A stretch of 64,000 nucleotides of DNA. Source: Paraburkholderia largidicola. Its GTDB lineage: Bacteria > Pseudomonadota > Gammaproteobacteria > Burkholderiales > Burkholderiaceae. The position numbers were made by a program, and so were the translations under genes. Positions 1 through 64,000 of this stretch are shown here, piece after piece (position 1 is the first letter of the stretch; every line of letters starts with the position of its first letter). The notes under the pieces are model-generated. The model was given only the letters and a program-made list of their open reading frames with translations. It made no database searches and was not told the origin of the DNA. The stretch spans positions 3,695,947 through 3,759,946 of the forward strand of contig NZ_AP023174.1 in the NCBI RefSeq assembly GCF_013426895.1, given 5' to 3'.

Positions 1-247
1 GCTTGCGCGTGTTCTGCACGGCGCGGCTCGTATCCGATGCGTCGTCGAGCACGATGTACTGCACGCTCTTGCCCGCGATTTCCTTCGGCAGCAGCGCAAT
101 CGTGTTTTTCTCAGGGATGCCGAGCGATGCAGCCGGTCCCGTCGTGGACAGCGTGACCCCGATCTTCACCTGCGCCATCGCCGCACTTGCTCCGCACACG
201 AGCGCCATCGCGATCGCGGTACGGACCCATTGCTTTGTCGTTTTCAT
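1..247 (-). CDS. Branched-chain amino-acid-type ABC transporter substrate-binding protein, N-terminal part (cut by window edge)
   Basis: Only the first 82 codons are present; the gene continues beyond the left edge. It starts at ATG 247, preceded by a GGAGAC ribosome site. Residues 1-25 form a signal peptide ending in AMA before QVKIG, so the mature protein should be periplasmic. The start of the mature part (VKIGVTLSTTGPAASLGIPEKN) reads almost like the next gene at 513-1679, so the two are tandem paralogues of the Leu/Ile/Val-binding (periplasmic binding fold type I) family. The ligand cannot be told from the fragment. It could feed the importer encoded at 2175-6991, but it has its own upstream spacer. 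Confidence 0.85.
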   Translation of the reverse strand, partial: MKTTKQWVRTAIAMALVCGASAAMAQVKIGVTLSTTGPAASLGIPEKNTIALLPKEIAGKSVQYIVLDDASDTSRAVQNTRK

Positions 248-450
248 TGCTCGTCTCCAAACGCTTTAAATGCGTGTCGTAATCCGGTTCAGGAACCGGG
301 TAACTGAATCTAGTTATCGGGTATAAGCCTGCCAAGCATGGTTTTCCCTGCTCGTTGCAATTGCGTCAAACGTCAAACGCAGGCTCTACCGCTTTCGTCA
401 CTCCCCTACCCATTGCACGGCTTTTTTATTCAGACATCTCGCGTGCAATA

Positions 451-482
451 AAAAAGACGCGTCAACTGCTCGCGTCTTTTTT
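451..482. terminator. Bidirectional Rho-independent terminator
   Basis: A perfect hairpin with arms AAAAAGACGCG (451-461) and CGCGTCTTTTTT (471-482) around a 9-nt loop. The A and T runs allow termination on either strand. It sits just downstream of the minus-strand binding protein gene that ends at 513, which it most likely terminates. Confidence 0.85.
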
Positions 483-512
483 TGTGAATTCGAGTTCGTT
501 AATTCGCCTCGT

Positions 513-1679
513 TTAATCGGAAGCAAGCTTCCATTTGCCGTCGACGATTTGCACCATCACACGTGCGCGCTGATCGAGACCCGCGTGATCGTTCACGCTC
601 ATGTTGAAGATACCGTGCGAGCCCGGCAGATCTTTCGTGTCTTCGAGCGCGACGCGCAATGCTTCACGGAATTGCGGCGTACCCGGCTGGCCCTTCTTCA
701 AAGCGATGGGAATGGCGTGCTGCAGAAGCAGACCCGCGTCCCATGCGTGACCGCCGAACGTCGAGATCGAACCCGCGCCGTTGGCGCCTTCATAGGCGTG
801 CTTATAGGCGAGCGAAGCCTTCTTCACAGGATTCGAATCGGGCAGCTGATCGGCGACGAGCAGCGGGCCGGCGGGCAGATACGTGCCTTCGCAATCCTTG
901 CCGCACACGCGCAGGAAGTCGTTATTCGCAACGCCGTGCGTCTGATAGTACTTGCCCTTGAAGCCGCGCTCGCGCAGTGTCTTTTCCGGCAATGCGGCCG
1001 GCGTGCCCGCACCGGCGATGAGCACGGCATCCGGGTTCTGCGACATCATCTTCAGCACCTGGCCCGTCACGGACGCATCGTTGCGCGCGAAACGTTCATT
1101 CGCGACGACCTTGATCTTCTTGAGATCGGCGGCCTTGGTGAATTCCTTGAACCAGCTCTCGCCGTACGCATCCGAGAAGCCGATGAAAGCCACCGTCTTC
1201 ACGCCGTGGTTCGACATGTGTTGTGCAATCGCCGTCGCCATCAGAATGTCGTTCTGCGGCGTCTTGAAGACCCACGAGCGCTTCGCATCCATCGGCTCGA
1301 CGATCGACGCCGCTGCCGCCATCGAGATCATCGGCGTTTGCGTTTCGTTGGCGATGTCGATCATGGCCAGCGAGTTCGGCACGACAGTCGAGCCGATCAA
1401 CGCGTCGACGTGATCTTCACTGGTGAGCTTGCGTGCGTTCTTGACGGCTTGCGTCGAGTCGGTTGCATCGTCGAGCACGATGTAGTCGATTTTCTGGCCC
1501 GCGATTTCCTTCGGCAGAAGTGCGCTGGTGTTCTTCTCCGGAATGCCGAGCGAGGCCGCGGGCCCCGTCGCCGATACCGTCATGCCGATTTTCACGTCCG
1601 CGAATGCCGCGCCGCTATAGGTTGCGCACACGCCTGCCGCGACGAGTGCCGCGCTGATCCACCGCAATGCCGACTTCAT
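513..1679 (-). CDS. Branched-chain amino-acid-type ABC transporter substrate-binding protein
   Basis: A 388-residue periplasmic binding protein of the LivK/Leu-Ile-Val family. Residues 1-27 are a signal peptide ending AFA before DVKIG. The mature protein has the usual two-lobed ligand-binding length, with no lipobox. It starts at ATG 1679 with a GGAG-type ribosome site in front. The N-terminus is strongly similar to the truncated gene at 1-247, which points to a tandem duplication. A terminator follows at 451-482. Upstream, a direct repeat TTCGAATG (1702-1709 and 1712-1719) could belong to its control region. Family membership is clear; the ligand is unknown, since this family also binds aromatic acids, urea and amides. 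Confidence 0.88.
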   Translation of the reverse strand: MKSALRWISAALVAAGVCATYSGAAFADVKIGMTVSATGPAASLGIPEKNTSALLPKEIAGQKIDYIVLDDATDSTQAVKNARKLTSEDHVDALIGSTVVPNSLAMIDIANETQTPMISMAAAASIVEPMDAKRSWVFKTPQNDILMATAIAQHMSNHGVKTVAFIGFSDAYGESWFKEFTKAADLKKIKVVANERFARNDASVTGQVLKMMSQNPDAVLIAGAGTPAALPEKTLRERGFKGKYYQTHGVANNDFLRVCGKDCEGTYLPAGPLLVADQLPDSNPVKKASLAYKHAYEGANGAGSISTFGGHAWDAGLLLQHAIPIALKKGQPGTPQFREALRVALEDTKDLPGSHGIFNMSVNDHAGLDQRARVMVQIVDGKWKLASD

Positions 1680-2174
1680 TCCGCTCCTCTACGCCCCGAT
1701 GTTCGAATGGATTCGAATGTTTCCAAAGGCCGACCCGATGGTCGGCGAATGGCGAGTGTAGCGGAGGCATACCGCAGGCGGCAAGCGCTTTGAAGGCTTT
1801 GAATCTTTGGGGAAAAATGCCGGGCGCAGCGAGAGAGAAAACGCCAGATTTACAACGCCGCGCGACGCAGAAAGGCGCGCTGAAGAAGATGAGTTTTGAA
1901 CGGAAAAAGTAAAAAGCGCTGTTGGATTTCGTCCAACAGCGCTTTTGTATGGGCACTTATGCGCCTCATGTCTCCTCGTTCTCCACCTGCAAAATTCGGT
2001 GCATCAGAACTGTGTGAAGATTAAACGGGGGACGCTTCACGAGCAACTAGCATTTACCCTAGTGGTGCAGCGCCGCACAAAATTGGGGCGCATTCTTGTA
2101 GTTTCGCTCCATGTTCGCGTCATTTCGCAGCGGCTAACCCTTACTTCGGATCGCAAACTAATTTCCTGGCCCAC
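1680..2174. other. Intergenic region between binding-protein gene and livM
   Basis: No convincing gene. It holds the promoter region of the binding-protein gene (with the TTCGAATG direct repeat at 1702-1719) and the strong hairpin at 1911-1946. The part from 1950 to 2174 shows nothing I can name. Confidence 0.6.
1911..1946. terminator. Rho-independent terminator of the liv operon
   Basis: A long hairpin: AAAAGCGCTGTTGGA (1912-1926) pairs with TCCAACAGCGCTTTT (1932-1946) around a 5-nt loop, flanked by A and T runs on both sides. It lies about 230 bp downstream of livM on the minus strand and would stop read-through into the next binding-protein gene. Confidence 0.85.
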
Positions 2175-3149
2175 TCAGGCGCGCAACGGTTTGACCCGCT
2201 GCACGATCTCGCCGACGATGCCGCGCCGGAACGCCAGCACGCACGCGATGAAAATAAGCCCTGTGACGATCGTCGCCGACTCACCGAGTGAACGGAACCA
2301 CTCAACACCCGTCACCGACGCCAGCCCGCTGCCGATATCGCCAAGCCGGTCTTCCAGCGCGACGATCAACGCGGCGCCGAGCAACGGACCGAACAGCGTG
2401 CCCATGCCGCCCACCAGCGTCATCAGCACGACGAGGCCCGACATCGTCCAGTACGCATCGCCGAGCGTTTCGAAGCCAAGCACCAGTACCTTGAGCGAGC
2501 CGGCAAGACCCGCAAGACCCGCCGACAGAATGAACGCCAGCAGCTTGAAGCGGTTCGTATCATAGCCGAGCGAGATCGCGCGAGGCTCGTTCTCCTTGAT
2601 CGCGATCAGCACCTGCCCGAACGGCGAATGCACGATCCTCACGATCAGCAGGAACGCGAGCACCATCACGGCCAGCACGACGAAGTACAGCGTCAGGTCC
2701 GAAGACAGGCTCAACGTGCCGAACAGCTTGCCGCGCGGCACGCCTTGCAGGCCATCTTCGCCATGTGTGAACGGAGCCTGCAGGAACACGAAGTAGACCA
2801 TCTGCGCGAGCGCGAGCGTCACCATCGCGAAGTAAATGCCCTGTCGGCGAATCGCGAACAGACCGACCACAAAGCCCAGTAGGGTCGCCGCCGCCACGCC
2901 CGCTATCACGCCAACTTCGGGCGACATGCCGAGCGTCTGGATCGTGTAACCGGTGATATAGCCGGCCGTCGCGAGAAACATTGCGTGTCCAAACGACAGC
3001 AGGCCCGTATAGCCGATCAGCAGATTGAACGCGGCCGCGAACAACGCAAAGCACAACACCTTCATCACGAACACGGGATACGCGCCAACAAACGGCGCGA
3101 CGATCAGCGCGACCAGCAGCAGAACGTAGAGCGCTTTTCTCTGCATCAT
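2175..3149 (-). CDS. livM: Branched-chain amino acid ABC transporter permease LivM
   Basis: A 324-residue inner-membrane permease of the LivM family, the second membrane subunit of a high-affinity branched-chain amino-acid-type importer. It is strongly hydrophobic with many predicted helices. It carries the EAA-type cytoplasmic loop seen as ENEPRAISLGYD around residue 185, which docks on the ATPase. Its ATG (3149) overlaps the livH stop by four bases, so the two permeases are translationally coupled. It is the last gene of the operon livG-livF-livK-livH-livM. The substrate is inferred from the family only. Confidence 0.93.
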   Translation of the reverse strand: MMQRKALYVLLLVALIVAPFVGAYPVFVMKVLCFALFAAAFNLLIGYTGLLSFGHAMFLATAGYITGYTIQTLGMSPEVGVIAGVAAATLLGFVVGLFAIRRQGIYFAMVTLALAQMVYFVFLQAPFTHGEDGLQGVPRGKLFGTLSLSSDLTLYFVVLAVMVLAFLLIVRIVHSPFGQVLIAIKENEPRAISLGYDTNRFKLLAFILSAGLAGLAGSLKVLVLGFETLGDAYWTMSGLVVLMTLVGGMGTLFGPLLGAALIVALEDRLGDIGSGLASVTGVEWFRSLGESATIVTGLIFIACVLAFRRGIVGEIVQRVKPLRA

Positions 3150-4030
3150 TTTTCCTTGCCGAAGAGACCCGCCGGACGCACGAGCAACACGAGCGCCATG
3201 ATCACGAAGACCACGGTCGCCGACGCTTCCGGATAGAACACGCGCGTGAACCCTTCGATCACGCCCAGCAACAGGCCCGTGAGAATCGACCCCATGATCG
3301 AGCCCATGCCGCCGATCACGACGACCGCGAACACCGTGATGATCATCGGCTGGCCCATCAGCGGCGATACCTGAATGACGGGCGCCGCCAGCACGCCGGC
3401 AAACGCGGCCAGCGCGACGCCGAAGCCATACGTGAGCGTGACCATCATCGGTACGTTAACGCCGAATGCCTCGACGAGCTTCGGGTTCTCCGTGCCCGCG
3501 CGCAGATACGCGCCAAGACGCGTCTTCTCGATCACGAACCACGTCGCGAAGCACACGATCAACGACGCGACGACCACCCACGCGCGATAGTTCGGCAGAA
3601 ACATGAAGCCGAGATTGGTTGCGCCCGCAAGCGCCGACGGCACGTCGTACGGCTGCCCCGACGAACCGTAGATCGAATGGAACACGCCTTCGACGACGAG
3701 CGTCAGCCCGAATGTGAGCAACAGGCCGTAGAGGTGGTCGAGCTTGTACAGCCAGCGCAGCATCGAACGTTCGATCACGATGCCGAACAGCCCGACCAGC
3801 ACGGGCGCGAGCACGAGCATCACCCAGTACGGCAGACTGAAATACGACAGGCCCATCCACGTGAGCATCGCACCCAGCATGAACAACGCGCCATGCGCGA
3901 AGTTGATCACGTTGAGCAGACCGAAGATCACCGCCAGCCCCAGACTCAGAATCGCGTAGAACGAACCGTTCACGAGACCGAGCAGCAACTGGCTGAGCAT
4001 CGCCGGAAGCGGAATGCCAAAGATATCCAT
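3146..4030 (-). CDS. livH: Branched-chain amino acid ABC transporter permease LivH
   Basis: An inner-membrane permease of about 294 residues, LivH family, partner of LivM in the importer. The family signature GLLNVINFAHGALFMLGA is readable near residue 40, and a conserved ENPKLVEAFG loop precedes the later helices. An in-frame GTG at 4066 is possible, but ATG 4030 gives the normal N-terminus MDIFGIPLPAML, so I chose it. A hairpin at 4078-4102 separates the gene from livK. Its 3' end overlaps the livM start. Confidence 0.92.
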   Translation of the reverse strand: MDIFGIPLPAMLSQLLLGLVNGSFYAILSLGLAVIFGLLNVINFAHGALFMLGAMLTWMGLSYFSLPYWVMLVLAPVLVGLFGIVIERSMLRWLYKLDHLYGLLLTFGLTLVVEGVFHSIYGSSGQPYDVPSALAGATNLGFMFLPNYRAWVVVASLIVCFATWFVIEKTRLGAYLRAGTENPKLVEAFGVNVPMMVTLTYGFGVALAAFAGVLAAPVIQVSPLMGQPMIITVFAVVVIGGMGSIMGSILTGLLLGVIEGFTRVFYPEASATVVFVIMALVLLVRPAGLFGKEK

Positions 4031-4077
4031 TGAATCCGCCGTCAGAATGATATCGACGCAGTTCACTCACGAGACAC

Positions 4078-4102
4078 AACGGGCGGCGCTGCGCCGCCCG
4101 TT
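4078..4102 (-). promoter_or_regulatory. Intercistronic hairpin between livK and livH
   Basis: The arms AACGGGCGGC (4078-4087) and GCCGCCCGTT (4093-4102) pair perfectly around 5 nt. There is no T run after it on the coding (minus) strand, so it is unlikely to be a full terminator. In binding-protein importers such hairpins protect the upstream binding-protein message or reduce permease expression. That role is inferred here. Confidence 0.6.
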
Positions 4103-4122
4103 ACATCTTCGCTGCGAACCGC

Positions 4123-5340
4123 TTACTTCCAGAGCGCGCAGCGCGACTCCGCTTTCGTTCCGAATGCCTGATCGCCTGGAATCGTCGCGGTGATCTTGTA
4201 GTAATCCCACGGCTCTTTCGATTCCGACGGCTTCTTCACTTCCATCAGGTACATGTCGTGGATCATGCTGCCGTCCTGACGGATGTAGCCCTTCGCGTAG
4301 AAATCGTCGATCTTCGTCTTGCGCAGTTGATCCATCACCTTGTCGCTGTCGGTCGTGCCAGTTGCCTGCACGGCCTTCAGATAAGTGGTGACGGCCGAAT
4401 AGTCCGCTGCCTGCAGGCTGGTCGGCATCTTCTTCATCTTGTCGAAGTAGCGCTGCGCCCACTTGCGGGTATTGGCGTCCTTGTTCCAGTACCAGCTATC
4501 GGTGGCGACCAGACCTTGCGTCGTTTCAAGTCCGAGGCTGTGAATATCGGTCAGGAAGATCAGCAGCGCGGCGATCTTCATCGACTTCGTCACGCCGAAT
4601 TCCTTGGCGGCCTTGATCGAGTTGATCGTGTCGCCACCCGCGTTCGCGAGACCCAGCACCTGCGCCTTCGATCCTTGCGCCTGCAACAGGAACGACGAGA
4701 AATCCGATGCCGACAGCGGATGACGCACCGTGCCGAGCACCTGTCCGCCATTCGCCTTCACCACGTCCGACGTGTTCTTTTCGAGCGCCTTGCCGAACGC
4801 GTAGTCCGCAGTCAGAAAGTACCAGGTCTTGCCGCCCTGCTTCGTCACGGCCGAACCCGTGCCTTTTGCGAGCGCCATCGTGTCGTACGCGTAGTGCACC
4901 GTGTACGGCGTGCATTGCTCGTTGGTCAGGTTGTCCGCGCCTGCGCCGATGTTGATGTACGGAACCTTCTTTTCACCCGCAACCTGATTGGTCGACAACG
5001 CAGTGGCCGAATTCGTGCCGCCGATGATCACGTTGACGCCGTCGCGGTCGATCCATTCACGTGCACGCGACGCGGCGATATCCGCCTTGTTCTGGTGATC
5101 GGCGTAGACCAGCTCGACCGTCTTGCCGTTGACCTTGCCGCCGAAATCGGCAATCGCCATGCGGATCGCCTCGAGGCCACCCTGGCCATCGATATCCGCA
5201 TACAGACCGGAAAGATCGGTGATGTAGCCGATCTTGACGGTCGCGCCATCCGCGGCCTGCGCGTTACCCGCAGCGAACATCGTGCCCGCGGCGGCCGCAA
5301 AGCAGACTGCTGACAACCTGGCGAAGTTCTTCAGTTTCAT
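4123..5340 (-). CDS. Branched-chain amino acid ABC transporter substrate-binding protein LivK-like
   Basis: A 405-residue periplasmic binding protein. A signal peptide ends at about residue 29 (NAQA before ADGATVKIGYITDLSG), followed by a full-length Leu/Ile/Val-type binding fold. It starts at ATG 5340 after GGAGAC. It lies inside the operon, between the ATPase livF and the permease livH, so it is the dedicated receptor of this importer. It is only distantly similar to the two tandem binding proteins at the left edge. The exact ligand is not visible from sequence. Confidence 0.9.
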   Translation of the reverse strand: MKLKNFARLSAVCFAAAAGTMFAAGNAQAADGATVKIGYITDLSGLYADIDGQGGLEAIRMAIADFGGKVNGKTVELVYADHQNKADIAASRAREWIDRDGVNVIIGGTNSATALSTNQVAGEKKVPYINIGAGADNLTNEQCTPYTVHYAYDTMALAKGTGSAVTKQGGKTWYFLTADYAFGKALEKNTSDVVKANGGQVLGTVRHPLSASDFSSFLLQAQGSKAQVLGLANAGGDTINSIKAAKEFGVTKSMKIAALLIFLTDIHSLGLETTQGLVATDSWYWNKDANTRKWAQRYFDKMKKMPTSLQAADYSAVTTYLKAVQATGTTDSDKVMDQLRKTKIDDFYAKGYIRQDGSMIHDMYLMEVKKPSESKEPWDYYKITATIPGDQAFGTKAESRCALWK

Positions 5341-5447
5341 GCGTGTCTCCTGTTTCCATGCTTGTGGTTATCAGAGGCATCTGGGTATGTCGTGCGTCGC
5401 AGTTCCCATGACGACCCCGATTGCTGGTCGGGATGCGTCCACCCCAC

Positions 5448-6203
5448 TTAGACGCCGAGCAAATCGTGCAGCACCGGCATTTTGCTTTCGAGTTCCTTTG
5501 CTCCGAAATGCTCGACGATGCGTCCATGCTCCATCACATAGAAACGATCGGCGAGCGGCGCGGCAAAGCGGAAGTTCTGTTCGACCATCACGATCGTGTA
5601 GCCGCGCGCTTTCAATGTGACGATCATGCGCGCGAGCGCCTGGACGATCACGGGGGCAAGGCCTTCGGAGATTTCATCCAGCAACAGCAGGTTCGCGCCC
5701 GTGCGAAGGATGCGCGCCACGGCCAGCATCTGTTGCTCGCCACCCGACAGGCGCGTGCCCTGGCTCATGCGCCGTTCCTGGAGATTGGGAAACATCTGGT
5801 AGATCTCGTCGATCGACATCATCAACGACTTGTCGCCGACGGGCGGCGGCAACATCAGATTTTCCTCGCACGACAGGCTCGAAAAAATGCCGCGCTCTTC
5901 CGGGCAATACCCGACGCCGCAATGCGCGATGCGGTGCGTCGCCATCGAAATCGTTTCGCGTCCGCCGACGCGGATCGAGCCCGTACGCCGGCCCGTCAGG
6001 CCCATGATCGCGCGCAGCGTCGTGGTGCGGCCCGCGCCATTGCGGCCGAGCAGCGTGACGACTTCACCGCGGCTGACGGTCAGATCGACGCCATGCAGGA
6101 TGTGCGATTCGCCGTACCACGCCTGCAGCCCCGCGATTTCCAGCGCGGGTTCGCCGCTCACCACACTGACCGATGCGTCTTCCTGTTCGCTCACTGTGCT
6201 CAT
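5448..6203 (-). CDS. livF: Branched-chain amino acid ABC transporter ATP-binding protein LivF
   Basis: A 251-residue cytoplasmic ATPase of the LivF family. The ABC signature LSGGEQQ is at residues 152-158, and Walker B is NLLLLDEISEGL with D176-E177. The Walker A loop reads GRNGAGRT (53-60), so the lysine that contacts ATP phosphates in nearly all ABC proteins is arginine (codon CGC at 6027-6029). The rest of the site looks intact. Arginine at this position may be a lineage trait rather than inactivation. Its ATG overlaps the livG stop by four bases. It works as a heterodimer with LivG under LivH/LivM. Confidence 0.93.
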   Translation of the reverse strand: MSTVSEQEDASVSVVSGEPALEIAGLQAWYGESHILHGVDLTVSRGEVVTLLGRNGAGRTTTLRAIMGLTGRRTGSIRVGGRETISMATHRIAHCGVGYCPEERGIFSSLSCEENLMLPPPVGDKSLMMSIDEIYQMFPNLQERRMSQGTRLSGGEQQMLAVARILRTGANLLLLDEISEGLAPVIVQALARMIVTLKARGYTIVMVEQNFRFAAPLADRFYVMEHGRIVEHFGAKELESKMPVLHDLLGV

Positions 6204-6991
6204 GCATGCGCTCCGGCAAGCGCCGCGTCCGCACTGCCCATATAGGCCTGCATGACGAGCGGGTTCTTCGAGACTTCCGCGTACGTGCCTTCGGCGAGCA
6301 CCTCGCCGCGTTGCAGGACGGTAATCGTGTCGGAGATGCCGGCTATCACATTCATGTTGTGTTCGACCATCAGGATCGTGCGACCCGCCGATACTTTTTT
6401 GATCAGCGCGGTCACGCGGTCGACGTCTTCATGCCCCATGCCTTGCGTCGGTTCGTCGAGCAGCATCAGTTCGGGTTCCATGCCGAGCGTCGTGGCGATT
6501 TCGAGCGCGCGTTTGCGCCCATACGACAGTTCGACGGCGGGCACATCGGCGAAATCGGTCAAGCCTACCTGAGTGAGCAGATCGATCGCGCGGTCGTCGA
6601 GTTGACGCAATGTGCGTTCGCTTCTCCAGAAATGAAACGCCGAGCCGAGCTGACGTTGCAGACCCACGCGCACATTCTGCAATGCCGTCAGATGCGGAAA
6701 TACAGCGGAAATCTGAAAGGAGCGGATGATGCCGCGACGCGCGACCTGCGCTGGACGTTCGCCCGTGATGTCGATACCGTCAAAGACGATCTGACCCGCA
6801 GTGGGCACGAGAAATTTGGTGAGCAGATTGAAGCAGGTGGTCTTGCCTGCGCCGTTCGGCCCGATGAGCGCATGGATCGAACCGCGCTTCACGCGCAGGT
6901 TCACACCGTTGACTGCGGTAAAACCCTTGAACTCACGAGTGAGCCCGCGCGTTTCGAGTATCGTATCGCCGAGAATCATGTTCCCTTCCAT
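6200..6991 (-). CDS. livG: Branched-chain amino acid ABC transporter ATP-binding protein LivG
   Basis: A 263-residue ATPase of the LivG family and the first gene of the importer operon. Walker A is GPNGAGKT (44-51) with a normal lysine. The LivG-type signature ELSYGRKRALEIA replaces LSGGQ, and Walker B is LMLLDEPTQGM. It starts at ATG 6991. A second in-frame ATG at codon 5 is possible. The 232-bp spacer to the right (6992-7223) must carry the operon promoter; I see no certain boxes there. Confidence 0.93.
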   Translation of the reverse strand: MEGNMILGDTILETRGLTREFKGFTAVNGVNLRVKRGSIHALIGPNGAGKTTCFNLLTKFLVPTAGQIVFDGIDITGERPAQVARRGIIRSFQISAVFPHLTALQNVRVGLQRQLGSAFHFWRSERTLRQLDDRAIDLLTQVGLTDFADVPAVELSYGRKRALEIATTLGMEPELMLLDEPTQGMGHEDVDRVTALIKKVSAGRTILMVEHNMNVIAGISDTITVLQRGEVLAEGTYAEVSKNPLVMQAYMGSADAALAGAHA

Positions 6992-7223
6992 GCGAAGTAA
7001 GGCGAAGCATTACCGCGTTTTATTCCGCGCTGAAACGGCGCGACTGTTATTGGCGATGACACCCCCGTGCCAATCGTGGCGTGGTGCACCAATGCGGACG
7101 GTAATCCATGCCGCACCACGCAGCATGGATGCCATTGTCGCGCCAATGATGCAGCGCAATCATTGGGATTTGCACTTAGTGTTTAATTCGACCTTCACTG
7201 CGCAAAACGTTAAACGTTGCGTG

Positions 7224-8918
7224 TCATGCAACGGACATCGGAGACGGGGCGCGGGTTTCGATGCTGTGACTGTCTCTTTGCGCACGACGGTCTGCGCGAA
7301 TCATGTCGCTCGCGCGTTCCGCGATCATCAGTGTCGGCGAGTTCGTGTTCCCTGAGGTAATCGTGGGCATCACGGATGCATCGACCACGCGCAGTCCTTC
7401 GACACCGATCACACGCAAGCGGCTATCCACGACCGCGCCGGGATCATTCAATGTGCCCATCCGGCATGTACCGACGGGATGGAAGATGGTGGTACCGACC
7501 TGCCCCGCCGCGATCTGCAATTCTTCCTCGGTCTGAAACTGGATGCCGGGCAAGATCTCTTCGGGCCGATACGGCTTCAGTGCAGGCGACGCCGCAATGC
7601 GCCGCGTGAGACGCAACGCGTTCGCAGCGACGTGACGGTCATACTCCGTCGAAAGATAGTTCGGCGCGATCAGCGGCGCGGCGTGCGGATTGCGTGATTC
7701 GATATGCACGCTGCCGCGCGAAGTCGGACGCAAATGACAGACCGATGCCGTGAACGCGTTGAAGCGATGCAAAGGTTCGCCGAACTTGTCGAGCGAAAGC
7801 GGTTGCACGTGATACTCGAGATCGGAACGCGTCAACGATCTGTCGTTCACATCGGACTTCGCAAACGCGCCGAGTTGCGACGGCGACATCGACATCGGCC
7901 CGCTTTGCATCAGCAGATACTGCAGCCCGATCATCATCTTGCCCCACCAGTGCGCGGAGGCCGTATTCAACGTGCGCACGCCGTGCACCTTATACGCCAT
8001 ACGCAACTGCAAATGGTCCTGAAGATTTTCACCGACGCCGCGCAGATCGTTCACGACCTCGATGCCGAGATTCTGCAGACGCGCGCCATTACCGATGCCC
8101 GACAGCTCGAGTAATTGCGGCGAGTTCACCGCGCCCGAACTCATGACGACTTCAATGCGCGCCTTCGCGATGTACTCGACATCGCCGCCGCGATATTCGA
8201 CACCGACGCAGCGCTTGCCTTCGAATACAACGCGTTGCGTGTGCGCGCCCGTGATGACCGTGAGATTCGGCCGCTGCATCGCAGGCCGCAAAAAAGCCTT
8301 CGATGCATTCCAGCGAATGCCGCGCTTCTGGTTCACATCGAAATAGCCGACGCCCGTGTTGTCGCCGCGATTGAAATCGTCGGTGGCGGGAATGCCGGCT
8401 TCCTGCGCGGCCTCGGCGAACTTCTCCAGAATCTTCCATTTGAGGCGCTGCTTTTCCACGCGCCATTGACCGCCCGCGCCGTGGAATTCATTTGCACCGC
8501 CATGATGGTCTTCGCTACGTTTGAAGACAGGCAGTACGGCATCCCACGACCACGACGAATCTTCCGTCACACGCGCCCATTCGTCGTAGTCTTCGCGCTG
8601 GCCGCGCATGTAGATCATGCCGTTGATCGACGAGGAGCCCCCCAATACACGGCCCCGCGGATACGACAATGCACGTCCGTTGAGTCCCGGTTCTGCCTGC
8701 GTTTTATAGAGCCAATCAGTGCGCGGATTGCCGATGCAATAGAGGTAACCGACAGGCACGTGAATCCAGTGATAGTCGTCCTTGCCGCCTGCTTCTAGCA
8801 GCAGCACGGTGACGTCGGGATCTTCAGTCAGGCGATTCGCAAGCACACAACCTGCCGTGCCCGCACCAATGACGATGTAGTCGAATTCGCCTTCGAGTTT
8901 TCTTGCTGTCGTGCTCAC
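7224..8918 (-). CDS. GMC-family FAD oxidoreductase (choline dehydrogenase-like)
   Basis: A flavoprotein of 564 residues in the glucose-methanol-choline family, which oxidises alcohols to aldehydes using FAD. The nucleotide motif GAGTAG is at residues 18-23. The GMC signature GGSSSINGMIYMRGQ lies near residue 85. C-terminal active-site blocks FHPVGTCRMG and SGNTNSPTLMIAERA hold the catalytic His and Asn. I chose GTG 8918 because a GGAGAC ribosome site lies 4 bases in front; an upstream ATG at 9020 would add an unrelated leader. The neighbour mmsA is on the same strand 157 bp upstream, so the two may act in one catabolic route. The substrate is unknown: choline, glycine-betaine-like or polyol alcohols are all possible. 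Confidence 0.85.
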   Translation of the reverse strand: MSTTARKLEGEFDYIVIGAGTAGCVLANRLTEDPDVTVLLLEAGGKDDYHWIHVPVGYLYCIGNPRTDWLYKTQAEPGLNGRALSYPRGRVLGGSSSINGMIYMRGQREDYDEWARVTEDSSWSWDAVLPVFKRSEDHHGGANEFHGAGGQWRVEKQRLKWKILEKFAEAAQEAGIPATDDFNRGDNTGVGYFDVNQKRGIRWNASKAFLRPAMQRPNLTVITGAHTQRVVFEGKRCVGVEYRGGDVEYIAKARIEVVMSSGAVNSPQLLELSGIGNGARLQNLGIEVVNDLRGVGENLQDHLQLRMAYKVHGVRTLNTASAHWWGKMMIGLQYLLMQSGPMSMSPSQLGAFAKSDVNDRSLTRSDLEYHVQPLSLDKFGEPLHRFNAFTASVCHLRPTSRGSVHIESRNPHAAPLIAPNYLSTEYDRHVAANALRLTRRIAASPALKPYRPEEILPGIQFQTEEELQIAAGQVGTTIFHPVGTCRMGTLNDPGAVVDSRLRVIGVEGLRVVDASVMPTITSGNTNSPTLMIAERASDMIRADRRAQRDSHSIETRAPSPMSVA

Positions 8919-9075
8919 CCTTGTCTCCTTCGCATGGCCACGTTGCATGGCATCTGATTGCGCTTTGGGCGTTTGTGTCGCTACTGCTTTTTGTTTATCA
9001 ACACCACATGCGATGCGCACGGCACTGCGCTATTGAAAACGCAATGCCGTGACCATTCCAATCTACTGATTCGCG

Positions 9076-10593
9076 TTACTTCGCAACAGGCATCGTGAAC
9101 TCGGCGCCCTTCGCGATACTGTCCGGCCAGCGCTGCATGATGCTCTTGTAGCGCGTATAGAAGCGCACGCCTTCTTCGCCATACGCGTGGTGATCGCCGA
9201 ACAGCGACCGCTTCCAGCCGCCGAACGAGTGCCATGCCATCGGTACGGGAATCGGCACGTTGATGCCAACCATGCCGATCTGAATCTGACGCGAGAACGC
9301 ACGCGCGACGCCGCCATCCGACGTGAACAGCGACACGCCGTTCGCAAACTCGTTCTTGTTGATGAGTTCGACAGCCGAAGCAAAATCGGGCACGCGCACC
9401 ACGCACAACACCGGGCCGAAGATTTCTTCTCGATAGATCTTCATGTCGGTCTTCACATCGTCGAACAATGTGCCGCCGAGGAAGAAGCCTTTCTCGTGAC
9501 CCGGCACCTTGTGCCCGCGTCCATCGACCACCAGCTTTGCGCCCGCCTCGATGCCCGCGTCGATATAACCCGACACTTTCTCGCGATGCGCCGCCGTCAC
9601 GAGCGGACCCATTTCGGCTTCGCCTTCCATGCCGTTCATGATCTTCAGCGTCTTCACGCGCGGCGTGAGCCTGTCGATCAGTTCGTCGGCGATATGACCG
9701 ACTGCGACTGCAACCGAAATCGCCATGCAACGCTCGCCCGCCGAACCATAGGCCGCGCCGATCAATGCATCGACGGCCTGATCGAGATCCGCATCCGGCA
9801 TTACGACGAGATGATTTTTCGCACCGCCCAAGGCCTGCACGCGCTTACCGTGCTTCGTGCCTTCCGTGTAGATGTATTCGGCGATCGGCGTCGAGCCGAC
9901 AAACGACAATGCGCTGACATCGGGATGCGCGAGCAATGCATCGACGGCCACCTTATCGCCGTGCACGACGTTGAACACGCCATCCGGCAAGCCCGCTTCT
10001 TTCAGCAATTCGGCAAGGCGGATCGACGCCGACGGATCGCGCTCAGACGGCTTCAATACGAACGTATTGCCGCATGCGATCGCGACCGGGAACATCCAGC
10101 ACGGGACCATCATCGGAAAGTTGAACGGCGTGATGCCCGCGACCACACCCAACGACTGACGCAGATTCCAGTTGTCGATGCCACCGCCGATCTGATCGGT
10201 GAAGTCGGTCTTCAACAGATTCGGAATGCCGCACGCGAATTCGACGATCTCGATGCCGCGCATGACTTCGCCCTTCGCGTCCGAAAACACCTTGCCGTGC
10301 TCGCGCGTGATCAGTTCGGCGAGTTCGTCGTGGTGACGGTCGAGCAATTCCTTGAACTTGAAGAGCACGCGTGCGCGCTTGATCGGCGCGGTTTCGCTCC
10401 ACGCGGGAAAAGCGGCCTTTGCGGCGGCAACGGCTGCATCGACTTCGGTGACGCTGGCGAGCGGCACGCGCGACGACACTTCGCCTGTCGCCGGATTGAA
10501 CACGTCGCCGAAACGCTGGCTCGTGCCATCGATAGGATGGCCGTTGATCACGTGCGTCAGCGCGCGCACCTTCCCTTGATCTGTCTCGCTCAT
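9076..10593 (-). CDS. mmsA: Methylmalonate-semialdehyde dehydrogenase (CoA-acylating)
   Basis: A 505-residue aldehyde dehydrogenase. The catalytic Cys289 sits in GSAGERCMA. The glutamate motif ELGGK of hydrolytic aldehyde dehydrogenases is replaced by ALGGAKNH, the hallmark of the CoA-dependent MmsA branch. It converts methylmalonate or malonate semialdehyde to propionyl- or acetyl-CoA in valine or inositol breakdown. It starts at ATG 10593 with AGGAGAC in front. It is divergent from a LysR regulator 149 bp away, its probable controller. The nearby Liv importer suggests branched-chain amino acid use, but that link is inference. Confidence 0.92.
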
Positions 10594-10741
10594 GGTGTCT
10601 CCTGTATAGGGCTTTCTGATGGTCGATGCTGCGGCGCAATGCGGCGCGCTTTCGCATGATCGTTCCAGCGTAATCGGCAAGTGCATCGCAAATCCAATCA
10701 GAAATGCTCAAATGCGATATAAGGCGCGTTAATATCAGCGG

Positions 10742-11641
10742 ATGGATCTCACCCTGCTCCGCGCCTTTGCGACGGTGGCGCGCGAAGGCAATCTGACGCG
10801 CGCTGCCACGCAATTGCATTTGACCCAGCCCGCCGTCAGTCTGCAGATCAAGAACCTGCAGACGGCGCTCGGCGTGACGCTATTCACGCGCACATCGCAC
10901 GGGCTTGCGCTCACGCGCGACGGTCAGGCGCTGTTGCCGCATGCAGAGCGCGCGCTGGCGGCCGCGAACGACGTCGAACGGGCGGCCGCCACGCTGCGCC
11001 AGGAAGTGCGCGGGCGGCTGCGCATCGGCACGATTCTCGACCCCGCGTTTCTGCGGCTTGGCGGGTTTCTTAAGCAGCTTGTCGAGACGTGGCCGCACAT
11101 CGAAACGCAACTGCGGCACGGCATGTCCGGCTGGGTACGCGACCAGGTCCGCGCGGGCGAACTCGACGTCGGTTATTACATCGGCCAGCCGGACGAGGAC
11201 GAACCGCGCGACAGCGCGATCTTCCACGCCGTTACGCTGACCCACTTCCAGTACCGCGTGCTGGCGCCGCCCGGCTGGAAAGATCGCATGAAAGGCGCGC
11301 GCGACTGGCGTGCGCTCGCTTCGTTTCCGTGGATCTGGACGCCCCCCGCGTCCGCGCACAACCGGCTGCTGACGCGCCGCTTCGCCGATGCCGGCGTCAA
11401 GCCCATCAAGGTTGCGGAAGTCGATCAGGAACCGTCGATGCTCGATCTCGTCAAATCGGGCGTAGGACTCACGCTCGCGCGCGATTCGACCGCGCTTGCC
11501 GAGGCGCACGCGCACGCGCTGACGATCGTCGAAGGCATCACGGTGCCGACGGAGTTGACGTTCATCACGCTCGCCGCGCACAAGGACGAGCCGGCGATCG
11601 CCGTGGCATTGAAGCTGATCGAACAGCAGTGGTCGGCATAA
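10742..11641 (+). CDS. LysR-family transcriptional regulator
   Basis: A 299-residue LysR regulator. The N-terminal winged helix-turn-helix covers residues 1-60 (MDLTLLRAFATVAREGNLTR, then LTQPAVSLQIKNLQ). An effector-binding domain follows to the C-terminus. It is transcribed divergently from mmsA across a 148-bp spacer, the classic LysR arrangement, so it probably controls mmsA and itself. The inducer cannot be read from the sequence. Confidence 0.9.
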   Translation: MDLTLLRAFATVAREGNLTRAATQLHLTQPAVSLQIKNLQTALGVTLFTRTSHGLALTRDGQALLPHAERALAAANDVERAAATLRQEVRGRLRIGTILDPAFLRLGGFLKQLVETWPHIETQLRHGMSGWVRDQVRAGELDVGYYIGQPDEDEPRDSAIFHAVTLTHFQYRVLAPPGWKDRMKGARDWRALASFPWIWTPPASAHNRLLTRRFADAGVKPIKVAEVDQEPSMLDLVKSGVGLTLARDSTALAEAHAHALTIVEGITVPTELTFITLAAHKDEPAIAVALKLIEQQWSA

Positions 11642-11917
11642 GCGAAGCGAGTGGAACGAGCATCGCGTAGCGCGAAAAGCAGCGTCGCGCGATATGAGCC
11701 GACCTCATGACACAGCGACGGTTTTGCACCCTTCACGTGCCGTGGCCTTTAACCACATCGTCATGGGCTTTTTGCTAGATTGACGCTTTGCCCGCTTTTC
11801 CCCCGCTGTTTTCCGTACCCCTTTGGTCTCTGCCGACCGGTTTGCGCACTCAGGCAATCGGGGCGAACCCGTTGTCGTCAGAAGCCGTCCACGTTCACCT
11901 TTCGACAGGAGCTTCAC

Positions 11918-12448
11918 ATGGCACGCAACATCGAAATCAAAGCTCGCGCGCAGCACTTCGAGCAGCTTCGCGAGCGCGCCGCTGCGCTTTCGCCTGACGC
12001 TCCTCTGATTTTTCGCCAGCAGGACTTTTTCTACGACGTGCCGCGCGGCCGTCTGAAGCTGCGCCAGTTCGACGACGGCACGCCCGCCGAACTGATCTTC
12101 TATCAGCGCGACGACCGCGACGGCCCGAAGGCGTCGTACTACACGCGCAGCCCGGTGACGAACCCCGAAGCGATGCACTCGCTGCTCGCCACTGCACTCA
12201 CGACGCGCGGCATCGTCACGAAGGAGCGCCACGTCTATATCGTCGGGCGCACGCGGATTCACCTGGATCGCGTCGACGGTCTCGGCGATTTCGTCGAACT
12301 TGAAGTCGTGCTCGCGCAGGATGACGACGAAGAAGGTGGCGAAAAGGAAGCGCACGCCGTGTTCTCGAAGCTCGGCGTGCCGGAATCGGACCTGGTCGCC
12401 GTCGCCTATGTGGATATGCTGAATCAGGAGCCGTTGAAGGCCGCCTGA
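11918..12448 (+). CDS. CYTH-domain protein (class IV adenylate cyclase / thiamine-triphosphatase fold)
   Basis: A protein of 176 residues that is one CYTH domain, the tunnel fold that binds polyphosphate-bearing ligands. It opens with RNIEIKAR, an ExExK-like motif whose first glutamate is replaced by asparagine. It continues with basic and acidic strand motifs (RLKLRQF, HVYIVGRTRIHLDRVDGLGDFVELEV). It starts at ATG 11918 after AGGAGC. Whether it is a cyclase, a triphosphatase or neither is not decided by sequence. The 276-bp spacer before it shows no further gene. Confidence 0.75.
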   Translation: MARNIEIKARAQHFEQLRERAAALSPDAPLIFRQQDFFYDVPRGRLKLRQFDDGTPAELIFYQRDDRDGPKASYYTRSPVTNPEAMHSLLATALTTRGIVTKERHVYIVGRTRIHLDRVDGLGDFVELEVVLAQDDDEEGGEKEAHAVFSKLGVPESDLVAVAYVDMLNQEPLKAA

Positions 12449-12467
12449 TCGCCGATATGCCGCGAGG

Positions 12468-12959
12468 TCAGACGGCGGCCGCGCCCGGCGTCAGATGACC
12501 GAGCGGCAATGGGCCGTTGCGCTTGAAGGTGGTCAGCACGATATACGAGCGCACGCTGTCGACGCCCGGCACCCGCATCAGCTTCTTCATCACGAACGAC
12601 GACAGCGCGTTCAGATCCGGCGCGACGATGCGTAGCAGGTAATCCGCGTCGCCAACCACTGCGTGGCACTCCAGCACCTCGGGCAGCACGTCGATCTGCT
12701 GCTGGAACTGCTCGATGATCGAATCGCCGTGGTGTTTCAGCTTCAGGCTCGTGAAGGCCGTCACGCCGAGCCCGAGCTTTTCCGGCCGCAGCACCACGCG
12801 ATACCCGTCGACCACGCCGATCGACTCCAGCCGCTGCAAGCGCCGCCCGATCTGCGATGGCGACAGCGGCACCTGCTCGCCGAGTTGCTGGTGCGTCGCG
12901 CGCCCGAAGCGTTGCAGGACATCGAGCAGCGCCAGATCGAAGTGATCGAGTTCTAGCAT
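12468..12959 (-). CDS. Lrp/AsnC-family transcriptional regulator
   Basis: A 163-residue regulator. The N-terminal helix-turn-helix (residues 1-60, with QVPLSPSQIGRRLQRLE) is followed by a RAM ligand-binding domain (ECHAVVGDADYLLRIVAPD). It starts at ATG 12959, preceded by GGAGAA; a longer start at 12974 has no such site. It diverges from phhA across 151 bp, so it is the likely regulator of phenylalanine hydroxylation. An amino-acid effector such as phenylalanine or tyrosine is probable by family. Confidence 0.9.
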   Translation of the reverse strand: MLELDHFDLALLDVLQRFGRATHQQLGEQVPLSPSQIGRRLQRLESIGVVDGYRVVLRPEKLGLGVTAFTSLKLKHHGDSIIEQFQQQIDVLPEVLECHAVVGDADYLLRIVAPDLNALSSFVMKKLMRVPGVDSVRSYIVLTTFKRNGPLPLGHLTPGAAAV

Positions 12960-13110
12960 GTAAATTCTCCGCATGAATTGGCGATCTAATGCACGATTAT
13001 CGCATCATCGCCGTGCGATTCGGAAAACATGCGCCCTTTCCGCGCGTTACCCGCTCTAGACTTGCACGATATCCACTTAGCCGGCGAGCCGCGCCAGTCA
13101 GTCATTCGTC

Positions 13111-14001
13111 ATGTCAGTCCCGAACACCGCGAAGCTCAAGGAGCAATTCGACGCCGGCCTCGAAACCCGTGCCGACTTCACCATCGACCAGCCGACGCAT
13201 CGCTACGGCGCCGTCGATCACGCGGTGTGGAAGCAGCTCTATACGCGGCAGACGGCGCTGCTCAAAGGGCGCGTGTGCGACGCGTTTCTGGAAGGCGTCG
13301 AACGGCTGAATCTGTCGCCGGAACGCGTGCCTTCGTTCGAAGCGATCAACGAACAGCTAATGCCCGCCACTGGCTGGCAGATCGTTGCCGTGCCTGGTCT
13401 CGTGCCGGATCAGGTGTTCTTCGAGCATCTGGCGAACCGCCGCTTTCCCGTGACGTGGTGGATGCGCCGCCCGGACCAGCTCGACTATCTGCAGGAGCCT
13501 GACTGCTTCCACGATCTGTACGGCCACGTGCCGCTGCTGATCAACCCCGTGTTCGCCGACTACATGCACGCGTATGGCCGCGCGGCCCTCGCTGCGAACG
13601 ACGCGAATGCGCTGCCGCTGCTCGCGCGCCTGTATTGGTACACAGTCGAGTTTGGCCTGATCCGCGATGAAGCAAGTCCGAATGGCGTGAAAATCTACGG
13701 AGCGGGCATCGTGTCGAGCAAAGGCGAAACGCTCTACAGCCTGCAAAGCGACGCGCCCAATCGCATCGGGTTCGATCTCGAACGCGTGATGCAGACGCAG
13801 TACCGGATCGACACGTTTCAGAAGACCTACTTCATGATCGACGATTTCTCGCAACTGTTCGACGTCGCGCGTACCGATTTCGCGCCGCTGCTGGCCAGGC
13901 TCACGCATGCGGCACCGTTCCCGGCAGGCGTAGTACTCAGCACCGACACCGTCATCACGCGTGGCACAGGCGAAGGCTGGGAGACGGACGGCGACATCTG
14001 A
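13111..14001 (+). CDS. phhA: Phenylalanine 4-monooxygenase
   Basis: A 296-residue monomeric bacterial aromatic amino acid hydroxylase. It turns phenylalanine into tyrosine with O2 and tetrahydropterin. The non-heme iron ligands are visible as H134 and H139 in CFHDLYGHVP and E180 in WYTVEFGL. The regulatory ACT domain of the animal enzyme is absent, as usual in bacteria. phhB follows 107 bp downstream and recycles the pterin cofactor. A divergent Lrp-type gene is the probable regulator. Confidence 0.95.
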   Translation: MSVPNTAKLKEQFDAGLETRADFTIDQPTHRYGAVDHAVWKQLYTRQTALLKGRVCDAFLEGVERLNLSPERVPSFEAINEQLMPATGWQIVAVPGLVPDQVFFEHLANRRFPVTWWMRRPDQLDYLQEPDCFHDLYGHVPLLINPVFADYMHAYGRAALAANDANALPLLARLYWYTVEFGLIRDEASPNGVKIYGAGIVSSKGETLYSLQSDAPNRIGFDLERVMQTQYRIDTFQKTYFMIDDFSQLFDVARTDFAPLLARLTHAAPFPAGVVLSTDTVITRGTGEGWETDGDI

Positions 14002-14108
14002 CGTAACGCGCTGCAGCAACCCTTCAACCGTGAAAAAATAGGACGACCGCGCATGCGTCGATGCATGCGGCATCGGCGCGGCCAGGCGCGCCTTCAAGAG
14101 GTGACACG

Positions 14109-14417
14109 ATGATCCAGAAACTCTCTCCCGAGCAACGCACGACGCAGGTCGCTCAACTCGACGGCTGGCAAAACGTCGAAGGCCGCGACGCAATCAAACG
14201 GCAATTGAAGTTCGTGGACTTCAACGCAGCATTCGGCTTCATGACGCGCGTCGCGATCAAGGCCCAGGAGATGGACCATCATCCGGAATGGTTCAACGTC
14301 TACAGCAACGTCGAGATCACGCTATCGACGCACGAAGCAAATGGAATCACCGAGCGCGACATTCGCCTCGCACGTTTTATCGATGAAATTGCGGCGGGAA
14401 GTGACTTGAGCCGTTGA
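14109..14417 (+). CDS. phhB: Pterin-4a-carbinolamine dehydratase
   Basis: A 102-residue enzyme that dehydrates the 4a-hydroxytetrahydropterin made by PhhA, so that the cofactor can be reduced again. The family motif [12 protein letters not shown] holds catalytic His57 and His58. The later [12 protein letters not shown] block is also typical. It starts at ATG 14109 behind GAGGTGAC. It is co-directional with phhA and very likely in the same transcript. Confidence 0.94.
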
Positions 14418-14500
14418 TCGGACGAATGCCGGTGACGCTCCAAAACCCTGACGAAAACCCGTTATGAAAGCGTTTTGCAGGTAATCAGGCCACCAAACCT

Positions 14501-14731
14501 TCACTTCTTTAGGCGATTCTTAAGGGACACGTAAGAATCCCACGCGGCGCGGGCAATCTCGTCCATTCCTTCCTGCGGCAGCACGGTCTGTCGCTGTACA
14601 ATCATCAGCGCATACGGCTTGGAGAGCGCGCTTGCCTCCTTGCACAGAACGAGTTCGTCACCGCTCGAAGGCGAGCGGGAACGCCAGAAATTGATCGCGG
14701 CTTCCAGTTCGTAGATCGTAATATCGGACAT
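14501..14731 (-). CDS. DUF3717 family small protein
   Basis: A 76-residue soluble protein starting MSDITIYELEAAINFWRSR, which I recognise as the DUF3717 family common in Burkholderiales. Its function is unknown. It is rich in alpha helix, has one cysteine (VLCKE), and lacks a signal peptide or membrane segment. It runs opposite to its neighbours phhB and the response regulator. The start at ATG 14731 is chosen because the upstream extension is unrelated sequence. Confidence 0.75.
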   Translation of the reverse strand: MSDITIYELEAAINFWRSRSPSSGDELVLCKEASALSKPYALMIVQRQTVLPQEGMDEIARAAWDSYVSLKNRLKK

Positions 14732-14846
14732 GGCTGGCAGATCTGTTGAAGGCCGCATCGACGGCACGCCGCACGGCATTCTGTGCAGCAGGCGCCCCGG
14801 CGAACCGCGTGCCCCTTGCCCAACCCATTGTACTTGAGCGAAACCC

Positions 14847-15533
14847 ATGCGACTCCTTCTGATCGAAGACGACCGCCCTATCGCGCGCGGCATCCAAAGC
14901 AGTCTCGAACAAGCCGGCTTCACGGTCGACATGGTCCACGACGGCATCTTCGCCGAACAGGCCCTCACACAAAACCGCCATGAGCTCGTGATCCTCGATC
15001 TGGGTCTGCCCGGCATCGACGGCATGACGCTGCTCTCGCGTTTCCGTCAGAGCAACCGTCATACGCCCGTGATCGTGCTGACCGCGCGCGACGAACTGAA
15101 CGACCGCGTGCAAGGCCTCAACTCCGGCGCCGACGACTACATGCTGAAGCCGTTCGAACCCGCGGAACTCGAAGCGCGTATTCGCGCCGTGATGCGCCGC
15201 AGCGGACCTCATGGCGACATGCCGCGTCCGGAAGTGTCGCTGGGTGGCGTGCGTCTGTCGGGTGTGGATCGCCGCATCTTCAACGACGACAAGCCGCTCG
15301 AACTGTCGCCGCGCGAATTCGCGGTGCTGGAAATGCTGTTGCTGCGCCATGGCCGCGTGGTCAGCAAGGCGCAACTGCAGGATCACCTGACGCACTTCGG
15401 CGGCGATCTCGGCGACACCGCGATCGAAGTCTATGTGCACCGGGTGCGCAAAAAGCTCGAAAACTGCCGCGTCGAAATCGTCACGGTGCGCGGCTTCGGC
15501 TATCTGCTCCAGGAAATCCGCCAGGCGTCATAA
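14847..15533 (+). CDS. OmpR-family response regulator (QseB/TctD type)
   Basis: A 228-residue regulator. The receiver domain (1-115) has acidic pocket E7-D8-D9, phospho-acceptor D51 in VILDLGLPG, and the conserved lysine in YMLKPFEP. A winged-helix DNA-binding domain follows (LSPREFAVLEMLL to VHRVRKKLE, then GFGYLL). A sensor kinase starts 194 bp downstream, so they form one two-component system. The signal is unknown; TctD-like systems respond to tricarboxylates. Confidence 0.92.
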   Translation: MRLLLIEDDRPIARGIQSSLEQAGFTVDMVHDGIFAEQALTQNRHELVILDLGLPGIDGMTLLSRFRQSNRHTPVIVLTARDELNDRVQGLNSGADDYMLKPFEPAELEARIRAVMRRSGPHGDMPRPEVSLGGVRLSGVDRRIFNDDKPLELSPREFAVLEMLLLRHGRVVSKAQLQDHLTHFGGDLGDTAIEVYVHRVRKKLENCRVEIVTVRGFGYLLQEIRQAS

Positions 15534-15727
15534 TGGTCGCCAGGACCGTTGTGGTCTGACGGCGTCCGGGTTGTCCGACGGGCGGCCGCAAGCGCATCTT
15601 CATCCATGCGCGGCGGCCGCCTGTGTCATTCAGCCCGGATGTGAATTGCCGTTTCAACTGTATTTGGAACGCATGACTGACGCGGTCGATCATCCCTCGG
15701 CGTCGGTCTTTTACCGCGGGTTCGATC

Positions 15728-17230
15728 ATGCCCTATCCCGCCGCGAATAGCCTGCGCCGCCAGTTGTTGCGCCGGCTCGCCGCTCCCCTTTCGCTGCTCG
15801 CGCTGATGAGCGGCCTCATCGCGTACTGGCTCGCGTGGCAATACACGCAGCATGTCGTCGACCGTTCGCTCGCCGACCTCGCCACGGCCATTTCGAAGCA
15901 GATCCAGATTGCCGGCCCCGAGGCGCCGATCACCGTGCCGCCGCTCGCGCAGGCGATGTTCTCGGATCCCGTCGAACAACTGGTGTATCGGATCAGCAAT
16001 GGCGAAACAGAAATTGCCGGCGATCCGAAGCTGCCGCTGCAAGGCACCAACGTGCGGCGCATGCACTACGCGTACGTGTTCGAGACGCAGCATGAAGGCA
16101 CAGCCGTGCGGGTCGCGCAGGTTCGCGTCGATCAGCCGACGGGCAATCCCGTCGTTATCGAAGTCGGCCAGCCGGTGCATCACCGCTTCCGTATCGCCGC
16201 CGAATTTCTGGTTGCGATCATGATGCCGCTGCTGCTGTTGCTGCTCGCGGGCTGGGTGATCGTGTGGCGCGTCGTGAACCAGCAGTTGAACCCGCTGACC
16301 GATCTCGCCGATTCGCTGAACCGCCAGACGCACACGTCGCTGGAACCCGTCGACGAAACCTTCGTCCCCGTTGAAATCCGTCCGCTGACGGGCGCGCTGA
16401 ACGGTTTGCTCGACCGGCTGAAATCCGCGCTCGACGCGCAGCGCAAATTCATCGCCGACGCTGCGCATCAGCTGCGCACACCGCTCACTGCGATCAAGCT
16501 GCACGCGGAACAGGCAGCCATTGCGCGCGATCCGCAACAGACGCTCGCCGCCGTCAAGGAACTGCGTGCGGCTGCCGATCGCGCGGTGCGTCTGTCGAAC
16601 CAGCTGCTGTCGCTGGCGCGTGCTGAGCCGGGTGAACAAGCCGCGCGTTTTGTGAATCTGGACGTCGCATCGCTCGCTTTCGATACTGGCGCCGAGTGGG
16701 TGCCGCGCGCGCTTGCCGTGCATGTGGATCTCGGATTCCAGCGGCTCGACGATCCGTCGAACGATCACCCGTTGATTGCGCGCGGCAACCCTGTGTTGTT
16801 GCGCGAAGTGATCGCGAACCTGCTCGACAATGCGCTGAAATACGTGCCGCCGTCACGGATGAACGGCGCGCGGATCACGATGACAGTCGCGCAATCGGTC
16901 GTCGATGGCATTCCGATGGCGGAAGTCACCGTCGAGGACAACGGCCCCGGCGTGCCTCACAAGCAGCAACCCGATCTGTTCAAACGCTTCTTCCGCGGCG
17001 ACGGCCAGGGACTGAGCGACGGCACCGTCGACGGTGGCGCGGGTCTCGGCCTTGCGATCGTGCACGACATCATGGCGCTGCATCACGGCAGCGTGCATTA
17101 CGAAGATGCCGCTGATGGCGGCGCACGCTTTATCGTGAGGCTTCCCGTTGCGGCGGGCGCCGTGCTGCGCGCGCCGGAACCGCAGCGTGAAACAAAAAAA
17201 CCGGCGCATCATGCGCCGGTCGATCCCTGA
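15728..17230 (+). CDS. Sensor histidine kinase (TctE/QseC type)
   Basis: A 500-residue inner-membrane kinase. A first membrane helix lies at about 19-38, and a periplasmic domain of the two-component sensor N-terminal type (LADLATAISKQIQ) runs to about 155. A second helix (160-182) precedes a HAMP-like linker. The dimerisation domain has H247 in FIADAAHQLRTPL. The ATPase domain shows the N box EVIANLLDNALKY and G boxes (VEDNGPGVP, GGAGLGLAIV). Its partner is the response regulator just upstream. The last codons overlap a hairpin at 17193-17220 that serves the converging gene. Confidence 0.92.
   Translation: MPYPAANSLRRQLLRRLAAPLSLLALMSGLIAYWLAWQYTQHVVDRSLADLATAISKQIQIAGPEAPITVPPLAQAMFSDPVEQLVYRISNGETEIAGDPKLPLQGTNVRRMHYAYVFETQHEGTAVRVAQVRVDQPTGNPVVIEVGQPVHHRFRIAAEFLVAIMMPLLLLLLAGWVIVWRVVNQQLNPLTDLADSLNRQTHTSLEPVDETFVPVEIRPLTGALNGLLDRLKSALDAQRKFIADAAHQLRTPLTAIKLHAEQAAIARDPQQTLAAVKELRAAADRAVRLSNQLLSLARAEPGEQAARFVNLDVASLAFDTGAEWVPRALAVHVDLGFQRLDDPSNDHPLIARGNPVLLREVIANLLDNALKYVPPSRMNGARITMTVAQSVVDGIPMAEVTVEDNGPGVPHKQQPDLFKRFFRGDGQGLSDGTVDGGAGLGLAIVHDIMALHHGSVHYEDAADGGARFIVRLPVAAGAVLRAPEPQRETKKPAHHAPVDP
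17193..17220 (-). terminator. Terminator of the SET-domain gene, embedded in the end of the kinase gene
   Basis: Arms ACCGGCGC (17200-17207) and GCGCCGGT (17213-17220) form a hairpin. On the minus strand it is followed by a T run (complement of A's at 17193-17200). It therefore terminates the converging SET gene and lies wholly inside the last codons of the kinase. Confidence 0.75.
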
Positions 17231-17282
17231 AGCGTGTCCCAAGAAGTGCGCTGCGTTCGATACGAACGGCAGCGCACATGGG

Positions 17283-17765
17283 TCACTTTTTCTTCTTCGC
17301 TTTCTTCTCGTCCTTCTTGTCCGGTGCGGCGAGCATCGTGCCGCGGCACTTGCGCGCGCCGCAACGGCACTCGTATTCCTTCTTCAGCTTCTTCGTCTGA
17401 CGCGCGTCGATCACGAGCCCGTAGTCGTAGAACAGCTCTTCGCCCGCGTCGATATCACGCAACGCGTCGATAAATACGTGGCCGTCGATCTCTTCCGCTT
17501 CGCAGTTCGGCGCGCACGAGTGGTTGATCCAGCGTGCGCTGTTGCCCTTCACCTTGCCGTCGATCACGTCGCCGCTATCGAGTGCGAAGTAGAACGTGTG
17601 ATTCGGTTCGTCCGGATTGTGAGGATGCCGCCGCAGCGCTTCCTTCCAGGAAATCCGTTGGCCCTTGTATTCGATCAACCGCTCGCCGGCTGCGATCGGT
17701 TCGAGTGCAAACACGCCTTTGCCGTGCACGCCCGATTGACGCACAGCGATCCTGCGTGAACTCAT
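17283..17765 (-). CDS. SET-domain protein-lysine methyltransferase
   Basis: A 160-residue protein that is essentially one SET domain. It has SGVHGKGVFA near the N-terminus, the pseudoknot motif ARWINHSCAPNCEA, and GEELFYDYGL. It ends in a post-SET cysteine motif (YECRCGARKCRG) that with the NHSC cysteine would bind zinc, then a lysine-rich tail. This family uses S-adenosylmethionine to methylate protein lysines. Bacterial targets are mostly unknown; ribosomal or nucleoid proteins are possible. It starts at ATG 17765 behind AAGGAT; longer starts add an arginine-rich tail of no clear homology. Confidence 0.85.
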   Translation of the reverse strand: MSSRRIAVRQSGVHGKGVFALEPIAAGERLIEYKGQRISWKEALRRHPHNPDEPNHTFYFALDSGDVIDGKVKGNSARWINHSCAPNCEAEEIDGHVFIDALRDIDAGEELFYDYGLVIDARQTKKLKKEYECRCGARKCRGTMLAAPDKKDEKKAKKKK

Positions 17766-17871
17766 TGAATCAATCCTTGTAGAACGGTGGATGAATAAAC
17801 GCCTTGTTTGCCGATGCCTCCGCGTTCGAGGCGCCTTCGCAGATGCGTGGCTTTTCTGACGCGGATAGCAA

Positions 17872-17896
17872 ACGCGGCGCCTTGCTGGCGCCGCGT
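17872..17896 (-). terminator. Hairpin downstream of the Old Yellow Enzyme gene
   Basis: Perfect 10-bp arms ACGCGGCGCC (17872-17881) and GGCGCCGCGT (17887-17896) around a 5-nt loop, in the spacer between the SET gene start and the oxidoreductase stop. The following T run on the minus strand is short (TTTGCT), so termination may be partial. Confidence 0.55.
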
Positions 17897-18029
17897 CGAC
17901 ATGCGACGCACACAGCGTCACAACCGAAATCGTACACGGATGATGTGGCTTCGTTCAACCGTCTTACGTACAGATCCACATCGCATGTGCGCGTGATGCG
18001 TATTCTACGTAGTCGGTCGAACGCAGCGT

Positions 18030-19142
18030 TCAGCGCTGACCGAAGGAAATATCGCCGAACAGCGCCTTCTGTTCGCGCGGTTGCGAGCGCCAGTATTGCG
18101 GCGGAGCGTCCACCGTCGCGCCGAGTTGCGCGGCCGCGTGCCACGGCCAGCGCGGATCGTAGAGCATCGCGCGGGCCATCGCGATGAGATCCGCGTCGCC
18201 CTCTTCGATCAGCCGGTTCGCGTGCTCGGGGTCCGTGATCAGGCCAACGGCCATCGTCGTCATGCCTGTCGCTTCCTTCACTGCCTTTGCGAACGGCACC
18301 TGATAGCCGGGTTCGAGCGGGATCTTCTGCAACGGCGACACGCCACCCGACGACACATCGACCCAGTCGCAGCCGCGCTTCTTCAACTCTTGCGCGAACG
18401 CGATCGTGTCTTCGATCGTGATGCCGCCATCCACCCAGTCGATTGCCGAGACGCGCACGCCGACGGGTTTGTCGGCGGGGAATGCGGCGCGCACGATGTC
18501 GAAGATTTCGAGCGGAAAACGCATACGATTTTCGCGCGAGCCGCCGTATTCGTCGCTGCGCTGGTTCGCAAGCGGCGACAGGAACTGATGCAGCAGATAA
18601 CCGTGTGCGGCATGCACTTCGAGTGCATCGATGCCCAGACGCGCAGCACGCCGCGCCGACGCTGCGAACGCCTCGCGGATGCGGTTGAGACCCGCGTTGT
18701 CCAGCGCGAGCGGCGGCTCCTCTCCGGCCTTGTGCGGCAACGCGGACGGCGCATGCGGCAGCCAGCCGCCGTCGGCGACGGGAATCAGTTGCCCGCCTTC
18801 CCACGGCACGTTACTCGAAGCCTTGCGCCCCGCGTGCGAGAGCTGCATCGCGACGTGCACTTTCGAGTGCTTGCGGATCGCGGCGAGCACAGGCTTCAGG
18901 GCTTCTTCCGTCGCGTCGTCCCACAGGCCGAGGTCGGCAGGCGTGATGCGGCCATCGGGCTCGACGGCCGTCGCCTCGATGCACAGCATGCCCGCGCCCG
19001 ACAGCGCAAGATGGCCGAGATGGATCATGTGCCATGCCGTCGCTTCGCCGCGTTCGGCAGAGTATTGACACATCGGTGACACGACAATGCGGTTCGGCAG
19101 CGTCACGCTACGCAGCGTGAGCGGAGTGAAAAGTGCGCTCAT
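18030..19142 (-). CDS. Old Yellow Enzyme-type NADH:flavin oxidoreductase (YqjM class)
   Basis: A 370-residue FMN enzyme with a TIM-barrel, reducing activated C=C bonds (enones, quinones) with NAD(P)H. It starts SALFTPLTLRSVTLPNRIVVSPM followed by CQYSA, the YqjM-class cysteine motif. Other recognisable blocks are QLSHAGRKA, the HAAHGYLLHQFLSPLAN active-site pair, and SRENRMRFPLEI. Start ATG 19142 matches the family N-terminus; an ATG six codons earlier is also possible and neither has a strong ribosome site. The physiological substrate is unknown. Confidence 0.9.
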   Translation of the reverse strand: MSALFTPLTLRSVTLPNRIVVSPMCQYSAERGEATAWHMIHLGHLALSGAGMLCIEATAVEPDGRITPADLGLWDDATEEALKPVLAAIRKHSKVHVAMQLSHAGRKASSNVPWEGGQLIPVADGGWLPHAPSALPHKAGEEPPLALDNAGLNRIREAFAASARRAARLGIDALEVHAAHGYLLHQFLSPLANQRSDEYGGSRENRMRFPLEIFDIVRAAFPADKPVGVRVSAIDWVDGGITIEDTIAFAQELKKRGCDWVDVSSGGVSPLQKIPLEPGYQVPFAKAVKEATGMTTMAVGLITDPEHANRLIEEGDADLIAMARAMLYDPRWPWHAAAQLGATVDAPPQYWRSQPREQKALFGDISFGQR

Positions 19143-19240
19143 GGTGGTGGGATTACCCATCGAAACTCAAGAGCGATCGAGGATAGCACCGGGTCCGATT
19201 TGCTGCAGACGGCCAGGCGCGTCCCTTTCAACAGGGTGAG

Positions 19241-19972
19241 TCAGCTTTGACTGTGAGGCGTATCGAGGCGCTTCGACCACGATTCGACTTCGCCGCTTTC
19301 GAGGCGCTTCATCGCGGTCTTGCGCCACGATGGCGTCAACGTGTCGAGCTGTGCCATCGCCTCCAGCGCCTGCCGGTCGTCGCGATCGACATAGAGCACG
19401 CGCAACAGGCGCTCGACGCTCCACTGCGCGTGAGGACGCGCGAGCCGCTCGATTGAATCGCCTGCGCCGACTTCGCCCGCTTCGAGCACGCGGTAATACC
19501 AGCCCGTGCGGCGCGTGTTCTGCACGGCGCGCGACATGTCGGCGCGCGCGAACCGCAGGTTCAGTTTCCAGCACGGCTGGCGAGGCTGCGATACCTGAAC
19601 GATCGCCCCGCCGATCCGGTACACGTCGCCGACGCAAACATCCGCTTCCGTCAGGCCGCGCGTGCTGAGGTTTTCGCCGAATGCACCGCATCCGTCGAGC
19701 GTCGACAGACCGGAGGTGCCCGCCTGCCATTCGCTGCGCCAGGTTGCGTAGTGGTCGAACGGATAGTGATGCAGCGCTTTTTCCGGGCCGCCGTGATGCT
19801 TGAGTTCGGCCTGCTGATCACCTTCGAGGCCTGTTTCGCCCAGCCACACACGGCCATCGACAGGCGTCTTGCCGATCGCACTCGTCTTGCCCGGCAGGTC
19901 ACCGTCCAACGGGGCGATCTTGCCGGTCAGCACGGCATCGACGGTAGAAGCGCGGTGATCCACGACGGTCAT
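19241..19972 (-). CDS. MOSC-domain protein (YiiM-like)
   Basis: A 243-residue MOSC-domain protein. The HHGGPEKALHHYPFDHY block and the conserved cysteine in QPRQPCWKLNLRF are typical of the YiiM group. YiiM-type proteins handle molybdenum cofactor and act with reductases on N-hydroxylated compounds. It starts at ATG 19972, 10 bases after the stop of the amidotransferase gene on the same strand, so the two are probably co-transcribed. Confidence 0.87.
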   Translation of the reverse strand: MTVVDHRASTVDAVLTGKIAPLDGDLPGKTSAIGKTPVDGRVWLGETGLEGDQQAELKHHGGPEKALHHYPFDHYATWRSEWQAGTSGLSTLDGCGAFGENLSTRGLTEADVCVGDVYRIGGAIVQVSQPRQPCWKLNLRFARADMSRAVQNTRRTGWYYRVLEAGEVGAGDSIERLARPHAQWSVERLLRVLYVDRDDRQALEAMAQLDTLTPSWRKTAMKRLESGEVESWSKRLDTPHSQS

Positions 19973-19982
19973 TGGGATGTGT

Positions 19983-20696
19983 TCAGGGTCGCGCGGCCAG
20001 CTGATCGAGCCATTCGCCGAACATGCTGGTCGCCGCGGCCTCCAGCTTCGGGCCATGCTTCGCGGTATCGGCGCGCAGCGTGCGCACGTCGATGCCGTGG
20101 CCCGCGATTTCGCCGGCGTTGCCGATCAGCCAGGGCTCGAAACGGTCAGTGCGGATTTCAGGGTGACATTGCAGGCCAAGCACATGCTTGCCCCACGAGA
20201 ACGCCTGGTTCTCACAGGCCGGCGTGGAGGCGAGATGCACCGCGCCTTGCGGAAGATCGAATGTATCGCCGTGCCAATGAAGCATCGACGTGTGCGCTGC
20301 ATCCAGATGCCGCAGCGGCGACTGCTTGCCGGCATCGGTGAGCGTCAACGGCGTCCAGCCGATTTCCGTCTGCCCCGACGGATAGACTCGCGCGCCGAGC
20401 ACACGCGCGATCAGTTGCGCGCCGAGACAGATGCCGAGCGTCGGCAAGCCTGCGGCGATACGCTTTTCGATCATGGAGACCAACGGCGCGATGGTCGGAT
20501 AGCGATCGTCGTCGTAGGCGCTGATTGGACCGCCGAGCACCACCATCAGCGACGGCATCACGGGGTTGGGCGCCTCGATGCGCGCGAAGCCGACATCCAG
20601 ATAGCGGACAGGACGCCCCCGCTCGCCGAGCACCCGTTCGAGACTGCCCAGATCCTCGAAGTGCACATGGCGGATGGCGAGAACTTCGTGATGCAT
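19983..20696 (-). CDS. Class I glutamine amidotransferase-like protein
   Basis: A 237-residue stand-alone class I amidotransferase domain. The nucleophile elbow GICLGAQL contains Cys90, and the downstream QCHPE motif holds the catalytic His. Such free-standing domains (annotated as GMP-synthase-like) hydrolyse glutamine or gamma-glutamyl compounds. The substrate is not evident. It starts at ATG 20696, with GGTGGGA upstream; an in-frame TTG at 20702 is less likely. It is followed directly by the MOSC gene. Confidence 0.87.
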   Translation of the reverse strand: MHHEVLAIRHVHFEDLGSLERVLGERGRPVRYLDVGFARIEAPNPVMPSLMVVLGGPISAYDDDRYPTIAPLVSMIEKRIAAGLPTLGICLGAQLIARVLGARVYPSGQTEIGWTPLTLTDAGKQSPLRHLDAAHTSMLHWHGDTFDLPQGAVHLASTPACENQAFSWGKHVLGLQCHPEIRTDRFEPWLIGNAGEIAGHGIDVRTLRADTAKHGPKLEAAATSMFGEWLDQLAARP

Positions 20697-20841
20697 CGGC
20701 AAATCCCACCGTCAGGTTGACTGGACGCGCCCAAAGGCGCGCCGGAAGACACGCCGTCTGCCGATGCGCAAAACGGCGCAAGCTCGCCCGCCCCGCTCGC
20801 GCAAACCCACGAGCGGCGGCCGGCTCAGCAGTTTAGCCGAC

Positions 20842-21486
20842 TCAGGCTTGCTGCGCGAAGATCTTCCAGGTCTTTTTCTGCGTGGCGGCGTCGGCCGTTT
20901 CGTGTACCGAGCAGTCCAGGCGCAGATCGGTATCCGACATCGACAGATCGAGCAGCATGCAGCGATGCGGCGTTTTCTTCGGGTTCTTGCTCGGCTCGAA
21001 ATGCGTGCAGGTCACGCACATCCGGTGCGGCGGAATGTGGCCTTGCACTTCGAGCTGACGCACGGTCTTCAGCAACGTGCGATAGAAGATCGATTGCTCT
21101 TCGTCGCGCAGCGTGCCGACCGCCTTCGCGAGGAAGTCGGGCCATTGCGCGGCGCGCTTGGCCGCAGTGCGGCCGCGAGCCGTCAGACGCACGGCCAGCG
21201 CGCGCCCGTCGTCGAGCGCGCGGCGCTTTTCGACGAGACCCTTGCTTTCCAGCGTGCTCACGGCATCGCTGGTGGTCGCGGCCGTCAACGCCGTTTCGCG
21301 TGCGATTTCGCCGAGCCGCATCGGCCCCTTGCGCTGCATCAGCAGCACGAGGATTTCGCCCTGGGTAGGCGTCAGACCCGCGCCTTCCGCCCATTCCCAT
21401 GCCTGGCTCCGCATGGCCGTGCTGAGTCGCAGCAGGCTGTGGGTCACCCGCCCGGTTGCCTGCTCTCCGTATACGCCTTCGCTCAT
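20842..21486 (-). CDS. MarR-family regulator with a C-terminal cysteine cluster
   Basis: A 214-residue regulator from ATG 21486. Residues about 20-125 are a MarR winged helix domain (LTPTQGEILVLL, then TSDAVSTLESKGLVEKRRAL). The protein is longer than a typical MarR (about 140-150). The extra C-terminal part holds CVTC, then HRCMLLDL and LRLDCSVHE, four cysteines spaced like a metal or redox site. Ligand and targets are unknown. The long spacer upstream (21487-22171) presumably holds its promoter. Confidence 0.85.
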   Translation of the reverse strand: MSEGVYGEQATGRVTHSLLRLSTAMRSQAWEWAEGAGLTPTQGEILVLLMQRKGPMRLGEIARETALTAATTSDAVSTLESKGLVEKRRALDDGRALAVRLTARGRTAAKRAAQWPDFLAKAVGTLRDEEQSIFYRTLLKTVRQLEVQGHIPPHRMCVTCTHFEPSKNPKKTPHRCMLLDLSMSDTDLRLDCSVHETADAATQKKTWKIFAQQA

Positions 21487-21961
21487 AGTCTTTCGTTCGT
21501 TGTTGACAGCGTGCCGTTGCCCGTCGACATCCGATTTCCGATGCCGGCGCGCCGACAGTCTGTGGGGGGAAGCTTCGCCGGTCAATCCGGCTCGCCGATT
21601 CCTACTATCTCAAAAACTTCCTGCGATGCGGGCCTTGTCCCGGCCGCTTACTCAGGCTTTGCAAATGTTCATGCAGTGCGACTGCTGCAATCTGGGCCAC
21701 GCATCGACGTGATCCTGGCAGGCCGCAACGACGAAAAACGACATTCTATGCGAGAGCGGCAAATCGTACAGCTAAGTTATCCAATGCAATCTGTGGATAA
21801 CCACGGGATAAGACGGGGGACGACATGTGCGTCGATTCTTGATAACTCCCTCGACCCCAGCAGCGATGAGAATCGTTCTCCCAGGTTTACGGCCGGGATG
21901 CACGCCCGATCCGCGTGGTTATAGTTTACGCAGCCTCTTGAGTTTGCAGGGAATTATTTGG

Positions 21962-22017
21962 TTGTCCACAGGCAAACGCAATGCTTGTTAACTACTACTA
22001 CGTATGTATACGTAAAC
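21962..22017 (+). repeat. Composite DnaA-box element, left copy
   Basis: It reads TTGTCCACAG, a 13-bp spacer, TTGTTAACTACTACTACGTA, a short TA/CG-rich part, then TAAAC. The same layout with the same 13-bp spacer is found inverted at 25248-25304. The shared core is TTGTTAACTWCTACTACGTA. Confidence 0.7.
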
Positions 22018-22065
22018 TTTGAGAAAAGCTGGAGAGCGTCCTATCGGTCTTCGATAAAAAGAAAA

Positions 22066-22086
22066 AAACCCGCAAAAAGCGGGTTT
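22066..22086 (-). terminator. Rho-independent terminator of the ybdK-type gene
   Basis: Arms AAACCCGC (22066-22073) and GCGGGTTT (22079-22086), loop of five A's. On the minus strand a T-rich run follows. It sits about 85 bp downstream of the ligase stop. Confidence 0.85.
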
Positions 22087-22171
22087 CGTTGAGTCTGCCT
22101 GACGACGAGGCAATGACATGCGACGCGCCAGCCGCGCCGGATTGCATCGTGCGGCCTGTACGCGCCAGCTT

Positions 22172-23287
22172 TTAGGCGCGCCACTGCAGGCACTGCTGCC
22201 GCACCACTTCATGCAGCGATTGTTCCTGTTCGGACACATTGCGCAACCAGGTCGCATCGTTCACCTGCCCACGCGCGATCGCGCCGATTTCTTCGAGCGC
22301 CTTGCCCGAGCCGAGCGCATCCGCATGCGGCGCGATGCGCTCGAGCGTGTGAATGATGTCTTCGGAGATCGTACGGCGCTCACCCGTCTGAGGATCGATA
22401 CACGTGCCCGCCAGACCGAAACGGCAGGCCTCGAAACGGTTGAACGTGTAGACGAGATAGTCGTCTTCCTTTGGCATCAAAGGCTTGTCGAGCAGCAGAT
22501 GACGCGCGAGCGTCTGGATGTAGCAGGCAATTGCGGCCGCGCGATCGACGGAAAGCGGCGTGTCCATCACGCGCACTTCGATGGTGCCGAAGCCGGGCTT
22601 CGGCCGGATATCCCAGTAGAAGTCCTTCATGCTGTTGACGACGCCCGTGTGCACCATCTTCGAAAAGTACTCTTCGAAGCTGTCCCACGTGAGGACGAAC
22701 GGTGCGCGGCCCGACAGCGGGAACGCGAACACGGAATTCAGGCGTGCCGAGTGAAAGCCCGTATCGACGCCCTGCACGAACGGCGACGACGCCGACAGCG
22801 CGATGAAGTGCGGTATGTAGCGCGACATCGAATGCAGCAGGAACAACGCGCTATCGGCATCCGGGCAGCCGATGTGCACGTGCTGGCCGAATACCGTGAA
22901 CTGCTTCGCGAGGTAGCCGTAGAGTTCCGAAAGGTACTGAAAGCGCGGCGTGTCGACGATCTTCCGCTCGCTCCATTGCTGGAAAGCGTGCGTGCCGCCG
23001 CCGCACAGGCCGACGTTCAGCCGGTCCGCCGCGGCGACCAGCGTGTCGCGAATGGTGCGCAGATCGGCGACGGCCTGTTCGTGCGTCGTGCAGATGCCCG
23101 TCGACAGCTCGATCATGCTTTCGGTGATTTCCGGCGTGATATTGCCTGGGATCTTTTCGTCCTTGATGAGCCGGAGCAGGTCGGTTCCGGCTTTGGTCAG
23201 ATCATAGTCATGGGTATTGACGATCTGCATCTCGAGTTCGACACCGAAGGTGAACGGTTTCGAATCGACGAAGGCTTCGAGTGACAT
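22172..23287 (-). CDS. YbdK-type carboxylate-amine ligase (glutamate-cysteine ligase family 2)
   Basis: A 371-residue member of the GCS2 family. The N-terminal [12 protein letters not shown] is the family signature, followed by the ATP-grasp-like glutamine-synthetase-fold blocks [21 protein letters not shown] and the late [11 protein letters not shown]. coli YbdK has weak gamma-glutamyl-cysteine ligase activity, so this may ligate glutamate or another acid to an amine. A true gshA is present at 48911-50524, so this paralogue probably has a different substrate. Upstream lies a CPA2 antiporter on the same strand. Confidence 0.9.
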
Positions 23288-23409
23288 AGCGTTTCCTGAT
23301 TCATGTCGGCATCAGCGCCCGATACGGGCGGCGCCGGCTGGATTGACTGTCGAATGCTGCAGCCGAACGCTCGAGCTGCATGAAAAATAGAGGGTGCCGG
23401 CTTTCCGCT

Positions 23410-24612
23410 TTACTCGCGGCGTTCGCCCACCAGCGCGAGCGAGCGGTAGACGAGCCAAGGCCCGACCAGCTGCAACACGACGATCGAGCACATCGTGACC
23501 GCGCGCAGTGTCGGATCGAAATTCGGATAGAGCTGGTAGGTATCGTCGACGAGCAGATACGCGAGCGCCGACATTGGCGACAGCGATAATCCCAGCGCCA
23601 TGCCCTGCTTCATGTCGAGTCCGCTCGGCTTGGCGAACGCGAGCACGCCGACCAGCTTGGCCACCAGCCGCGCGACGATCAGTCCGACGGCGGCCAGGCC
23701 GCCCAGCGCCACGTCGTGCCATTCGAACGTCGTCAGCGTGAGCACGAACAGAATCACCGTCAGCAGCCAACCCGCCGTGCCGAAATGCTCCGGCCAAAGT
23801 TGCGGGCGCGCTTCCAGATTCTTCACGATGATGCCCGCCGCGAGCAGGCTGAGAATCGTCGACAGTTTGAAGATATGCGCGACGGCAATGGCGAGCAGCA
23901 CGAGGCCGAACAGCGCGACGAACGAGTGCTCGTCCTGCAGATTCACACGCTTGTAAAAGAACGTGATGGTGCGCGCGAGCAGGTACGCGAGGATCAGCGA
24001 GCCGATCAGCAGATACAGCGGCTGAAGAATGGTCGCGAGCACGTTGCCGTAGGCTTCCTGATGCAGCCAGCCGGACGCGAGCTTCTCGACGATCACCGCA
24101 TACATGCTGTTGAGCGCCGTCAGCGTCAGCAGGCGCTGCGTGACCTGGCCTTCGGCGCGCACCTCGGTTTTCAGCTGGATGACCATCGCGGGTGAAGTCG
24201 CCATCGCGATCGACGCAAGCACGAGCGCCGTCACCGACGACACGTTCAGAAACAGCAGCACCAGCAGCACGAGCACGAACGTGAGCGTCGATTCGGCGAT
24301 GCTCGACACGATCAGCCACGTATTGCGGCGAATCCAGCGCAGATCCAGCCGGCTGCCGAGCTCGAACAGCAGCAGGCCGAGCGCGACATCGAGCAACGGG
24401 CGCGCGGTGCTTGCCGAGTCCGCGTCGATCACGCCAGAACCCGCCGAGCCCGCGATCAGCCCGATCACGGCATAGCCGGAAATGCGCGGCAGATGCCACG
24501 CGCGATAGCACAGCTCGCCGACGAGGCCTGCGGCGAGCAAAGCGAGGCCTGCCCAGAAAATGGCATCGGGCGTGAGCGGCCAGCCTGGAAAGAATGAAAA
24601 CGCCGACTTCAT
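23410..24612 (-). CDS. CPA2-family cation:proton antiporter (KefB-like membrane domain)
   Basis: A 400-residue inner-membrane antiporter with about 11-13 predicted helices. The motif LALGLLLFELGSRLDLRWIRR near residue 70 and TSPAMVIQLKTEVRAEGQVT match the Na+/H+ exchanger domain of CPA2 (KefB/RosB) proteins. The TrkA-N regulatory domain of full-length KefB/KefC is absent, so this is a membrane-domain-only form. It starts at ATG 24612 with AAGGAGAAG. The neighbouring glutathione-ligase-like gene is suggestive, since Kef systems are gated by glutathione adducts, but this is inference. Confidence 0.87.
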   Translation of the reverse strand: MKSAFSFFPGWPLTPDAIFWAGLALLAAGLVGELCYRAWHLPRISGYAVIGLIAGSAGSGVIDADSASTARPLLDVALGLLLFELGSRLDLRWIRRNTWLIVSSIAESTLTFVLVLLVLLFLNVSSVTALVLASIAMATSPAMVIQLKTEVRAEGQVTQRLLTLTALNSMYAVIVEKLASGWLHQEAYGNVLATILQPLYLLIGSLILAYLLARTITFFYKRVNLQDEHSFVALFGLVLLAIAVAHIFKLSTILSLLAAGIIVKNLEARPQLWPEHFGTAGWLLTVILFVLTLTTFEWHDVALGGLAAVGLIVARLVAKLVGVLAFAKPSGLDMKQGMALGLSLSPMSALAYLLVDDTYQLYPNFDPTLRAVTMCSIVVLQLVGPWLVYRSLALVGERRE

Positions 24613-25247
24613 CGTGGTGGCTTCTCCTTGGCAGCAACACCCGGCAACGCGAACGGGCAGACGACGTCGGCACGCAAAGCGCGCGCCGCGTCCGTTGCCG
24701 CGATCGGTTCGCGTCTGCCGGCGTTGCGGGTTGTCAACGATCGGGTGAAAAACTGAAACGACCACGCCGATGCCGCATGACTACGGGCAGCCCGACGTGA
24801 GTGAAAAGAGCGCCGTCGACTTTTGAATCAGATTCTGTGGGTCCGGCAACCGTTCCATTTGGCGCGTCGGTTGCGGGGGCAAAACGCGACGCGGAAGAAC
24901 GGCGATTGTGCCATAGCTTTTTTACACTTGACGGAAAAGCGTCGAACGAGCGCTCAAAGCGGTAAAACGTACGCTAACTTCAGGGCAACAGGAAAAAGCG
25001 ACCGGAAAATGCGTGTGCTTTGGGGAAGATCGGCCTTATCAGTCGCGCATTTGCAAGTCTGAGAGGGACCTCGCGCAACGCATGTTCACCGTGCTTGCGT
25101 TTGAGTGCCGTTCCGCTCAGGCGTTCCGGCTTCTCAACGATGAACAGCAAACAAGACGGTCCGTGAAGCGAAGCGGGTATTGCGAAATTCTTAATAGGAA
25201 AGAGGATGCCGCCGGAGGCCGACCCACTGAGGGCTCTTCATCAATAG

Positions 25248-25304
25248 GTTTACTGTACGTATACGTAGTAGAAGTTAACAAGGCCGCTGCATTTCTGTGG
25301 ATAA
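25248..25304 (-). repeat. Composite DnaA-box element, right copy (inverted)
   Basis: Read on the minus strand: TTATCCACAG (a perfect DnaA box), a 13-bp spacer, TTGTTAACTTCTACTACGTA, a short TA/CG-rich part, then GTAAAC. It matches the element at 21962-22017 in order and spacing, in opposite orientation about 3.3 kb away. Confidence 0.7.
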
Positions 25305-25475
25305 CCCGGGTTTACCGAAGCGAATCAGCGTCTTGCCGAACGCATAACCGGATGCACTTGATGTGCGCGCCCGGCTGGGTTCGATGAATAACTTTTGGCC
25401 AAAGTTTACGTCCGGCGAGTTACCCCGTTTACGTCCACATCCGATCCACACGAGTTTCGCCCGCATTTTTCCCGG

Positions 25476-25509
25476 TTATCCACAACGCGCCGTGGATAAC
25501 TTTTCCACA
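25476..25509. promoter_or_regulatory. Cluster of three DnaA-type boxes
   Basis: A perfect TTATCCACA at 25476-25484 is followed by CGTGGATAA (25491-25499, inverted, one mismatch) and TTTTCCACA (25501-25509, one mismatch) within 34 bp. Tight pairs of opposed boxes are typical of DnaA binding regions. Whether it is an origin, a titration site or a promoter control region is unresolved. Confidence 0.6.
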
Positions 25510-25518
25510 GGAAGATAG

Positions 25519-27486
25519 TCAGTTCGCGGTGCCCTGCCGTAGCGCACGCAAGAGAAAGCGCGCGGGATCGAGCGCTTCGGCGAGATCCCGTTCGATGGGC
25601 CACGGCTCGCCCTCGATCTGCGAAGCGATCAGTTCCGCGCCCAGCGACGCCCATACGAGTCCGCGCGAGCCAAACGCGAATGCGCCATATAGCCCTTGCG
25701 CGCGAGGCAGATCCAGTGGCCACGCGCCGCGCAGCTTGTCTGCTTCATGAGTCGCGGCGGCTTCGTCGGCGAAGGCGCCGATCATCGGCAAACGGTCACT
25801 CGTCACGCAGCGAAACGCGACGCGCCCTGCCAGCGACGAAGGGACGTGCATATCGGTTGCATCGCGCATGTCGGGCAGCATCTGTGCAACGCGCTCGATG
25901 TTCTCGGTGTGCGCGTCATCGCGTATTTGCGTGTCGGGATCGTCGATGTCATAGGTTGCGCCCGTCAGCGTGGTGCCATCGGGCAGCGGCACCGCGTACC
26001 CTTCGCCGATCACGGGGACCCGCAACGCGTGCGTCGCATCGCTGGGCAGCAGCGTCAATTGACCTCGCACACTGCGCGTCGGCGCGTGGCGCAAGCCGGC
26101 GATGCGCGCCGCTTCATGCGCGTTCGCAAAGATAACGACAGGCGCGGCGGCGATCGCGGCGCCGTTTGCATCGAAGACAATCCATTGATTTTCAACACGT
26201 TCGACGCGCGAGGCCTCGAGATTGAAGCGGCGTTCGAGCAACCCGCCCGCCGCCTCGCATTGCGCCGCGCAGAGCGACGCCGGATCGATCCAGCCGCCAT
26301 GCGGAAAGAACCAGCCGCCTCTCTCGACGCGCATGTCGGCGAGACGCTGCGCTTCTTCGCGGGACACGGGCGTCACGTAATCCCGTGGATAAGCAAACGA
26401 CGCAAATGTCTGCGCCAATGCCGAGGCTTCGTCTTCATCCGCGGCGATCTGCAGCAGACCTTCGGGGCCACGCAACGGACGATAACCACGCCCCTCGAGC
26501 GCAGACCATTGCCGCAACGCATAGAGAAAGCCCGCGCGCGTGATGCGCGAACCGACGCTGTCGTCGCGTGACATCATCGGATGAAACACGCCAGCGGGAT
26601 TGCCCGACGCATCGCGCGCGACGCCCGCATGCCGTTCAAGCGACGTGACGCGCCAGCCGCGCGCCGTGAGTCGTTCGATCGCTGCGCATCCCGCGAGCCC
26701 GGTGCCGATCACGATGGCATGCCGTTCGTCGACGACAAGAGGAAGCGGCGGCTCGTGACGTCGCACGCGATAGCGCGGCGCAAAGCGTCCGACCAGCATC
26801 GCGCGCTTCCATCCGAAGCCGTCCACCTTCCGGTACTCGAAGCCCGCTTGCTGTAAGCCGCGTTTTACGTCGCCGGCGCTGGTGTAAGTGGCGAAGGTCG
26901 CGTCGTCGCCGGCGAGGCGTGCGAGCGCCTTGAAGATGGCGGGCGTCCACAGTTCCGGATTCTTCGCGGGAGAGAAACCGTCCAGATAGAAGGCGTCGGC
27001 GCGTAGCCACAGCGAATGCAACGTCTGAGCCGCATCGCCGAACACGAGCGTGAGCGTGACGCGTCCTTCCTCGAACTCGAGGCGATGCGTGCCAGGCACC
27101 AGCGTCGGCCATGCATCGGCGAGCCGTTGCACAAGCGGTGCGATCGATGCGTCCGCAACGGCCGTGGTGCTCGCTGCCAGCAGATCGTCGCGCGAGAACG
27201 GATGTTTTTCCGTCGATACGAAATGCAAGCGCTCGCAACGATCCGGGTCTGCGCGCCATGCGGCCCACGTCACAAGAAAGTTGATGCCCATGCCGAAGCC
27301 CGTTTCCAGCACCGTGAATACGCGCCGCTTTTGCCAGCGCGACGGCAACGCATTGCCTTTCAGAAAGACATATTCAGCCTGCGCCAGTGCGCCGACGGCG
27401 CTGTGATAGACGTCGTCATGGCTTGGCGAATACGGCGTGCCGTTGTCGCGAAACGCGAGGATGGCGGGAACGAGCGGGTCGGTCAT
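25519..27486 (-). CDS. mnmC: Bifunctional tRNA mnm5s2U biosynthesis protein MnmC
   Basis: A 655-residue two-domain enzyme for the wobble uridine of several tRNAs. The N-terminal half (about 1-240) is an S-adenosylmethionine methyltransferase (TVLETGFGMGINFLVTW, then the NPELWTPAIFKAL block). The C-terminal half is an FAD oxidase with the dinucleotide motif VIGTGLAGCAAIERL near residue 264. It removes the carboxymethyl group of cmnm5U and methylates the product. It acts after MnmE/MnmG, and mnmE is also in this window (58789-60189). Start ATG 27486 gives the family N-terminus MTDPLVPAILAF. Confidence 0.95.
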   Translation of the reverse strand: MTDPLVPAILAFRDNGTPYSPSHDDVYHSAVGALAQAEYVFLKGNALPSRWQKRRVFTVLETGFGMGINFLVTWAAWRADPDRCERLHFVSTEKHPFSRDDLLAASTTAVADASIAPLVQRLADAWPTLVPGTHRLEFEEGRVTLTLVFGDAAQTLHSLWLRADAFYLDGFSPAKNPELWTPAIFKALARLAGDDATFATYTSAGDVKRGLQQAGFEYRKVDGFGWKRAMLVGRFAPRYRVRRHEPPLPLVVDERHAIVIGTGLAGCAAIERLTARGWRVTSLERHAGVARDASGNPAGVFHPMMSRDDSVGSRITRAGFLYALRQWSALEGRGYRPLRGPEGLLQIAADEDEASALAQTFASFAYPRDYVTPVSREEAQRLADMRVERGGWFFPHGGWIDPASLCAAQCEAAGGLLERRFNLEASRVERVENQWIVFDANGAAIAAAPVVIFANAHEAARIAGLRHAPTRSVRGQLTLLPSDATHALRVPVIGEGYAVPLPDGTTLTGATYDIDDPDTQIRDDAHTENIERVAQMLPDMRDATDMHVPSSLAGRVAFRCVTSDRLPMIGAFADEAAATHEADKLRGAWPLDLPRAQGLYGAFAFGSRGLVWASLGAELIASQIEGEPWPIERDLAEALDPARFLLRALRQGTAN

Positions 27487-27954
27487 GCGCGATGAAATGC
27501 GGTGCAAGGAAGAGAACGGGACGACGGCAAGGCACTGACTGGAAGCACGAATTCACAGCCGATACGCCACGCGGACACCCGTCACAGCCCGTCCAGACGG
27601 CGTCCGCAGCCTGTCGGAGAGGGGGCGAACGTTGGCAAAAACCAACGCTGACGGGGCTTTGGACGACTCGGATAGCATCTATTCGATGGTCTGCATGCCA
27701 AAAATGCTGTTTTCCATGCTGTATCAGGCGTTGCAGCGTGTAATTCTTCGAAACCCTTATCCAGATTGGGTTTGCGCTGCGCTATCATAGCAAGCGCCGC
27801 GAGGGAAGCGGCAGCACGGTGCTCCACGCGGTGCCAGGCGCGCTGCGGGAGTCGGGGGTATTCCCGAGCCGTCGCTGCTCGACGGCGCGGCGCGCGCACG
27901 TATAATCGGCGCGTTCGCGCTGTTCGTGTCAACCTAAACCAGAAAGGAACCTTA
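27487..27954. other. Intergenic region between mnmC and hupB
   Basis: No gene seen. The right end carries the hupB promoter (27878-27906) and an AGAAAGGAA ribosome site. The rest shows no motif I can name. Confidence 0.5.
27878..27906 (+). promoter_or_regulatory. Promoter of hupB
   Basis: A perfect -10 box TATAAT at 27901-27906 has a weak -35 CTCGAC at 27878-27883, 17 bp apart. It would give a leader of about 40-45 nt before the HU start. Confidence 0.65.
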
Positions 27955-28233
27955 ATGAACAAACAGGAACTGATCGACGCCGTCGCAGGTCAGACGGGCG
28001 CCAGCAAGGCTCAAACCGGCGAGACGCTGGACACGCTGCTTGAAGTCATCAAGAAGGCAGTGGCGAAGGGTGATGCAGTCCAGTTGATCGGCTTCGGCAG
28101 CTTCGGTTCGGGCAAGCGCGCAGCACGTACGGGCCGCAACCCGAAGACGGGCGAAACCATCAAGATTCCGGCCGCAAAGACCGTTAAGTTCACGGCTGGC
28201 AAGGCGTTCAAGGACGCAGTCAACAAGCGCTAA
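27955..28233 (+). CDS. hupB: Nucleoid protein HU
   Basis: A 92-residue HU-family histone-like protein that binds and bends DNA as a dimer. The N-terminus is [11 protein letters not shown], and the arm motif [21 protein letters not shown] carries the DNA-intercalating region. The end is [17 protein letters not shown]. It starts at ATG 27955 with AGAAAGGAA in front. A consensus promoter and a strong terminator bracket it as a single-gene transcript. Confidence 0.97.
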
Positions 28234-28257
28234 GCATCAGCGCCTGAGTTGTTGACA

Positions 28258-28281
28258 CCCGCCATTGGCGGGTTTTTTTTT
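28258..28281 (+). terminator. Rho-independent terminator of hupB
   Basis: Arms CCCGCC (28258-28263) and GGCGGG (28267-28272) with a 3-nt loop, followed by nine T's. Confidence 0.9.
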
Positions 28282-28323
28282 CGTCTGCGTTTTCGATGAC
28301 GGCGTTACGTCAATCCATCACGT

Positions 28324-29604
28324 TCAATGATGGTGATGATGATGGCCGTCGTCATCGTGCCCGTGATGATGGTGATGGTCGTGGCCATGATCGTGGTCGT
28401 GATCATCGTCGTCGAGATCCCACGCGGGGAACGGATCGGCCAGTGCGCGCCAGCCGTCTTCACCCAATGCGTACTCGTCGTCGGTCAAGAGACACGCATC
28501 GAACTTCGCGCGCCATTGCGCCGGATCGATGTCGACGCCGATCAGTACCAGCTCCTGGCGACGGTCGCCGATCGTGAAGTCATCGGCATCGCCGTACCAG
28601 TCCGCGGCGATTTCTTCCAGCAGCTCGGCATCGCCTTCGGGCCATTCGCTGCGATCCTGCGCGGCCCACCATGTTCCCGCTGGCGCCGGCCGGCAAGCAC
28701 CGCCCGCTTGCGATAGCGAACCGCCAATCTCGTTGCGCGTCGCGAGCCAGAAGAAGCCTTTGCCGCGCAATACGCCCTTCCACTCTTCATGCAGCAGCGC
28801 CCACAGCCGTTCAGGATGAAACGGCCGCCGCGCGCGATAGACGAGATGCCCGACACCCCGGCCGTCGCTGTCGCTTTCATGGCTCGAAGGATCGTGCAGC
28901 AACTCGAGCCAGCCGGCCGCGTTCGATGTCGCGTCGTAATCGAAGCGCGCCGTGCCGATCACTTCCTCGAACGGTGCATTGCCATAACTGCTCACGATCT
29001 GCGCGGCACGCGGATTGAGCGCGGCGAGTATCGCCTGCAGATGCGCGAGATCGTCTGCGGAAACGAGGTCTGCTTTGTTGATGACGAACACATCGCAGAA
29101 CTCGACCTGTTCGATCAGCACTTCGACGATCGTGCGATCGTCCTCTTCGTGAGCGGCAATGCCCCGCTCGGATAGCGCATCGGCCGACGCGTAGTCGCGC
29201 GGAAAGCCCGCTGCATCGATCACGGTAACAGCCGTATCGACACGCACGAGCGCAGCAAGCGATTCGTCTTCGATGATCGACTCGACGAGGCTCATCGGCT
29301 CATCGATAGCGGCCGCCTCGATGACGATCGCATCGAAGCGGTTCGCCGACGCCAGTTCGGCCAACTGTTCGAGCAGGTCTTCACTGGCCTGCGCGCAGAG
29401 ACATCCGTTCGGCAATTCAACCTGCGAGGCAGGCGACGACGCAGGCGCCGCATTGTCGATATCGAGGCGCACGGCGGCGAGATCGGTGACGATCGCGGCA
29501 ACACGCGGGCCAGTGCGGTTCGACAGAAGCTGATCGACGAGCGCGGTCTTGCCCGCGCCCACGAAACCGGAGATCACGGTGACGGGCAAAAGCGGCTGGT
29601 TCAT
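28324..29604 (-). CDS. COG0523/CobW-family GTPase, putative metallochaperone with His-rich tail
   Basis: A 426-residue G3E GTPase of the CobW/ZigA group, which delivers metal ions (often zinc) to client proteins. The P-loop is GFVGAGKT (13-20). VEFCDVFVINKADLV holds the NKAD guanine motif. The family CxCC metal motif is incomplete: residues 68-71 read CLCA, so one cysteine is missing. The C-terminal 30 residues are almost only His and Asp with a few Gly, a probable metal store. A C-terminal CobW_C domain lies before it. It converges on hupB. Start ATG 29604. Confidence 0.9.
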   Translation of the reverse strand: MNQPLLPVTVISGFVGAGKTALVDQLLSNRTGPRVAAIVTDLAAVRLDIDNAAPASSPASQVELPNGCLCAQASEDLLEQLAELASANRFDAIVIEAAAIDEPMSLVESIIEDESLAALVRVDTAVTVIDAAGFPRDYASADALSERGIAAHEEDDRTIVEVLIEQVEFCDVFVINKADLVSADDLAHLQAILAALNPRAAQIVSSYGNAPFEEVIGTARFDYDATSNAAGWLELLHDPSSHESDSDGRGVGHLVYRARRPFHPERLWALLHEEWKGVLRGKGFFWLATRNEIGGSLSQAGGACRPAPAGTWWAAQDRSEWPEGDAELLEEIAADWYGDADDFTIGDRRQELVLIGVDIDPAQWRAKFDACLLTDDEYALGEDGWRALADPFPAWDLDDDDHDHDHGHDHHHHHGHDDDGHHHHHH

Positions 29605-29766
29605 CGCGGTACGGAAAACTTGAAGGTGAATGACGCATGTGCCGGCGGAGGTTCAAATGGACCCGGACTGGCAGCAGCACGAAGCCGCATTGTGCATCAA
29701 CTGGAGCGAGGCGACGCCTTCACTGAAGTGCAGTCACTGTGGAACTGGATAAGCGGCGCTGCCCAA

Positions 29767-30210
29767 TTATTTGGCAGGCATCAGATTCCACTTACGAAGA
29801 ATGGCCACGATTTGCCGCGCGTACTCGTCGCGCAGCGACGGCGTCTCCGAGTGATAGGCGCCGACGGCCGCCCACGTGTTGCCGTACTTGTTCATCTTCT
29901 GGCGTAGATGCCAGGCGGCGATGTACACGTTCTTGCACGGCTCCATCAGCGTGCCCTGCGAGATGCCGTATTGCGCGAGCACGGGCAGATGCACGGAGTT
30001 GATCTGCATGACGCCGTAGTCGGTCGAACCGTTGGCGTTCTTGTGCACGGCCGCGGGACGGTTATGCGATTCCTGCCAGGCAATGGCCCGCAGAATCAAC
30101 GGGTTGACCTTCTGATAGCCAGCCGCTTCGTCGAAACAGTCGGCGCGTGCTGAACCGGCGCTGATTAGCGCGGCCAAACCAACGGCGACAGTGACGGCGA
30201 TTGGCTTCAT
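29767..30210 (-). CDS. Small lytic transglycosylase (IagB-like)
   Basis: A 147-residue exported muramidase. A signal peptide (1-23, ending ARA before DCFDEAA) is followed by an SLT fold. The catalytic Glu47 sits in AIAWQESHNRP, then TDYGVMQINSVHLP and NVYIAAWHLRQK. It cleaves peptidoglycan without water. IagB-type enzymes usually open the wall for secretion machines or pili. It lies directly upstream of, and divergent from, the type II secretion operon, so a role in its assembly is plausible but unproven. Confidence 0.88.
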   Translation of the reverse strand: MKPIAVTVAVGLAALISAGSARADCFDEAAGYQKVNPLILRAIAWQESHNRPAAVHKNANGSTDYGVMQINSVHLPVLAQYGISQGTLMEPCKNVYIAAWHLRQKMNKYGNTWAAVGAYHSETPSLRDEYARQIVAILRKWNLMPAK

Positions 30211-30723
30211 CGGTCAAGATGACGAACTATGTTCGATTCCTAGGCAAGAGACGGTAAAGACGACTTGACACCTATATCCGGCGGGCGCGAACTCGGGAAA
30301 ACCCGTTACCTTCGGGATACTCCAACCATCATTCCGCCCGTATCATACCGGCTGGACATGACGCGTTAAAGTTGGCCAGCCGACATAAGCGAGTAACTTG
30401 CGGCCAAAGGCGGGCAGAAATACGCACCGGTCCGGAACGCAAAACTTTCAAGAACGTAACAGATTGCGCAATCCGCGCGGCGTTGGATCGCAAACGTTAG
30501 AGGAATCGTACGGAACTCCCCGGTTCTGTGACATTTCCGACATGAAAAGCTGTTACTGTTCGTTGTTTTTGATTACAGGGAGGCAAGGCATCCTTGGCAC
30601 TGGCTGCCACGGAAGCGTTTTGCCGGACTGGGGACGACCAGGTGTCGGCCGGTCGTCCACTGTGCATGACCGTCGGCGGATCACAACGTCGGCTTCGAAA
30701 CCACATCCATGAGAAGAAATCGT
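30211..30723. other. Divergent promoter region between the transglycosylase gene and gspD
   Basis: This 513-bp spacer must hold the promoters for both directions, including that of the 12-kb gsp operon. I see TTGACA-like and TGACAT-like hexamers (near 30265 and 30530) but no certain -10 boxes, and no gene. Confidence 0.5.
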
Positions 30724-33081
30724 ATGGCATTGCGTCGCGTCGCGACAGCGTTGCTGGTCGCTGGCATGATCACCGCGCAGATCGCCCACGCTCAGGTGAC
30801 GCTCAACTTCGTCAACGCCGACATCGATCAGGTGGCGAGGGCGATCGGCGCGGCGACGGGTAAAACGATCATCGTCGACCCGCGCGTGAAAGGGCAATTG
30901 AACCTGGTGTCCGAGAATCCCGTTCCGGAAGACCAGGCGCTGAAGACCTTGCAGTCCGCCTTGAGAATGCAGGGCTTTTCGCTGGTGCAGGACCATGGCG
31001 TCCTGAAGGTCGTGCCCGAAGCCGATGCGAAACTGCAAGGCGTGCCGACCTATGTCGGCAACGCGCCCGCGGCGCGCGGCGATCAGGTGATCACGCAGGT
31101 ATTCCAGCTGCGGAACGAGTCGGCCAACAACCTCTTGCCCGTATTGCGTCCGCTGATCTCGCCGAACAATACAGTCGCGGCCTATCCGTCGAACAACACG
31201 ATCGTCGTTACCGACTACGCGGATAACGTGCGGCGTATCGCGCAGATCATCCAGGGCATCGACACGGCAGCGGGCCAGCAGGTGCAGGTCGTGCCGTTGA
31301 AGAACGCGAATGCGATCGACGTCGCGCAACAGATGTCGAAGATGCTCGACCCCGGCTCGATCGGCAACACCGATGCGACCTTGAAGGTTTCCGTCCAGGC
31401 CGACCCGCGCACCAACTCGCTGCTGCTGCGTGCGTCGAACGCGGGGCGTCTCGCGGCGGCGAAGTCGCTCGCGAAGCAGCTGGATGCGGCAACCGCCCAG
31501 CCCGGCAACATGCACGTCGTGTCGCTGCGCAACGCGGACGCCGTGCGTCTCGCGAAAACGCTGCGCGGCATGCTCGGCAAGGGCGGCGGCGGTGGCAACG
31601 ATTCTTCGTCGTCGGGCGGCAACAATGCGGCGAATTCGTTCAACCAGAACAATTCGCCCTCGTCGACGGGCAGCTCGGGCACGCCGCCTCTGCCGTCGGG
31701 ATCGATGGGCGGTTCGTCGGGGTCGTCGCTGGGAAGCAATCCGCTGGGCGCCGGTGGCGCCGGCGGTGGCTATGGCGGTCAGGGCGGCAACAACTCGGAC
31801 TTTCTCGGCGAGAAGGAAGGCAGCGGCGGCGACGACAATCAGCCTGGCGGCATGATCCAGGCCGACGCGTCGACGAATTCACTGATCATCACCGCGTCCG
31901 ATCCCGTCTACCGCAATCTGCGCACGGTGATCGACCAGCTCGACGTGCGCCGCCCGCAGGTCTACATCGAAGCGCTGATCGTCGAGCTGAACTCGAACAC
32001 GAACGCGAACCTGGGTATCCAGTGGCAGATCGGCAGCGGCAACCTGCTCGCGGGTACCAACCTTGCCACGGGCGGCGGCAACAGCATCGTCAACCTGACG
32101 GCGGCAGCAGCAGCCAATGCCACCACGGGTGGCCTGGCTTCCGCGCTTGCCGCGCAGAATCTCCAGCAGGGTCTGAATGTAGGCTGGTTGCACAACCTCT
32201 TCGGTGTGCAGGGGCTCGGCGCGTTGCTGCAGGCGCTGTCGCAGACGAGCGACGCCAACGTGCTGTCCACGCCTAACCTGATCACGCTCGACAATCAGGA
32301 AGCGAAGATCGTCGTGGGTACCAACGTGCCGATCCAGACGGGCTCGTATTCGAACCTCACGAGCAGCACGGCGACCAACGCGTTCAACACGTTCGACCGT
32401 ATCGACGTCGGTCTGACGCTGCACATCAAGCCGCAGATCACCGAAGGCGGCATCCTGAAACTGCAGCTGTATACGGAAGACTCGGCGATCGTGGCAGGCA
32501 CCACCAATGTGGCGACCAATCCCGCTGGGCCCGAGTTCACGAAGCGCTCGATCCAGTCGACCGTGCTTGCCGACAACGGCGAGATCATCGTGCTGGGCGG
32601 CCTGATGCAGGACAATTATCAGGTCAATAACAGCAAGGTGCCGCTGCTTGGCGACATCCCGTGGATCGGCCAGTTGTTCCGCTCGGAAAACAAGATTCGC
32701 GCGAAGACCAACCTGCTGGTCTTCCTGCGTCCGGTGATCATCAACGACCGCGACACGGCGCAAGCGGTGACGGCGAACCGCTACGATTACATCCAGGGCG
32801 TGACGGGCGCATACAAGTCCGATAACAACCTGATCAAGGACAAGGACGATCCCGTCGTGCCGCCGATGCCGGTTGGCCCGAGCCAGGGCGGATCGACGTT
32901 GAACCTGTTCGATCTCGACGCGATGCGGCGTCAACAGGCGCTTGGCGTGCCCGTCCCGGCCCCCGCGTACGTTCCGCCGCAGCAACCTCAACCGCAAATG
33001 CAACCGCAGATGCAGGCCCAGCCGCCCGTACAAACGGTCCCGGCGCAACCGGCCACGAGCGCGCCGAAGGTGCAGCCGTGA
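30724..33081 (+). CDS. gspD: Type II secretion secretin GspD
   Basis: The outer-membrane secretin channel of the type II secretion system, about 785 residues. A signal peptide ends near AHA before QVTLNFVNADI. N0 and N1-N3 domains run to about 400. They are interrupted by a roughly 90-residue Gly/Ser/Asn-rich linker between N2 and N3. The secretin core contains VLSTPNLITLDNQEAKIVVG and VPLLGDIPWIGQLFRS. The C-terminal tail is Pro/Gln-rich, without a clear pilotin S-domain. ATG 30724 is preferred because AGAAG precedes it; an ATG five codons earlier is possible. gspE overlaps its stop. Confidence 0.95.
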   Translation: MALRRVATALLVAGMITAQIAHAQVTLNFVNADIDQVARAIGAATGKTIIVDPRVKGQLNLVSENPVPEDQALKTLQSALRMQGFSLVQDHGVLKVVPEADAKLQGVPTYVGNAPAARGDQVITQVFQLRNESANNLLPVLRPLISPNNTVAAYPSNNTIVVTDYADNVRRIAQIIQGIDTAAGQQVQVVPLKNANAIDVAQQMSKMLDPGSIGNTDATLKVSVQADPRTNSLLLRASNAGRLAAAKSLAKQLDAATAQPGNMHVVSLRNADAVRLAKTLRGMLGKGGGGGNDSSSSGGNNAANSFNQNNSPSSTGSSGTPPLPSGSMGGSSGSSLGSNPLGAGGAGGGYGGQGGNNSDFLGEKEGSGGDDNQPGGMIQADASTNSLIITASDPVYRNLRTVIDQLDVRRPQVYIEALIVELNSNTNANLGIQWQIGSGNLLAGTNLATGGGNSIVNLTAAAAANATTGGLASALAAQNLQQGLNVGWLHNLFGVQGLGALLQALSQTSDANVLSTPNLITLDNQEAKIVVGTNVPIQTGSYSNLTSSTATNAFNTFDRIDVGLTLHIKPQITEGGILKLQLYTEDSAIVAGTTNVATNPAGPEFTKRSIQSTVLADNGEIIVLGGLMQDNYQVNNSKVPLLGDIPWIGQLFRSENKIRAKTNLLVFLRPVIINDRDTAQAVTANRYDYIQGVTGAYKSDNNLIKDKDDPVVPPMPVGPSQGGSTLNLFDLDAMRRQQALGVPVPAPAYVPPQQPQPQMQPQMQAQPPVQTVPAQPATSAPKVQP

Positions 33082-34595
33082 GCACGCCGCATGTGCCCGG
33101 CAGCGCGCCGCTCGATTCAGCGGCCACGGGCGGAACGCATCGCGAGCCGCCCTCTGCGCTAGCCGCGCGACTCGTGCCGTATGGCTTCGCGAGAAGCGGC
33201 CAGATTCTGGTCGCGCATCAACACGCCGATTCGATGGAAGTCTGGATCAGCGAACGCACGACCCAGGCCGCGCTCGCAGAAGTCGCGCGCAATTTTGGCG
33301 CGGTGTCGGTTGTGCGGCTCGAAGCGGATGAGCTCTCGCAGGCGATCAATCAGGCCTATTCGCGCCAGGACGGCAGCGCTGCGCAGGTGGTTGGTGAAGT
33401 GGAAGGCGAAGTCGATCTGTCGCGTCTGATGCAGGACATTCCCGAAGTGGAAGACCTGCTGGAATCCGAAGACGACGCGCCGATCATCCGCATGATCAAC
33501 GCGCTGCTTACGCAAGCTGCGCGCGAACAGGCATCGGATATTCACATCGAGCCATTCGAGAATGCCTCCGTGGTGCGCTTTCGCGTCGACGGTACGCTGC
33601 GCGACGTGGTGCGTCCGAAGAAAGCGCTGCACGGCGCACTGATTTCCCGGATCAAGATCATGGCGCAGCTCGACATCGCCGAGAAGCGTCTGCCGCAGGA
33701 TGGCCGCATTACGTTGCGTGTCGGTGGAAGACCTGTCGACGTGCGTGTCTCGACCTTGCCGACAGGCCACGGCGAACGCGCCGTGCTGCGTCTGCTCGAA
33801 AAAGACGCACAGCGTTTGAACCTCGAAGCGCTCGGCATGGCGTCCGATACGCTCGGCCAGTTCGACAAGCTGATTTCGCGTCCACACGGCATCGTGCTCG
33901 TCACGGGCCCGACGGGCTCGGGCAAGACGACCACGCTGTATGCGTCGATGTCGCGGCTCGAAACGGCGACGACGAACATCATGACCGTCGAAGACCCGAT
34001 CGAATACGACCTTTCCGGCATTGGCCAGACGCAGGTCAACGAGCGGATCGGCATGACGTTCGCCCGCGCGTTGCGGTCCATTCTGCGTCAGGACCCCGAC
34101 GTCATCATGATCGGTGAAATCCGCGATCTCGAAACGGCGCAGATCGCCGTGCAGGCGTCGCTGACGGGCCACCTCGTGCTCGCCACATTGCACACCAACG
34201 ACGCCGCCTCCGCCGTCACGCGTCTTACCGACATGGGCGTCGAGCCGTATCTGCTCGCGTCATCGCTGCTTGGCGTGCTGGCGCAGCGTCTCGTGCGGCG
34301 TCTGTGTCCCGTGTGCAAGGTCGAGCGCGAAGAAGCAGACGGGCGCAAGCTCTGGCATCCCGTCGGCTGCGACAAGTGCGGACATTCCGGCTATGCGGGA
34401 CGGCGCGGCGTGTACGAACTGTTGAACGTCGACGAATCGATCCGCTCGCTGATTCACCGCAACGCCTCCGACGCCGAGATTCTCGAAACCGGCCGCAAGC
34501 AAGGCATGCGCACGTTGCGCGAGGACGGCGACCGCTGGCTCGCATCGGGCCTGACGTCGCTCGAAGAAGTGATACGCGTGACGGGCGGGGTCTAA
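33078..34595 (+). CDS. gspE: Type II secretion ATPase GspE
   Basis: A 505-residue cytoplasmic hexameric ATPase that powers pseudopilus growth. An N-terminal domain (1-130) contacts GspL. The core has Walker A GPTGSGKT at about 275, the Asp box, Walker B (DPDVIMIGEIRD) and the His box. A tetracysteine zinc motif (CPVCKVE then GCDKCGHSG) lies near 410-435. The GTG start at 33078 overlaps the gspD stop by four bases, so translation is coupled. Confidence 0.96.
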   Translation: MSTPHVPGSAPLDSAATGGTHREPPSALAARLVPYGFARSGQILVAHQHADSMEVWISERTTQAALAEVARNFGAVSVVRLEADELSQAINQAYSRQDGSAAQVVGEVEGEVDLSRLMQDIPEVEDLLESEDDAPIIRMINALLTQAAREQASDIHIEPFENASVVRFRVDGTLRDVVRPKKALHGALISRIKIMAQLDIAEKRLPQDGRITLRVGGRPVDVRVSTLPTGHGERAVLRLLEKDAQRLNLEALGMASDTLGQFDKLISRPHGIVLVTGPTGSGKTTTLYASMSRLETATTNIMTVEDPIEYDLSGIGQTQVNERIGMTFARALRSILRQDPDVIMIGEIRDLETAQIAVQASLTGHLVLATLHTNDAASAVTRLTDMGVEPYLLASSLLGVLAQRLVRRLCPVCKVEREEADGRKLWHPVGCDKCGHSGYAGRRGVYELLNVDESIRSLIHRNASDAEILETGRKQGMRTLREDGDRWLASGLTSLEEVIRVTGGV

Positions 34596-34600
34596 AGCGC

Positions 34601-35818
34601 ATGCCCGCATTCCGTTTCGAAGCGATCGATGCAGCAGGCAAGGCGCAAAAAGGCGTGCTCGATGCCGACAGCGCGCGCGGCGCCCGCACGCAGTTGCGCA
34701 CGCAAGGTCTCACGCCGCTCGTCGTCGAACCGGCGGCGACGCGCACGCGTGGTGAGCGCACCCAGCGGCTGTCGTTGGGCCGCAAGCTGTCGCAGCGCGA
34801 GCAGGCAATTCTCACGCGGCAACTCGCGAGTCTGCTGATCGCGGGTCTGCCGCTCGACGAAGCGCTCTCGGTGCTCACCGAGCAGTCGGAGCGCGACTAC
34901 ATCCGCGAACTGATGGCGTCGATCCGCGCGGAAGTGCTGGGCGGTCATTCGCTGGCGAACGCGCTGTCGCAGCATCCGAAAGATTTTCCCGAGATCTATC
35001 GCGCGCTCGTCGCAGCGGGTGAACATACGGGCAAGCTCGGACTCGTGCTGTCGCGCCTCGCCGATTACATCGAGCAGCGCAACGCGCTCAAGCAGAAGAT
35101 CGTGCTCGCGTTCACGTATCCGACCATCGTGACGATCATTGCGTTCGGCATCGTCACGTTCCTGTTGAGCTACGTCGTGCCGCAGGTCGTCAACGTGTTC
35201 GCAAGCACGAAGCAGCAGTTGCCGATCCTCACGGTGATGATGATGGCGCTCTCCAGCTTCGTGCGTAACTGGTGGTGGGCGGGGTTGATCGCACTGGTGA
35301 TCGTGATCTACGTAGTGCGCGCGATACTCGCGCAGCCAGGACCGCGTCTCGCGTTCGATCGCTGGACGCTGACGGCGCCCCTCTTCGGCAAGCTGGTGCG
35401 CGGCTACAACACGGTGCGCTTCGCGAGCACGCTCGGCATTCTGACGGCGGCGGGCGTGCCGATTCTGCGCGCGCTGCAGGCGGCGAGCGAAACGCTCAGC
35501 AACAAGGCGATGCGTAACAACATCGACGATGCGATCGTGCGCGTGCGCGAAGGCACGTCGCTCTCTCGCGCGCTCGGCAATACCAAGACGTTCCCGCCTG
35601 TGCTCGTGCACCTGATCCGTTCAGGCGAAGCGACGGGCGACGTGACGACGATGCTCGACCGCGCGGCCGAAGGCGAAGCACGCGAACTCGAACGGCGCAC
35701 GATGTTTCTGACGAGCCTGCTCGAACCGCTGCTGATTCTGGCGATGGGTGGCGTGGTGCTGGTGATCGTGCTCGCGGTGATGCTGCCGATCATCGAGTTG
35801 AACAACCTGGTGCAATAA
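34601..35818 (+). CDS. gspF: Type II secretion platform protein GspF
   Basis: A 405-residue inner-membrane platform protein. It contains two repeated cytoplasmic helical domains, each followed by membrane helices near 170-190, 220-240 and 375-400. The repeat signature appears as LLIAGLPLDEALSVL and later LTAAGVPILRALQAA. It starts 5 bases after the gspE stop. It links GspE rotation or motion to pseudopilin assembly. The C-terminus (VMLPIIELNNLVQ) is typical. Confidence 0.96.
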   Translation: MPAFRFEAIDAAGKAQKGVLDADSARGARTQLRTQGLTPLVVEPAATRTRGERTQRLSLGRKLSQREQAILTRQLASLLIAGLPLDEALSVLTEQSERDYIRELMASIRAEVLGGHSLANALSQHPKDFPEIYRALVAAGEHTGKLGLVLSRLADYIEQRNALKQKIVLAFTYPTIVTIIAFGIVTFLLSYVVPQVVNVFASTKQQLPILTVMMMALSSFVRNWWWAGLIALVIVIYVVRAILAQPGPRLAFDRWTLTAPLFGKLVRGYNTVRFASTLGILTAAGVPILRALQAASETLSNKAMRNNIDDAIVRVREGTSLSRALGNTKTFPPVLVHLIRSGEATGDVTTMLDRAAEGEARELERRTMFLTSLLEPLLILAMGGVVLVIVLAVMLPIIELNNLVQ

Positions 35819-35907
35819 CGGCGCTGCGGTGAGGCCGCGTTAGCGTCCGAAAGACTTGCAAGCCAGGCCGATGCTTTCTGGTTGCGTCAGCCGGGCAGAG
35901 AATGACA

Positions 35908-36321
35908 TCAGCGCACGTAGATGGTCGGGCCAGGCGGGTTCGCGGGAAGGAAGACTTCGGAGTGGGAGCCGTTGCGGTCGATGATGATCGAGCGGGCGCG
36001 CACTTCGGCGAGCTTGACGCCTTGCATGATCATGCTGCCCAGCGAGACGGCGTGCGGCGGTTCGCCGCCCGTGCTGATGATCGCGGCGGCGCCTTCGCTG
36101 AGCGCGAGAATGCCGAACAGATGGATGTCCTGATTCGCGGTGCGCGTGAGTTGACCGCCGAACAGCGCCGCGGCCTGATCCGTCGAAACGGGCGCGCGCA
36201 CGGCAGCAGCGGGCACGGGCGCGCCGGAATGCGACGTGAGCGTGACGACCCAGTAAGTGAGCGTCGCGCAGAACACGGCGAAGACAGCGAGCGAAATCAG
36301 GCGGATCTGGAGTGCGTTCAT
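35908..36321 (-). CDS. gspC: Type II secretion protein GspC (inverted gene)
   Basis: A 137-residue inner-membrane protein. A single N-terminal membrane helix (about 7-28) is followed by a periplasmic homology-region domain (ALFGG, then IHLFGILALSEGAAAIIS and the ending PPGPTIYVR). There is no PDZ or coiled-coil domain after it, so it is shorter than GspC of enteric bacteria. The gene runs opposite to the rest of the cluster, an arrangement known in Burkholderia. It would couple the platform to the GspD secretin. Confidence 0.85.
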   Translation of the reverse strand: MNALQIRLISLAVFAVFCATLTYWVVTLTSHSGAPVPAAAVRAPVSTDQAAALFGGQLTRTANQDIHLFGILALSEGAAAIISTGGEPPHAVSLGSMIMQGVKLAEVRARSIIIDRNGSHSEVFLPANPPGPTIYVR

Positions 36322-36491
36322 GCTTGTGATTGTACGGACTATTGTGAATTTTGCGGCATCCCGATCGGCAGATCGGAAGCCTTCAACTGCATGACATTAA
36401 AATGACCGACCGGACGTGCAGAGTGCTGAATTCTCAACGCATTACGTGACGTCTGATCGATCGACCCTTCATTCAAACGAGGTAGCAAGCT

Positions 36492-36968
36492 ATGCAAATG
36501 TGGACCAGTCGCCGCAACGAGATCGCGGCCATGCGCGCGGGCCAGCGCGCCCGCTTTCAACGCGGGTTCACGCTGATCGAAATCATGGTCGTGATCGCGA
36601 TCCTCGGCATTCTGGCCGCGCTGATCGTGCCGAAGATCATGAGCCGTCCGGACGAAGCACGACGCGTCGCCGCAAAGCAGGACATCGGCACGATCATGCA
36701 GTCGCTGAAGCTCTATCGTCTGGACAACGGCCGCTATCCGTCGCAGGAGCAAGGCCTGCGCGCACTGATCGAAAAGCCGTCGACGGACCCGGTCCCGAAC
36801 AACTGGAAGGACGGTGGCTATCTCGAGCGTCTGCCTAACGATCCGTGGGGCAACACGTACCAGTACCTGAACCCGGGCGTGCACGGCGAGATCGACGTGT
36901 TCAGCTACGGCGCGGACGGCAAGGCGGGCGGCGAAGGCAACGATGCCGACGTCGGCTCGTGGCAATGA
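36492..36968 (+). CDS. gspG: Major pseudopilin GspG
   Basis: A 158-residue major pseudopilin. A positively charged leader ends RFQRG, cut before [21 protein letters not shown], with Glu at mature position 5. The globular part has the calcium-site loop typical of GspG ([21 protein letters not shown] near the end). It starts at ATG 36492 after GAGGTAGC. A prepilin peptidase (GspO/PilD) is needed but is not in the window. Confidence 0.95.
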
Positions 36969-37080
36969 GCGCATCACGCTGATTGAATCGACATCGATCG
37001 TTACCGGCACCATGCGATTGCACCACTGCATGCCGCGCGCTTTTCATGAGGCCGCCCGTGTCGACGACGCGCGCGGCGGC

Positions 37081-37566
37081 ATGACGCAGCATGCAATGCG
37101 CACGGCAGCACGCGAGCGCCAGCGCGGCTTCACGCTGCTCGAAATGCTGGTCGTGCTGGTGATCGCAGGCCTGCTGGTGTCGCTCGCATCGCTGTCGCTG
37201 ACGCGCAATCCGCGCACGGATCTGAACGAGGAAGCGCAGCGGCTCGCGCTGCTGTTCGAGTCGGCGGGCGACGAAGCACAGGTGCGTGCGCGCCCTATTT
37301 CGTGGCTGCCGCTGGATGGCGGCTTTCGTTTCGATATCCACACGAACGACGGCTGGCGTCCATTGCGCGACGATCTGCTCGGGCCGCGCCACTGGGAAGG
37401 CGGCGTGACGGGCGTGACCATCGAGTATCCCGGCTCCGACACGCATTCTGACCGCATCGTGTTCGGCACCGAGAGCATCGATACACCCGTGCAGGTAACG
37501 CTCTTTTCCGCCGTGGGGCGCGTGACGATCATCGGCACGGGCAACGGCCGGTACGAGGTGCGCTGA
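37081..37566 (+). CDS. gspH: Minor pseudopilin GspH
   Basis: A minor pseudopilin of about 161 residues. The prepilin site is RERQRG before FTLLEMLVVLVIAGLLVSLAS, with Glu at mature position 5, followed by a globular domain with GRVTIIGTG near the end. The start is uncertain: ATG 37081 gives a 16-residue leader, ATG 37096 an 11-residue one, and ATG 37012 a longer leader; none has a strong ribosome site. The stop overlaps the gspI start (TGATGA). Confidence 0.85.
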   Translation: MTQHAMRTAARERQRGFTLLEMLVVLVIAGLLVSLASLSLTRNPRTDLNEEAQRLALLFESAGDEAQVRARPISWLPLDGGFRFDIHTNDGWRPLRDDLLGPRHWEGGVTGVTIEYPGSDTHSDRIVFGTESIDTPVQVTLFSAVGRVTIIGTGNGRYEVR

Positions 37567-37997
37567 TGACATGTGCGCTTCGTTTTCGCCGCGTGCGCGG
37601 CGCTGTGCGTAACCCGAACCGCAAGCGGGCGGGAGGCTTCACGATGATCGAAGTGCTGGTCGCGCTGGCGATCATCGCGGTCGCGCTGGCCGCTTCGCTG
37701 CGCGCGGTCGGCAGTCTCGCGACGGGCGAGGCCGATCTGCATCGGCGGCTGCTGGCGGGCTGGAGCGCAGACAACGCGCTCGCCCAGCTGCATCTGGCGC
37801 ACGCCTGGCCCGAAGTCGGCTCGCAAAGTTTCGACTGCTCGCAGGGCAACCTGCAACTGATTTGCACGGAAAACGTGAGCGCGACGCCGAACCCGGTGTT
37901 TCGACGCGTCGAGGTTTCAGTGACGTCGCCCGGTCGCTCGGGCAACCTCGCGCAGATGGTGACGGTGATCGCGAATGAAACGAATCGCTCGCTCTGA
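37566..37997 (+). CDS. gspI: Minor pseudopilin GspI
   Basis: A 143-residue minor pseudopilin. The leader ends KRAGG before FTMIEVLVALAIIAVALAAS, with Glu at position 5. GspI starts the tip complex with GspJ and GspK. Two cysteines in the mature part (FDCSQ, LICTE) may form a disulphide. Its start overlaps the gspH stop and its end overlaps gspJ by 23 bases. Confidence 0.92.
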   Translation: MTCALRFRRVRGAVRNPNRKRAGGFTMIEVLVALAIIAVALAASLRAVGSLATGEADLHRRLLAGWSADNALAQLHLAHAWPEVGSQSFDCSQGNLQLICTENVSATPNPVFRRVEVSVTSPGRSGNLAQMVTVIANETNRSL

Positions 37998-38679
37998 GCA
38001 CGACGTGTCGCGCGTTCGACGTTCGCCGCTGCTCAGGAAGACAGCGGGCGGTTTCACGCTGATCGAACTGCTGGTCGCGATTGCGATTCTCGCCGTGATC
38101 GCGGTGCTGTCGTGGCGCGGACTGGATCAGATCATCCGCGGACGGCAGACGATCACGAACGCGATGGAAGACGAGCGCGTGTTCGCGCAGTTTTTCGATC
38201 AGATGCGCATCGATGTGCGCAACGCCGCATCCGATGACGAAGCGGGCGAACCAGCCGTCGCGGTGAACGGTAATGCGCTGCAGATCGTGCGGTACATGCG
38301 CGCGCCTGGCGCGGCACCGCGGCTGGTGGTCGTGCGGTATCGGATCACGGAAGGGCGGATTCTCCGCTATGCGTCGCCGCCACTGGCGAACATCGGCGAA
38401 GTGCGGCGCGCGCTAGGCGGTTCGGAGAACGAGAACTGGAATGCCGTGCCGTTGATCGGCGGTATCGGCGCGATTACCGCGCGGCTGTATGTGCCGAAGG
38501 TGGGCTGGACGACGCAGATGAAAGACGTGCAGTCGGCGATCACCGAGAACGACAATAATCTGAAGGTGCCTCAGCTCGGCAATGCGCCGTTGCCGAGGTC
38601 GGTGACGGGGCTCGAGGTGAGCATCGGCGCGAATTCGCTCGCGCGGCCCGTCACGCGGGTTTTTCTCGTTGGGGAGTGA
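37975..38679 (+). CDS. gspJ: Minor pseudopilin GspJ
   Basis: A 234-residue minor pseudopilin. A long basic leader ends LRKTAGG before FTLIELLVAIAILAVIAVLS, with Glu at position 5. The body (WRGLDQIIRGRQ, then EDERVFAQFFDQM) is typical of GspJ. It forms the pseudopilus tip with GspI and GspK. Its ATG lies inside gspI. Confidence 0.94.
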   Translation: MKRIARSEHDVSRVRRSPLLRKTAGGFTLIELLVAIAILAVIAVLSWRGLDQIIRGRQTITNAMEDERVFAQFFDQMRIDVRNAASDDEAGEPAVAVNGNALQIVRYMRAPGAAPRLVVVRYRITEGRILRYASPPLANIGEVRRALGGSENENWNAVPLIGGIGAITARLYVPKVGWTTQMKDVQSAITENDNNLKVPQLGNAPLPRSVTGLEVSIGANSLARPVTRVFLVGE

Positions 38680-38682
38680 GTT

Positions 38683-39780
38683 TTGATCAAGCGCTTTCGC
38701 CCTGCCCGTTCGAAACCCGCCGCTCAACGCGGCGCTGCCATCATCAGCGCGCTGCTGGTGGTCGCGCTGTCCGCGATTCTCGTTTCCGGCATGCTCTGGC
38801 GGGAGCAGGTGCAGATCCGGCGCATCGAGAATCAACGGCTGCTGGCGCAGGCGCAGTGGGTGTCGCGCGGCGCGCTCGACTGGACGCGCCTCATTCTTCG
38901 TTCCGAAGGCGATACGTCGGCGGGAATCACCTATCTCGGCGGCGTCTGGGGCGTGCCGATTGCGCGCACGCGCCTGTCCGATTTTCTCGGGCAGATCGGC
39001 GAGGTGCGCGCACAGGAAGGCGGGGCGACCTATATCTCCGGTTCGATCGAAGATGCGCAGGCCAAATTCAATCTGCGCAACCTCGTTTCAACGGCCGTGC
39101 CGGGCGCGCTGACGCTGAACATCCAGCAGGTTCAGTCGTTCCAGCGTCTGTTGCAACTGCTTGGCATCAATGGGCAACTGGCGAAGAACACGGCGCTGCA
39201 ATTGCGCGCGGGACTGCGGCAGTCGGCGACCCGTTTTCAGACGGCGGCCAATCCCACTACCCTCGATCCCACGCAGATGCAAGGCGGTGCGGCGGGCGGC
39301 GGCAATTACACCGATCAGCCGGGTCTGGAAGACACCGATGAAAACGCGCCCGTCGCGCCACTGCAGATGACAGGTGTCGACTCGCTGCTCGACGTGCCGG
39401 GCTTCACGCCGGACATGATCGCGCGGCTGCGCCCGTTCGTGACCGTGCTGCCTACCACCACGCCCGTCAACATGAACACTGCGCCCGCCGAGGTCGTCGC
39501 GGCTGTGGTGCCGGGCATGAATCTGTCGAATGCGCAGGCGTTCGTCGCGCGTCGCGAGACGGTGTTCTTTCACAACGTCGGCGATGTGCAGCTCGCGCTG
39601 CGCGGCGCGGGCGTCCAGCAGCTCGTGTTCGATCCGAACCAGCTCGACGTGAACACCAGCTACTTCCTTATCCACGGACGCGTCGAGCACGAGCGCGCCG
39701 AAGTCGATCGCACCACCCTCGTCTATCGCGACGCGCTGACGCATACGACGCGTATCGTATGGGGACGAGATCAACTATGA
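38683..39780 (+). CDS. gspK: Minor pseudopilin GspK
   Basis: A 365-residue large minor pseudopilin capping the tip complex. The leader ends AAQRG before AAIISALLVVALSAILVSG; it lacks the Glu at position 5, as is usual for GspK. A large alpha-helical domain is inserted in the pilin fold, and the two helix-hairpin-helix-like blocks (VDSLLDVPGFTPDMIARLRP) are typical. A TTG start at 38683 with GGGGAG upstream fits best. Confidence 0.93.
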   Translation: MIKRFRPARSKPAAQRGAAIISALLVVALSAILVSGMLWREQVQIRRIENQRLLAQAQWVSRGALDWTRLILRSEGDTSAGITYLGGVWGVPIARTRLSDFLGQIGEVRAQEGGATYISGSIEDAQAKFNLRNLVSTAVPGALTLNIQQVQSFQRLLQLLGINGQLAKNTALQLRAGLRQSATRFQTAANPTTLDPTQMQGGAAGGGNYTDQPGLEDTDENAPVAPLQMTGVDSLLDVPGFTPDMIARLRPFVTVLPTTTPVNMNTAPAEVVAAVVPGMNLSNAQAFVARRETVFFHNVGDVQLALRGAGVQQLVFDPNQLDVNTSYFLIHGRVEHERAEVDRTTLVYRDALTHTTRIVWGRDQL

Positions 39781-39808
39781 ACAACGCAATTTCCCGAGAG
39801 AGTGGCCT

Positions 39809-41185
39809 TTGAGCACGCTGATCGTTCTTCTGCCGCCGCGTGATCCGGCGGTGCCGTCGCAGGAATGGCAACTGCCGGAGCTGCCGTTTCTGCTGCTCGA
39901 CAAATCGGGGCGCACCCAGCGCGCCGGCCGCTCGGCGCCCGGCCTGCTGCCGCGCGCCAGTGCGACCGTGCTGATGCTCGCCGCGCGCGACTGCCTGATG
40001 CTGGCCACGACCGTGCCGCCGCTGAAAGGCCCGCGCCTGCGTCAGGCGCTGCCGAACGTCGTCGAAGATCAACTGATCCAGGACGCGCAGACCACGCACA
40101 TCGCGCTCGATCCGCAGCCGCTCGCGGGCAACCGCCATGTGCTCGCAATCGTCGATCGCGGCTGGTTCCGCTATATCGTCGAGACGTTTGCGGCGGCGGG
40201 TCATCGCAATCTGAAGGCGGTGCCTGTCACGCGTTGTCTGCCGCAGCCTGTCGCCGCGGCGATCGCGGCCGAAGTGCGCGCTGAAGAAGCGGTCGCCGCT
40301 GGCGCTGATGCCGCACCTGCGCACGTCGAGCCGATAATCGGGGGCCTCGCGCCCGTCGTTGCGGCCGTGCTGGGCCATGTCGTGCCGTCGACAGCCGCCG
40401 TGCTCGGCGAAGGCGCCGTCGATTCCGCCCCGCCGCGTGTCGAGCTTGCGCTGGTGCGGGGCCCGCTCGGCGAGGGGCTGGCTGTGCCGGAAGCCGCCGT
40501 TGGTGCGACGGTGGCAGCGCTTGCGGGCAATGCGCCTGTCACGTTGTACACGCTCGTTGATTTGCCTGGCAGCGAGCCGCGTATGGCGTCAGTGGCGCAG
40601 TCGGGACGTCACGCGTCGGTTGCGGGCGCGCTACCGCTGTCGTTCGAAACGCTCGCGCGCAACGCGATCCAGTGCCGCTTCGATCTCGCGCAGTTCGAGT
40701 TCGCCGCGCAGCCGTGGCGGCTCGATCGCGCCACTTTGCGCCGTCTGCGGCTGCCGCTGTGGCTGCTGGTGGGCACGGTGCTCGTCGCGATCATCGGCGC
40801 GAATGTGCAATGGCTGATGCTGTCGCGTCAGCGCGATGCGATCAACGCGCAGATGACCGAGCTGCTGCTCAACACGTTTCCGAAGACGACGGTCGTACTC
40901 GACGCGCCCGATCAGATGGCGCGTCAGTTGCAGCAATTACGCGTGGCCGCGGGCGAACTGTCGCCGGACGATTTCCTGTCTCTTGCGGATGGGCTTGCGC
41001 GCTCGCTCGGACCGATTCCCGTCAACGGCCTGGCCGCGCTCGATTATCACGACCGGCGTGTCGATGTGACGTTCAAACCCGAGGTCAAGGTCGATCCCGA
41101 CTTCCAGCAACGCCTGACGCGCAATGGCCTGACGGGCGCGATCGACAGCAACACCGGCAAGTGGACGATCAGGAACGGACAATGA
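39809..41185 (+). CDS. gspL: Type II secretion protein GspL
   Basis: A 458-residue bitopic inner-membrane protein. The cytoplasmic actin-like domain (about 1-310) binds GspE. A membrane helix at about 315-335 (PLWLLVGTVLVAIIGANV) leads to a periplasmic ferredoxin-like domain. An Ala/Val-rich insert near 150-200 is unusual in composition. It appears to start with TTG (39809) after GAGAGAGTGG. Its stop overlaps the gspM start (ATGA). Confidence 0.92.
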   Translation: MSTLIVLLPPRDPAVPSQEWQLPELPFLLLDKSGRTQRAGRSAPGLLPRASATVLMLAARDCLMLATTVPPLKGPRLRQALPNVVEDQLIQDAQTTHIALDPQPLAGNRHVLAIVDRGWFRYIVETFAAAGHRNLKAVPVTRCLPQPVAAAIAAEVRAEEAVAAGADAAPAHVEPIIGGLAPVVAAVLGHVVPSTAAVLGEGAVDSAPPRVELALVRGPLGEGLAVPEAAVGATVAALAGNAPVTLYTLVDLPGSEPRMASVAQSGRHASVAGALPLSFETLARNAIQCRFDLAQFEFAAQPWRLDRATLRRLRLPLWLLVGTVLVAIIGANVQWLMLSRQRDAINAQMTELLLNTFPKTTVVLDAPDQMARQLQQLRVAAGELSPDDFLSLADGLARSLGPIPVNGLAALDYHDRRVDVTFKPEVKVDPDFQQRLTRNGLTGAIDSNTGKWTIRNGQ

Positions 41186-41685
41186 AAGCAGAACTGTTGA
41201 ACACGTGGGCGGGCTTCTGGGATGCCCGCACGCCGCGCGAAAAGGCGCTGTTGACGTGGGGCGGCGCGGTGCTGGCCGTCGTCATCGTCTGGTCGGTGCT
41301 GTGGGCGCCCGCGCAGGAAGGGCGTGCGCGGCTGCGCGAAACGATTCCGAGCCTGCAGCGCCAACTGTCGCAGATGACCGCGCAGGCGAACGAGGCGCGC
41401 GCGCTGTCGGCGGCTGCGCAGGGCGTGGCGCCGACGGGCGGCGCCCTGAAGGACGCGTTGACGGCGTCGCTGAATGACCACGGCCTCGCGCCGACGCAGG
41501 TGCAGGTGCTCGGCAACGCGGTGCAGATCCAGTTGAAGAACGCGTCGTTTCCCGCGTGGACGGAATGGCTCGACGAGGCGCGCAAGCAGTTCAAGGTGCA
41601 GGTGTCCGAGGCGCATGTCACCGGGTTGAAGCAGGACGGACAGGTCGATCTGACGGCGTCGCTGCAACCGGCAACGATCAAATGA
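41182..41685 (+). CDS. gspM: Type II secretion protein GspM
   Basis: A 167-residue bitopic protein. It has a short cytoplasmic N-terminus (WAGFWDARTPREKALLTWG), a membrane helix (about 24-42), a periplasmic coiled coil and a ferredoxin-like domain. It pairs with GspL. Its ATG overlaps the gspL stop. Confidence 0.92.
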   Translation: MKAELLNTWAGFWDARTPREKALLTWGGAVLAVVIVWSVLWAPAQEGRARLRETIPSLQRQLSQMTAQANEARALSAAAQGVAPTGGALKDALTASLNDHGLAPTQVQVLGNAVQIQLKNASFPAWTEWLDEARKQFKVQVSEAHVTGLKQDGQVDLTASLQPATIK

Positions 41686-41707
41686 CGGCGCAGCCACGGG
41701 ATCACGC

Positions 41708-42487
41708 ATGAGTTTCTGGATGCGGCGATTACGCGCCGCGCTGCCCTGGATCGCCGTCGCGCTGATCGCGAACGTCGTGGTGCTGCTCGTGATGGCGCCC
41801 GCCGCCTGGGTCACGCCGCAGTTCGCGAAGGCCACGCAAGGGCACGTCAATCTCGTCGAACCAACGGGTTCGCTGTGGCACGGCTCGGCATCGCTGATGC
41901 TCGCCGCCGGGCCGGGCGCGGAAAGCGCGACGCTGCTGCCGGGGCGCATCGAATGGCGCACGTCGTTCTGGCCGCTGTTCACGGGCCGCGTACACATGCA
42001 GATGCTGCAAAGCCAGGCGATGCCCGACGCCGTTACGGTCGATGCCACCCTGCGCAGCGCGACGCTGTCGGGCGGCAGCATCGCCGTGCCGGCGGCGTTG
42101 CTCGCGGGCCTCGGTGCGCCGTTCAACACGCTGGATCTGCAGGGCGACGTGCGGCTGACCTGGACCGACTGGCGCAGCTTCAATCGACAGGCATTCGGTC
42201 AGTTGATCGTGACGCTGAACGACATGAGTTCGCGCGTATCGCGCGTGAAGCCGCTCGGGTCGTATCGCGTGGTGTTTCAGGCGCAGGGCGGATCGGGCAA
42301 GCTCGATCTGTCCACGACCAAGGGGCCGCTGCTGCTGAACGGTCACGGCACCCTCAGCGAGGCGTCGACATCGTTCATGGGCACGGCGAGCACGACGCCC
42401 GATTCCGTCGACAATCTCGCCGGTCTGCTGAATCTGCTCGGACGCCCGACTGGGCCCGGACAGGTTGCGCTGACGTTCGTGCACTGA
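41708..42487 (+). CDS. gspN: Type II secretion protein GspN
   Basis: A 259-residue protein with one N-terminal membrane helix (about 12-35) and a periplasmic beta-rich domain, matching GspN. GspN is an accessory subunit found in only part of type II systems, and its role is uncertain. It starts at ATG 41708, 22 bases after gspM, and is the last gene of the operon. A hairpin follows at 42517-42546. Confidence 0.9.
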   Translation: MSFWMRRLRAALPWIAVALIANVVVLLVMAPAAWVTPQFAKATQGHVNLVEPTGSLWHGSASLMLAAGPGAESATLLPGRIEWRTSFWPLFTGRVHMQMLQSQAMPDAVTVDATLRSATLSGGSIAVPAALLAGLGAPFNTLDLQGDVRLTWTDWRSFNRQAFGQLIVTLNDMSSRVSRVKPLGSYRVVFQAQGGSGKLDLSTTKGPLLLNGHGTLSEASTSFMGTASTTPDSVDNLAGLLNLLGRPTGPGQVALTFVH

Positions 42488-42516
42488 CCGACCGCTTTCC
42501 GCCCGACGAAAACACA

Positions 42517-42546
42517 ACGGCCGCCATGTTTGCGCATGGCGGCCGT
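42517..42546. terminator. Bidirectional hairpin terminator between gspN and the efflux lipoprotein gene
   Basis: Perfect 12-bp arms ACGGCCGCCATG (42517-42528) and CATGGCGGCCGT (42535-42546) with a 6-nt loop, between two converging genes. The T runs are weak. Confidence 0.65.
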
Positions 42547-42572
42547 TTGCGTTGGTGCGGTGCGTCTGCCGT

Positions 42573-44165
42573 TTAGCCGGCTGAGGTGGACGTTCTTGCA
42601 ATCGGCGCGGCAGGTGCGGAAGCGGGCGCAGGCGCTGCGACATCGCCCGTCTCGCGATTCATCTGATCGACTTCCCAGCCGCCGCCGAGCGCCTTGACGA
42701 GCCCGACCGACGACACCATCCGCTGCCCTGCGATGCTCGCCAGCTTCTGCTCGGCGGTGAACGCGGTGGTCTGTGCCGTCAGCACGTTCAGATAATCGAC
42801 GGTGCCGGATTTGTACTGGTTCGTGACGATATCGAGCGCCTGCTGCGCGGACTGGACGGCCTGCTGCTGCACCGTGACTTCCTGCTCGAGGATGCGCAGC
42901 GAAGCGAGGTTGTCCTCGACGTCCTGGAACGCCGTCAGCACCGTCTGCCGGTAGGTGGCGACGTCCTGGTCGTAGGCGGCGCGCGCGGCGTCCGTCTGCG
43001 CCTTGCGCAGGCCGGCGTCGAAGATGGTCTGGGCGAGCGAGGGCCCGAGTGTCCAGAAGCGCGACGGCATTTGCAGCAGCTGCGAAAACACCGAGCTTTC
43101 GAAGCCGCCGCTGGCCGACAGCGTCAGCGTCGGAAAGAACGCCGAAATCGCGACGCCGATCTGCTCGTTGGCCGCCGCGGCCTTGCGCTCGGCCGACGCG
43201 ATATCCGGCCGACGTTCGAGCAGCGACGACGGCAGTTGCGCGGGCGTGGCGGGCGGCACGGAATCGAGCGGTGCGGGCGGCAGCGAGAACGCGGAGGCGG
43301 GTTCACCGATCAGCACGGCGATCGCGTGCTCGTTTTGCGCGCGCGCGACGCCGTTGTCGATGGCGGCAGCCTGCGCCGATTGCAGCTGGGTTTGCGCCTG
43401 GATCACGTCCGAGCGGGCGGCGACGCCCTGCGCGTAGCGGTTCTGCGTGAGCGTGAGCGAGCGCTGATAAGCGGCGACGGTATCGTCGAGCAGCTTTTGC
43501 TGCGCGTCGAGCGAACGGATGTTGAAGTAGGTTTGTGCGAGCGTCGCCTGCGCGGACAGACGCGCGTTCGCCAGATCGGCCGCGGCGGCCTGCTGGCCTG
43601 CCTGCTGGCTCGCGACGGTGCGGCTCACCTTGCCCCAGAGATCGGGTTCCCAGGTGGCGTCGAGCGACAGGCTGTAGCTGTTGCTGATAGTCCCCGAACT
43701 GCTCACCGAAGATGTCGTGCCACCGCCTCCCCCCGTCACCGAGCCACTGAAGCTGCGGCTCGGCGTACGCGAGCGCGATGCGCTCGCCCCGGCGCTGATC
43801 ACGGGGAAGTACGCCGCGCGCGCTTCGCCCACCAGCGCGCGGGCCTGCCGGTAGGCGGCGGCGAACTGTGCGACGGTCTGGTTCGACGTGTTGAGCTTGT
43901 CTTCGAGTCCGCTCAACTGCGGATCGTTATAGATCGCCCACCAGGCGCCACGGTCTTGCTGATCGGCGGGCTGCGCGACTTTCCAGCCGTCGGCGGCTTC
44001 CTTGTACGAGGCCGGAATGTCGACGGACGGTCGCTTGTAATCGGGACCGACCGCGCAGCCGGCAAGCGCGAACGCCAGTGCGGCGCAAGCGGCGATGTTC
44101 AGGACGCGTTGCCCCGCGACGTTCGCGACCGAGGCGCGTTCGCGCGAAGTTCGATCAAACTGCAT
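42573..44165 (-). CDS. NodT-family outer-membrane efflux lipoprotein (OprM-like)
   Basis: A 530-residue TolC-type outer-membrane factor. A lipoprotein signal ends LAGC (Cys about 37) before AVGPDYKRPSVDIPASY. Two outer-membrane efflux protein repeats follow, with long coiled coils (QAGQQAAAADLANARLSAQATLAQTYF). It forms a trimeric exit duct for drug pumps. A Ser/Gly-rich insert near 140-160 is unusual. No adaptor or RND pump is adjacent; the nearest pump is the EmrB-type transporter at 45768. Confidence 0.93.
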   Translation of the reverse strand: MQFDRTSRERASVANVAGQRVLNIAACAALAFALAGCAVGPDYKRPSVDIPASYKEAADGWKVAQPADQQDRGAWWAIYNDPQLSGLEDKLNTSNQTVAQFAAAYRQARALVGEARAAYFPVISAGASASRSRTPSRSFSGSVTGGGGGTTSSVSSSGTISNSYSLSLDATWEPDLWGKVSRTVASQQAGQQAAAADLANARLSAQATLAQTYFNIRSLDAQQKLLDDTVAAYQRSLTLTQNRYAQGVAARSDVIQAQTQLQSAQAAAIDNGVARAQNEHAIAVLIGEPASAFSLPPAPLDSVPPATPAQLPSSLLERRPDIASAERKAAAANEQIGVAISAFFPTLTLSASGGFESSVFSQLLQMPSRFWTLGPSLAQTIFDAGLRKAQTDAARAAYDQDVATYRQTVLTAFQDVEDNLASLRILEQEVTVQQQAVQSAQQALDIVTNQYKSGTVDYLNVLTAQTTAFTAEQKLASIAGQRMVSSVGLVKALGGGWEVDQMNRETGDVAAPAPASAPAAPIARTSTSAG

Positions 44166-44404
44166 GCAAATGAATTCCTGTCGATTCGGAAGGCGTCATG
44201 CGCCAGGGCGAAATGCGGAGCGGCTGCTCGCGCGATGGACGGCGCGTGCTTACGATGGCTCGAATGGTAGCGCACGCATTGCCTGGCAATGAAATCGAAA
44301 GAGTAATGCCGCCCGCACCCCCTGTGTGTTACCGACGGTGAGGCGACGGTTACGCGCTGTTACGGCGGTATTTGCGCGAGTGCGTTCGGCGGGCGGGAAA
44401 AGCA

Positions 44405-44426
44405 AAGGCCGCCCTACGGCGGCCTT
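44405..44426 (-). terminator. Terminator after the small membrane protein gene
   Basis: Arms AAGGCCGCC (44405-44413) and GGCGGCCTT (44418-44426) with a 4-nt loop. On the minus strand a TTTGCTTTT run follows. Confidence 0.7.
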
Positions 44427-44451
44427 CATCCCTAAGCAATACGCGAGATGC

Positions 44452-44817
44452 TTAGACGCGCGGATCGGCGGTGGTCTGCCGCGCCTGCTTGCCCGCCGCG
44501 GCGCGGCACGGCGGCGCATCGGGGCGCGCCTGACAAACCGTCGCGGCGGGAGCGATCGACTGATGGTTGCCCGCCGAGCGGGCCTTGAGCGAAGAAGCGG
44601 GCAGCGCAGCCGGTCTGGCGGCGGCTGCTTTGGCGCTACGGGCGCGCCGAGTTTCGAACCACGCGAAGAGCAGCACCCCGATCGACCCGCCAGGCAGGAC
44701 GAAAATCACCGCATACAGGGCCACTTTCCACCAACGGTTGGCGCCTTGAAATGTTTGCAGTGCAGAATCGGTCAATGAGCGGCCCAAGCCGCCTAGGGTG
44801 TTTTTCAGGTACAGCAT
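44452..44817 (-). CDS. Hypothetical small inner-membrane protein
   Basis: A 121-residue protein with one strong membrane helix at about 34-55 (VALYAVIFVLPGGSIGVLLF). It is followed by an Ala/Arg-rich, probably disordered cytoplasmic tail with two cysteines (TVCQA, PPCRA). The start at ATG 44817 is supported by AGAGGA. I do not recognise the family. It lies between the efflux lipoprotein gene and a MarR gene and has its own terminator. Confidence 0.65.
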   Translation of the reverse strand: MLYLKNTLGGLGRSLTDSALQTFQGANRWWKVALYAVIFVLPGGSIGVLLFAWFETRRARSAKAAAARPAALPASSLKARSAGNHQSIAPAATVCQARPDAPPCRAAAGKQARQTTADPRV

Positions 44818-44918
44818 CGCGGGAATCCTCTGTGCGCCGGTAAAAGAAGGCGCACGCAAGTGCGGTCAGAACATGGTCTCCGATGACGCGGGGCGCGTAA
44901 CTCGTTGACTGTAATAAT

Positions 44919-44936
44919 ATTGACCATGCAATCAAT
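44919..44936. promoter_or_regulatory. Palindromic operator candidate upstream of the MarR gene
   Basis: ATTGA (44919-44923) and TCAAT (44932-44936) flank 8 bp in an AT-rich spot with TTGACT and TAATAT hexamers just before. The size and symmetry fit a MarR-family operator; the site lies between the divergent small membrane protein gene and the MarR gene. Confidence 0.45.
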
Positions 44937-45090
44937 TTTCAAGATACTGTGCATCGCAACATGGTCATTCGTTGTTTTTTGGCTCCGTGCGTGTGCGATT
45001 AGTACGGACGATTGACTTCACTGCCTGGGCAGATACAATCCGGGACATTCGCGTTTGTCGCGCCAGCGGGCAGCTTCCCCAAGAGCATTC

Positions 45091-45627
45091 ATGACCGACG
45101 GTCCTTACCAGCCGGAATCGATTCATCTGGAATCGAGCCTGGGCTATTACCTGACAAAAGCCCGGAACGTGCTCGTGGAGCGCACGGATCGCGCGGTCGC
45201 GCATCTCGGGCTGACGACGCAGCAGATCGGCGTGATCCTGCTGCTGTCATGCGGTCGCGCGACGACGCCGTTCGAGCTGTCGCGGGCCATGTCGTACGAC
45301 AGCGGATCGATGACGCGAATGCTCGATCGCCTTGAAAAGAAAGGGCTGATCGCGCGGTCGCGCAGCGACAAGGACCGGCGCGTCGTGAAGCTGGGACTGA
45401 CGCCGCAAGGTGGGCACGCCGCGTCGCAATTGCCCTCGATAGGCGCGGACGTGCTCAATGAACAGCTGCGCGGTTTTTCGGGTGCGGATCTCGCGACGCT
45501 GATCGATCTGCTGAGCCGCTTCATTGCGAACGGCATCGATGGCGGAAACGGCGCTGGGGGATGCGGGACGGCGGCAGCGTCCGGCGACGAAGTAAACGGG
45601 TCGTCCGTCACTACCGACGACCACTAG
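45091..45627 (+). CDS. MarR-family transcriptional regulator
   Basis: A 178-residue regulator with a central winged helix (LTTQQIGVILLL, SRAMSYDSGSMTRMLDRLEKKGLI, then RSDKDRRVVKLGLT). It starts at ATG 45091 with AAGAG upstream. An EmrB-type pump gene starts 140 bp downstream, so it likely represses efflux in the manner of EmrR. A glycine/alanine-rich tail ends the protein. A terminator at 45632-45652 separates it from the pump gene, which must have its own promoter. Confidence 0.9.
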   Translation: MTDGPYQPESIHLESSLGYYLTKARNVLVERTDRAVAHLGLTTQQIGVILLLSCGRATTPFELSRAMSYDSGSMTRMLDRLEKKGLIARSRSDKDRRVVKLGLTPQGGHAASQLPSIGADVLNEQLRGFSGADLATLIDLLSRFIANGIDGGNGAGGCGTAAASGDEVNGSSVTTDDH

Positions 45628-45631
45628 GCAG

Positions 45632-45652
45632 CCGCGCTTCAGCGCGGTTTTG
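45632..45652 (+). terminator. Rho-independent terminator after the MarR gene
   Basis: Arms CCGCGC (45632-45637) and GCGCGG (45642-45647) followed by TTTTGTTTT. Confidence 0.75.
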
Positions 45653-45767
45653 TTTTATTCATTTATCTGTCTGGGCAGAGAGTGTCGGGACATGAAAGCC
45701 AGGCATAGAGCTAGGGACTTTTTCATGTCGCGGCAAGTTTTCTCATGCGATGAGGAGAACACGCCAA

Positions 45768-47378
45768 ATGACCGCATCGGCATCGGCTTCCGCTTCCACC
45801 GGCACGACGGCTGACCTGCCGCTGGACGGCGGCGTAACGCCCACCCGGCCCGCCGCCCCTGCTCCGTTCACGGGCGGAAAGCTCGCGCTGCTAACCGTCG
45901 GACTCGCGCTTGGCACATTCATGGAAGTGCTCGATACGTCGATCGCGAACGTCGCCGTGCCGACCATTTCCGGCAGCCTCGGCGTCGCGACCAGCGAAGG
46001 CACGTGGGTGATCTCGTCGTATTCCGTGGCGTCCGCGATCGCAGTGCCGTTGACGGGCTGGCTCGCGCGGCGGGTCGGCGAAGTCCGACTGTTCACGCTG
46101 TCGGTGTTGCTCTTTACGATCGCGTCCGCGGCGTGCGGCTTCGCGCACAATTTCGAGTCGCTGATCGCGTTCCGTCTGCTTCAGGGGCTGGTATCCGGCC
46201 CGATGGTGCCGCTGTCGCAGACCATTCTGATGCGCTCCTACCCGCTCGAGAAACGCGGCCTCGCGCTCGGGCTGTGGGCCATGACGGTGATCGTCGCGCC
46301 GATCTTCGGTCCCGTGATGGGCGGCTGGATCACCGACAACTACACGTGGCCGTGGATCTTCTATATCAATCTGCCTATCGGCCTGTTCTCGGCGGCGTGC
46401 GCGTACTTTCTGCTGCGCGGACGCGAAACGCAGACGACGAAACAGCGCATCGACGCCATCGGTCTCGGACTGCTGGTGATCGGCGTGTCGTGCCTGCAGA
46501 TGATGCTCGACCTCGGCAAGGACCGGGACTGGTTCAGCTCGACCTTTATCGTCGCGCTCGCGGTTATCGCGGTGACGTCGCTCGCGTTCATGATCGTGTG
46601 GGAGACGACGGAGAAGGAGCCCGTCGTCGACCTGTCGCTCTTCAAAGACCGCAACTTCGCATTAGGCGCGCTGATCATCTCGTTTGGCTTCATGGCGTTC
46701 TTCGGATCCGTGGTGATCTTTCCGCTCTGGCTGCAGACGGTGATGGGCTACACGGCTGGCAAGGCGGGACTCGCGACTGCGCCCGTCGGACTGCTCGCGC
46801 TCGTGCTGTCGCCGCTGATCGGACGCAACATGCACCGGCTCAATTTGCGGATCGTCGCGAGTTTCGCCTTCGTCGTGTTCGCGTTCGTGTCGCTGTGGAA
46901 CTCGACGTTCACGCTCGATGCGCCGTTCAATCAGGTGATCCTGCCGCGACTCGTGCAGGGCATCGGCGTGGCCTGCTTCTTCGTGCCGATGACGACGATC
47001 ACGCTGTCCAGCATTCCCGACGAGCGACTGGCAAGCGCATCCGGGTTATCGAATTTTCTGCGCACGCTGTCAGGCGCAATCGGCACGGCGATCAGCACGA
47101 CGTATTGGGAAAACGACGCGATTTATCACCACGCGGTGCTGTCGGAATCGGTGAGCGCCTATTCGGCGAATACGACGTCTTATAGCGATCTGCTGACGTC
47201 GCTTGGCATCAAGGGACAGGCGGTGACAGCGCAACTGAACGAGATCGTCACGCAACAGGGCTACATGATGGCGACCAACGATTTCTTCCGCGTTTCGTGC
47301 GCGGGCTTCGTCGTGCTTGCGTGTCTCGTGTGGATTACGAAGCCCAAAAAGGGAGCGGCGGCGTCAATGGGACATTGA
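45768..47378 (+). CDS. DHA2-family (EmrB/QacA) 14-TM multidrug efflux transporter
   Basis: A 536-residue major facilitator with about 14 helices. The DHA2 signature LDTSIANVAVPTISGSLG lies near residue 58, motif A (GWLARRVGEVRLF) after it, and motif C as LGLWAMTVIVAPIFGPVMGG. It starts at ATG 45768 after GAGGAGAA. EmrB proteins work with an EmrA adaptor and a TolC-type exit; no emrA is next to it. The last codons form half of the 19-bp hairpin at 47351-47391. Confidence 0.92.
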   Translation: MTASASASASTGTTADLPLDGGVTPTRPAAPAPFTGGKLALLTVGLALGTFMEVLDTSIANVAVPTISGSLGVATSEGTWVISSYSVASAIAVPLTGWLARRVGEVRLFTLSVLLFTIASAACGFAHNFESLIAFRLLQGLVSGPMVPLSQTILMRSYPLEKRGLALGLWAMTVIVAPIFGPVMGGWITDNYTWPWIFYINLPIGLFSAACAYFLLRGRETQTTKQRIDAIGLGLLVIGVSCLQMMLDLGKDRDWFSSTFIVALAVIAVTSLAFMIVWETTEKEPVVDLSLFKDRNFALGALIISFGFMAFFGSVVIFPLWLQTVMGYTAGKAGLATAPVGLLALVLSPLIGRNMHRLNLRIVASFAFVVFAFVSLWNSTFTLDAPFNQVILPRLVQGIGVACFFVPMTTITLSSIPDERLASASGLSNFLRTLSGAIGTAISTTYWENDAIYHHAVLSESVSAYSANTTSYSDLLTSLGIKGQAVTAQLNEIVTQQGYMMATNDFFRVSCAGFVVLACLVWITKPKKGAAASMGH

Positions 47379-47391
47379 CGCCGCCGCTCCC
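47351..47391 (-). terminator. Very long perfect hairpin terminating the OmpA-like gene
   Basis: Arms of 19 bp (47351-47369 and 47373-47391) pair without mismatch around a 3-nt loop. They span the stop codon of the pump gene. On the minus strand TTTTT follows, so it terminates the converging OmpA-like gene. Confidence 0.85.
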
Positions 47392-47410
47392 GATGCATCA
47401 AGGAGAGAGA

Positions 47411-48112
47411 TTACTTGCCGTCGACCTGAATCTCGACGCGGCGGTTTTTAGCGCGGCCGATCGCCGTCGCGTTCGACGCCACGGGCGATGCGCTGCCGTA
47501 GCCTTCGACGTCCCACTTCGAAGCACGCAGGCCAGCCGTCGCCAGATAGCTCTGCACCGAGCGCGCGCGTGCTGCCGACAGACGGTTGTTCAGTTCGGCC
47601 GAACCCGTCGAATCGGTATAGCCGGCGATTGTCATGCGTTCGATATCGACACCCTGGTTGGCCGCGACGAAATCATCGAGCTTCGCCGTTGCAACGGGCG
47701 TCAGCTTCGCGCTATTGAGTGCGAAGTTAGCATCGCCCTGCAGCGACACCTTGCGCACGGGCACAGGTGCAGGAACGGGAGCAGGGACAGGCGCGGCCGG
47801 CGCCTGAACTGGCTGCTGAGCAACGGGCGTCACGCACTGGAAGTAAATCTCGCGCGGATCGTTTTCCGGCTTCAGGCCCGACGTGCTGCGGTCAAGCAGC
47901 GCGACTCGCACGGCAGTCTGGTCTCCACAAACGCGTTTGATTTCAGACATGCACGCCTCGGACGATTCCAGCAGACCCAGGCACTGCACACGATGCGCCT
48001 GAGCGCCATTGGCCAGCGTGACGATATCGGTATTGTGGGCGGGGCCCGACGACGCGGTGCAACCAGCGATACCCACCGCGCATGCGATCGCCGTCAACGT
48101 ACGAAAGATCAT
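47411..48112 (-). CDS. OmpA-family outer-membrane lipoprotein
   Basis: A 233-residue lipoprotein. The lipobox VGIAGC is near residue 17. An N-terminal domain with four cysteines precedes a Pro/Ala repeat linker (about 120-145). The C-terminal OmpA peptidoglycan-binding domain shows FALNSAKLTPVA, IAGYTDSTGSAELNNRLSAARA and GRAKNRRVEI. It anchors the outer membrane to the wall. ATG 48112 was taken as start; a GTG four codons earlier is possible. Confidence 0.9.
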   Translation of the reverse strand: MIFRTLTAIACAVGIAGCTASSGPAHNTDIVTLANGAQAHRVQCLGLLESSEACMSEIKRVCGDQTAVRVALLDRSTSGLKPENDPREIYFQCVTPVAQQPVQAPAAPVPAPVPAPVPVRKVSLQGDANFALNSAKLTPVATAKLDDFVAANQGVDIERMTIAGYTDSTGSAELNNRLSAARARSVQSYLATAGLRASKWDVEGYGSASPVASNATAIGRAKNRRVEIQVDGK

Positions 48113-48208
48113 AGGACTTCTCACCGGAAATAAAGGGTACGAGACGATAGGTCTGTCTACCTGCTCGTACCAATCGGAGAAGTCCGAAAAGTCTAAGGCC
48201 GCGATGCG

Positions 48209-48694
48209 CTATTGCGAGATGGGTTCACCTGTCGGAGACGTGGTCGATTGGCCTGTCGCTCCTGCTGGTTGGCCGGAGGTCGACGGGGTTGCTGCGCTTG
48301 GCGCGGCCGATTCTGTTGCGCGCACGAACTGCTTGAAGTCGGCGCCCGCTTCCCACGGGTTCGGCTTGCATCCGAGCGAACTGTCGCAATGCGCGGCAAA
48401 ACCGATGGTCGACGTGCCGTCGTTGTTGGGCGTCTTCGTGATTTCAAACGAGAGGTCGCGCTTGCCGCCGTCCGGTCCGGCAGTCTGGATCAAGGTATCG
48501 GTGGCTGTCGCGACAGGATAACGGGAGTGCGTGGTCAACCAGGTACGCGCGCGTTGCCACCAGACGTCGCATTGTGTCTTGCTGGTGCAGGTCAGCGGCG
48601 CCGTGGCAATCTGCATCACATCGGGGTTGACCTGTCCTTGCGTCGAGCAGCCGGCGGCCAGCACGCAAAGCACGGCTATGAGACTCTTGTTCAT
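48209..48694 (-). CDS. Hypothetical lipoprotein
   Basis: A 161-residue protein with a lipoprotein signal MNKSLIAVLCVLAAGC, a conserved-looking domain with four cysteines (PLTCTSKTQCDVWWQRARTW and AHCDSSLGCKPNPW), and a Ser/Pro/Gly-rich tail. A strong GGAGGAGG ribosome site precedes ATG 48694. I do not know its function. It lies behind the OmpA-like lipoprotein on the same strand. Similar small lipoproteins are common in Burkholderia. Confidence 0.8.
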   Translation of the reverse strand: MNKSLIAVLCVLAAGCSTQGQVNPDVMQIATAPLTCTSKTQCDVWWQRARTWLTTHSRYPVATATDTLIQTAGPDGGKRDLSFEITKTPNNDGTSTIGFAAHCDSSLGCKPNPWEAGADFKQFVRATESAAPSAATPSTSGQPAGATGQSTTSPTGEPISQ

Positions 48695-48862
48695 CACTGG
48701 ACCTCCTCCTTTTTTCAGTCGAGCGCAAGGCGCTGCGTTATACAGGATTGGACCGAAACGGTTCTCGCATGGTTCGTACCTCGAGCTTGGCACACGCGCC
48801 GGGACCGGCCTTGGCCTGTCAGCAATTTTTGGCCCCAGACAGGAAGCGCGTGCAATAAAAAA

Positions 48863-48879
48863 GGCAGCGCAAGGCTGCC
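48863..48879 (-). terminator. Terminator of gshA
   Basis: Arms GGCAGC (48863-48868) and GCTGCC (48874-48879), with a run of A's on the left that gives a T run on the minus strand, 32 bp after the gshA stop. Confidence 0.75.
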
Positions 48880-48910
48880 CTTCTTATTGCCGAAACGACG
48901 CTCGCAAGCA

Positions 48911-50524
48911 CTAAACGCTGAAGCGGTTCAACGTATAGGCGCGATACGCGGCAACGAACGCATCGAATGAACCGACTTCCTCGCGTTCCAGCTTGGCCTG
49001 TTCGGCGAGTGAATGTGTCGCGAGCGCGGTGAATTCCTGCGTTTGCGCTTCGTCGAGCGGGCGCGCGCGGAAATACTCGGCATGCGCGACGCTCTGTGCC
49101 AGACCGAAGTCGAGGAAGCTTTGTTGCTTGTCTCGCATGATCTGCAGCACGCGAGCCGACGGCGTCAACGACGCGTCGGCGAGCTTCGCACGTTGCGTCG
49201 CGACCGCGCGCGTGTGGCTGTCGTCGCCGCGAATCGAATCGAGCGCAGCGGCTGCGTGGTCGATTTTCGCGAGCAGTTCATTGGCCCAGTCGAGCATCTT
49301 GACGGGTTGTCCGTCGCGCACCAGTTCGAGCCCGGGCTTGCGCCCTTCCATCGTCACCCGGCCGAAATTCTGGTTCGCTTCCGTATAGGCCGGCGGCGGC
49401 AGCGGCGCGCTTTCGTCGAGGGCGCACACGAGCAGATAGGCGTCGAGAAAACGCGCGGCTTCGAGCGAAATACCCGTCGGCTCGAAGGGGTCGATATCCA
49501 TGCAGCGCACTTCGACATACTGGACGCCGCGCGCCGCAAGCGCATGCAACGGACGCTCGCCCGGATACGTGACGCGCTTCGGGCGGATCGTCGAGTAGAA
49601 CTCGTTTTCGATCTGCAGTACGTTGGTGTTGATCTGCACCCATTCGCCGTCGCGCTGCGTGCCGATCGCCTCATACTGCGGATACGGCTGGCTGACGGCT
49701 TTAGCGAGCGCGTCGAGGTAGCCGGGCAGCGTGTCGTAATCGGCGTGCAGGGCGGCTTGCGCCGTCGTGTTCGAATAGCCGAGATCGCTCATGCGCAGGC
49801 TCGTTGCGTACGGCCGATACAGCGTGTCGGCGTCGAACGTTTCGAGCGTGTGCGCACGGCCGCGCAGAAAGCGCCTGTCGAGCGCCGGCGACGCGCCGAA
49901 CAGATACATCAGCAGCCAGCTCGTGCGGCGGAAATTGCGGATCAGCGCGAGATAGCGGTCCGACTGGAAATCGACGGCGTTGGCCGTGGAGTGCTGGTCG
50001 GCATGCAGCAGCCGCCACACTTCTTCGTTCAACGAATAGTTGTAGTGGATGCCCGCGATACATTGCATCGTGCGCCCGTAGCGCAGCGCGAGACCGACGC
50101 GGTACACATACTTCAACTTGCCGATGTTCGACGTGCCGTAGTCCGCGATCGGAATCTCGTCGTCTTCGGGCAGAAGGCCCGGCATCGAGTTGTTCCACAG
50201 CACCTCGTCGCCGATGGCCGAATAAACGAAGCGATGCAGCGTGTCGAGACTCTCGAGTGTGGTCGACGGGTCGTGCTCGGCGGGTGTGATCAGTTCGAGC
50301 AGTGCTTCCGAATAGTCCGTGGTCAGCGAAGGATGCGTGAGCGCCGAGCCGAGCGCGCGCGGATGCGGCGTCATCGCAAGATGGCCGTCGGCCATGACGC
50401 GCAGGCTTTCCTTTTCGATGCCGCGCAAACCGGCCGTCAGCGCGTCGCGCTGCGGGCCGGATGTCAGCACGGACAGGCGGTGCAGCAGCGCGTCGGTCGT
50501 GCGGGAGGGTGTCGTGTTTGGCAT
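48911..50524 (-). CDS. gshA: Glutamate-cysteine ligase (E. coli type)
   Basis: A 537-residue class I gamma-glutamylcysteine synthetase, the first step of glutathione synthesis. It shows GLRGIEKESLRV near residue 35, LTTDYSEALLELITP, then MQCIAGIHYNYSLNEEVW and QYVEVRCMDIDPFEP. ATG 50524 gives the N-terminus MPNTTPSRTTDALL. A second, YbdK-type ligase lies at 22172-23287. It has its own terminator and faces away from the ada-alkA operon. Confidence 0.93.
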   Translation of the reverse strand: MPNTTPSRTTDALLHRLSVLTSGPQRDALTAGLRGIEKESLRVMADGHLAMTPHPRALGSALTHPSLTTDYSEALLELITPAEHDPSTTLESLDTLHRFVYSAIGDEVLWNNSMPGLLPEDDEIPIADYGTSNIGKLKYVYRVGLALRYGRTMQCIAGIHYNYSLNEEVWRLLHADQHSTANAVDFQSDRYLALIRNFRRTSWLLMYLFGASPALDRRFLRGRAHTLETFDADTLYRPYATSLRMSDLGYSNTTAQAALHADYDTLPGYLDALAKAVSQPYPQYEAIGTQRDGEWVQINTNVLQIENEFYSTIRPKRVTYPGERPLHALAARGVQYVEVRCMDIDPFEPTGISLEAARFLDAYLLVCALDESAPLPPPAYTEANQNFGRVTMEGRKPGLELVRDGQPVKMLDWANELLAKIDHAAAALDSIRGDDSHTRAVATQRAKLADASLTPSARVLQIMRDKQQSFLDFGLAQSVAHAEYFRARPLDEAQTQEFTALATHSLAEQAKLEREEVGSFDAFVAAYRAYTLNRFSV

Positions 50525-50773
50525 TGATGCGGGTCGAACAGGGTCGGCCGCCACGCGCCGCACGGTGCTGCTCGGCGCGGTCGACCATGTTCGGCGGAAT
50601 TTTCAGTAGCGGGCACTTTAACATCTCGCCAGAACGGCTGCTTGGCGTTGCCTCAGGCCGCTCCCGCGCCGCTTGCAAGCGGGCTTTGGGCGCCTGCTGC
50701 GCGTCCTCCCACTCTACGCTGCGCGGGGTCGCGAAGTCGACCGGCGAGGTTCGCCGATATGTGCGGAAGGCCG

Positions 50774-51697
50774 CTAGCCGCCGCGTGCGGCGCCCGCCCG
50801 ATCGGCGACTTCATTCCACAGGTGCATCGCCGCATAGGCTCGCCACGGCCGCCACGCGTCGGTGCGCGCGCGCTGCTGGTTGGGACGCACGAGCGCCGGA
50901 TCACGCGCTGCGATGGCCTGCATCAGCACGAGGTCCCACGCAGGCCACGCGTCGGCGTCGCGCCAGGCGCGCATCGCGACGTATTCGACCGTCCATGGAC
51001 CGATGCCGGGCAACGCGAGCAGCGACGCGCGCAACTGTGCAAGATCGAAGGACGCGCTGCCGAAGCTGTCGATCGGCACGTCGCCGTCCGCCACGGCGCG
51101 CGCAAAGCCTTGCAACGCATCGATGCGCTTACCGGGCATGCCGATCTGCGCGAGATCGACGGCGGCGAGCGCGGCGGGCGTCGGGAAACGCCACGCAGTG
51201 CTTTCGTGCGGATGGCCCTCGATGCGCTCGCCGGCGCGCTGCACGATCCGTCCGATGATCGTCGTCGCGGCCTTCACGCTGACCTGCTGGCCCACGATAG
51301 CCCGCACGACTAGCTCGAACCCGGACCACGCGCCGGGCACGCGCAAGCCAGGCGCTGCGGCGACCAGCGGCGCAAGCCACGGATCGCCGGCGAGGCTCGC
51401 GCCGATCGCCTTTGGATCCGCGTGCAGATCGAACATGCGCGCAATGGGCGCGGCGAGCTCCGCCGCGTGACGGCTCGCGGCGCCCTCGATGGTCGCGACG
51501 ATGCAATGCCTGCGCGAATGCTTGTGGACGTTGAGCGTGCCGCTGTCGCCGTTCCAGCCGATCGCGCGACGCCATACGCCGTCTTCGACGGCTTCGACGC
51601 CGGGCGTCGCGCGTCCTCCGAAAAAGCGAAGGACGCGGGGCCAGTCATAAGGCGCTTTGAACGGGAGTTCGAGTGTGGCGGTCGGCGTGGGGCTCAA
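50774..51697 (-). CDS. alkA: DNA-3-methyladenine glycosylase II
   Basis: A 307-residue AlkA. The N-terminal AlkA domain (1-115) precedes the helix-hairpin-helix glycosylase fold. VVRAIVGQQVSVKAA and the hairpin LLALPGIGPWTVEYVAMRA are clear, and the catalytic Asp255 follows in WPAWDLVLMQ. It removes alkylated bases such as 3-methyladenine. The usual FPAGD motif is PAWD here. Its ATG overlaps the ada stop by four bases, so the two are one operon. Confidence 0.93.
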   Translation of the reverse strand: MSPTPTATLELPFKAPYDWPRVLRFFGGRATPGVEAVEDGVWRRAIGWNGDSGTLNVHKHSRRHCIVATIEGAASRHAAELAAPIARMFDLHADPKAIGASLAGDPWLAPLVAAAPGLRVPGAWSGFELVVRAIVGQQVSVKAATTIIGRIVQRAGERIEGHPHESTAWRFPTPAALAAVDLAQIGMPGKRIDALQGFARAVADGDVPIDSFGSASFDLAQLRASLLALPGIGPWTVEYVAMRAWRDADAWPAWDLVLMQAIAARDPALVRPNQQRARTDAWRPWRAYAAMHLWNEVADRAGAARGG

Positions 51698-52827
51698 GCG
51701 GCGTGATCCATGTCGGCGGTGGGATGAGTGGCTTCGCTGGCGTCACGCGATTCACGGTGCGCCTCGGTGTCGAGCAGCACGGCCTTGCGCGCGATGCCCC
51801 AGCGATAGCCCGCCAGCGCGCCATCTTTATGCACGACGCGGTGGCAAGGTATCGCGAGTGCGACGGGGTTCGATGCGCATGCCGTGGCGACGGCCCGCAC
51901 TGCGCGCGGCGAACCGACGGCTTCGGCGATCTGCGAATAGCTGCGGGTCTCGCCGTAAGGGATGCGGCGCAGCGCTTCCCACACGCGCTGCTGGAACGCC
52001 GTGGCGGCGATATCGAGCGGCAGATCGAAATGTTGACGCGTGCCCCGCAGATACCCTTCGACCTGATCGACGAAGGGCGCGAGCCGTTTCGGATCGTCGA
52101 TCAGTTCCGCGCTCGCGAATTCGTTGCGCAGGTCGTCGACGAGCAGCGCTTCATCGTCGCCGAAGGCGATCTTGCAGATGCCCTTGTCGGTTGTCGCGAC
52201 CAGCACGAGGCCAAGCGAAGTCTGCGCGCTCGCGTAGTGGACGCGTAATCCCGCTCCTTTGCGCCGATAGGCGGACGGCGCCATGCCCAGCTCTGCGGCG
52301 GCCGTATCGTACATCCGGGACGGCGAGCCGAAGCCTGCGTCGACGGTGGCGCGGGTCACGTCCGCGCCCCGTTGCAGCGCGTCGCGCAATGCTGCGCCAC
52401 GCTGGGCCGCCTGATATTGCCGCGGCGACACGCCGACTACACGCTTGAACAACCGCTGCAGATGAAACGGGCTGACGTGCACCGCGTCGCCTAGTTGTGC
52501 GAGCGTGAGGCGTTGCTGCGGGTCGGCGTCCAGTGCAGCGCACGCACGATTCACGATCTCGAGTTCGCGCGGCAGGCCGCCGGGCTGGCAGCGTTTGCAT
52601 TCGCGATAGCCAGCAGCGCGCGCTTCGTCGGTTGATGTGAAGAAATCGACATTCTCGCGGCGCGGCAGGCGTGAGGCGCACGATGGACGGCAGAACACAC
52701 CCGTCGTCCGGACGCCGTAGAAGAAGGCGCCGTCGGCGGACATGTCGCGTTTCAGGACGGCTGTCCAGCGGTCGTCGTCGTTGGCGAACGTGGCGGGCGT
52801 CGCTTGGGAGAAGGCTGTATTCATCAT
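51694..52827 (-). CDS. ada: Ada: methylphosphotriester/O6-methylguanine DNA methyltransferase and activator
   Basis: A 377-residue protein with three parts. The N-terminal zinc domain has C46, C50, C77 and C80 (GVFCRPSCAS, YRECKRC), with the first cysteine as methyl acceptor. An AraC-type helix-turn-helix follows (LAQLGDAVHVSPFHLQRLFK). The C-terminal O6-methylguanine transferase has PCHRVV as acceptor. Methylation turns it into an activator of the adaptive response. alkA is coupled directly behind. It starts at 52827 or one codon later. Confidence 0.95.
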   Translation of the reverse strand: MMNTAFSQATPATFANDDDRWTAVLKRDMSADGAFFYGVRTTGVFCRPSCASRLPRRENVDFFTSTDEARAAGYRECKRCQPGGLPRELEIVNRACAALDADPQQRLTLAQLGDAVHVSPFHLQRLFKRVVGVSPRQYQAAQRGAALRDALQRGADVTRATVDAGFGSPSRMYDTAAAELGMAPSAYRRKGAGLRVHYASAQTSLGLVLVATTDKGICKIAFGDDEALLVDDLRNEFASAELIDDPKRLAPFVDQVEGYLRGTRQHFDLPLDIAATAFQQRVWEALRRIPYGETRSYSQIAEAVGSPRAVRAVATACASNPVALAIPCHRVVHKDGALAGYRWGIARKAVLLDTEAHRESRDASEATHPTADMDHAA

Positions 52828-53026
52828 GTGCCCCGGGGGACGGTTTTGATGCTTACCACTGTAGCGGGCAGGTTCACACAGTACGCTCCGCTTCTTGCTG
52901 TGTCATTTGGGCTGTGCTGCGGGGGTTATTTTTCCCAGATATCGGGAGAATCTGCCCCCGAAAAAAGTTGGGGTTTTCCCTTAAAAAGTTATTGCGTCGC
53001 ATCAACCCGGCGTGTATAGTGGTTCT

Positions 53027-53089
53027 TGTCTCCTCCATGTCTCCTCCTGATATGGATTCAGCCCGCTCCAATCGAGCGGGCTTTTTTTT
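53027..53089 (+). ncRNA. Probable small RNA with two anti-Shine-Dalgarno motifs
   Basis: A promoter-like pair (TTGCGT 52992-52997, 17 bp, TATAGT 53015-53020) precedes a segment of about 63 nt. This ends in a textbook terminator: AGCCCGCTC (53060-53068), 5-nt loop, GAGCGGGCT (53074-53082), eight T's. The 5' part carries CTCCTCC twice (53030-53036 and 53041-53047), exact complements of GGAGGAG. No long reading frame starts in it. It may be a free small RNA, or a terminated leader of the VOC gene 102 bp downstream. The rest of the 364-bp spacer 52828-53191 shows no gene. Confidence 0.7.
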
Positions 53090-53191
53090 GCCTTGTCGCT
53101 TTGCTCTCCTTGGCCGGCCGGTCACCCTCCTCACGCGCAATTCCCTCTACACTGGTTCTTCACCCGAACCTCAAAGACGGGACGCCGCGCC

Positions 53192-53605
53192 ATGACATTC
53201 CAGATTCTCGATATCGATCACGTCGTCATTCGCACCGCCGATCTTGACGTGATGACGCGCTTTTATCGCGATGTGCTTGGCTGCACGCTCGAGAGAGAAC
53301 AACTCGATATCGGCCTGATCCAGTTGCGCGCGGGACGCTCGTTGATCGATCTGCTGCAGGTCGGCGGAAGGGTCGACCGCCCGGAAAGCGGTGCGCCGGG
53401 CGCCGGACGAAACATGGATCATGTTTGCCTGCGCGTCGAGCCTTTCGACGCCGGCGCATTGAGGACATGGTTTGCAGCGCGTGACGTGCGCATCGGTGAA
53501 GAGGCGCAACGCTACGGTGCGGATGGTTATGGACCGTCGCTGTATCTGTTCGATCCAGAGGGCAATATGGTCGAACTCAAAGGTCCGCCGGCTGGCAAGC
53601 CTTGA
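53192..53605 (+). CDS. VOC-family (glyoxalase/dioxygenase fold) protein
   Basis: A 137-residue single vicinal-oxygen-chelate protein. The paired beta-alpha-beta modules are visible: LDIDHVVIRTADLDVMTRFYRDVLG and later NMDHVCLRVEPFD. The metal site includes His in IDHVVIR, His in MDHVCL, and Glu in NMVELKGP. Substrate is unknown. It starts at ATG 53192. A strong terminator lies 102 bp upstream, so its own promoter must lie between 53090 and 53191. Confidence 0.87.
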   Translation: MTFQILDIDHVVIRTADLDVMTRFYRDVLGCTLEREQLDIGLIQLRAGRSLIDLLQVGGRVDRPESGAPGAGRNMDHVCLRVEPFDAGALRTWFAARDVRIGEEAQRYGADGYGPSLYLFDPEGNMVELKGPPAGKP

Positions 53606-53651
53606 TTGCTGCACGCAGTTTTTGGTACACAGAGCGCGCAACTGCGGCCGG

Positions 53652-54230
53652 TCAACGGCCGCCGTGTGCGGCGGGACGCGTGTTTGTCGCTGCCTTGAGT
53701 ACTGTCCATTCGACGGGAACAGCGTCGGCGGTTTCGCTGCCGAGCCACGCCGCGTGATCCTGAACCGTGCATTGCAGGCGCATCGTCCGTTCGGCCAGCG
53801 CGGCGAGCGCGGGCGCAACGTTTTCGCCGAGCGTCCAGACGGTCACGTTGCGCAGACGCTCGACCTTGTTCCGCACGCCTTGCCACCAGATGTCGGAGGT
53901 CCGGCCGCCGTACGCGATCACGATCACTTCATTGGCGCGCCCGCTCGCCTTCGCGATGCGGCGCTCGTCCGGTTGACCGACGTCGATCCACGTGTCGATG
54001 GCGCCCGTCAGATCCTTGGCCCACAGATCGGGTTCGTCGATGTCCGACAAGCCCTTGCAGAATTCGAGGCGCTCTTGCGCGAACAGTGCGAACGCGGCGA
54101 CGCGGACCATCATCCGCTCGTTGGTTTCCGACGGGTGCAGCGCGATCGTCAGCGAATGGTCCGCGTAATAGTGCCGGTCCATGTCGGCGATCTGGAGGTC
54201 AGCCTTATAGATTGTCGATTTCAGAGCCAT
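53652..54230 (-). CDS. YaeQ family protein
   Basis: A 192-residue protein starting MALKSTIYKADLQIADMDR, the YaeQ family with a PD-(D/E)XK nuclease-like fold. Blocks RVAAFALFAQERLEFCKGLSDIDEPDLW, IDTWIDVGQPDERRIAKAS and VIVIAYGG match that fold (Glu, Asp-x-G-Q-P-D-E, Lys). Biochemical role is unknown; in E. coli it has been linked to compensation for RfaH loss. ATG 54230 fits the family N-terminus. Confidence 0.9.
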   Translation of the reverse strand: MALKSTIYKADLQIADMDRHYYADHSLTIALHPSETNERMMVRVAAFALFAQERLEFCKGLSDIDEPDLWAKDLTGAIDTWIDVGQPDERRIAKASGRANEVIVIAYGGRTSDIWWQGVRNKVERLRNVTVWTLGENVAPALAALAERTMRLQCTVQDHAAWLGSETADAVPVEWTVLKAATNTRPAAHGGR

Positions 54231-54752
54231 GCTACAACCTGGTCCCGCGAATGCGGACCGGAGAGTGAATAGAGAGTCGGCGTACCTTGCCATGGTCATC
54301 CCCTGCCTTGCAGCGGTGGCGCCTAGGTCGCGCGTCTCGCCGATGAAACACATTTGCCGGATTGCTACGACGTGGGGCCGTCAAGCCCTGTCGCATCAAC
54401 CTTCCTGCTTTCGCTTGCTCTGAAAGCAGCAACATATGTGCCGAGTCCGCGCTATTGAGCCATCGCGCGCTTTTTTCGCGTCTGGCTGCAAGGTGGGACC
54501 GTGATCATACCGAATATGCGGGCGCGGCATGACAGCCTGATGAGGCCGCCGGGCGCGGGTGATGAGCGGATGGAATCAGTGAACAGGTTTCGCGCGACCG
54601 ATCGGCGCGCTGGCGTCGGGACCCGAGGTCAGCCGAAAAACGACGATGGCCAGGATAAAACCTGGCCATGCCGAAACGCGAAAGCAATTCCTTTGTTGGA
54701 ATGTTCGTATGCACCCGACATTTACTGTCGGGCGCAATCCAACTTTAATTGC
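54231..54752. other. Gene-free region with two perfect palindromes
   Basis: No credible gene. ATGGCCAGG (54646-54654) and CCTGGCCAT (54661-54669) form a 9-bp hairpin; CCCGACA (54714-54720) and TGTCGGG (54726-54732) form another, just past the stop of the next minus-strand gene. The second probably serves as a 3' stabiliser or weak terminator. Confidence 0.5.
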
Positions 54753-55094
54753 TTATTGCTTGATGAACCGGTCGTTCGTCCAAAGGCCTTGCGTATCGCT
54801 ATTGCCGGCATTGACGAATTCGACGTCATGTCCAACCACGCGGACTACACGGAAATCCGAATGCTCCGGCGTGGAAATGCACTGATAACCGGAGAAGAAC
54901 TCCTGCATTTGCTGTTGCTCGCCGGCCTGTGCGTGTTGCGTGACGGCGTCCAGTTTGTCCTTCGACAGGCAGCCATATGAATTCGCCTTGAACTGCACCG
55001 TTTGCTGTGGCTTGATCACGACGTCCTGCGCCTGCGCGCCTGCTGCGGCGAATAAACCCGTCAGTGCAAAAAGAATGGCGACTCGCTTGTTCAT
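54753..55094 (-). CDS. Hypothetical small secreted protein
   Basis: A 113-residue protein from ATG 55094, preceded by a perfect AAGGAGGT. A signal peptide (about 1-22, ending AQA before QDVVIKPQQ) makes it periplasmic. The mature part has two cysteines (YGCLSK and YQCIST) that could form a disulphide, and QQQMQEFFSGYQ between them. I do not recognise the family. It is flanked by long AT-richer spacers. Confidence 0.8.
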   Translation of the reverse strand: MNKRVAILFALTGLFAAAGAQAQDVVIKPQQTVQFKANSYGCLSKDKLDAVTQHAQAGEQQQMQEFFSGYQCISTPEHSDFRVVRVVGHDVEFVNAGNSDTQGLWTNDRFIKQ

Positions 55095-55618
55095 GGTTAC
55101 CTCCTTGCGGGGCATGTCTCAGGTTAGCTATGTGTTTAACTGCCGGAAAACAAGCACGTCTTTAAATTTAGAAGAAAGGATTTCAACGGCAAGCACATTT
55201 TGTGTGCGCTTGCAACAGCGGCTAAATGTCGCACGGCGCTAGAGCGCGTATTGATGCCGCCCTAATGGTGTATTTACCCGGTTATTAGGCGGATTGCGAA
55301 TTGCGATTGAAGGCACAAAGGCATACTGGCTAATCTTTTGCGACGTTAATTCGCGTTTACGCTTAAACGGTTTTAAGCCATTTGCGATAAATGACCAAGC
55401 CGTTGATGCGTCGCACACAAAGTCATTCGCGCGACTCATGAAAAAGTGTCACGAAGTGGAGCGAACGCAGAATAAGAAAGATGCCTGACGGTGGTGGGCC
55501 TTTGTCGCCGAAACCGGCGCTTGCACGATCGCCGCGTTCGTGGATAAATCGACCGGCCCGAAAACACGAACTGGCGCGACGCGCTGAAACGCTGCGCCCG
55601 GTCCTCAGGAGACTTCTC
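55095..55618. other. AT-richer spacer without a convincing gene
   Basis: This 524-bp stretch is clearly lower in GC than its surroundings. Short reading frames on both strands have no ribosome sites or family features. It holds the promoter of the secreted protein gene to the left and of the LysE gene to the right. It could be decayed foreign DNA. Confidence 0.5.
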
Positions 55619-56245
55619 ATGACACTTGCACACTGGCTGCCTTTCGCCATTGCTTCCGCGATTCTCGTCGCGATTCCCGGACCTACCGTGCTGCTTGTAA
55701 TTTCTTATGCGCTCGGCCACGGCCGGCGATTCGCAATGGTGACGACGGCGGGCGTCGCGCTCGGCGATCTGACGTCGATGACGGCGTCGATGCTGGGGCT
55801 TGGTGTGATCCTCGCCGCGTCCGCGACGCTCTTCACGGCGCTCAAGTGGCTCGGCGCCGCGTATCTGATCTATCTCGGCATCAAGCTGTGGCGGGCACCC
55901 GTCTCGACGGCCGACGCGCCCGCCACAGGCGAAACGCGCCCGAGCCGGATCTTCGCGCACGCGTATGCGGTGACGGCGCTCAATCCGAAAAGCATCGTTT
56001 TCTTCGTGGCGTTCGTTCCGCAATTCATCGATACGCAAGTCGCCACCTGGTCGCAGATCGCGATTTTCGAAGCGACCTTCGTCGCGCTCGGGACGTTGAA
56101 CGCTTTGGGATATGCCGTGCTTGCGTCGGCGGCGCGGCGCGCAATCCGCAGCCCGCGTGTACAGCGCGGCGTCAACTGCACAGGGGGCACACTGCTGATC
56201 GGCGCGGGACTTCTGGCTGCGGCGTGGAAGAAGTCGACGGCGTGA
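55619..56245 (+). CDS. LysE/RhtB-family amino acid exporter
   Basis: A 208-residue inner-membrane exporter with about six helices. The family signature IPGPTVLLVISYALGHGRR is near residue 20. G-x-x-x-GD appears as TTAGVALGDLTS, then LKWLGAAYLIYLGIKLWR and ALNPKSIVFFVAFVPQF. It exports amino acids such as homoserine, threonine or lysine. Start ATG 55619 follows AGGAGACTT; the upstream extension is unrelated. Confidence 0.92.
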   Translation: MTLAHWLPFAIASAILVAIPGPTVLLVISYALGHGRRFAMVTTAGVALGDLTSMTASMLGLGVILAASATLFTALKWLGAAYLIYLGIKLWRAPVSTADAPATGETRPSRIFAHAYAVTALNPKSIVFFVAFVPQFIDTQVATWSQIAIFEATFVALGTLNALGYAVLASAARRAIRSPRVQRGVNCTGGTLLIGAGLLAAAWKKSTA

Positions 56246-56393
56246 GCGTGATCTGATCGGCGGAACGCGACGCGCCGGGCGCGCTACTTGCATCACTCGG
56301 ATCGCGCACATGGTGTGCGCGGTGGATCACACGCAGTGACGGGTAGCACGCCTACAATGAAATTGTCGCTGTTCCATCGATCAGGAGGTTACT

Positions 56394-56561
56394 GTGATCG
56401 AGCATCTGATTCTGGGCGCGTTTCTGATCGTGCCGCTTCTCATCGTCGCGTTTCTGTTTTCCGACGAACTCTGGCAGGAGCATCGCCAGGCCTTGCACGA
56501 TGACGACCATCACAGGCGACTGGACTGGCGCCATCCGATTCGCAGCCTGCTGCATCATTGA
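56394..56561 (+). CDS. Small membrane protein (55 residues)
   Basis: A GTG-started frame with an AGGAGG ribosome site 5 bases in front. The first half (HLILGAFLIVPLLIVAFLF) is one membrane helix. The second is charged and His-rich (QALHDDDHHRRLDWRHP), ending LLHH. Function is unknown; a regulatory microprotein or metal-related peptide are possibilities. A second such gene begins 36 bp downstream. Confidence 0.65.
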   Translation: MIEHLILGAFLIVPLLIVAFLFSDELWQEHRQALHDDDHHRRLDWRHPIRSLLHH

Positions 56562-56597
56562 GCGGGTTGACGGCATCGGGAGCGGCAGGAGGCTAAG

Positions 56598-56717
56598 GTG
56601 CTGGCCTTCTCTTTCTCGTGGACGGAATACTGGCTGTTCATGTCCGCGTTGATCGTCGTCAGCGTCGCGCTGACGTCCCTTTGCGGTTCGGCGCCGCGCG
56701 CGCCCGAGCCGCCGTAG
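56598..56717 (+). CDS. Very small membrane protein (39 residues)
   Basis: GTG start at 56598 preceded by AGGAGG at ideal spacing. It encodes one hydrophobic helix (YWLFMSALIVVSVALTSLCG) and a short Pro-rich end. It follows the 55-residue membrane protein by 36 bp, so the two could be co-translated. No family is recognised. Confidence 0.55.
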   Translation: MLAFSFSWTEYWLFMSALIVVSVALTSLCGSAPRAPEPP

Positions 56718-56881
56718 GATGATGCGTAGCGCTTTGCGCGCTTCGTTTCACTCTTCCGTCTGTGCGTCACCTCGTCAAACTGACGCCCAAACATCATTCT
56801 GTTCCCCCGATTGTCATGCGACACGCATGCGTACGCTTAAGGCCATGCGATGTCGTTCGTTTCCGGCTCGACATCGCCGTG

Positions 56882-56934
56882 ATACCTACTTGTTTGCATA
56901 GGTATTGACTGGCAAAAATCCGGCTAAAGTTAAT
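56882..56934 (+). promoter_or_regulatory. Promoter with overlapping inverted repeat
   Basis: ATACCTA (56882-56888) and TAGGTAT (56899-56905) are an inverted repeat ending at a TTGACT -35 box (56905-56910). GTTAAT at 56929-56934 is a possible -10, 18 bp away. It would drive the gene at 56984, and the repeat could be an operator. Confidence 0.4.
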
Positions 56935-56983
56935 CATCAGATGTAAAAAACTTTGGCCTTATCGAGACGTCACGGGGGACAGC

Positions 56984-57265
56984 ATGAACCGTTTGATCGA
57001 TCAGGAAATTGCGCACATTTCGCGCGTCATGTGGCCATCGCTGGTCGGCGACATGGGTGGCACCATCCTTACTTCGGAGTACTGGCGCATGCGGTTGAAC
57101 GCGCTACTCGACGCTCCATCTCTCACCAAAGTCCAACTGTGCGCGCTCGACGGTTTGCTACTGCGCCTCGATCACTACGACCGGCATGGCGCGGATGTCT
57201 ACTCAGTGCCTGTCGGGGAGGTATCTGCCGAGCATGGTGTTGAGCCGGTGGCTTTGCACGGGTGA
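56984..57265 (+). CDS. Hypothetical protein
   Basis: A 93-residue soluble protein from ATG 56984, with a GGGGGAC ribosome site. It is helical and leucine-rich (NRLIDQEIAHISRVMWPSLV, then LCALDGLLLRLDHYDRHG), with no signal or membrane segment. It belongs to no family I know. It lies in the accessory zone left of the integrase and may be a Burkholderia-specific gene. Confidence 0.65.
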   Translation: MNRLIDQEIAHISRVMWPSLVGDMGGTILTSEYWRMRLNALLDAPSLTKVQLCALDGLLLRLDHYDRHGADVYSVPVGEVSAEHGVEPVALHG

Positions 57266-57281
57266 GGTTTGAGCGAGATGC

Positions 57282-57473
57282 TCAGATCGTAACCACGTTT
57301 TCGTCGAGCAAGCGGAGCCATGATAAGGGCTTCTGGCTCAATGTGAAAACTGTGTGTACCTTAAAATGAACCTGACCATAGACGGCAGCGAATCGTTTCG
57401 GAACCTCTTTTATTAGGTCTTGTTCATTGATCAACGGAGCTATACGCGAAGGCAATTCGACGCTGTGTACCAA
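57282..57473 (-). CDS. Hypothetical protein or gene remnant
   Basis: 63 codons opening with TTG, without a clear ribosome site. The frame continues upstream only to a stop inside the 3' end of the integrase gene. Composition (EQDLIKEVPKRFAAVYGQVH, then LSWLRLLDENVV) looks protein-like but lower in GC than the neighbours. It could be the tail of a truncated gene. Two TGTGTACC motifs lie in or beside it (57353, 57464). Confidence 0.35.
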   Translation of the reverse strand: MVHSVELPSRIAPLINEQDLIKEVPKRFAAVYGQVHFKVHTVFTLSQKPLSWLRLLDENVVTI

Positions 57474-57490
57474 TAAATCCGCTTTTGGGG

Positions 57491-58672
57491 TCAGCGCGTC
57501 ATCACCGGCGAGCCTGCCTGCTCATCAATCTGCGCGTCGACGTATTCGGCCCATAACTGCATCTCGCGCGCAGTGACCGCGTCGTTGGCCCCTGCAAACG
57601 CATCCTTGCCCGTCGCCGATTGCAGCAAATCACGCAGATGACTCAATCCCGTACGGCGGAAATCATGGAGTACGAAATGTTCGCCCTCCAGCCCGAGCGT
57701 TTTGGCCGCCTGGTTCAGCGTGCCCTTTGCAATCGGCCGATCTTCGCTGCCTCGTGTCGACGGGAAAACATAGTTGCGGCTGCCTTTGCTGTCCCGTAAC
57801 TCGCGCAGTATCGCCAGCGCCTGACTCGACAGATAAACACGACGCTCGCGACCGTTGCCCGCACGCGCGGCGGGAATCATCCAGACACCTGCGTCAAGAT
57901 CGAATTCGCGCCACACCGCTTCGATCAACTCGGATTTATTGACCAACGTCAGCACGAGAAGATGGAGCGCGAGCTTCAGAGGCCGTCGAATGCTTGAACC
58001 ATGTATCGCACGCAGCAACGTACCGATTTCGCTCCCCGACAGCACGCGAGAGCGGCCGTCCTGCGTCGCTATCGTGCGCGCGACGATGGCATCGGCGGGA
58101 TTGATGGTCGCGAGCTGCCGCGCGATCAGAAACGCGAACAGTCGCCGTGCGACGTTGCGCGTATGAAGCGCCATCTGCGGCGCGCCCCGACTTTTGATTG
58201 CGTCGCAGATCGACTGGATATCTTCCGTCGTGACCTGCGTGATCGGCTTGTGTCCGATCGCGGGGAGGATGTCCTTGTCCAGCGCGCGCTGCGTCGTGCG
58301 TCGGTACTCGTCGGATTTGCGGGCCATTGCCGACGTCACGTAGAGTTCGACGCCGTCGCGCAGCACATCGACGCGTTTTTCGGCGCCCCGGTCCTGCCTG
58401 GCTATCGACGCCGGTGACAAGCCTTGCGCGACGATTTCCGCATACTTCTGCGCCCTCGCTCGAGCGACGCGCAACGACACGAGTAGATAGTCGCCAATCG
58501 TGACCATCGGTTGACGACGCCCATTGAGCGTGTAGCGGAATCGCCAGACCTTCTTTCCGGTCGGCATGACTTCGAGGATGAGGCCATTGCCATCGGCGAC
58601 GCTGTAGCGCGTTGCGCGCGGCTGCAAGGTGCGGATGTGGGATTCGCTAAGCGGCGTCGCGAGTTTTGGCAT
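57491..58672 (-). CDS. Degenerate tyrosine recombinase / phage-type integrase
   Basis: A 393-residue integrase of the P4 type. The N-terminal DUF4102 arm-binding domain (1-90: TRYSVADGNGLILEVMPTGK, KVWRFRYTLNGRR) and SAM-like core-binding domain (95-200) are normal. In the catalytic domain HDFRRT supplies H336 and R339. But the first catalytic Arg (RxxEL) is Asn245 in LVNKSEL, the LNH block is missing, and the usual YNR tyrosine region reads GANDAVTARE. Only Y377 in LWAEYVD remains as a candidate. It is probably inactive or repurposed. It starts 117 bp behind the mnmE stop, same strand. Confidence 0.85.
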   Translation of the reverse strand: MPKLATPLSESHIRTLQPRATRYSVADGNGLILEVMPTGKKVWRFRYTLNGRRQPMVTIGDYLLVSLRVARARAQKYAEIVAQGLSPASIARQDRGAEKRVDVLRDGVELYVTSAMARKSDEYRRTTQRALDKDILPAIGHKPITQVTTEDIQSICDAIKSRGAPQMALHTRNVARRLFAFLIARQLATINPADAIVARTIATQDGRSRVLSGSEIGTLLRAIHGSSIRRPLKLALHLLVLTLVNKSELIEAVWREFDLDAGVWMIPAARAGNGRERRVYLSSQALAILRELRDSKGSRNYVFPSTRGSEDRPIAKGTLNQAAKTLGLEGEHFVLHDFRRTGLSHLRDLLQSATGKDAFAGANDAVTAREMQLWAEYVDAQIDEQAGSPVMTR

Positions 58673-58683
58673 GCTTGAAGTTT

Positions 58684-58769
58684 GGTACACAGGGTGCGTC
58701 AAATGCCAAGTGTACAGACTTGTGTACCGAAAACCAGTTTCGATCGAAGCGTTGGAAAAGCGTGTGTAC
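58684..58769. repeat. Cluster of TGTGTAC motifs in front of the integrase gene
   Basis: GGTACACA (58684-58691) and TGTGTACC (58721-58728) form a perfect inverted pair; GTGTACA (58710-58716) lies between and TGTGTAC (58763-58769) beyond. Further exact copies are at 57353, 57464 and 60684. They are candidate operator or recombinase-binding sites. Confidence 0.5.
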
Positions 58770-58788
58770 GGGCCGCTAGCAGGCGCGC

Positions 58789-58806
58789 CTATTTGCCAAT
58801 ACAAAA
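58789..58806. other. mnmE 3'-end segment resembling the SGI1-type attB site
   Basis: The last 18 bases of mnmE (coding FCIGK and stop) read TTTTGTATTGGCAAATAG. SGI1-family islands are known to insert in the last 18 bp of mnmE (trmE/thdF). An integrase gene begins just beyond, as in SGI1. No second copy of the site was found to the left within the window. Confidence 0.45.
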
Positions 58807-60189
58807 CCTGCTGAAAATTACACCAAGAAGGTCATCGGAAGTAAATTCGCCGGTGATCGAATTCAGTTGATCCTGAGCGAGTCGCAACTCTTCAGCGAAC
58901 AGATCAAGAGCTTGCGCATTCTGATCAGCGTTTTCTGCAGCAAGCCTCAAATGCTCTTGCGCCGCGCGAAGCGCAATCAGATGCCGCTCGCGCGCCAGAT
59001 AGACCGTTTCCGCGCCAGCCTGCCAGCCCGCGATGCGCAGCAGTTCGCCACGCAGCAAGTCGATCCCGTCTCCCCGTTTTGCGGACAGGCGAACCTCGCA
59101 CAAATCGCCCTCGTCAGTCCCGTTCAAGCCGGTCACGCCCGGCGTGATTCCCGTCAGATCCGTCTTGTTCAGCACGCGCACGACGGGCACGCCACCAGGA
59201 AAACGCGCGGCGATCGAATCGTCGTCGGCGGTCATGCCCGATCGGGCGTCGAGCAGATGGAGCACGACATCGGCACGCTGGATCTCACCCCACGTCCGTT
59301 CGATACCGATCTTCTCGACCTCGTCTTCCGTTTCCCGCAGGCCCGCCGTGTCGATCACGTGCAGCGGGATGCCTTCGATCTGTATCGTCTGCGCGACCTT
59401 GTCGCGGGTCGTACCAGCAATCGGCGTGACGATCGCGAGTTCCGCGCCCGCGAGCGCGTTCAGCAGCGACGATTTCCCGACGTTCGGCTGCCCGGCCAGC
59501 ACCACGGACAAGCCCTCGCGCAGCAGCGCGCCCTGCCGCGCTTCACTCAGCACTAGCGCGAGACGCTCGCGGATGCGTGCAAGCTTGCCGCGCGCGTCGG
59601 CGGCTTCGAGAAAATCGATCTCTTCTTCGGGAAAATCGAGCGTCGCCTCGACGAGCATCCGCAGCGTGATCACCTCTTCGACCAACGCATGGATATCGCG
59701 CGAAAACGCGCCTTCGAGCGAGCGGCCAGCCGAGCGAGCGGCCGCTTCCGTACTGGCTTCAATCAGATCGGCGACGGCCTCGGCCTGCGCGAGATCGAGC
59801 TTGTCGTTGAGAAACGCGCGACGCGTGAACTCGCCCGGTTCCGCAAGCCGCAGACCGAAGGCGCGTCCGGCGTCGATGCAGCGCTGCAAAACGAGCTGCA
59901 GCACGATCGGGCCGCCGTGCCCCTGCAACTCGAGGACGTGCTCGCCCGTGTAGGAGTGCGGAGCCGGGAAATACAGCGCAATCCCGCGATCAAGCGCATT
60001 CCCTTGAGCATCGAGAAACGGGACGTAGCTCGCGTGGCGCGGCGCCAGCGCTTGCCCGGTGAGCGCCTGCATCATCGGCTGCGCCGCCGCTTCGCCGGCG
60101 CGCCCGAACGAAATCCGCACCACACCTATCCCGCCCCGGCCGGGCGCAGTGGCAATGGCGACGATCGGATCGGAATCTGTTGCGAGCAT
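58789..60189 (-). CDS. mnmE: tRNA modification GTPase MnmE
   Basis: A 466-residue GTPase that with MnmG adds the (carboxymethyl)aminomethyl group to wobble uridine 34. The N-terminal folate-binding domain (1-120) starts [21 protein letters not shown]. The G domain has the P-loop GQPNVGKSS (233-241), then TTRD and DTAGLRE. The helical domain ends in CIGK with the essential Cys463. It runs with yidC, rnpA and rpmH, the conserved origin-side order. An HTH gene on the other strand separates it from yidC. Confidence 0.97.
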
Positions 60190-60318
60190 GTGGGAAACGG
60201 CCGAGAAGGGGAAAAGAGTAGCGCACTGACCGCACGCTGAACGCCTGGCATTGTAACGCGGGCCTTTCGGGCATTAGCGTGCGAACCTCGTGAGCGTGGG
60301 CGAGTGAGATCCTTCAGA

Positions 60319-60338
60319 TTTATCTCAATCGAGATAAA
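60319..60338. promoter_or_regulatory. 20-bp perfect palindrome between mnmE and the HTH gene
   Basis: TTTATCTC (60319-60326), AATC, GAGATAAA (60331-60338). It sits in the 348-bp divergent spacer 60190-60537. Size and symmetry suggest a dimer-binding operator, possibly for the HTH protein. A direct repeat CGGACTCTT (about 60372 and 60411) lies beside it, and GTGTACAGTTGTCTAC at 60492-60507 is a second imperfect palindrome nearer the HTH start. Confidence 0.5.
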
Positions 60339-60537
60339 GCCATTCCGCCGCCCATGCATAGAGAAATTCGGACTCTTCGTGTAGTCTAAGCCCTACAGAT
60401 CAACGTAAAGCGGACTCTTGAGTCGTTTGGAGGATGCTTCCGATGGGTTGCTGCAACGAGATAGGCAAATCTCAGATACGCGAAATGTAGCGTGTACAGT
60501 TGTCTACCTGCGATGCGACGGACTGCACAATCTGCGG

Positions 60538-60960
60538 ATGCCAACCGTCGAAGAAAAAGCGGCTTTTGCCGAGCGACTCAAGTTCGCGATGAGACGCGCC
60601 CCGGAAAAACTCAAGGGCGGGACCGATCTCGCATTGCATTTCAACCTACGCCATCGCGGCGATCAGCCGGTGTCGCCGCAAACGGTACACAAGTGGCTGA
60701 GCGGCCGCACCATTCCCACTGACGACAAGTTGCGCACACTCGCGGCGTGGCTCGAAGTGGACGTCCACTGGCTGCATTATGGGCCTTCGCCGGGTGGATC
60801 GACGCGGAATGTTCCGAAGCCGTTGTCGCGCGGTGAGAAATATCCGCTCTCGCCCGAAACGCTCGAACTGGCGTCGAAAATCGAATCACTGACGCCGCAT
60901 CATCGTTACCTGGTTCAGGAACTGATTTCCCAGTTTTACGGCGACGCCGATAACTCTTAA
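60538..60960 (+). CDS. Phage-repressor-like helix-turn-helix regulator
   Basis: A 140-residue protein with an N-terminal XRE-type domain (about 5-75: AFAERLKFAMRRAPEKLKGG, then QTVHKWLSGRTIPTDDKLRTL). A C-terminal helical part ends HHRYLVQELISQFYG. There is no peptidase domain, so it is not LexA-like. It starts at ATG 60538; a GGTACACA motif lies inside the gene at 60684. It interrupts the usual mnmE-yidC neighbourhood on the opposite strand. Target genes are unknown. Confidence 0.8.
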   Translation: MPTVEEKAAFAERLKFAMRRAPEKLKGGTDLALHFNLRHRGDQPVSPQTVHKWLSGRTIPTDDKLRTLAAWLEVDVHWLHYGPSPGGSTRNVPKPLSRGEKYPLSPETLELASKIESLTPHHRYLVQELISQFYGDADNS

Positions 60961-60974
60961 GAGATCAAAGACGT

Positions 60975-61010
60975 AAAAAAACCGCCCGGCTGAAACCGGG
61001 CGGTTTTTTT
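60975..61010. terminator. Bidirectional terminator between the HTH gene and yidC
   Basis: AACCGCCCGG (60980-60989) and CCGGGCGGTT (60996-61005) form a hairpin with a 6-nt loop, flanked by A's and T's. It serves both converging genes. Confidence 0.9.
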
Positions 61011-61060
61011 TGTCGCCTGGAATCGGACTGGCGCTTCGTCCGTCCGATTCGGGCGCTCGA

Positions 61061-62713
61061 TCAAGCGGCCTTTTTCCTTTGACCCATCATGCGCGTGATG
61101 TAGTACTGCTGCGCGATCGACAGCACGTTGTTCACGACGTAGTACAGCACGAGACCGGCTGGGAAGAAGAAGAACATGACCGAGAACGCGATCGGCATGA
61201 ACATCATCATCTTGGCCTGGACGGGGTCCGGCGGCGTCGGGTTGAGCTTCGTCTGAACGAACATCGAGACAGCCATCAGAACCGGCAGGATGAAGTACGG
61301 ATCTTGTTGCGACAGATCGTGAATCCACAGAATCCACGGCGCGCCGCGCATTTCCACCGACGACAGCAGCACCCAGTACAGCGAGATAAACACCGGAATC
61401 TGAATCACGACGGGCAGACAGCCGCCAAACGGATTCACTTTCTCAGTCTTGTACAGCTCCATGAGCGCCGCGTTCATCTTCTGCGGATCGCCCTTGAAGC
61501 GCTCGCGCAGCGCCTGCATGCGCGGCGTGATTTCCTTCATGCGGGCCATCGACTTGTAGCTCGCGGCCGACAGCGGGAAGAACACCGCCTTGATCAGCAG
61601 CGTCAGCAGCACGATCGCCCAGCCCCAGTTGCCGACGTAGCTGTGGATCTTCTCGAGCAGCCAGAACAGCGGCTTCGCGATGATCGTCACCCAGCCGTAG
61701 TCCTTCACCAGTTCCAGACCCGGCGCGATGCCTTCGAGCATGCGCTCTTCTTCCGGACCGGCGAACAGACGCGCGGATACGTCGACCGTCTTACCCGGCT
61801 CGATCGTCTGCAGCGGCTGCTTGACGCCGACGCGATACAGCGACGGATCGATCTTCTCGACGTAGATATCGCGCTTCACGCCCTGCTGCGGAATCCATGC
61901 CGACGCGAAGTAATGCTGCACCATTGCGACCCAGCCATTGTCGGCGGAGGTTGCGTAGTCTTCCTTGTTCTTGTCGATGTCGCCGAACGTCAGCTTCTGG
62001 AAGTGATGCTGCTCCGTGTACACAGCCGGCCCGATGAACGTGTGCGAGAAGCGCGGCGTCTCGACGGGCTGGCTGTCGCGCACGAGTTCCATGTAGGCGG
62101 TCGGCTTGACGGGCGTCGTGCCGACGTTCTGGATCTTCGTGTCGACGTCGATCACATAGCTGCCGCGGGTGAACGTGTAGGTCTTCACGACCTTCAGGCC
62201 GCCCTTTTCCGGCGACTCGAACGACAGCTTCAGCGTGTTGCCCGTCATGTCGGTCGCCTGACCGGGAACGGGCGTGAACACGTCGGTGTGGTTCGGGAAG
62301 TCGCCGCCGAGCAGGCCCGTGCGCGCGAGATACGTGTGATCGGCCGTGTGGTCGAACAGCGTGATCACCTGATCGGGCTGCTTGCCCTCGCCCGGCTTGA
62401 TCAGCGTGAGCTTGGACAGCGTGCCGCCACGCGTGTCGATCTGGCCACGGTAGACGTCAGTGCTGAACGAAACCAGCTGCGCCTGCTGCGTAGCGGGAGC
62501 CGTCGAGCCGGGCGCCGCGGCGCTCGTCTGCGGCAAATCGGCCGGTTGGCTTCCCGCCGCCGCCGAACCCGGCGCAGCGGGAGCTGCCGTCTTGGTCTGC
62601 GTCGCGCTCGGGAAGAACATCGACGGGCGTCCATGGTCGCGCTGCCAGTTGTCGAACAGCATGACAGCTGACATGAAGAAGATGACCCATAGGACGGTGC
62701 GTTTGATATCCAT
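61061..62713 (-). CDS. yidC: Membrane protein insertase YidC
   Basis: A 550-residue inner-membrane insertase. N-terminal helix [20 protein letters not shown], a large periplasmic P1 domain (about 60-340), then five core helices ([38 protein letters not shown] and others). The hydrophilic groove arginine falls in the loop after [10 protein letters not shown]. It ends in a short basic tail. ATG 62713 chosen as the family start. It follows yidD 30 bp behind, in the rpmH-rnpA-yidD-yidC order. Confidence 0.97.
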
Positions 62714-62743
62714 GCGTTGTCTCAGTGTCGATGGCACAGCGCG

Positions 62744-62974
62744 TCAGCGCTTCTTAGGTGTTGGAGGCGGGACAAGATCGATGCCGCCCGCCGAAAACGG
62801 GTGACAGCGGCACAGGCGCCTGGCGGCGAGGTAAGTACCGCGCGCGGCGCCATGATACTGGATTGCTTCGCGCGCGTAATCCGAACAGGAGGGATAAAAA
62901 CGGCACCGATTGCCGAGCATGGGACTCACGGCAATCTTGTAGAAACGCAGCAAGGCGAATAGTACCGTTTGCAT
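62744..62974 (-). CDS. yidD: Membrane protein insertion efficiency factor YidD
   Basis: A 76-residue protein with the family core [20 protein letters not shown] and CHPFSAGG, three conserved cysteines and an N-terminal amphipathic helix ([14 protein letters not shown]). It helps YidC insert proteins. ATG 62974 is the family start. Confidence 0.95.
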
Positions 62975-63047
62975 GACTAGTGCGGCGCAACCGCGCCGCC
63001 CGGTGAGAAGCGCCGCAAGACCGCCGCGCGTGTGGACTGCGCGGGCC

Positions 63048-63557
63048 TCATGACGCGGCTGGCGGCGTGTCGGCCGCCTGTCCTGCCGATGCTGCCGGCG
63101 CTTCGCGGCGGGCGATTTCGCGCGCCGCCTTGTCGAGCAGCACGTCGATCTCGCCACGGCACAGCGCTTTCAACGGCGGCGACGATCCGCTCGGCATCGC
63201 CTTCCTGTCGAATTTGGTGTGCAAACGCAGCAGCACGTCCCAGCCGCCAAACTCCGCGCGACGCAGGCGAAACGCTTCGCGCGCGAGGCGCTTCACCAGA
63301 TTGCGCGTGACCGCGCGCGGCGCATACTTCTTGCCGATCACGAGGCCGAGGCGCGCTTCATTGCCCGTAGGCCGCGCATACACGACGAAGTGAGCTGTTC
63401 GGCGCCACGGGCGCAAACGAAAAACGGATGAAAATTCATCCGTTTTTAGCAGCCTTGCGGCTTTGGGAAAGGCTGCGGACGCCTGCAACGGAACGACGTT
63501 CTGATGCGGCGCGTCTGCCGTTCCCGCAGCGTCACGGGTGTCGGACACAGCGCGCAC
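63048..63557 (-). CDS. rnpA: Ribonuclease P protein component
   Basis: A 169-residue basic protein of RNase P, which trims the 5' leader of tRNA precursors with the rnpB RNA. The RNR motif appears as [19 protein letters not shown], preceded by [11 protein letters not shown]. It is longer than usual because of about 30 extra N-terminal and 25 Ala-rich C-terminal residues. There is no ATG; GTG 63557 is the most upstream start and sits 26 bp after the rpmH stop. A GTG three codons later is equally possible. Confidence 0.93.
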
Positions 63558-63583
63558 TCGGCTTGACCGCGTATCTGCCTGCC

Positions 63584-63718
63584 TTAGATGGCGAGGCGTT
63601 TGCGGCCCTTGGCGCGGCGTGCGTTGATGACTTTGCGGCCACCAGCGGTCTTCATGCGAACGCGGAAGCCATGGGTGCGCTTACGGCGCGTCACGGAAGG
63701 TTGGTAGGTACGTTTCAT
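63584..63718 (-). CDS. rpmH: 50S ribosomal protein L34
   Basis: A 44-residue ribosomal protein, [19 protein letters not shown] followed by the Arg/Lys-rich end [14 protein letters not shown] 63718 is the family start; extensions upstream are not conserved. It is the first gene of the rpmH-rnpA-yidD-yidC run. Confidence 0.97.
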
Positions 63719-63809
63719 GTTGCTCTCACTTGTTGAGAAATAACCGCGCGAGCATCGCTGAAAGTGCAATGGCCGGTGGTTCGAAAATTGGTTTTCGCGG
63801 AACCCGCTA

Positions 63810-63838
63810 TTTAAACCGGTTTTCTCTGAGTCGTCAAT
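63810..63838 (-). promoter_or_regulatory. Promoter of rpmH
   Basis: On the minus strand, TTGACG (63833-63838) and TTAAAT (63810-63815) are separated by 17 bp, about 90 bp before the L34 start. Confidence 0.6.
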
Positions 63839-63851
63839 AGTTTAGGGCGAC

Positions 63852-63901
63852 GATCCACAGGCAGGCCCTCTCGCCGTTGTTTGATCGGACCCTGTGGATA
63901 A
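63852..63901. promoter_or_regulatory. DnaA-type boxes beside rpmH (origin-proximal side)
   Basis: A perfect TGTGGATAA (63893-63901) and a partial GATCCACA (63852-63859) lie in the 282-bp spacer 63719-64000, which has no gene up to the edge. In related genomes dnaA follows here, so the spacer may be part of the origin or of the dnaA control region. The downstream half is outside the window. Confidence 0.5.
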
Positions 63902-64000
63902 CTCACTTTGCCTGCCGTTTTGGCGGTAGAATCTCGCCTTACTTCCCAAAAATCTCGCACGCCGCCCCGGCCCGCTTGACCCGCAAACCCTTGTGGCACA

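What the first reader, a model, noticed from the sequence alone, without database searches (positions are those of the whole stretch)
21962..25304. Paired inverted composite elements: DnaA box, 13-bp spacer, conserved 33-34-bp motif
Two non-coding regions 3.3 kb apart carry the same element in opposite orientation (21962-22017 plus strand; 25248-25304 minus strand). Each reads TTRTCCACAG, exactly 13 bp of unconserved spacer, TTGTTAACTWCTACTACGTA, then a TA/CG-rich tail ending TAAAC. Conserved order and spacing with an unconserved spacer suggest a protein-binding architecture rather than a recent duplication. They bracket the ybdK ligase and the antiporter gene. The elements could be part of an origin, a DnaA titration or timing site, or a paired regulatory device.
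Basis: partly seen in the sequence, partly recalled or inferred. Interest (0 to 1): 0.75.

Follow-up and report, generated by a model that had tools for sequence, protein, structure and literature searches.

The report
Twin replication-origin modules in Burkholderiaceae
The two matching DNA elements are very probably part of the start site of chromosome copying in this bacterium, built as two facing copies of a DNA-opening module about 40 kb away from the initiator gene dnaA, with further copies elsewhere in the same region.

Summary
Each element is part of a larger module: distal DnaA box, proximal DnaA box 162-172 bp away, 14 bp, TTGTTAACT, three DnaA-trio-like triplets, and an alternating pyrimidine-purine tail with GTWWAC methylation motifs. 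Over 484 kb of the main chromosome, cumulative GC skew is lowest between the two elements; dnaA is about 40 kb away. In six of six genomes examined (200-484 kb each, not whole chromosomes) the minimum lies within 2.7 kb of an element, weakly in G011; one genome is of another family, with dnaA 392 kb away. Of 20 loci from 11 genera, 19 of them picked because they carry element A, 12 have the inverted pair, 2 have two direct copies, 5 have A only, 1 has none. The genome holds two more copies, 53 and 240 kb from A; 97 of 97 genus genomes searched (own included) have 1-5. Best reading: the DnaA-dependent oriC of chromosome 1, with A the stronger module and B its often degenerate partner (trios intact in 7 of 12). 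Published work left this origin's exact position open. The trios start 21 bp from the box, beyond the 16-bp limit of the published BUS search rule: BUS-like, not a formal member. No experiment was done.

The parts
21962..22017 (+). Element B: DnaA box TTGTCCACA(G) 21962-21971, 13-bp spacer, TTGTTAACT 21985-21993, trios CTA CTA CTA 21992-22000, GTWWAC motifs 21987-21992, 22006-22011, 22012-22017
21792..21800 (-). Distal inverted DnaA box of module B, 162 bp 5'-to-5' from the proximal box
25248..25304 (-). Element A: DnaA box TTATCCACA(G) 25295-25304, spacer, TTGTTAACT 25273-25281, trios CTT CTA CTA 25266-25274, GTWWAC motifs 25274-25279, 25259-25264, 25248-25253
25323..25335 (+). IHF-like site (1 mismatch) between proximal and distal boxes of module A
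   Evidence: the offset -31 recurs with at most 1 mismatch in 112 of 224 modules, exact matches in the -40 to -15 stretch in only 9 of 224
25476..25484 (+). Distal inverted DnaA box of module A, 172 bp 5'-to-5' from the proximal box
25491..25509 (.). Two further DnaA boxes of module A: TTATCCACG 25491-25499 (-), TTTTCCACA 25501-25509 (+)
22322..22322 (.). Minimum of cumulative GC skew over the 484 kb examined (C1:3718268), inside ybdK, between the elements
   Evidence: bootstrap
22172..23287 (-). YbdK family carboxylate-amine ligase, inside the inverted pair
23410..24612 (-). Na/H-exchanger family antiporter, inside the inverted pair
   Evidence: PF00999
25519..27507 (-). MnmC, flank of module A
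20842..21486 (-). MarR family regulator, flank of module B
   Evidence: found at 19 of 20 loci

Best explanation
The pair is the DnaA-dependent origin (oriC) of the main chromosome, carrying two facing unwinding modules. In each, DnaA bound at the proximal box is helped by DnaA from a distal box roughly 15 helical turns away, brought in by a DNA loop (perhaps bent by IHF). DnaA then loads onto the single strand at the three trios next to TTGTTAACT and opens the alternating pyrimidine-purine tail. The trios of A and B point inward, toward each other across YbdK and the antiporter. A is the stronger and more constant module; B is a weaker partner that has decayed or been lost in several relatives. 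CACAG and GTWWAC methylation sites in box, core and tail probably mark newly replicated copies. Shown here: anatomy, fixed spacing, synteny, regional GC-skew minimum. Inferred: DnaA loading, looping, opening, joint use of both modules, methylation role.
For: GC-skew minimum inside the pair in G000, G220 and G232, 254 bp outside it in G258, 2.6 kb from A in G011 (B of G232 placed); bootstrap intervals exclude dnaA in G000, G220, G232 and G258 (dnaA places; bootstrap). In G508, of another family, the minimum of 320 kb is 1.5 kb from the element, dnaA is 392 kb away, and the element is the only place with 3 or more boxes per 300 bp in the 400 kb examined. parS 25-31 kb from the pair in five of five family genomes. 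Synteny across genera. DnaA box with at most 1 mismatch at the fixed offset in 40 of 40 sites fetched without a box requirement. A further box upstream in all but 7 of 225 modules; inverted ones pile up at 160-162 bp (56 boxes) and 171-173 bp (120 boxes), about one helical turn apart; about 0.02 boxes expected. In-frame NTN x3 in 213 of 224. In B. subtilis a distal box works with helical phasing (PMC6669920, section 6). B. cenocepacia read-depth gradients start bidirectionally in its predicted c1 origin region (PMC4948915, section 6), though in 10-kb bins.
Against: No experiment. Only 200-484 kb per genome was examined, mostly centred on the elements, so a global minimum is not proven. In G000 the keto-skew minimum lies 12 kb from the GC-skew minimum. 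At 10-kb width the local skew switch does not single out the pair (G000 78th percentile; dnaA scores higher in G220 and G258), and in G011 a second element outscores A. The G011 bootstrap runs 29-91 kb. In G508 the one parS found is 102 kb away. Trios start 21 bp from the box, over the 16-bp BUS limit (PMC8287927). The two distal-box distances could reflect one old 11-bp indel; the modules are not independent, and most were fetched with the trio pattern. B trios are intact in only 7 of 12 loci.
Confidence: 0.82

Rival explanations
1. Origin, but only module A opens; B and the satellites are accessory DnaA and methylation sites that tune timing.
For: In-frame trios at 18 of 19 A loci but 7 of 12 B elements; exact TTATCCACA at 16 of 19 A loci but 3 of 12 B elements. 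At some loci without element B its boxes remain (G063, G237).
Against: In 8 genera B keeps TTGTTAAC, fixed spacing and a distal box. Genera g16 and g7, without B, carry two direct modules at A, as if a second module were favoured.
Confidence: 0.48
2. DnaA titration or timing loci (datA-like) or DnaA-controlled promoters of the antiporter and MarR, with the real origin elsewhere.
For: Copies lie beside gene starts; satellites 51-376 kb from A resemble the placement of titration sites (the datA comparison is recalled).
Against: Regional GC-skew minimum at the pair and not at dnaA; only one canonical box beside dnaA in this genome; trios and looping geometry are not needed for titration.
Confidence: 0.08
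3. A methylation-reader site: the conserved core is mainly a GTWWAC/CACAG cluster and the trio resemblance is incidental.
For: CACAG overlaps the box in 215 of 218, GTTAAC present in 217 of 218 (GTTAAC is part of the search pattern); within 484 kb the only 60-bp windows with 3 or more GTWWAC are at the four elements.
Against: Three f5 relatives keep box-14 bp-TTATTAAC-trios without GTWWAC in the core, near the skew minimum in the one examined, G508.
Confidence: 0.05

Closest known systems
Bacillus subtilis incC basal unwinding system (BUS), PMC6669920, PMC8287927
   Same: DnaA box next to DnaA-trios; a distal box acting through a phased loop
   Different: 21 bp from box to first trio instead of at most 16; nearly invariant TTGTTAAC; modules come as a facing pair; not beside dnaA
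E. coli oriC left half (R1-DUE, IHF site, Dam sites)
   Same: R1-type box, 14 bp, then a TAATAAG AT cluster (recalled, then found in 4792 of 5426 E. coli genomes); IHF site beside R1 and methylation sites in the opening region (both recalled)
   Different: Single copy there; GATC and SeqA instead of GTWWAC; SeqA was found in 0 of 21 genomes
Bipartite origin of Helicobacter pylori (PMC8235120, passages)
   Same: Two DnaA-binding subregions flanking a gene, joined by a loop
   Different: The opening element is in one H. pylori subregion (oriC2); here both carry trios in many loci, facing each other
Putative double origins predicted by Z-curve, e.g. Ralstonia pickettii 12D, 291 kb apart (PMC4403523, passages)
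   Same: More than one origin-like site on one chromosome, in a relative of this group
   Different: Prediction from skew, genes and box counts; no shared module described in the passages I saw
B. cenocepacia oric1 (PMC4948915) and B. pseudomallei predicted origin (PMC12914326)
   Same: Origin region near the GC-skew minimum; DnaA binds a fragment with two inverted boxes
   Different: Exact position called uncertain; no trio, twin-module or satellite structure in the parts I read

Membership tests
Bacterial chromosomal origin (oriC) | Lies at the cumulative GC-skew minimum | tested here: met
   6 of 6 genomes within 2.7 kb, in the 200-484 kb examined per genome, not whole chromosomes; G011 weak
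Bacterial chromosomal origin (oriC) | Cluster of at least 3 DnaA boxes | tested here: met
   Module A: 4 boxes (at most 1 mismatch) in 214 bp; module B alone has 2
Bacterial chromosomal origin (oriC) | DnaA-dependent opening and autonomous replication | not testable with these tools
   needs an experiment
BUS (basal unwinding system) | DnaA box with at most 2 mismatches | tested here: met
   TTGTCCACA and TTATCCACA
BUS (basal unwinding system) | Three or more trios 3'-NAN-5' | tested here: met
   both window copies; 213 of 224 modules
BUS (basal unwinding system) | At most 16 bp between box and first trio (program rule in PMC8287927 section 13) | tested here: not met
   21 bp in both window copies; so BUS-like, not filed as BUS
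Bipartite origin | Two subregions that act together through DnaA looping | tested here: inconclusive
   Inverted pair at 12 of 20 loci, B trios intact in 7 of those 12; joint action not testable
datA-type titration locus | DnaA-box cluster with no role in opening | not testable with these tools
   Satellites carry the core and trios, so they do not look like plain box clusters

The most novel reading that the evidence does not exclude
Burkholderiaceae main chromosomes carry a multi-module origin: two facing unwinding modules, plus origin-proximal satellite modules that can also load DnaA and sometimes fire or compete for it, all under GTWWAC/CACAG methylation control without SeqA.
Probability: 0.2. 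Interest if true: 0.88.

Novelty: new variant of a known kind. Interest (0 to 1): 0.74.

Why it matters
It names, at base resolution, a candidate origin for the main chromosome of Burkholderia, Paraburkholderia, Caballeronia and relatives, whose exact position was described as uncertain for B. cenocepacia (PMC4948915). It offers a natural test of one versus two unwinding modules, since some relatives have lost or degraded one. It suggests a methylation-marked origin in bacteria where SeqA was not found. It warns against assuming that the origin lies beside dnaA in this group. If the satellites are active, the one-origin rule for bacterial chromosomes becomes testable here.

Tried and rejected
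Satellites as frequently used origins: the local GC-skew switch at satellites C and D was not consistent (percentiles 44.6-95.6 in G000, G220, G232, G264); the second element of G011 scored 98.6 and 91.5 at two widths, above element A there. Mobile-element reading: no match in 72,556 plasmid records with one 75-base query from element A; phage records were not searched. RNA element: no Rfam match in 6 kb. Promoter scan: 0 sigma-70-like sites, 1.0 expected. Distribution: strict pattern in 44 of 200 family genomes, 4 of 25 genera; a looser pattern with 1 mismatch in 9 of 300 order genomes while the reversed control hit 3 of 300, so G336 and G557 may be chance; exact variant in 2 of 369 class genomes, own included. 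The parS control is uninformative because the motif is a palindrome.

Errors corrected: some flanking queries were antisense or shadow frames; one search used true frames for MnmC, antiporter and YbdK but a wrong frame for MarR, replaced by the Pfam-confirmed frame.

Full report
OBSERVATION. With two core positions freed, the whole 9.47-Mb genome has four copies, all on contig C1: 3717908(+) and 3721250(-), the window pair, plus 14527(+), called C, and 3481751(-), called D; the reversed-pattern control gives 0. C1 is 3,759,946 bases, dnaA is at its start (665-1147), and the window is its end. I treat C1 as circular, which is inference.

ORIGIN. Cumulative GC skew over the 484 kb examined is lowest at C1:3718268, window 22322, inside the pair; the 5-95% bootstrap interval 3716756-3730175 excludes dnaA. 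The keto-skew minimum lies 12 kb away, near -29.8 kb from the contig end. In 200-kb stretches the GC-skew minimum is inside the pair in G220 (3194264; pair 3191254-3194598) and G232 (244166; A at 243496, B at 247063), 254 bp outside it in G258, and 2.6 kb from A in G011, where the bootstrap is wide. Apart from G000, G011 and G508 these stretches were centred on the pair, so they show a local switch and not a proven global minimum. With a 20-kb window the skew switch at the pair is at the 97th-99th percentile in G000, G220, G232 and G258, and A of G011 at the 84th; with 10 kb the pair does not stand out, and dnaA scores higher than the pair in G220 and G258. dnaA lies 38-45 kb from the pair in G220, G232, G258, G214 and G224 (my subtraction). 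parS sites lie 25-31 kb from the pair in five of five family genomes. In G508, of another family, the variant TTATCCACAG-N13-TTATTAAC lies 1.5 kb from the minimum of a 320-kb stretch and 392 kb from dnaA; it is the only place with 3 or more boxes per 300 bp in the 400 kb examined; the one parS found there is 102 kb away.

ANATOMY. In 218 sites from fetched loci, mostly selected with the pattern, the box sits at one fixed offset. In 40 sites fetched by core alone (of 279 counted, whose listing was cut), 40 of 40 have a box with at most one mismatch at the same offset. The variable core positions fall where trios may vary: in-frame NTN NTN NTN, that is 3'-NAN-5' on the other strand, holds in 213 of 224. 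The tail TACRTATRYATAYR varies mostly within purines or within pyrimidines. Upstream, all but 7 of 225 modules have a further DnaA box: inverted at 160-162 bp (56 boxes) or 171-173 bp (120), direct at 182-185 (49) or 195-196 (88), with 32 inverted and 11 direct boxes at other distances; about 0.02 boxes are expected per module. In B. subtilis a distal box works in either orientation with helical phasing (PMC6669920, section 6). An IHF-like site with at most one mismatch at offset -31 is found in 112 of 224 modules; 117 of 224 have one between -40 and -15 against 1.2% of shuffles, but exact matches there are only 9 of 224.

METHYLATION. CACAG overlaps the box in 215 of 218 and GTTAAC is present in 217 of 218, though GTTAAC is part of the search pattern; within the 484 kb only the four elements have a 60-bp window with 3 or more of the 67 GTWWAC sites. 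B. cenocepacia methylates both motifs and has them in its origins (PMC7364216, passages); the GTWWAC methylase is reported as conserved across Burkholderiaceae (PMC5390034, passages). I did not look for the methylase here. SeqA was found in 0 of 21 genomes while E. coli gave the expected match. A sequestration-like role is inference.

CONSERVATION. The strict pattern is in 44 of 200 family genomes, 22 of 22 of the own genus among them. I fetched 20 loci around MnmC: 19 were picked because earlier calls showed element A there, one because it did not; B was already known for at least G009 and G251. Twelve have the inverted pair, 2.9-4.5 kb apart (8 genera), 2 have two direct copies at A (g16, g7), 5 have A only, 1 has none. 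Trios are intact at 18 of 19 A loci but in 7 of 12 B elements; the exact box TTATCCACA is at 16 of 19 A loci and in 3 of 12 B elements. So A looks like the main opener, and B is decaying in several lineages. MarR is found at 19 of 20 loci. In ten loci of the MnmC search (L227, L234-L239, L242, L245, L246) no box lies near MnmC, so the site is not universal in the family. Of 97 genus genomes, own included, 97 have the core with at most one mismatch: 279 sites; 7 genomes with one, 20 with two, 49 with three, 20 with four, 1 with five; control 0 (counts transcribed). A B-like pattern with up to 3 mismatches is in 58 of 97, some of them not B.

SATELLITES. In eleven genomes with a main contig over 3 Mb, 19 satellites lie 51-376 kb from A (subtraction, assuming circular contigs where needed; one more, in G238, was not computed); G171, G234 and G258 showed none in the list. 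They sit at several different gene neighbourhoods. They carry the same core and mostly the distal box, except class D, where 0 of 8 has one at the usual distance. GC skew gives no consistent sign that they fire.

LITERATURE. Ten searches were made (open PubMed Central papers only). In their listings and the passages I opened I saw no paper describing this element as a DnaA-trio origin of Burkholderiaceae; listings were cut. PMC4948915 (section 6 and passages) leaves the exact c1 origin uncertain and notes a second box cluster near nucleotide 1 and the skew minimum. PMC12914326 (section 17 read) shows DnaA binding to a predicted B. pseudomallei origin fragment. PMC8287927 was read in section 13 and the first part of section 14.

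VERDICT. Very probably oriC of chromosome 1, as a BUS-like origin with one strong and one weaker facing module, plus satellites of unknown role.

Noticed in passing
own genome C1, about 3.38-3.72 Mb; L351-L370: GC skew looks weak just inside satellite D and steeper beyond it in G000, G220, G232 and G264 (read by eye); the change lies about 20 kb past D in two of them. Could be partial origin use or gene content.
   Followed up: partly
L257, L258, L259: Three genomes of a relative family (f5, genus g125) carry box-14 bp-TTATTAACT-trios, with inverted boxes at about 115 and 136 bp; dnaA is 392 kb away in G508.
   Followed up: partly
L142: An Acidobacteriaceae metagenome bin carries the Burkholderiaceae element, probably a misbinned contig.
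   Followed up: no
window 63893-63901: A single canonical DnaA box about 100 bp before the end of the contig that starts with dnaA.
   Followed up: no
window 22065-22087: Terminator-like hairpin with T run after ybdK, 48 bp from element B; such hairpins are at chance level in the region.
   Followed up: no
window 30709-34595: Type II secretion genes gspD and gspE lie about 5 kb from the origin pair.
   Followed up: no
L317 and L319: Genera g16 and g7 have two direct modules about 490 and 370 bp apart at the MnmC site instead of the inverted pair.
   Followed up: partly
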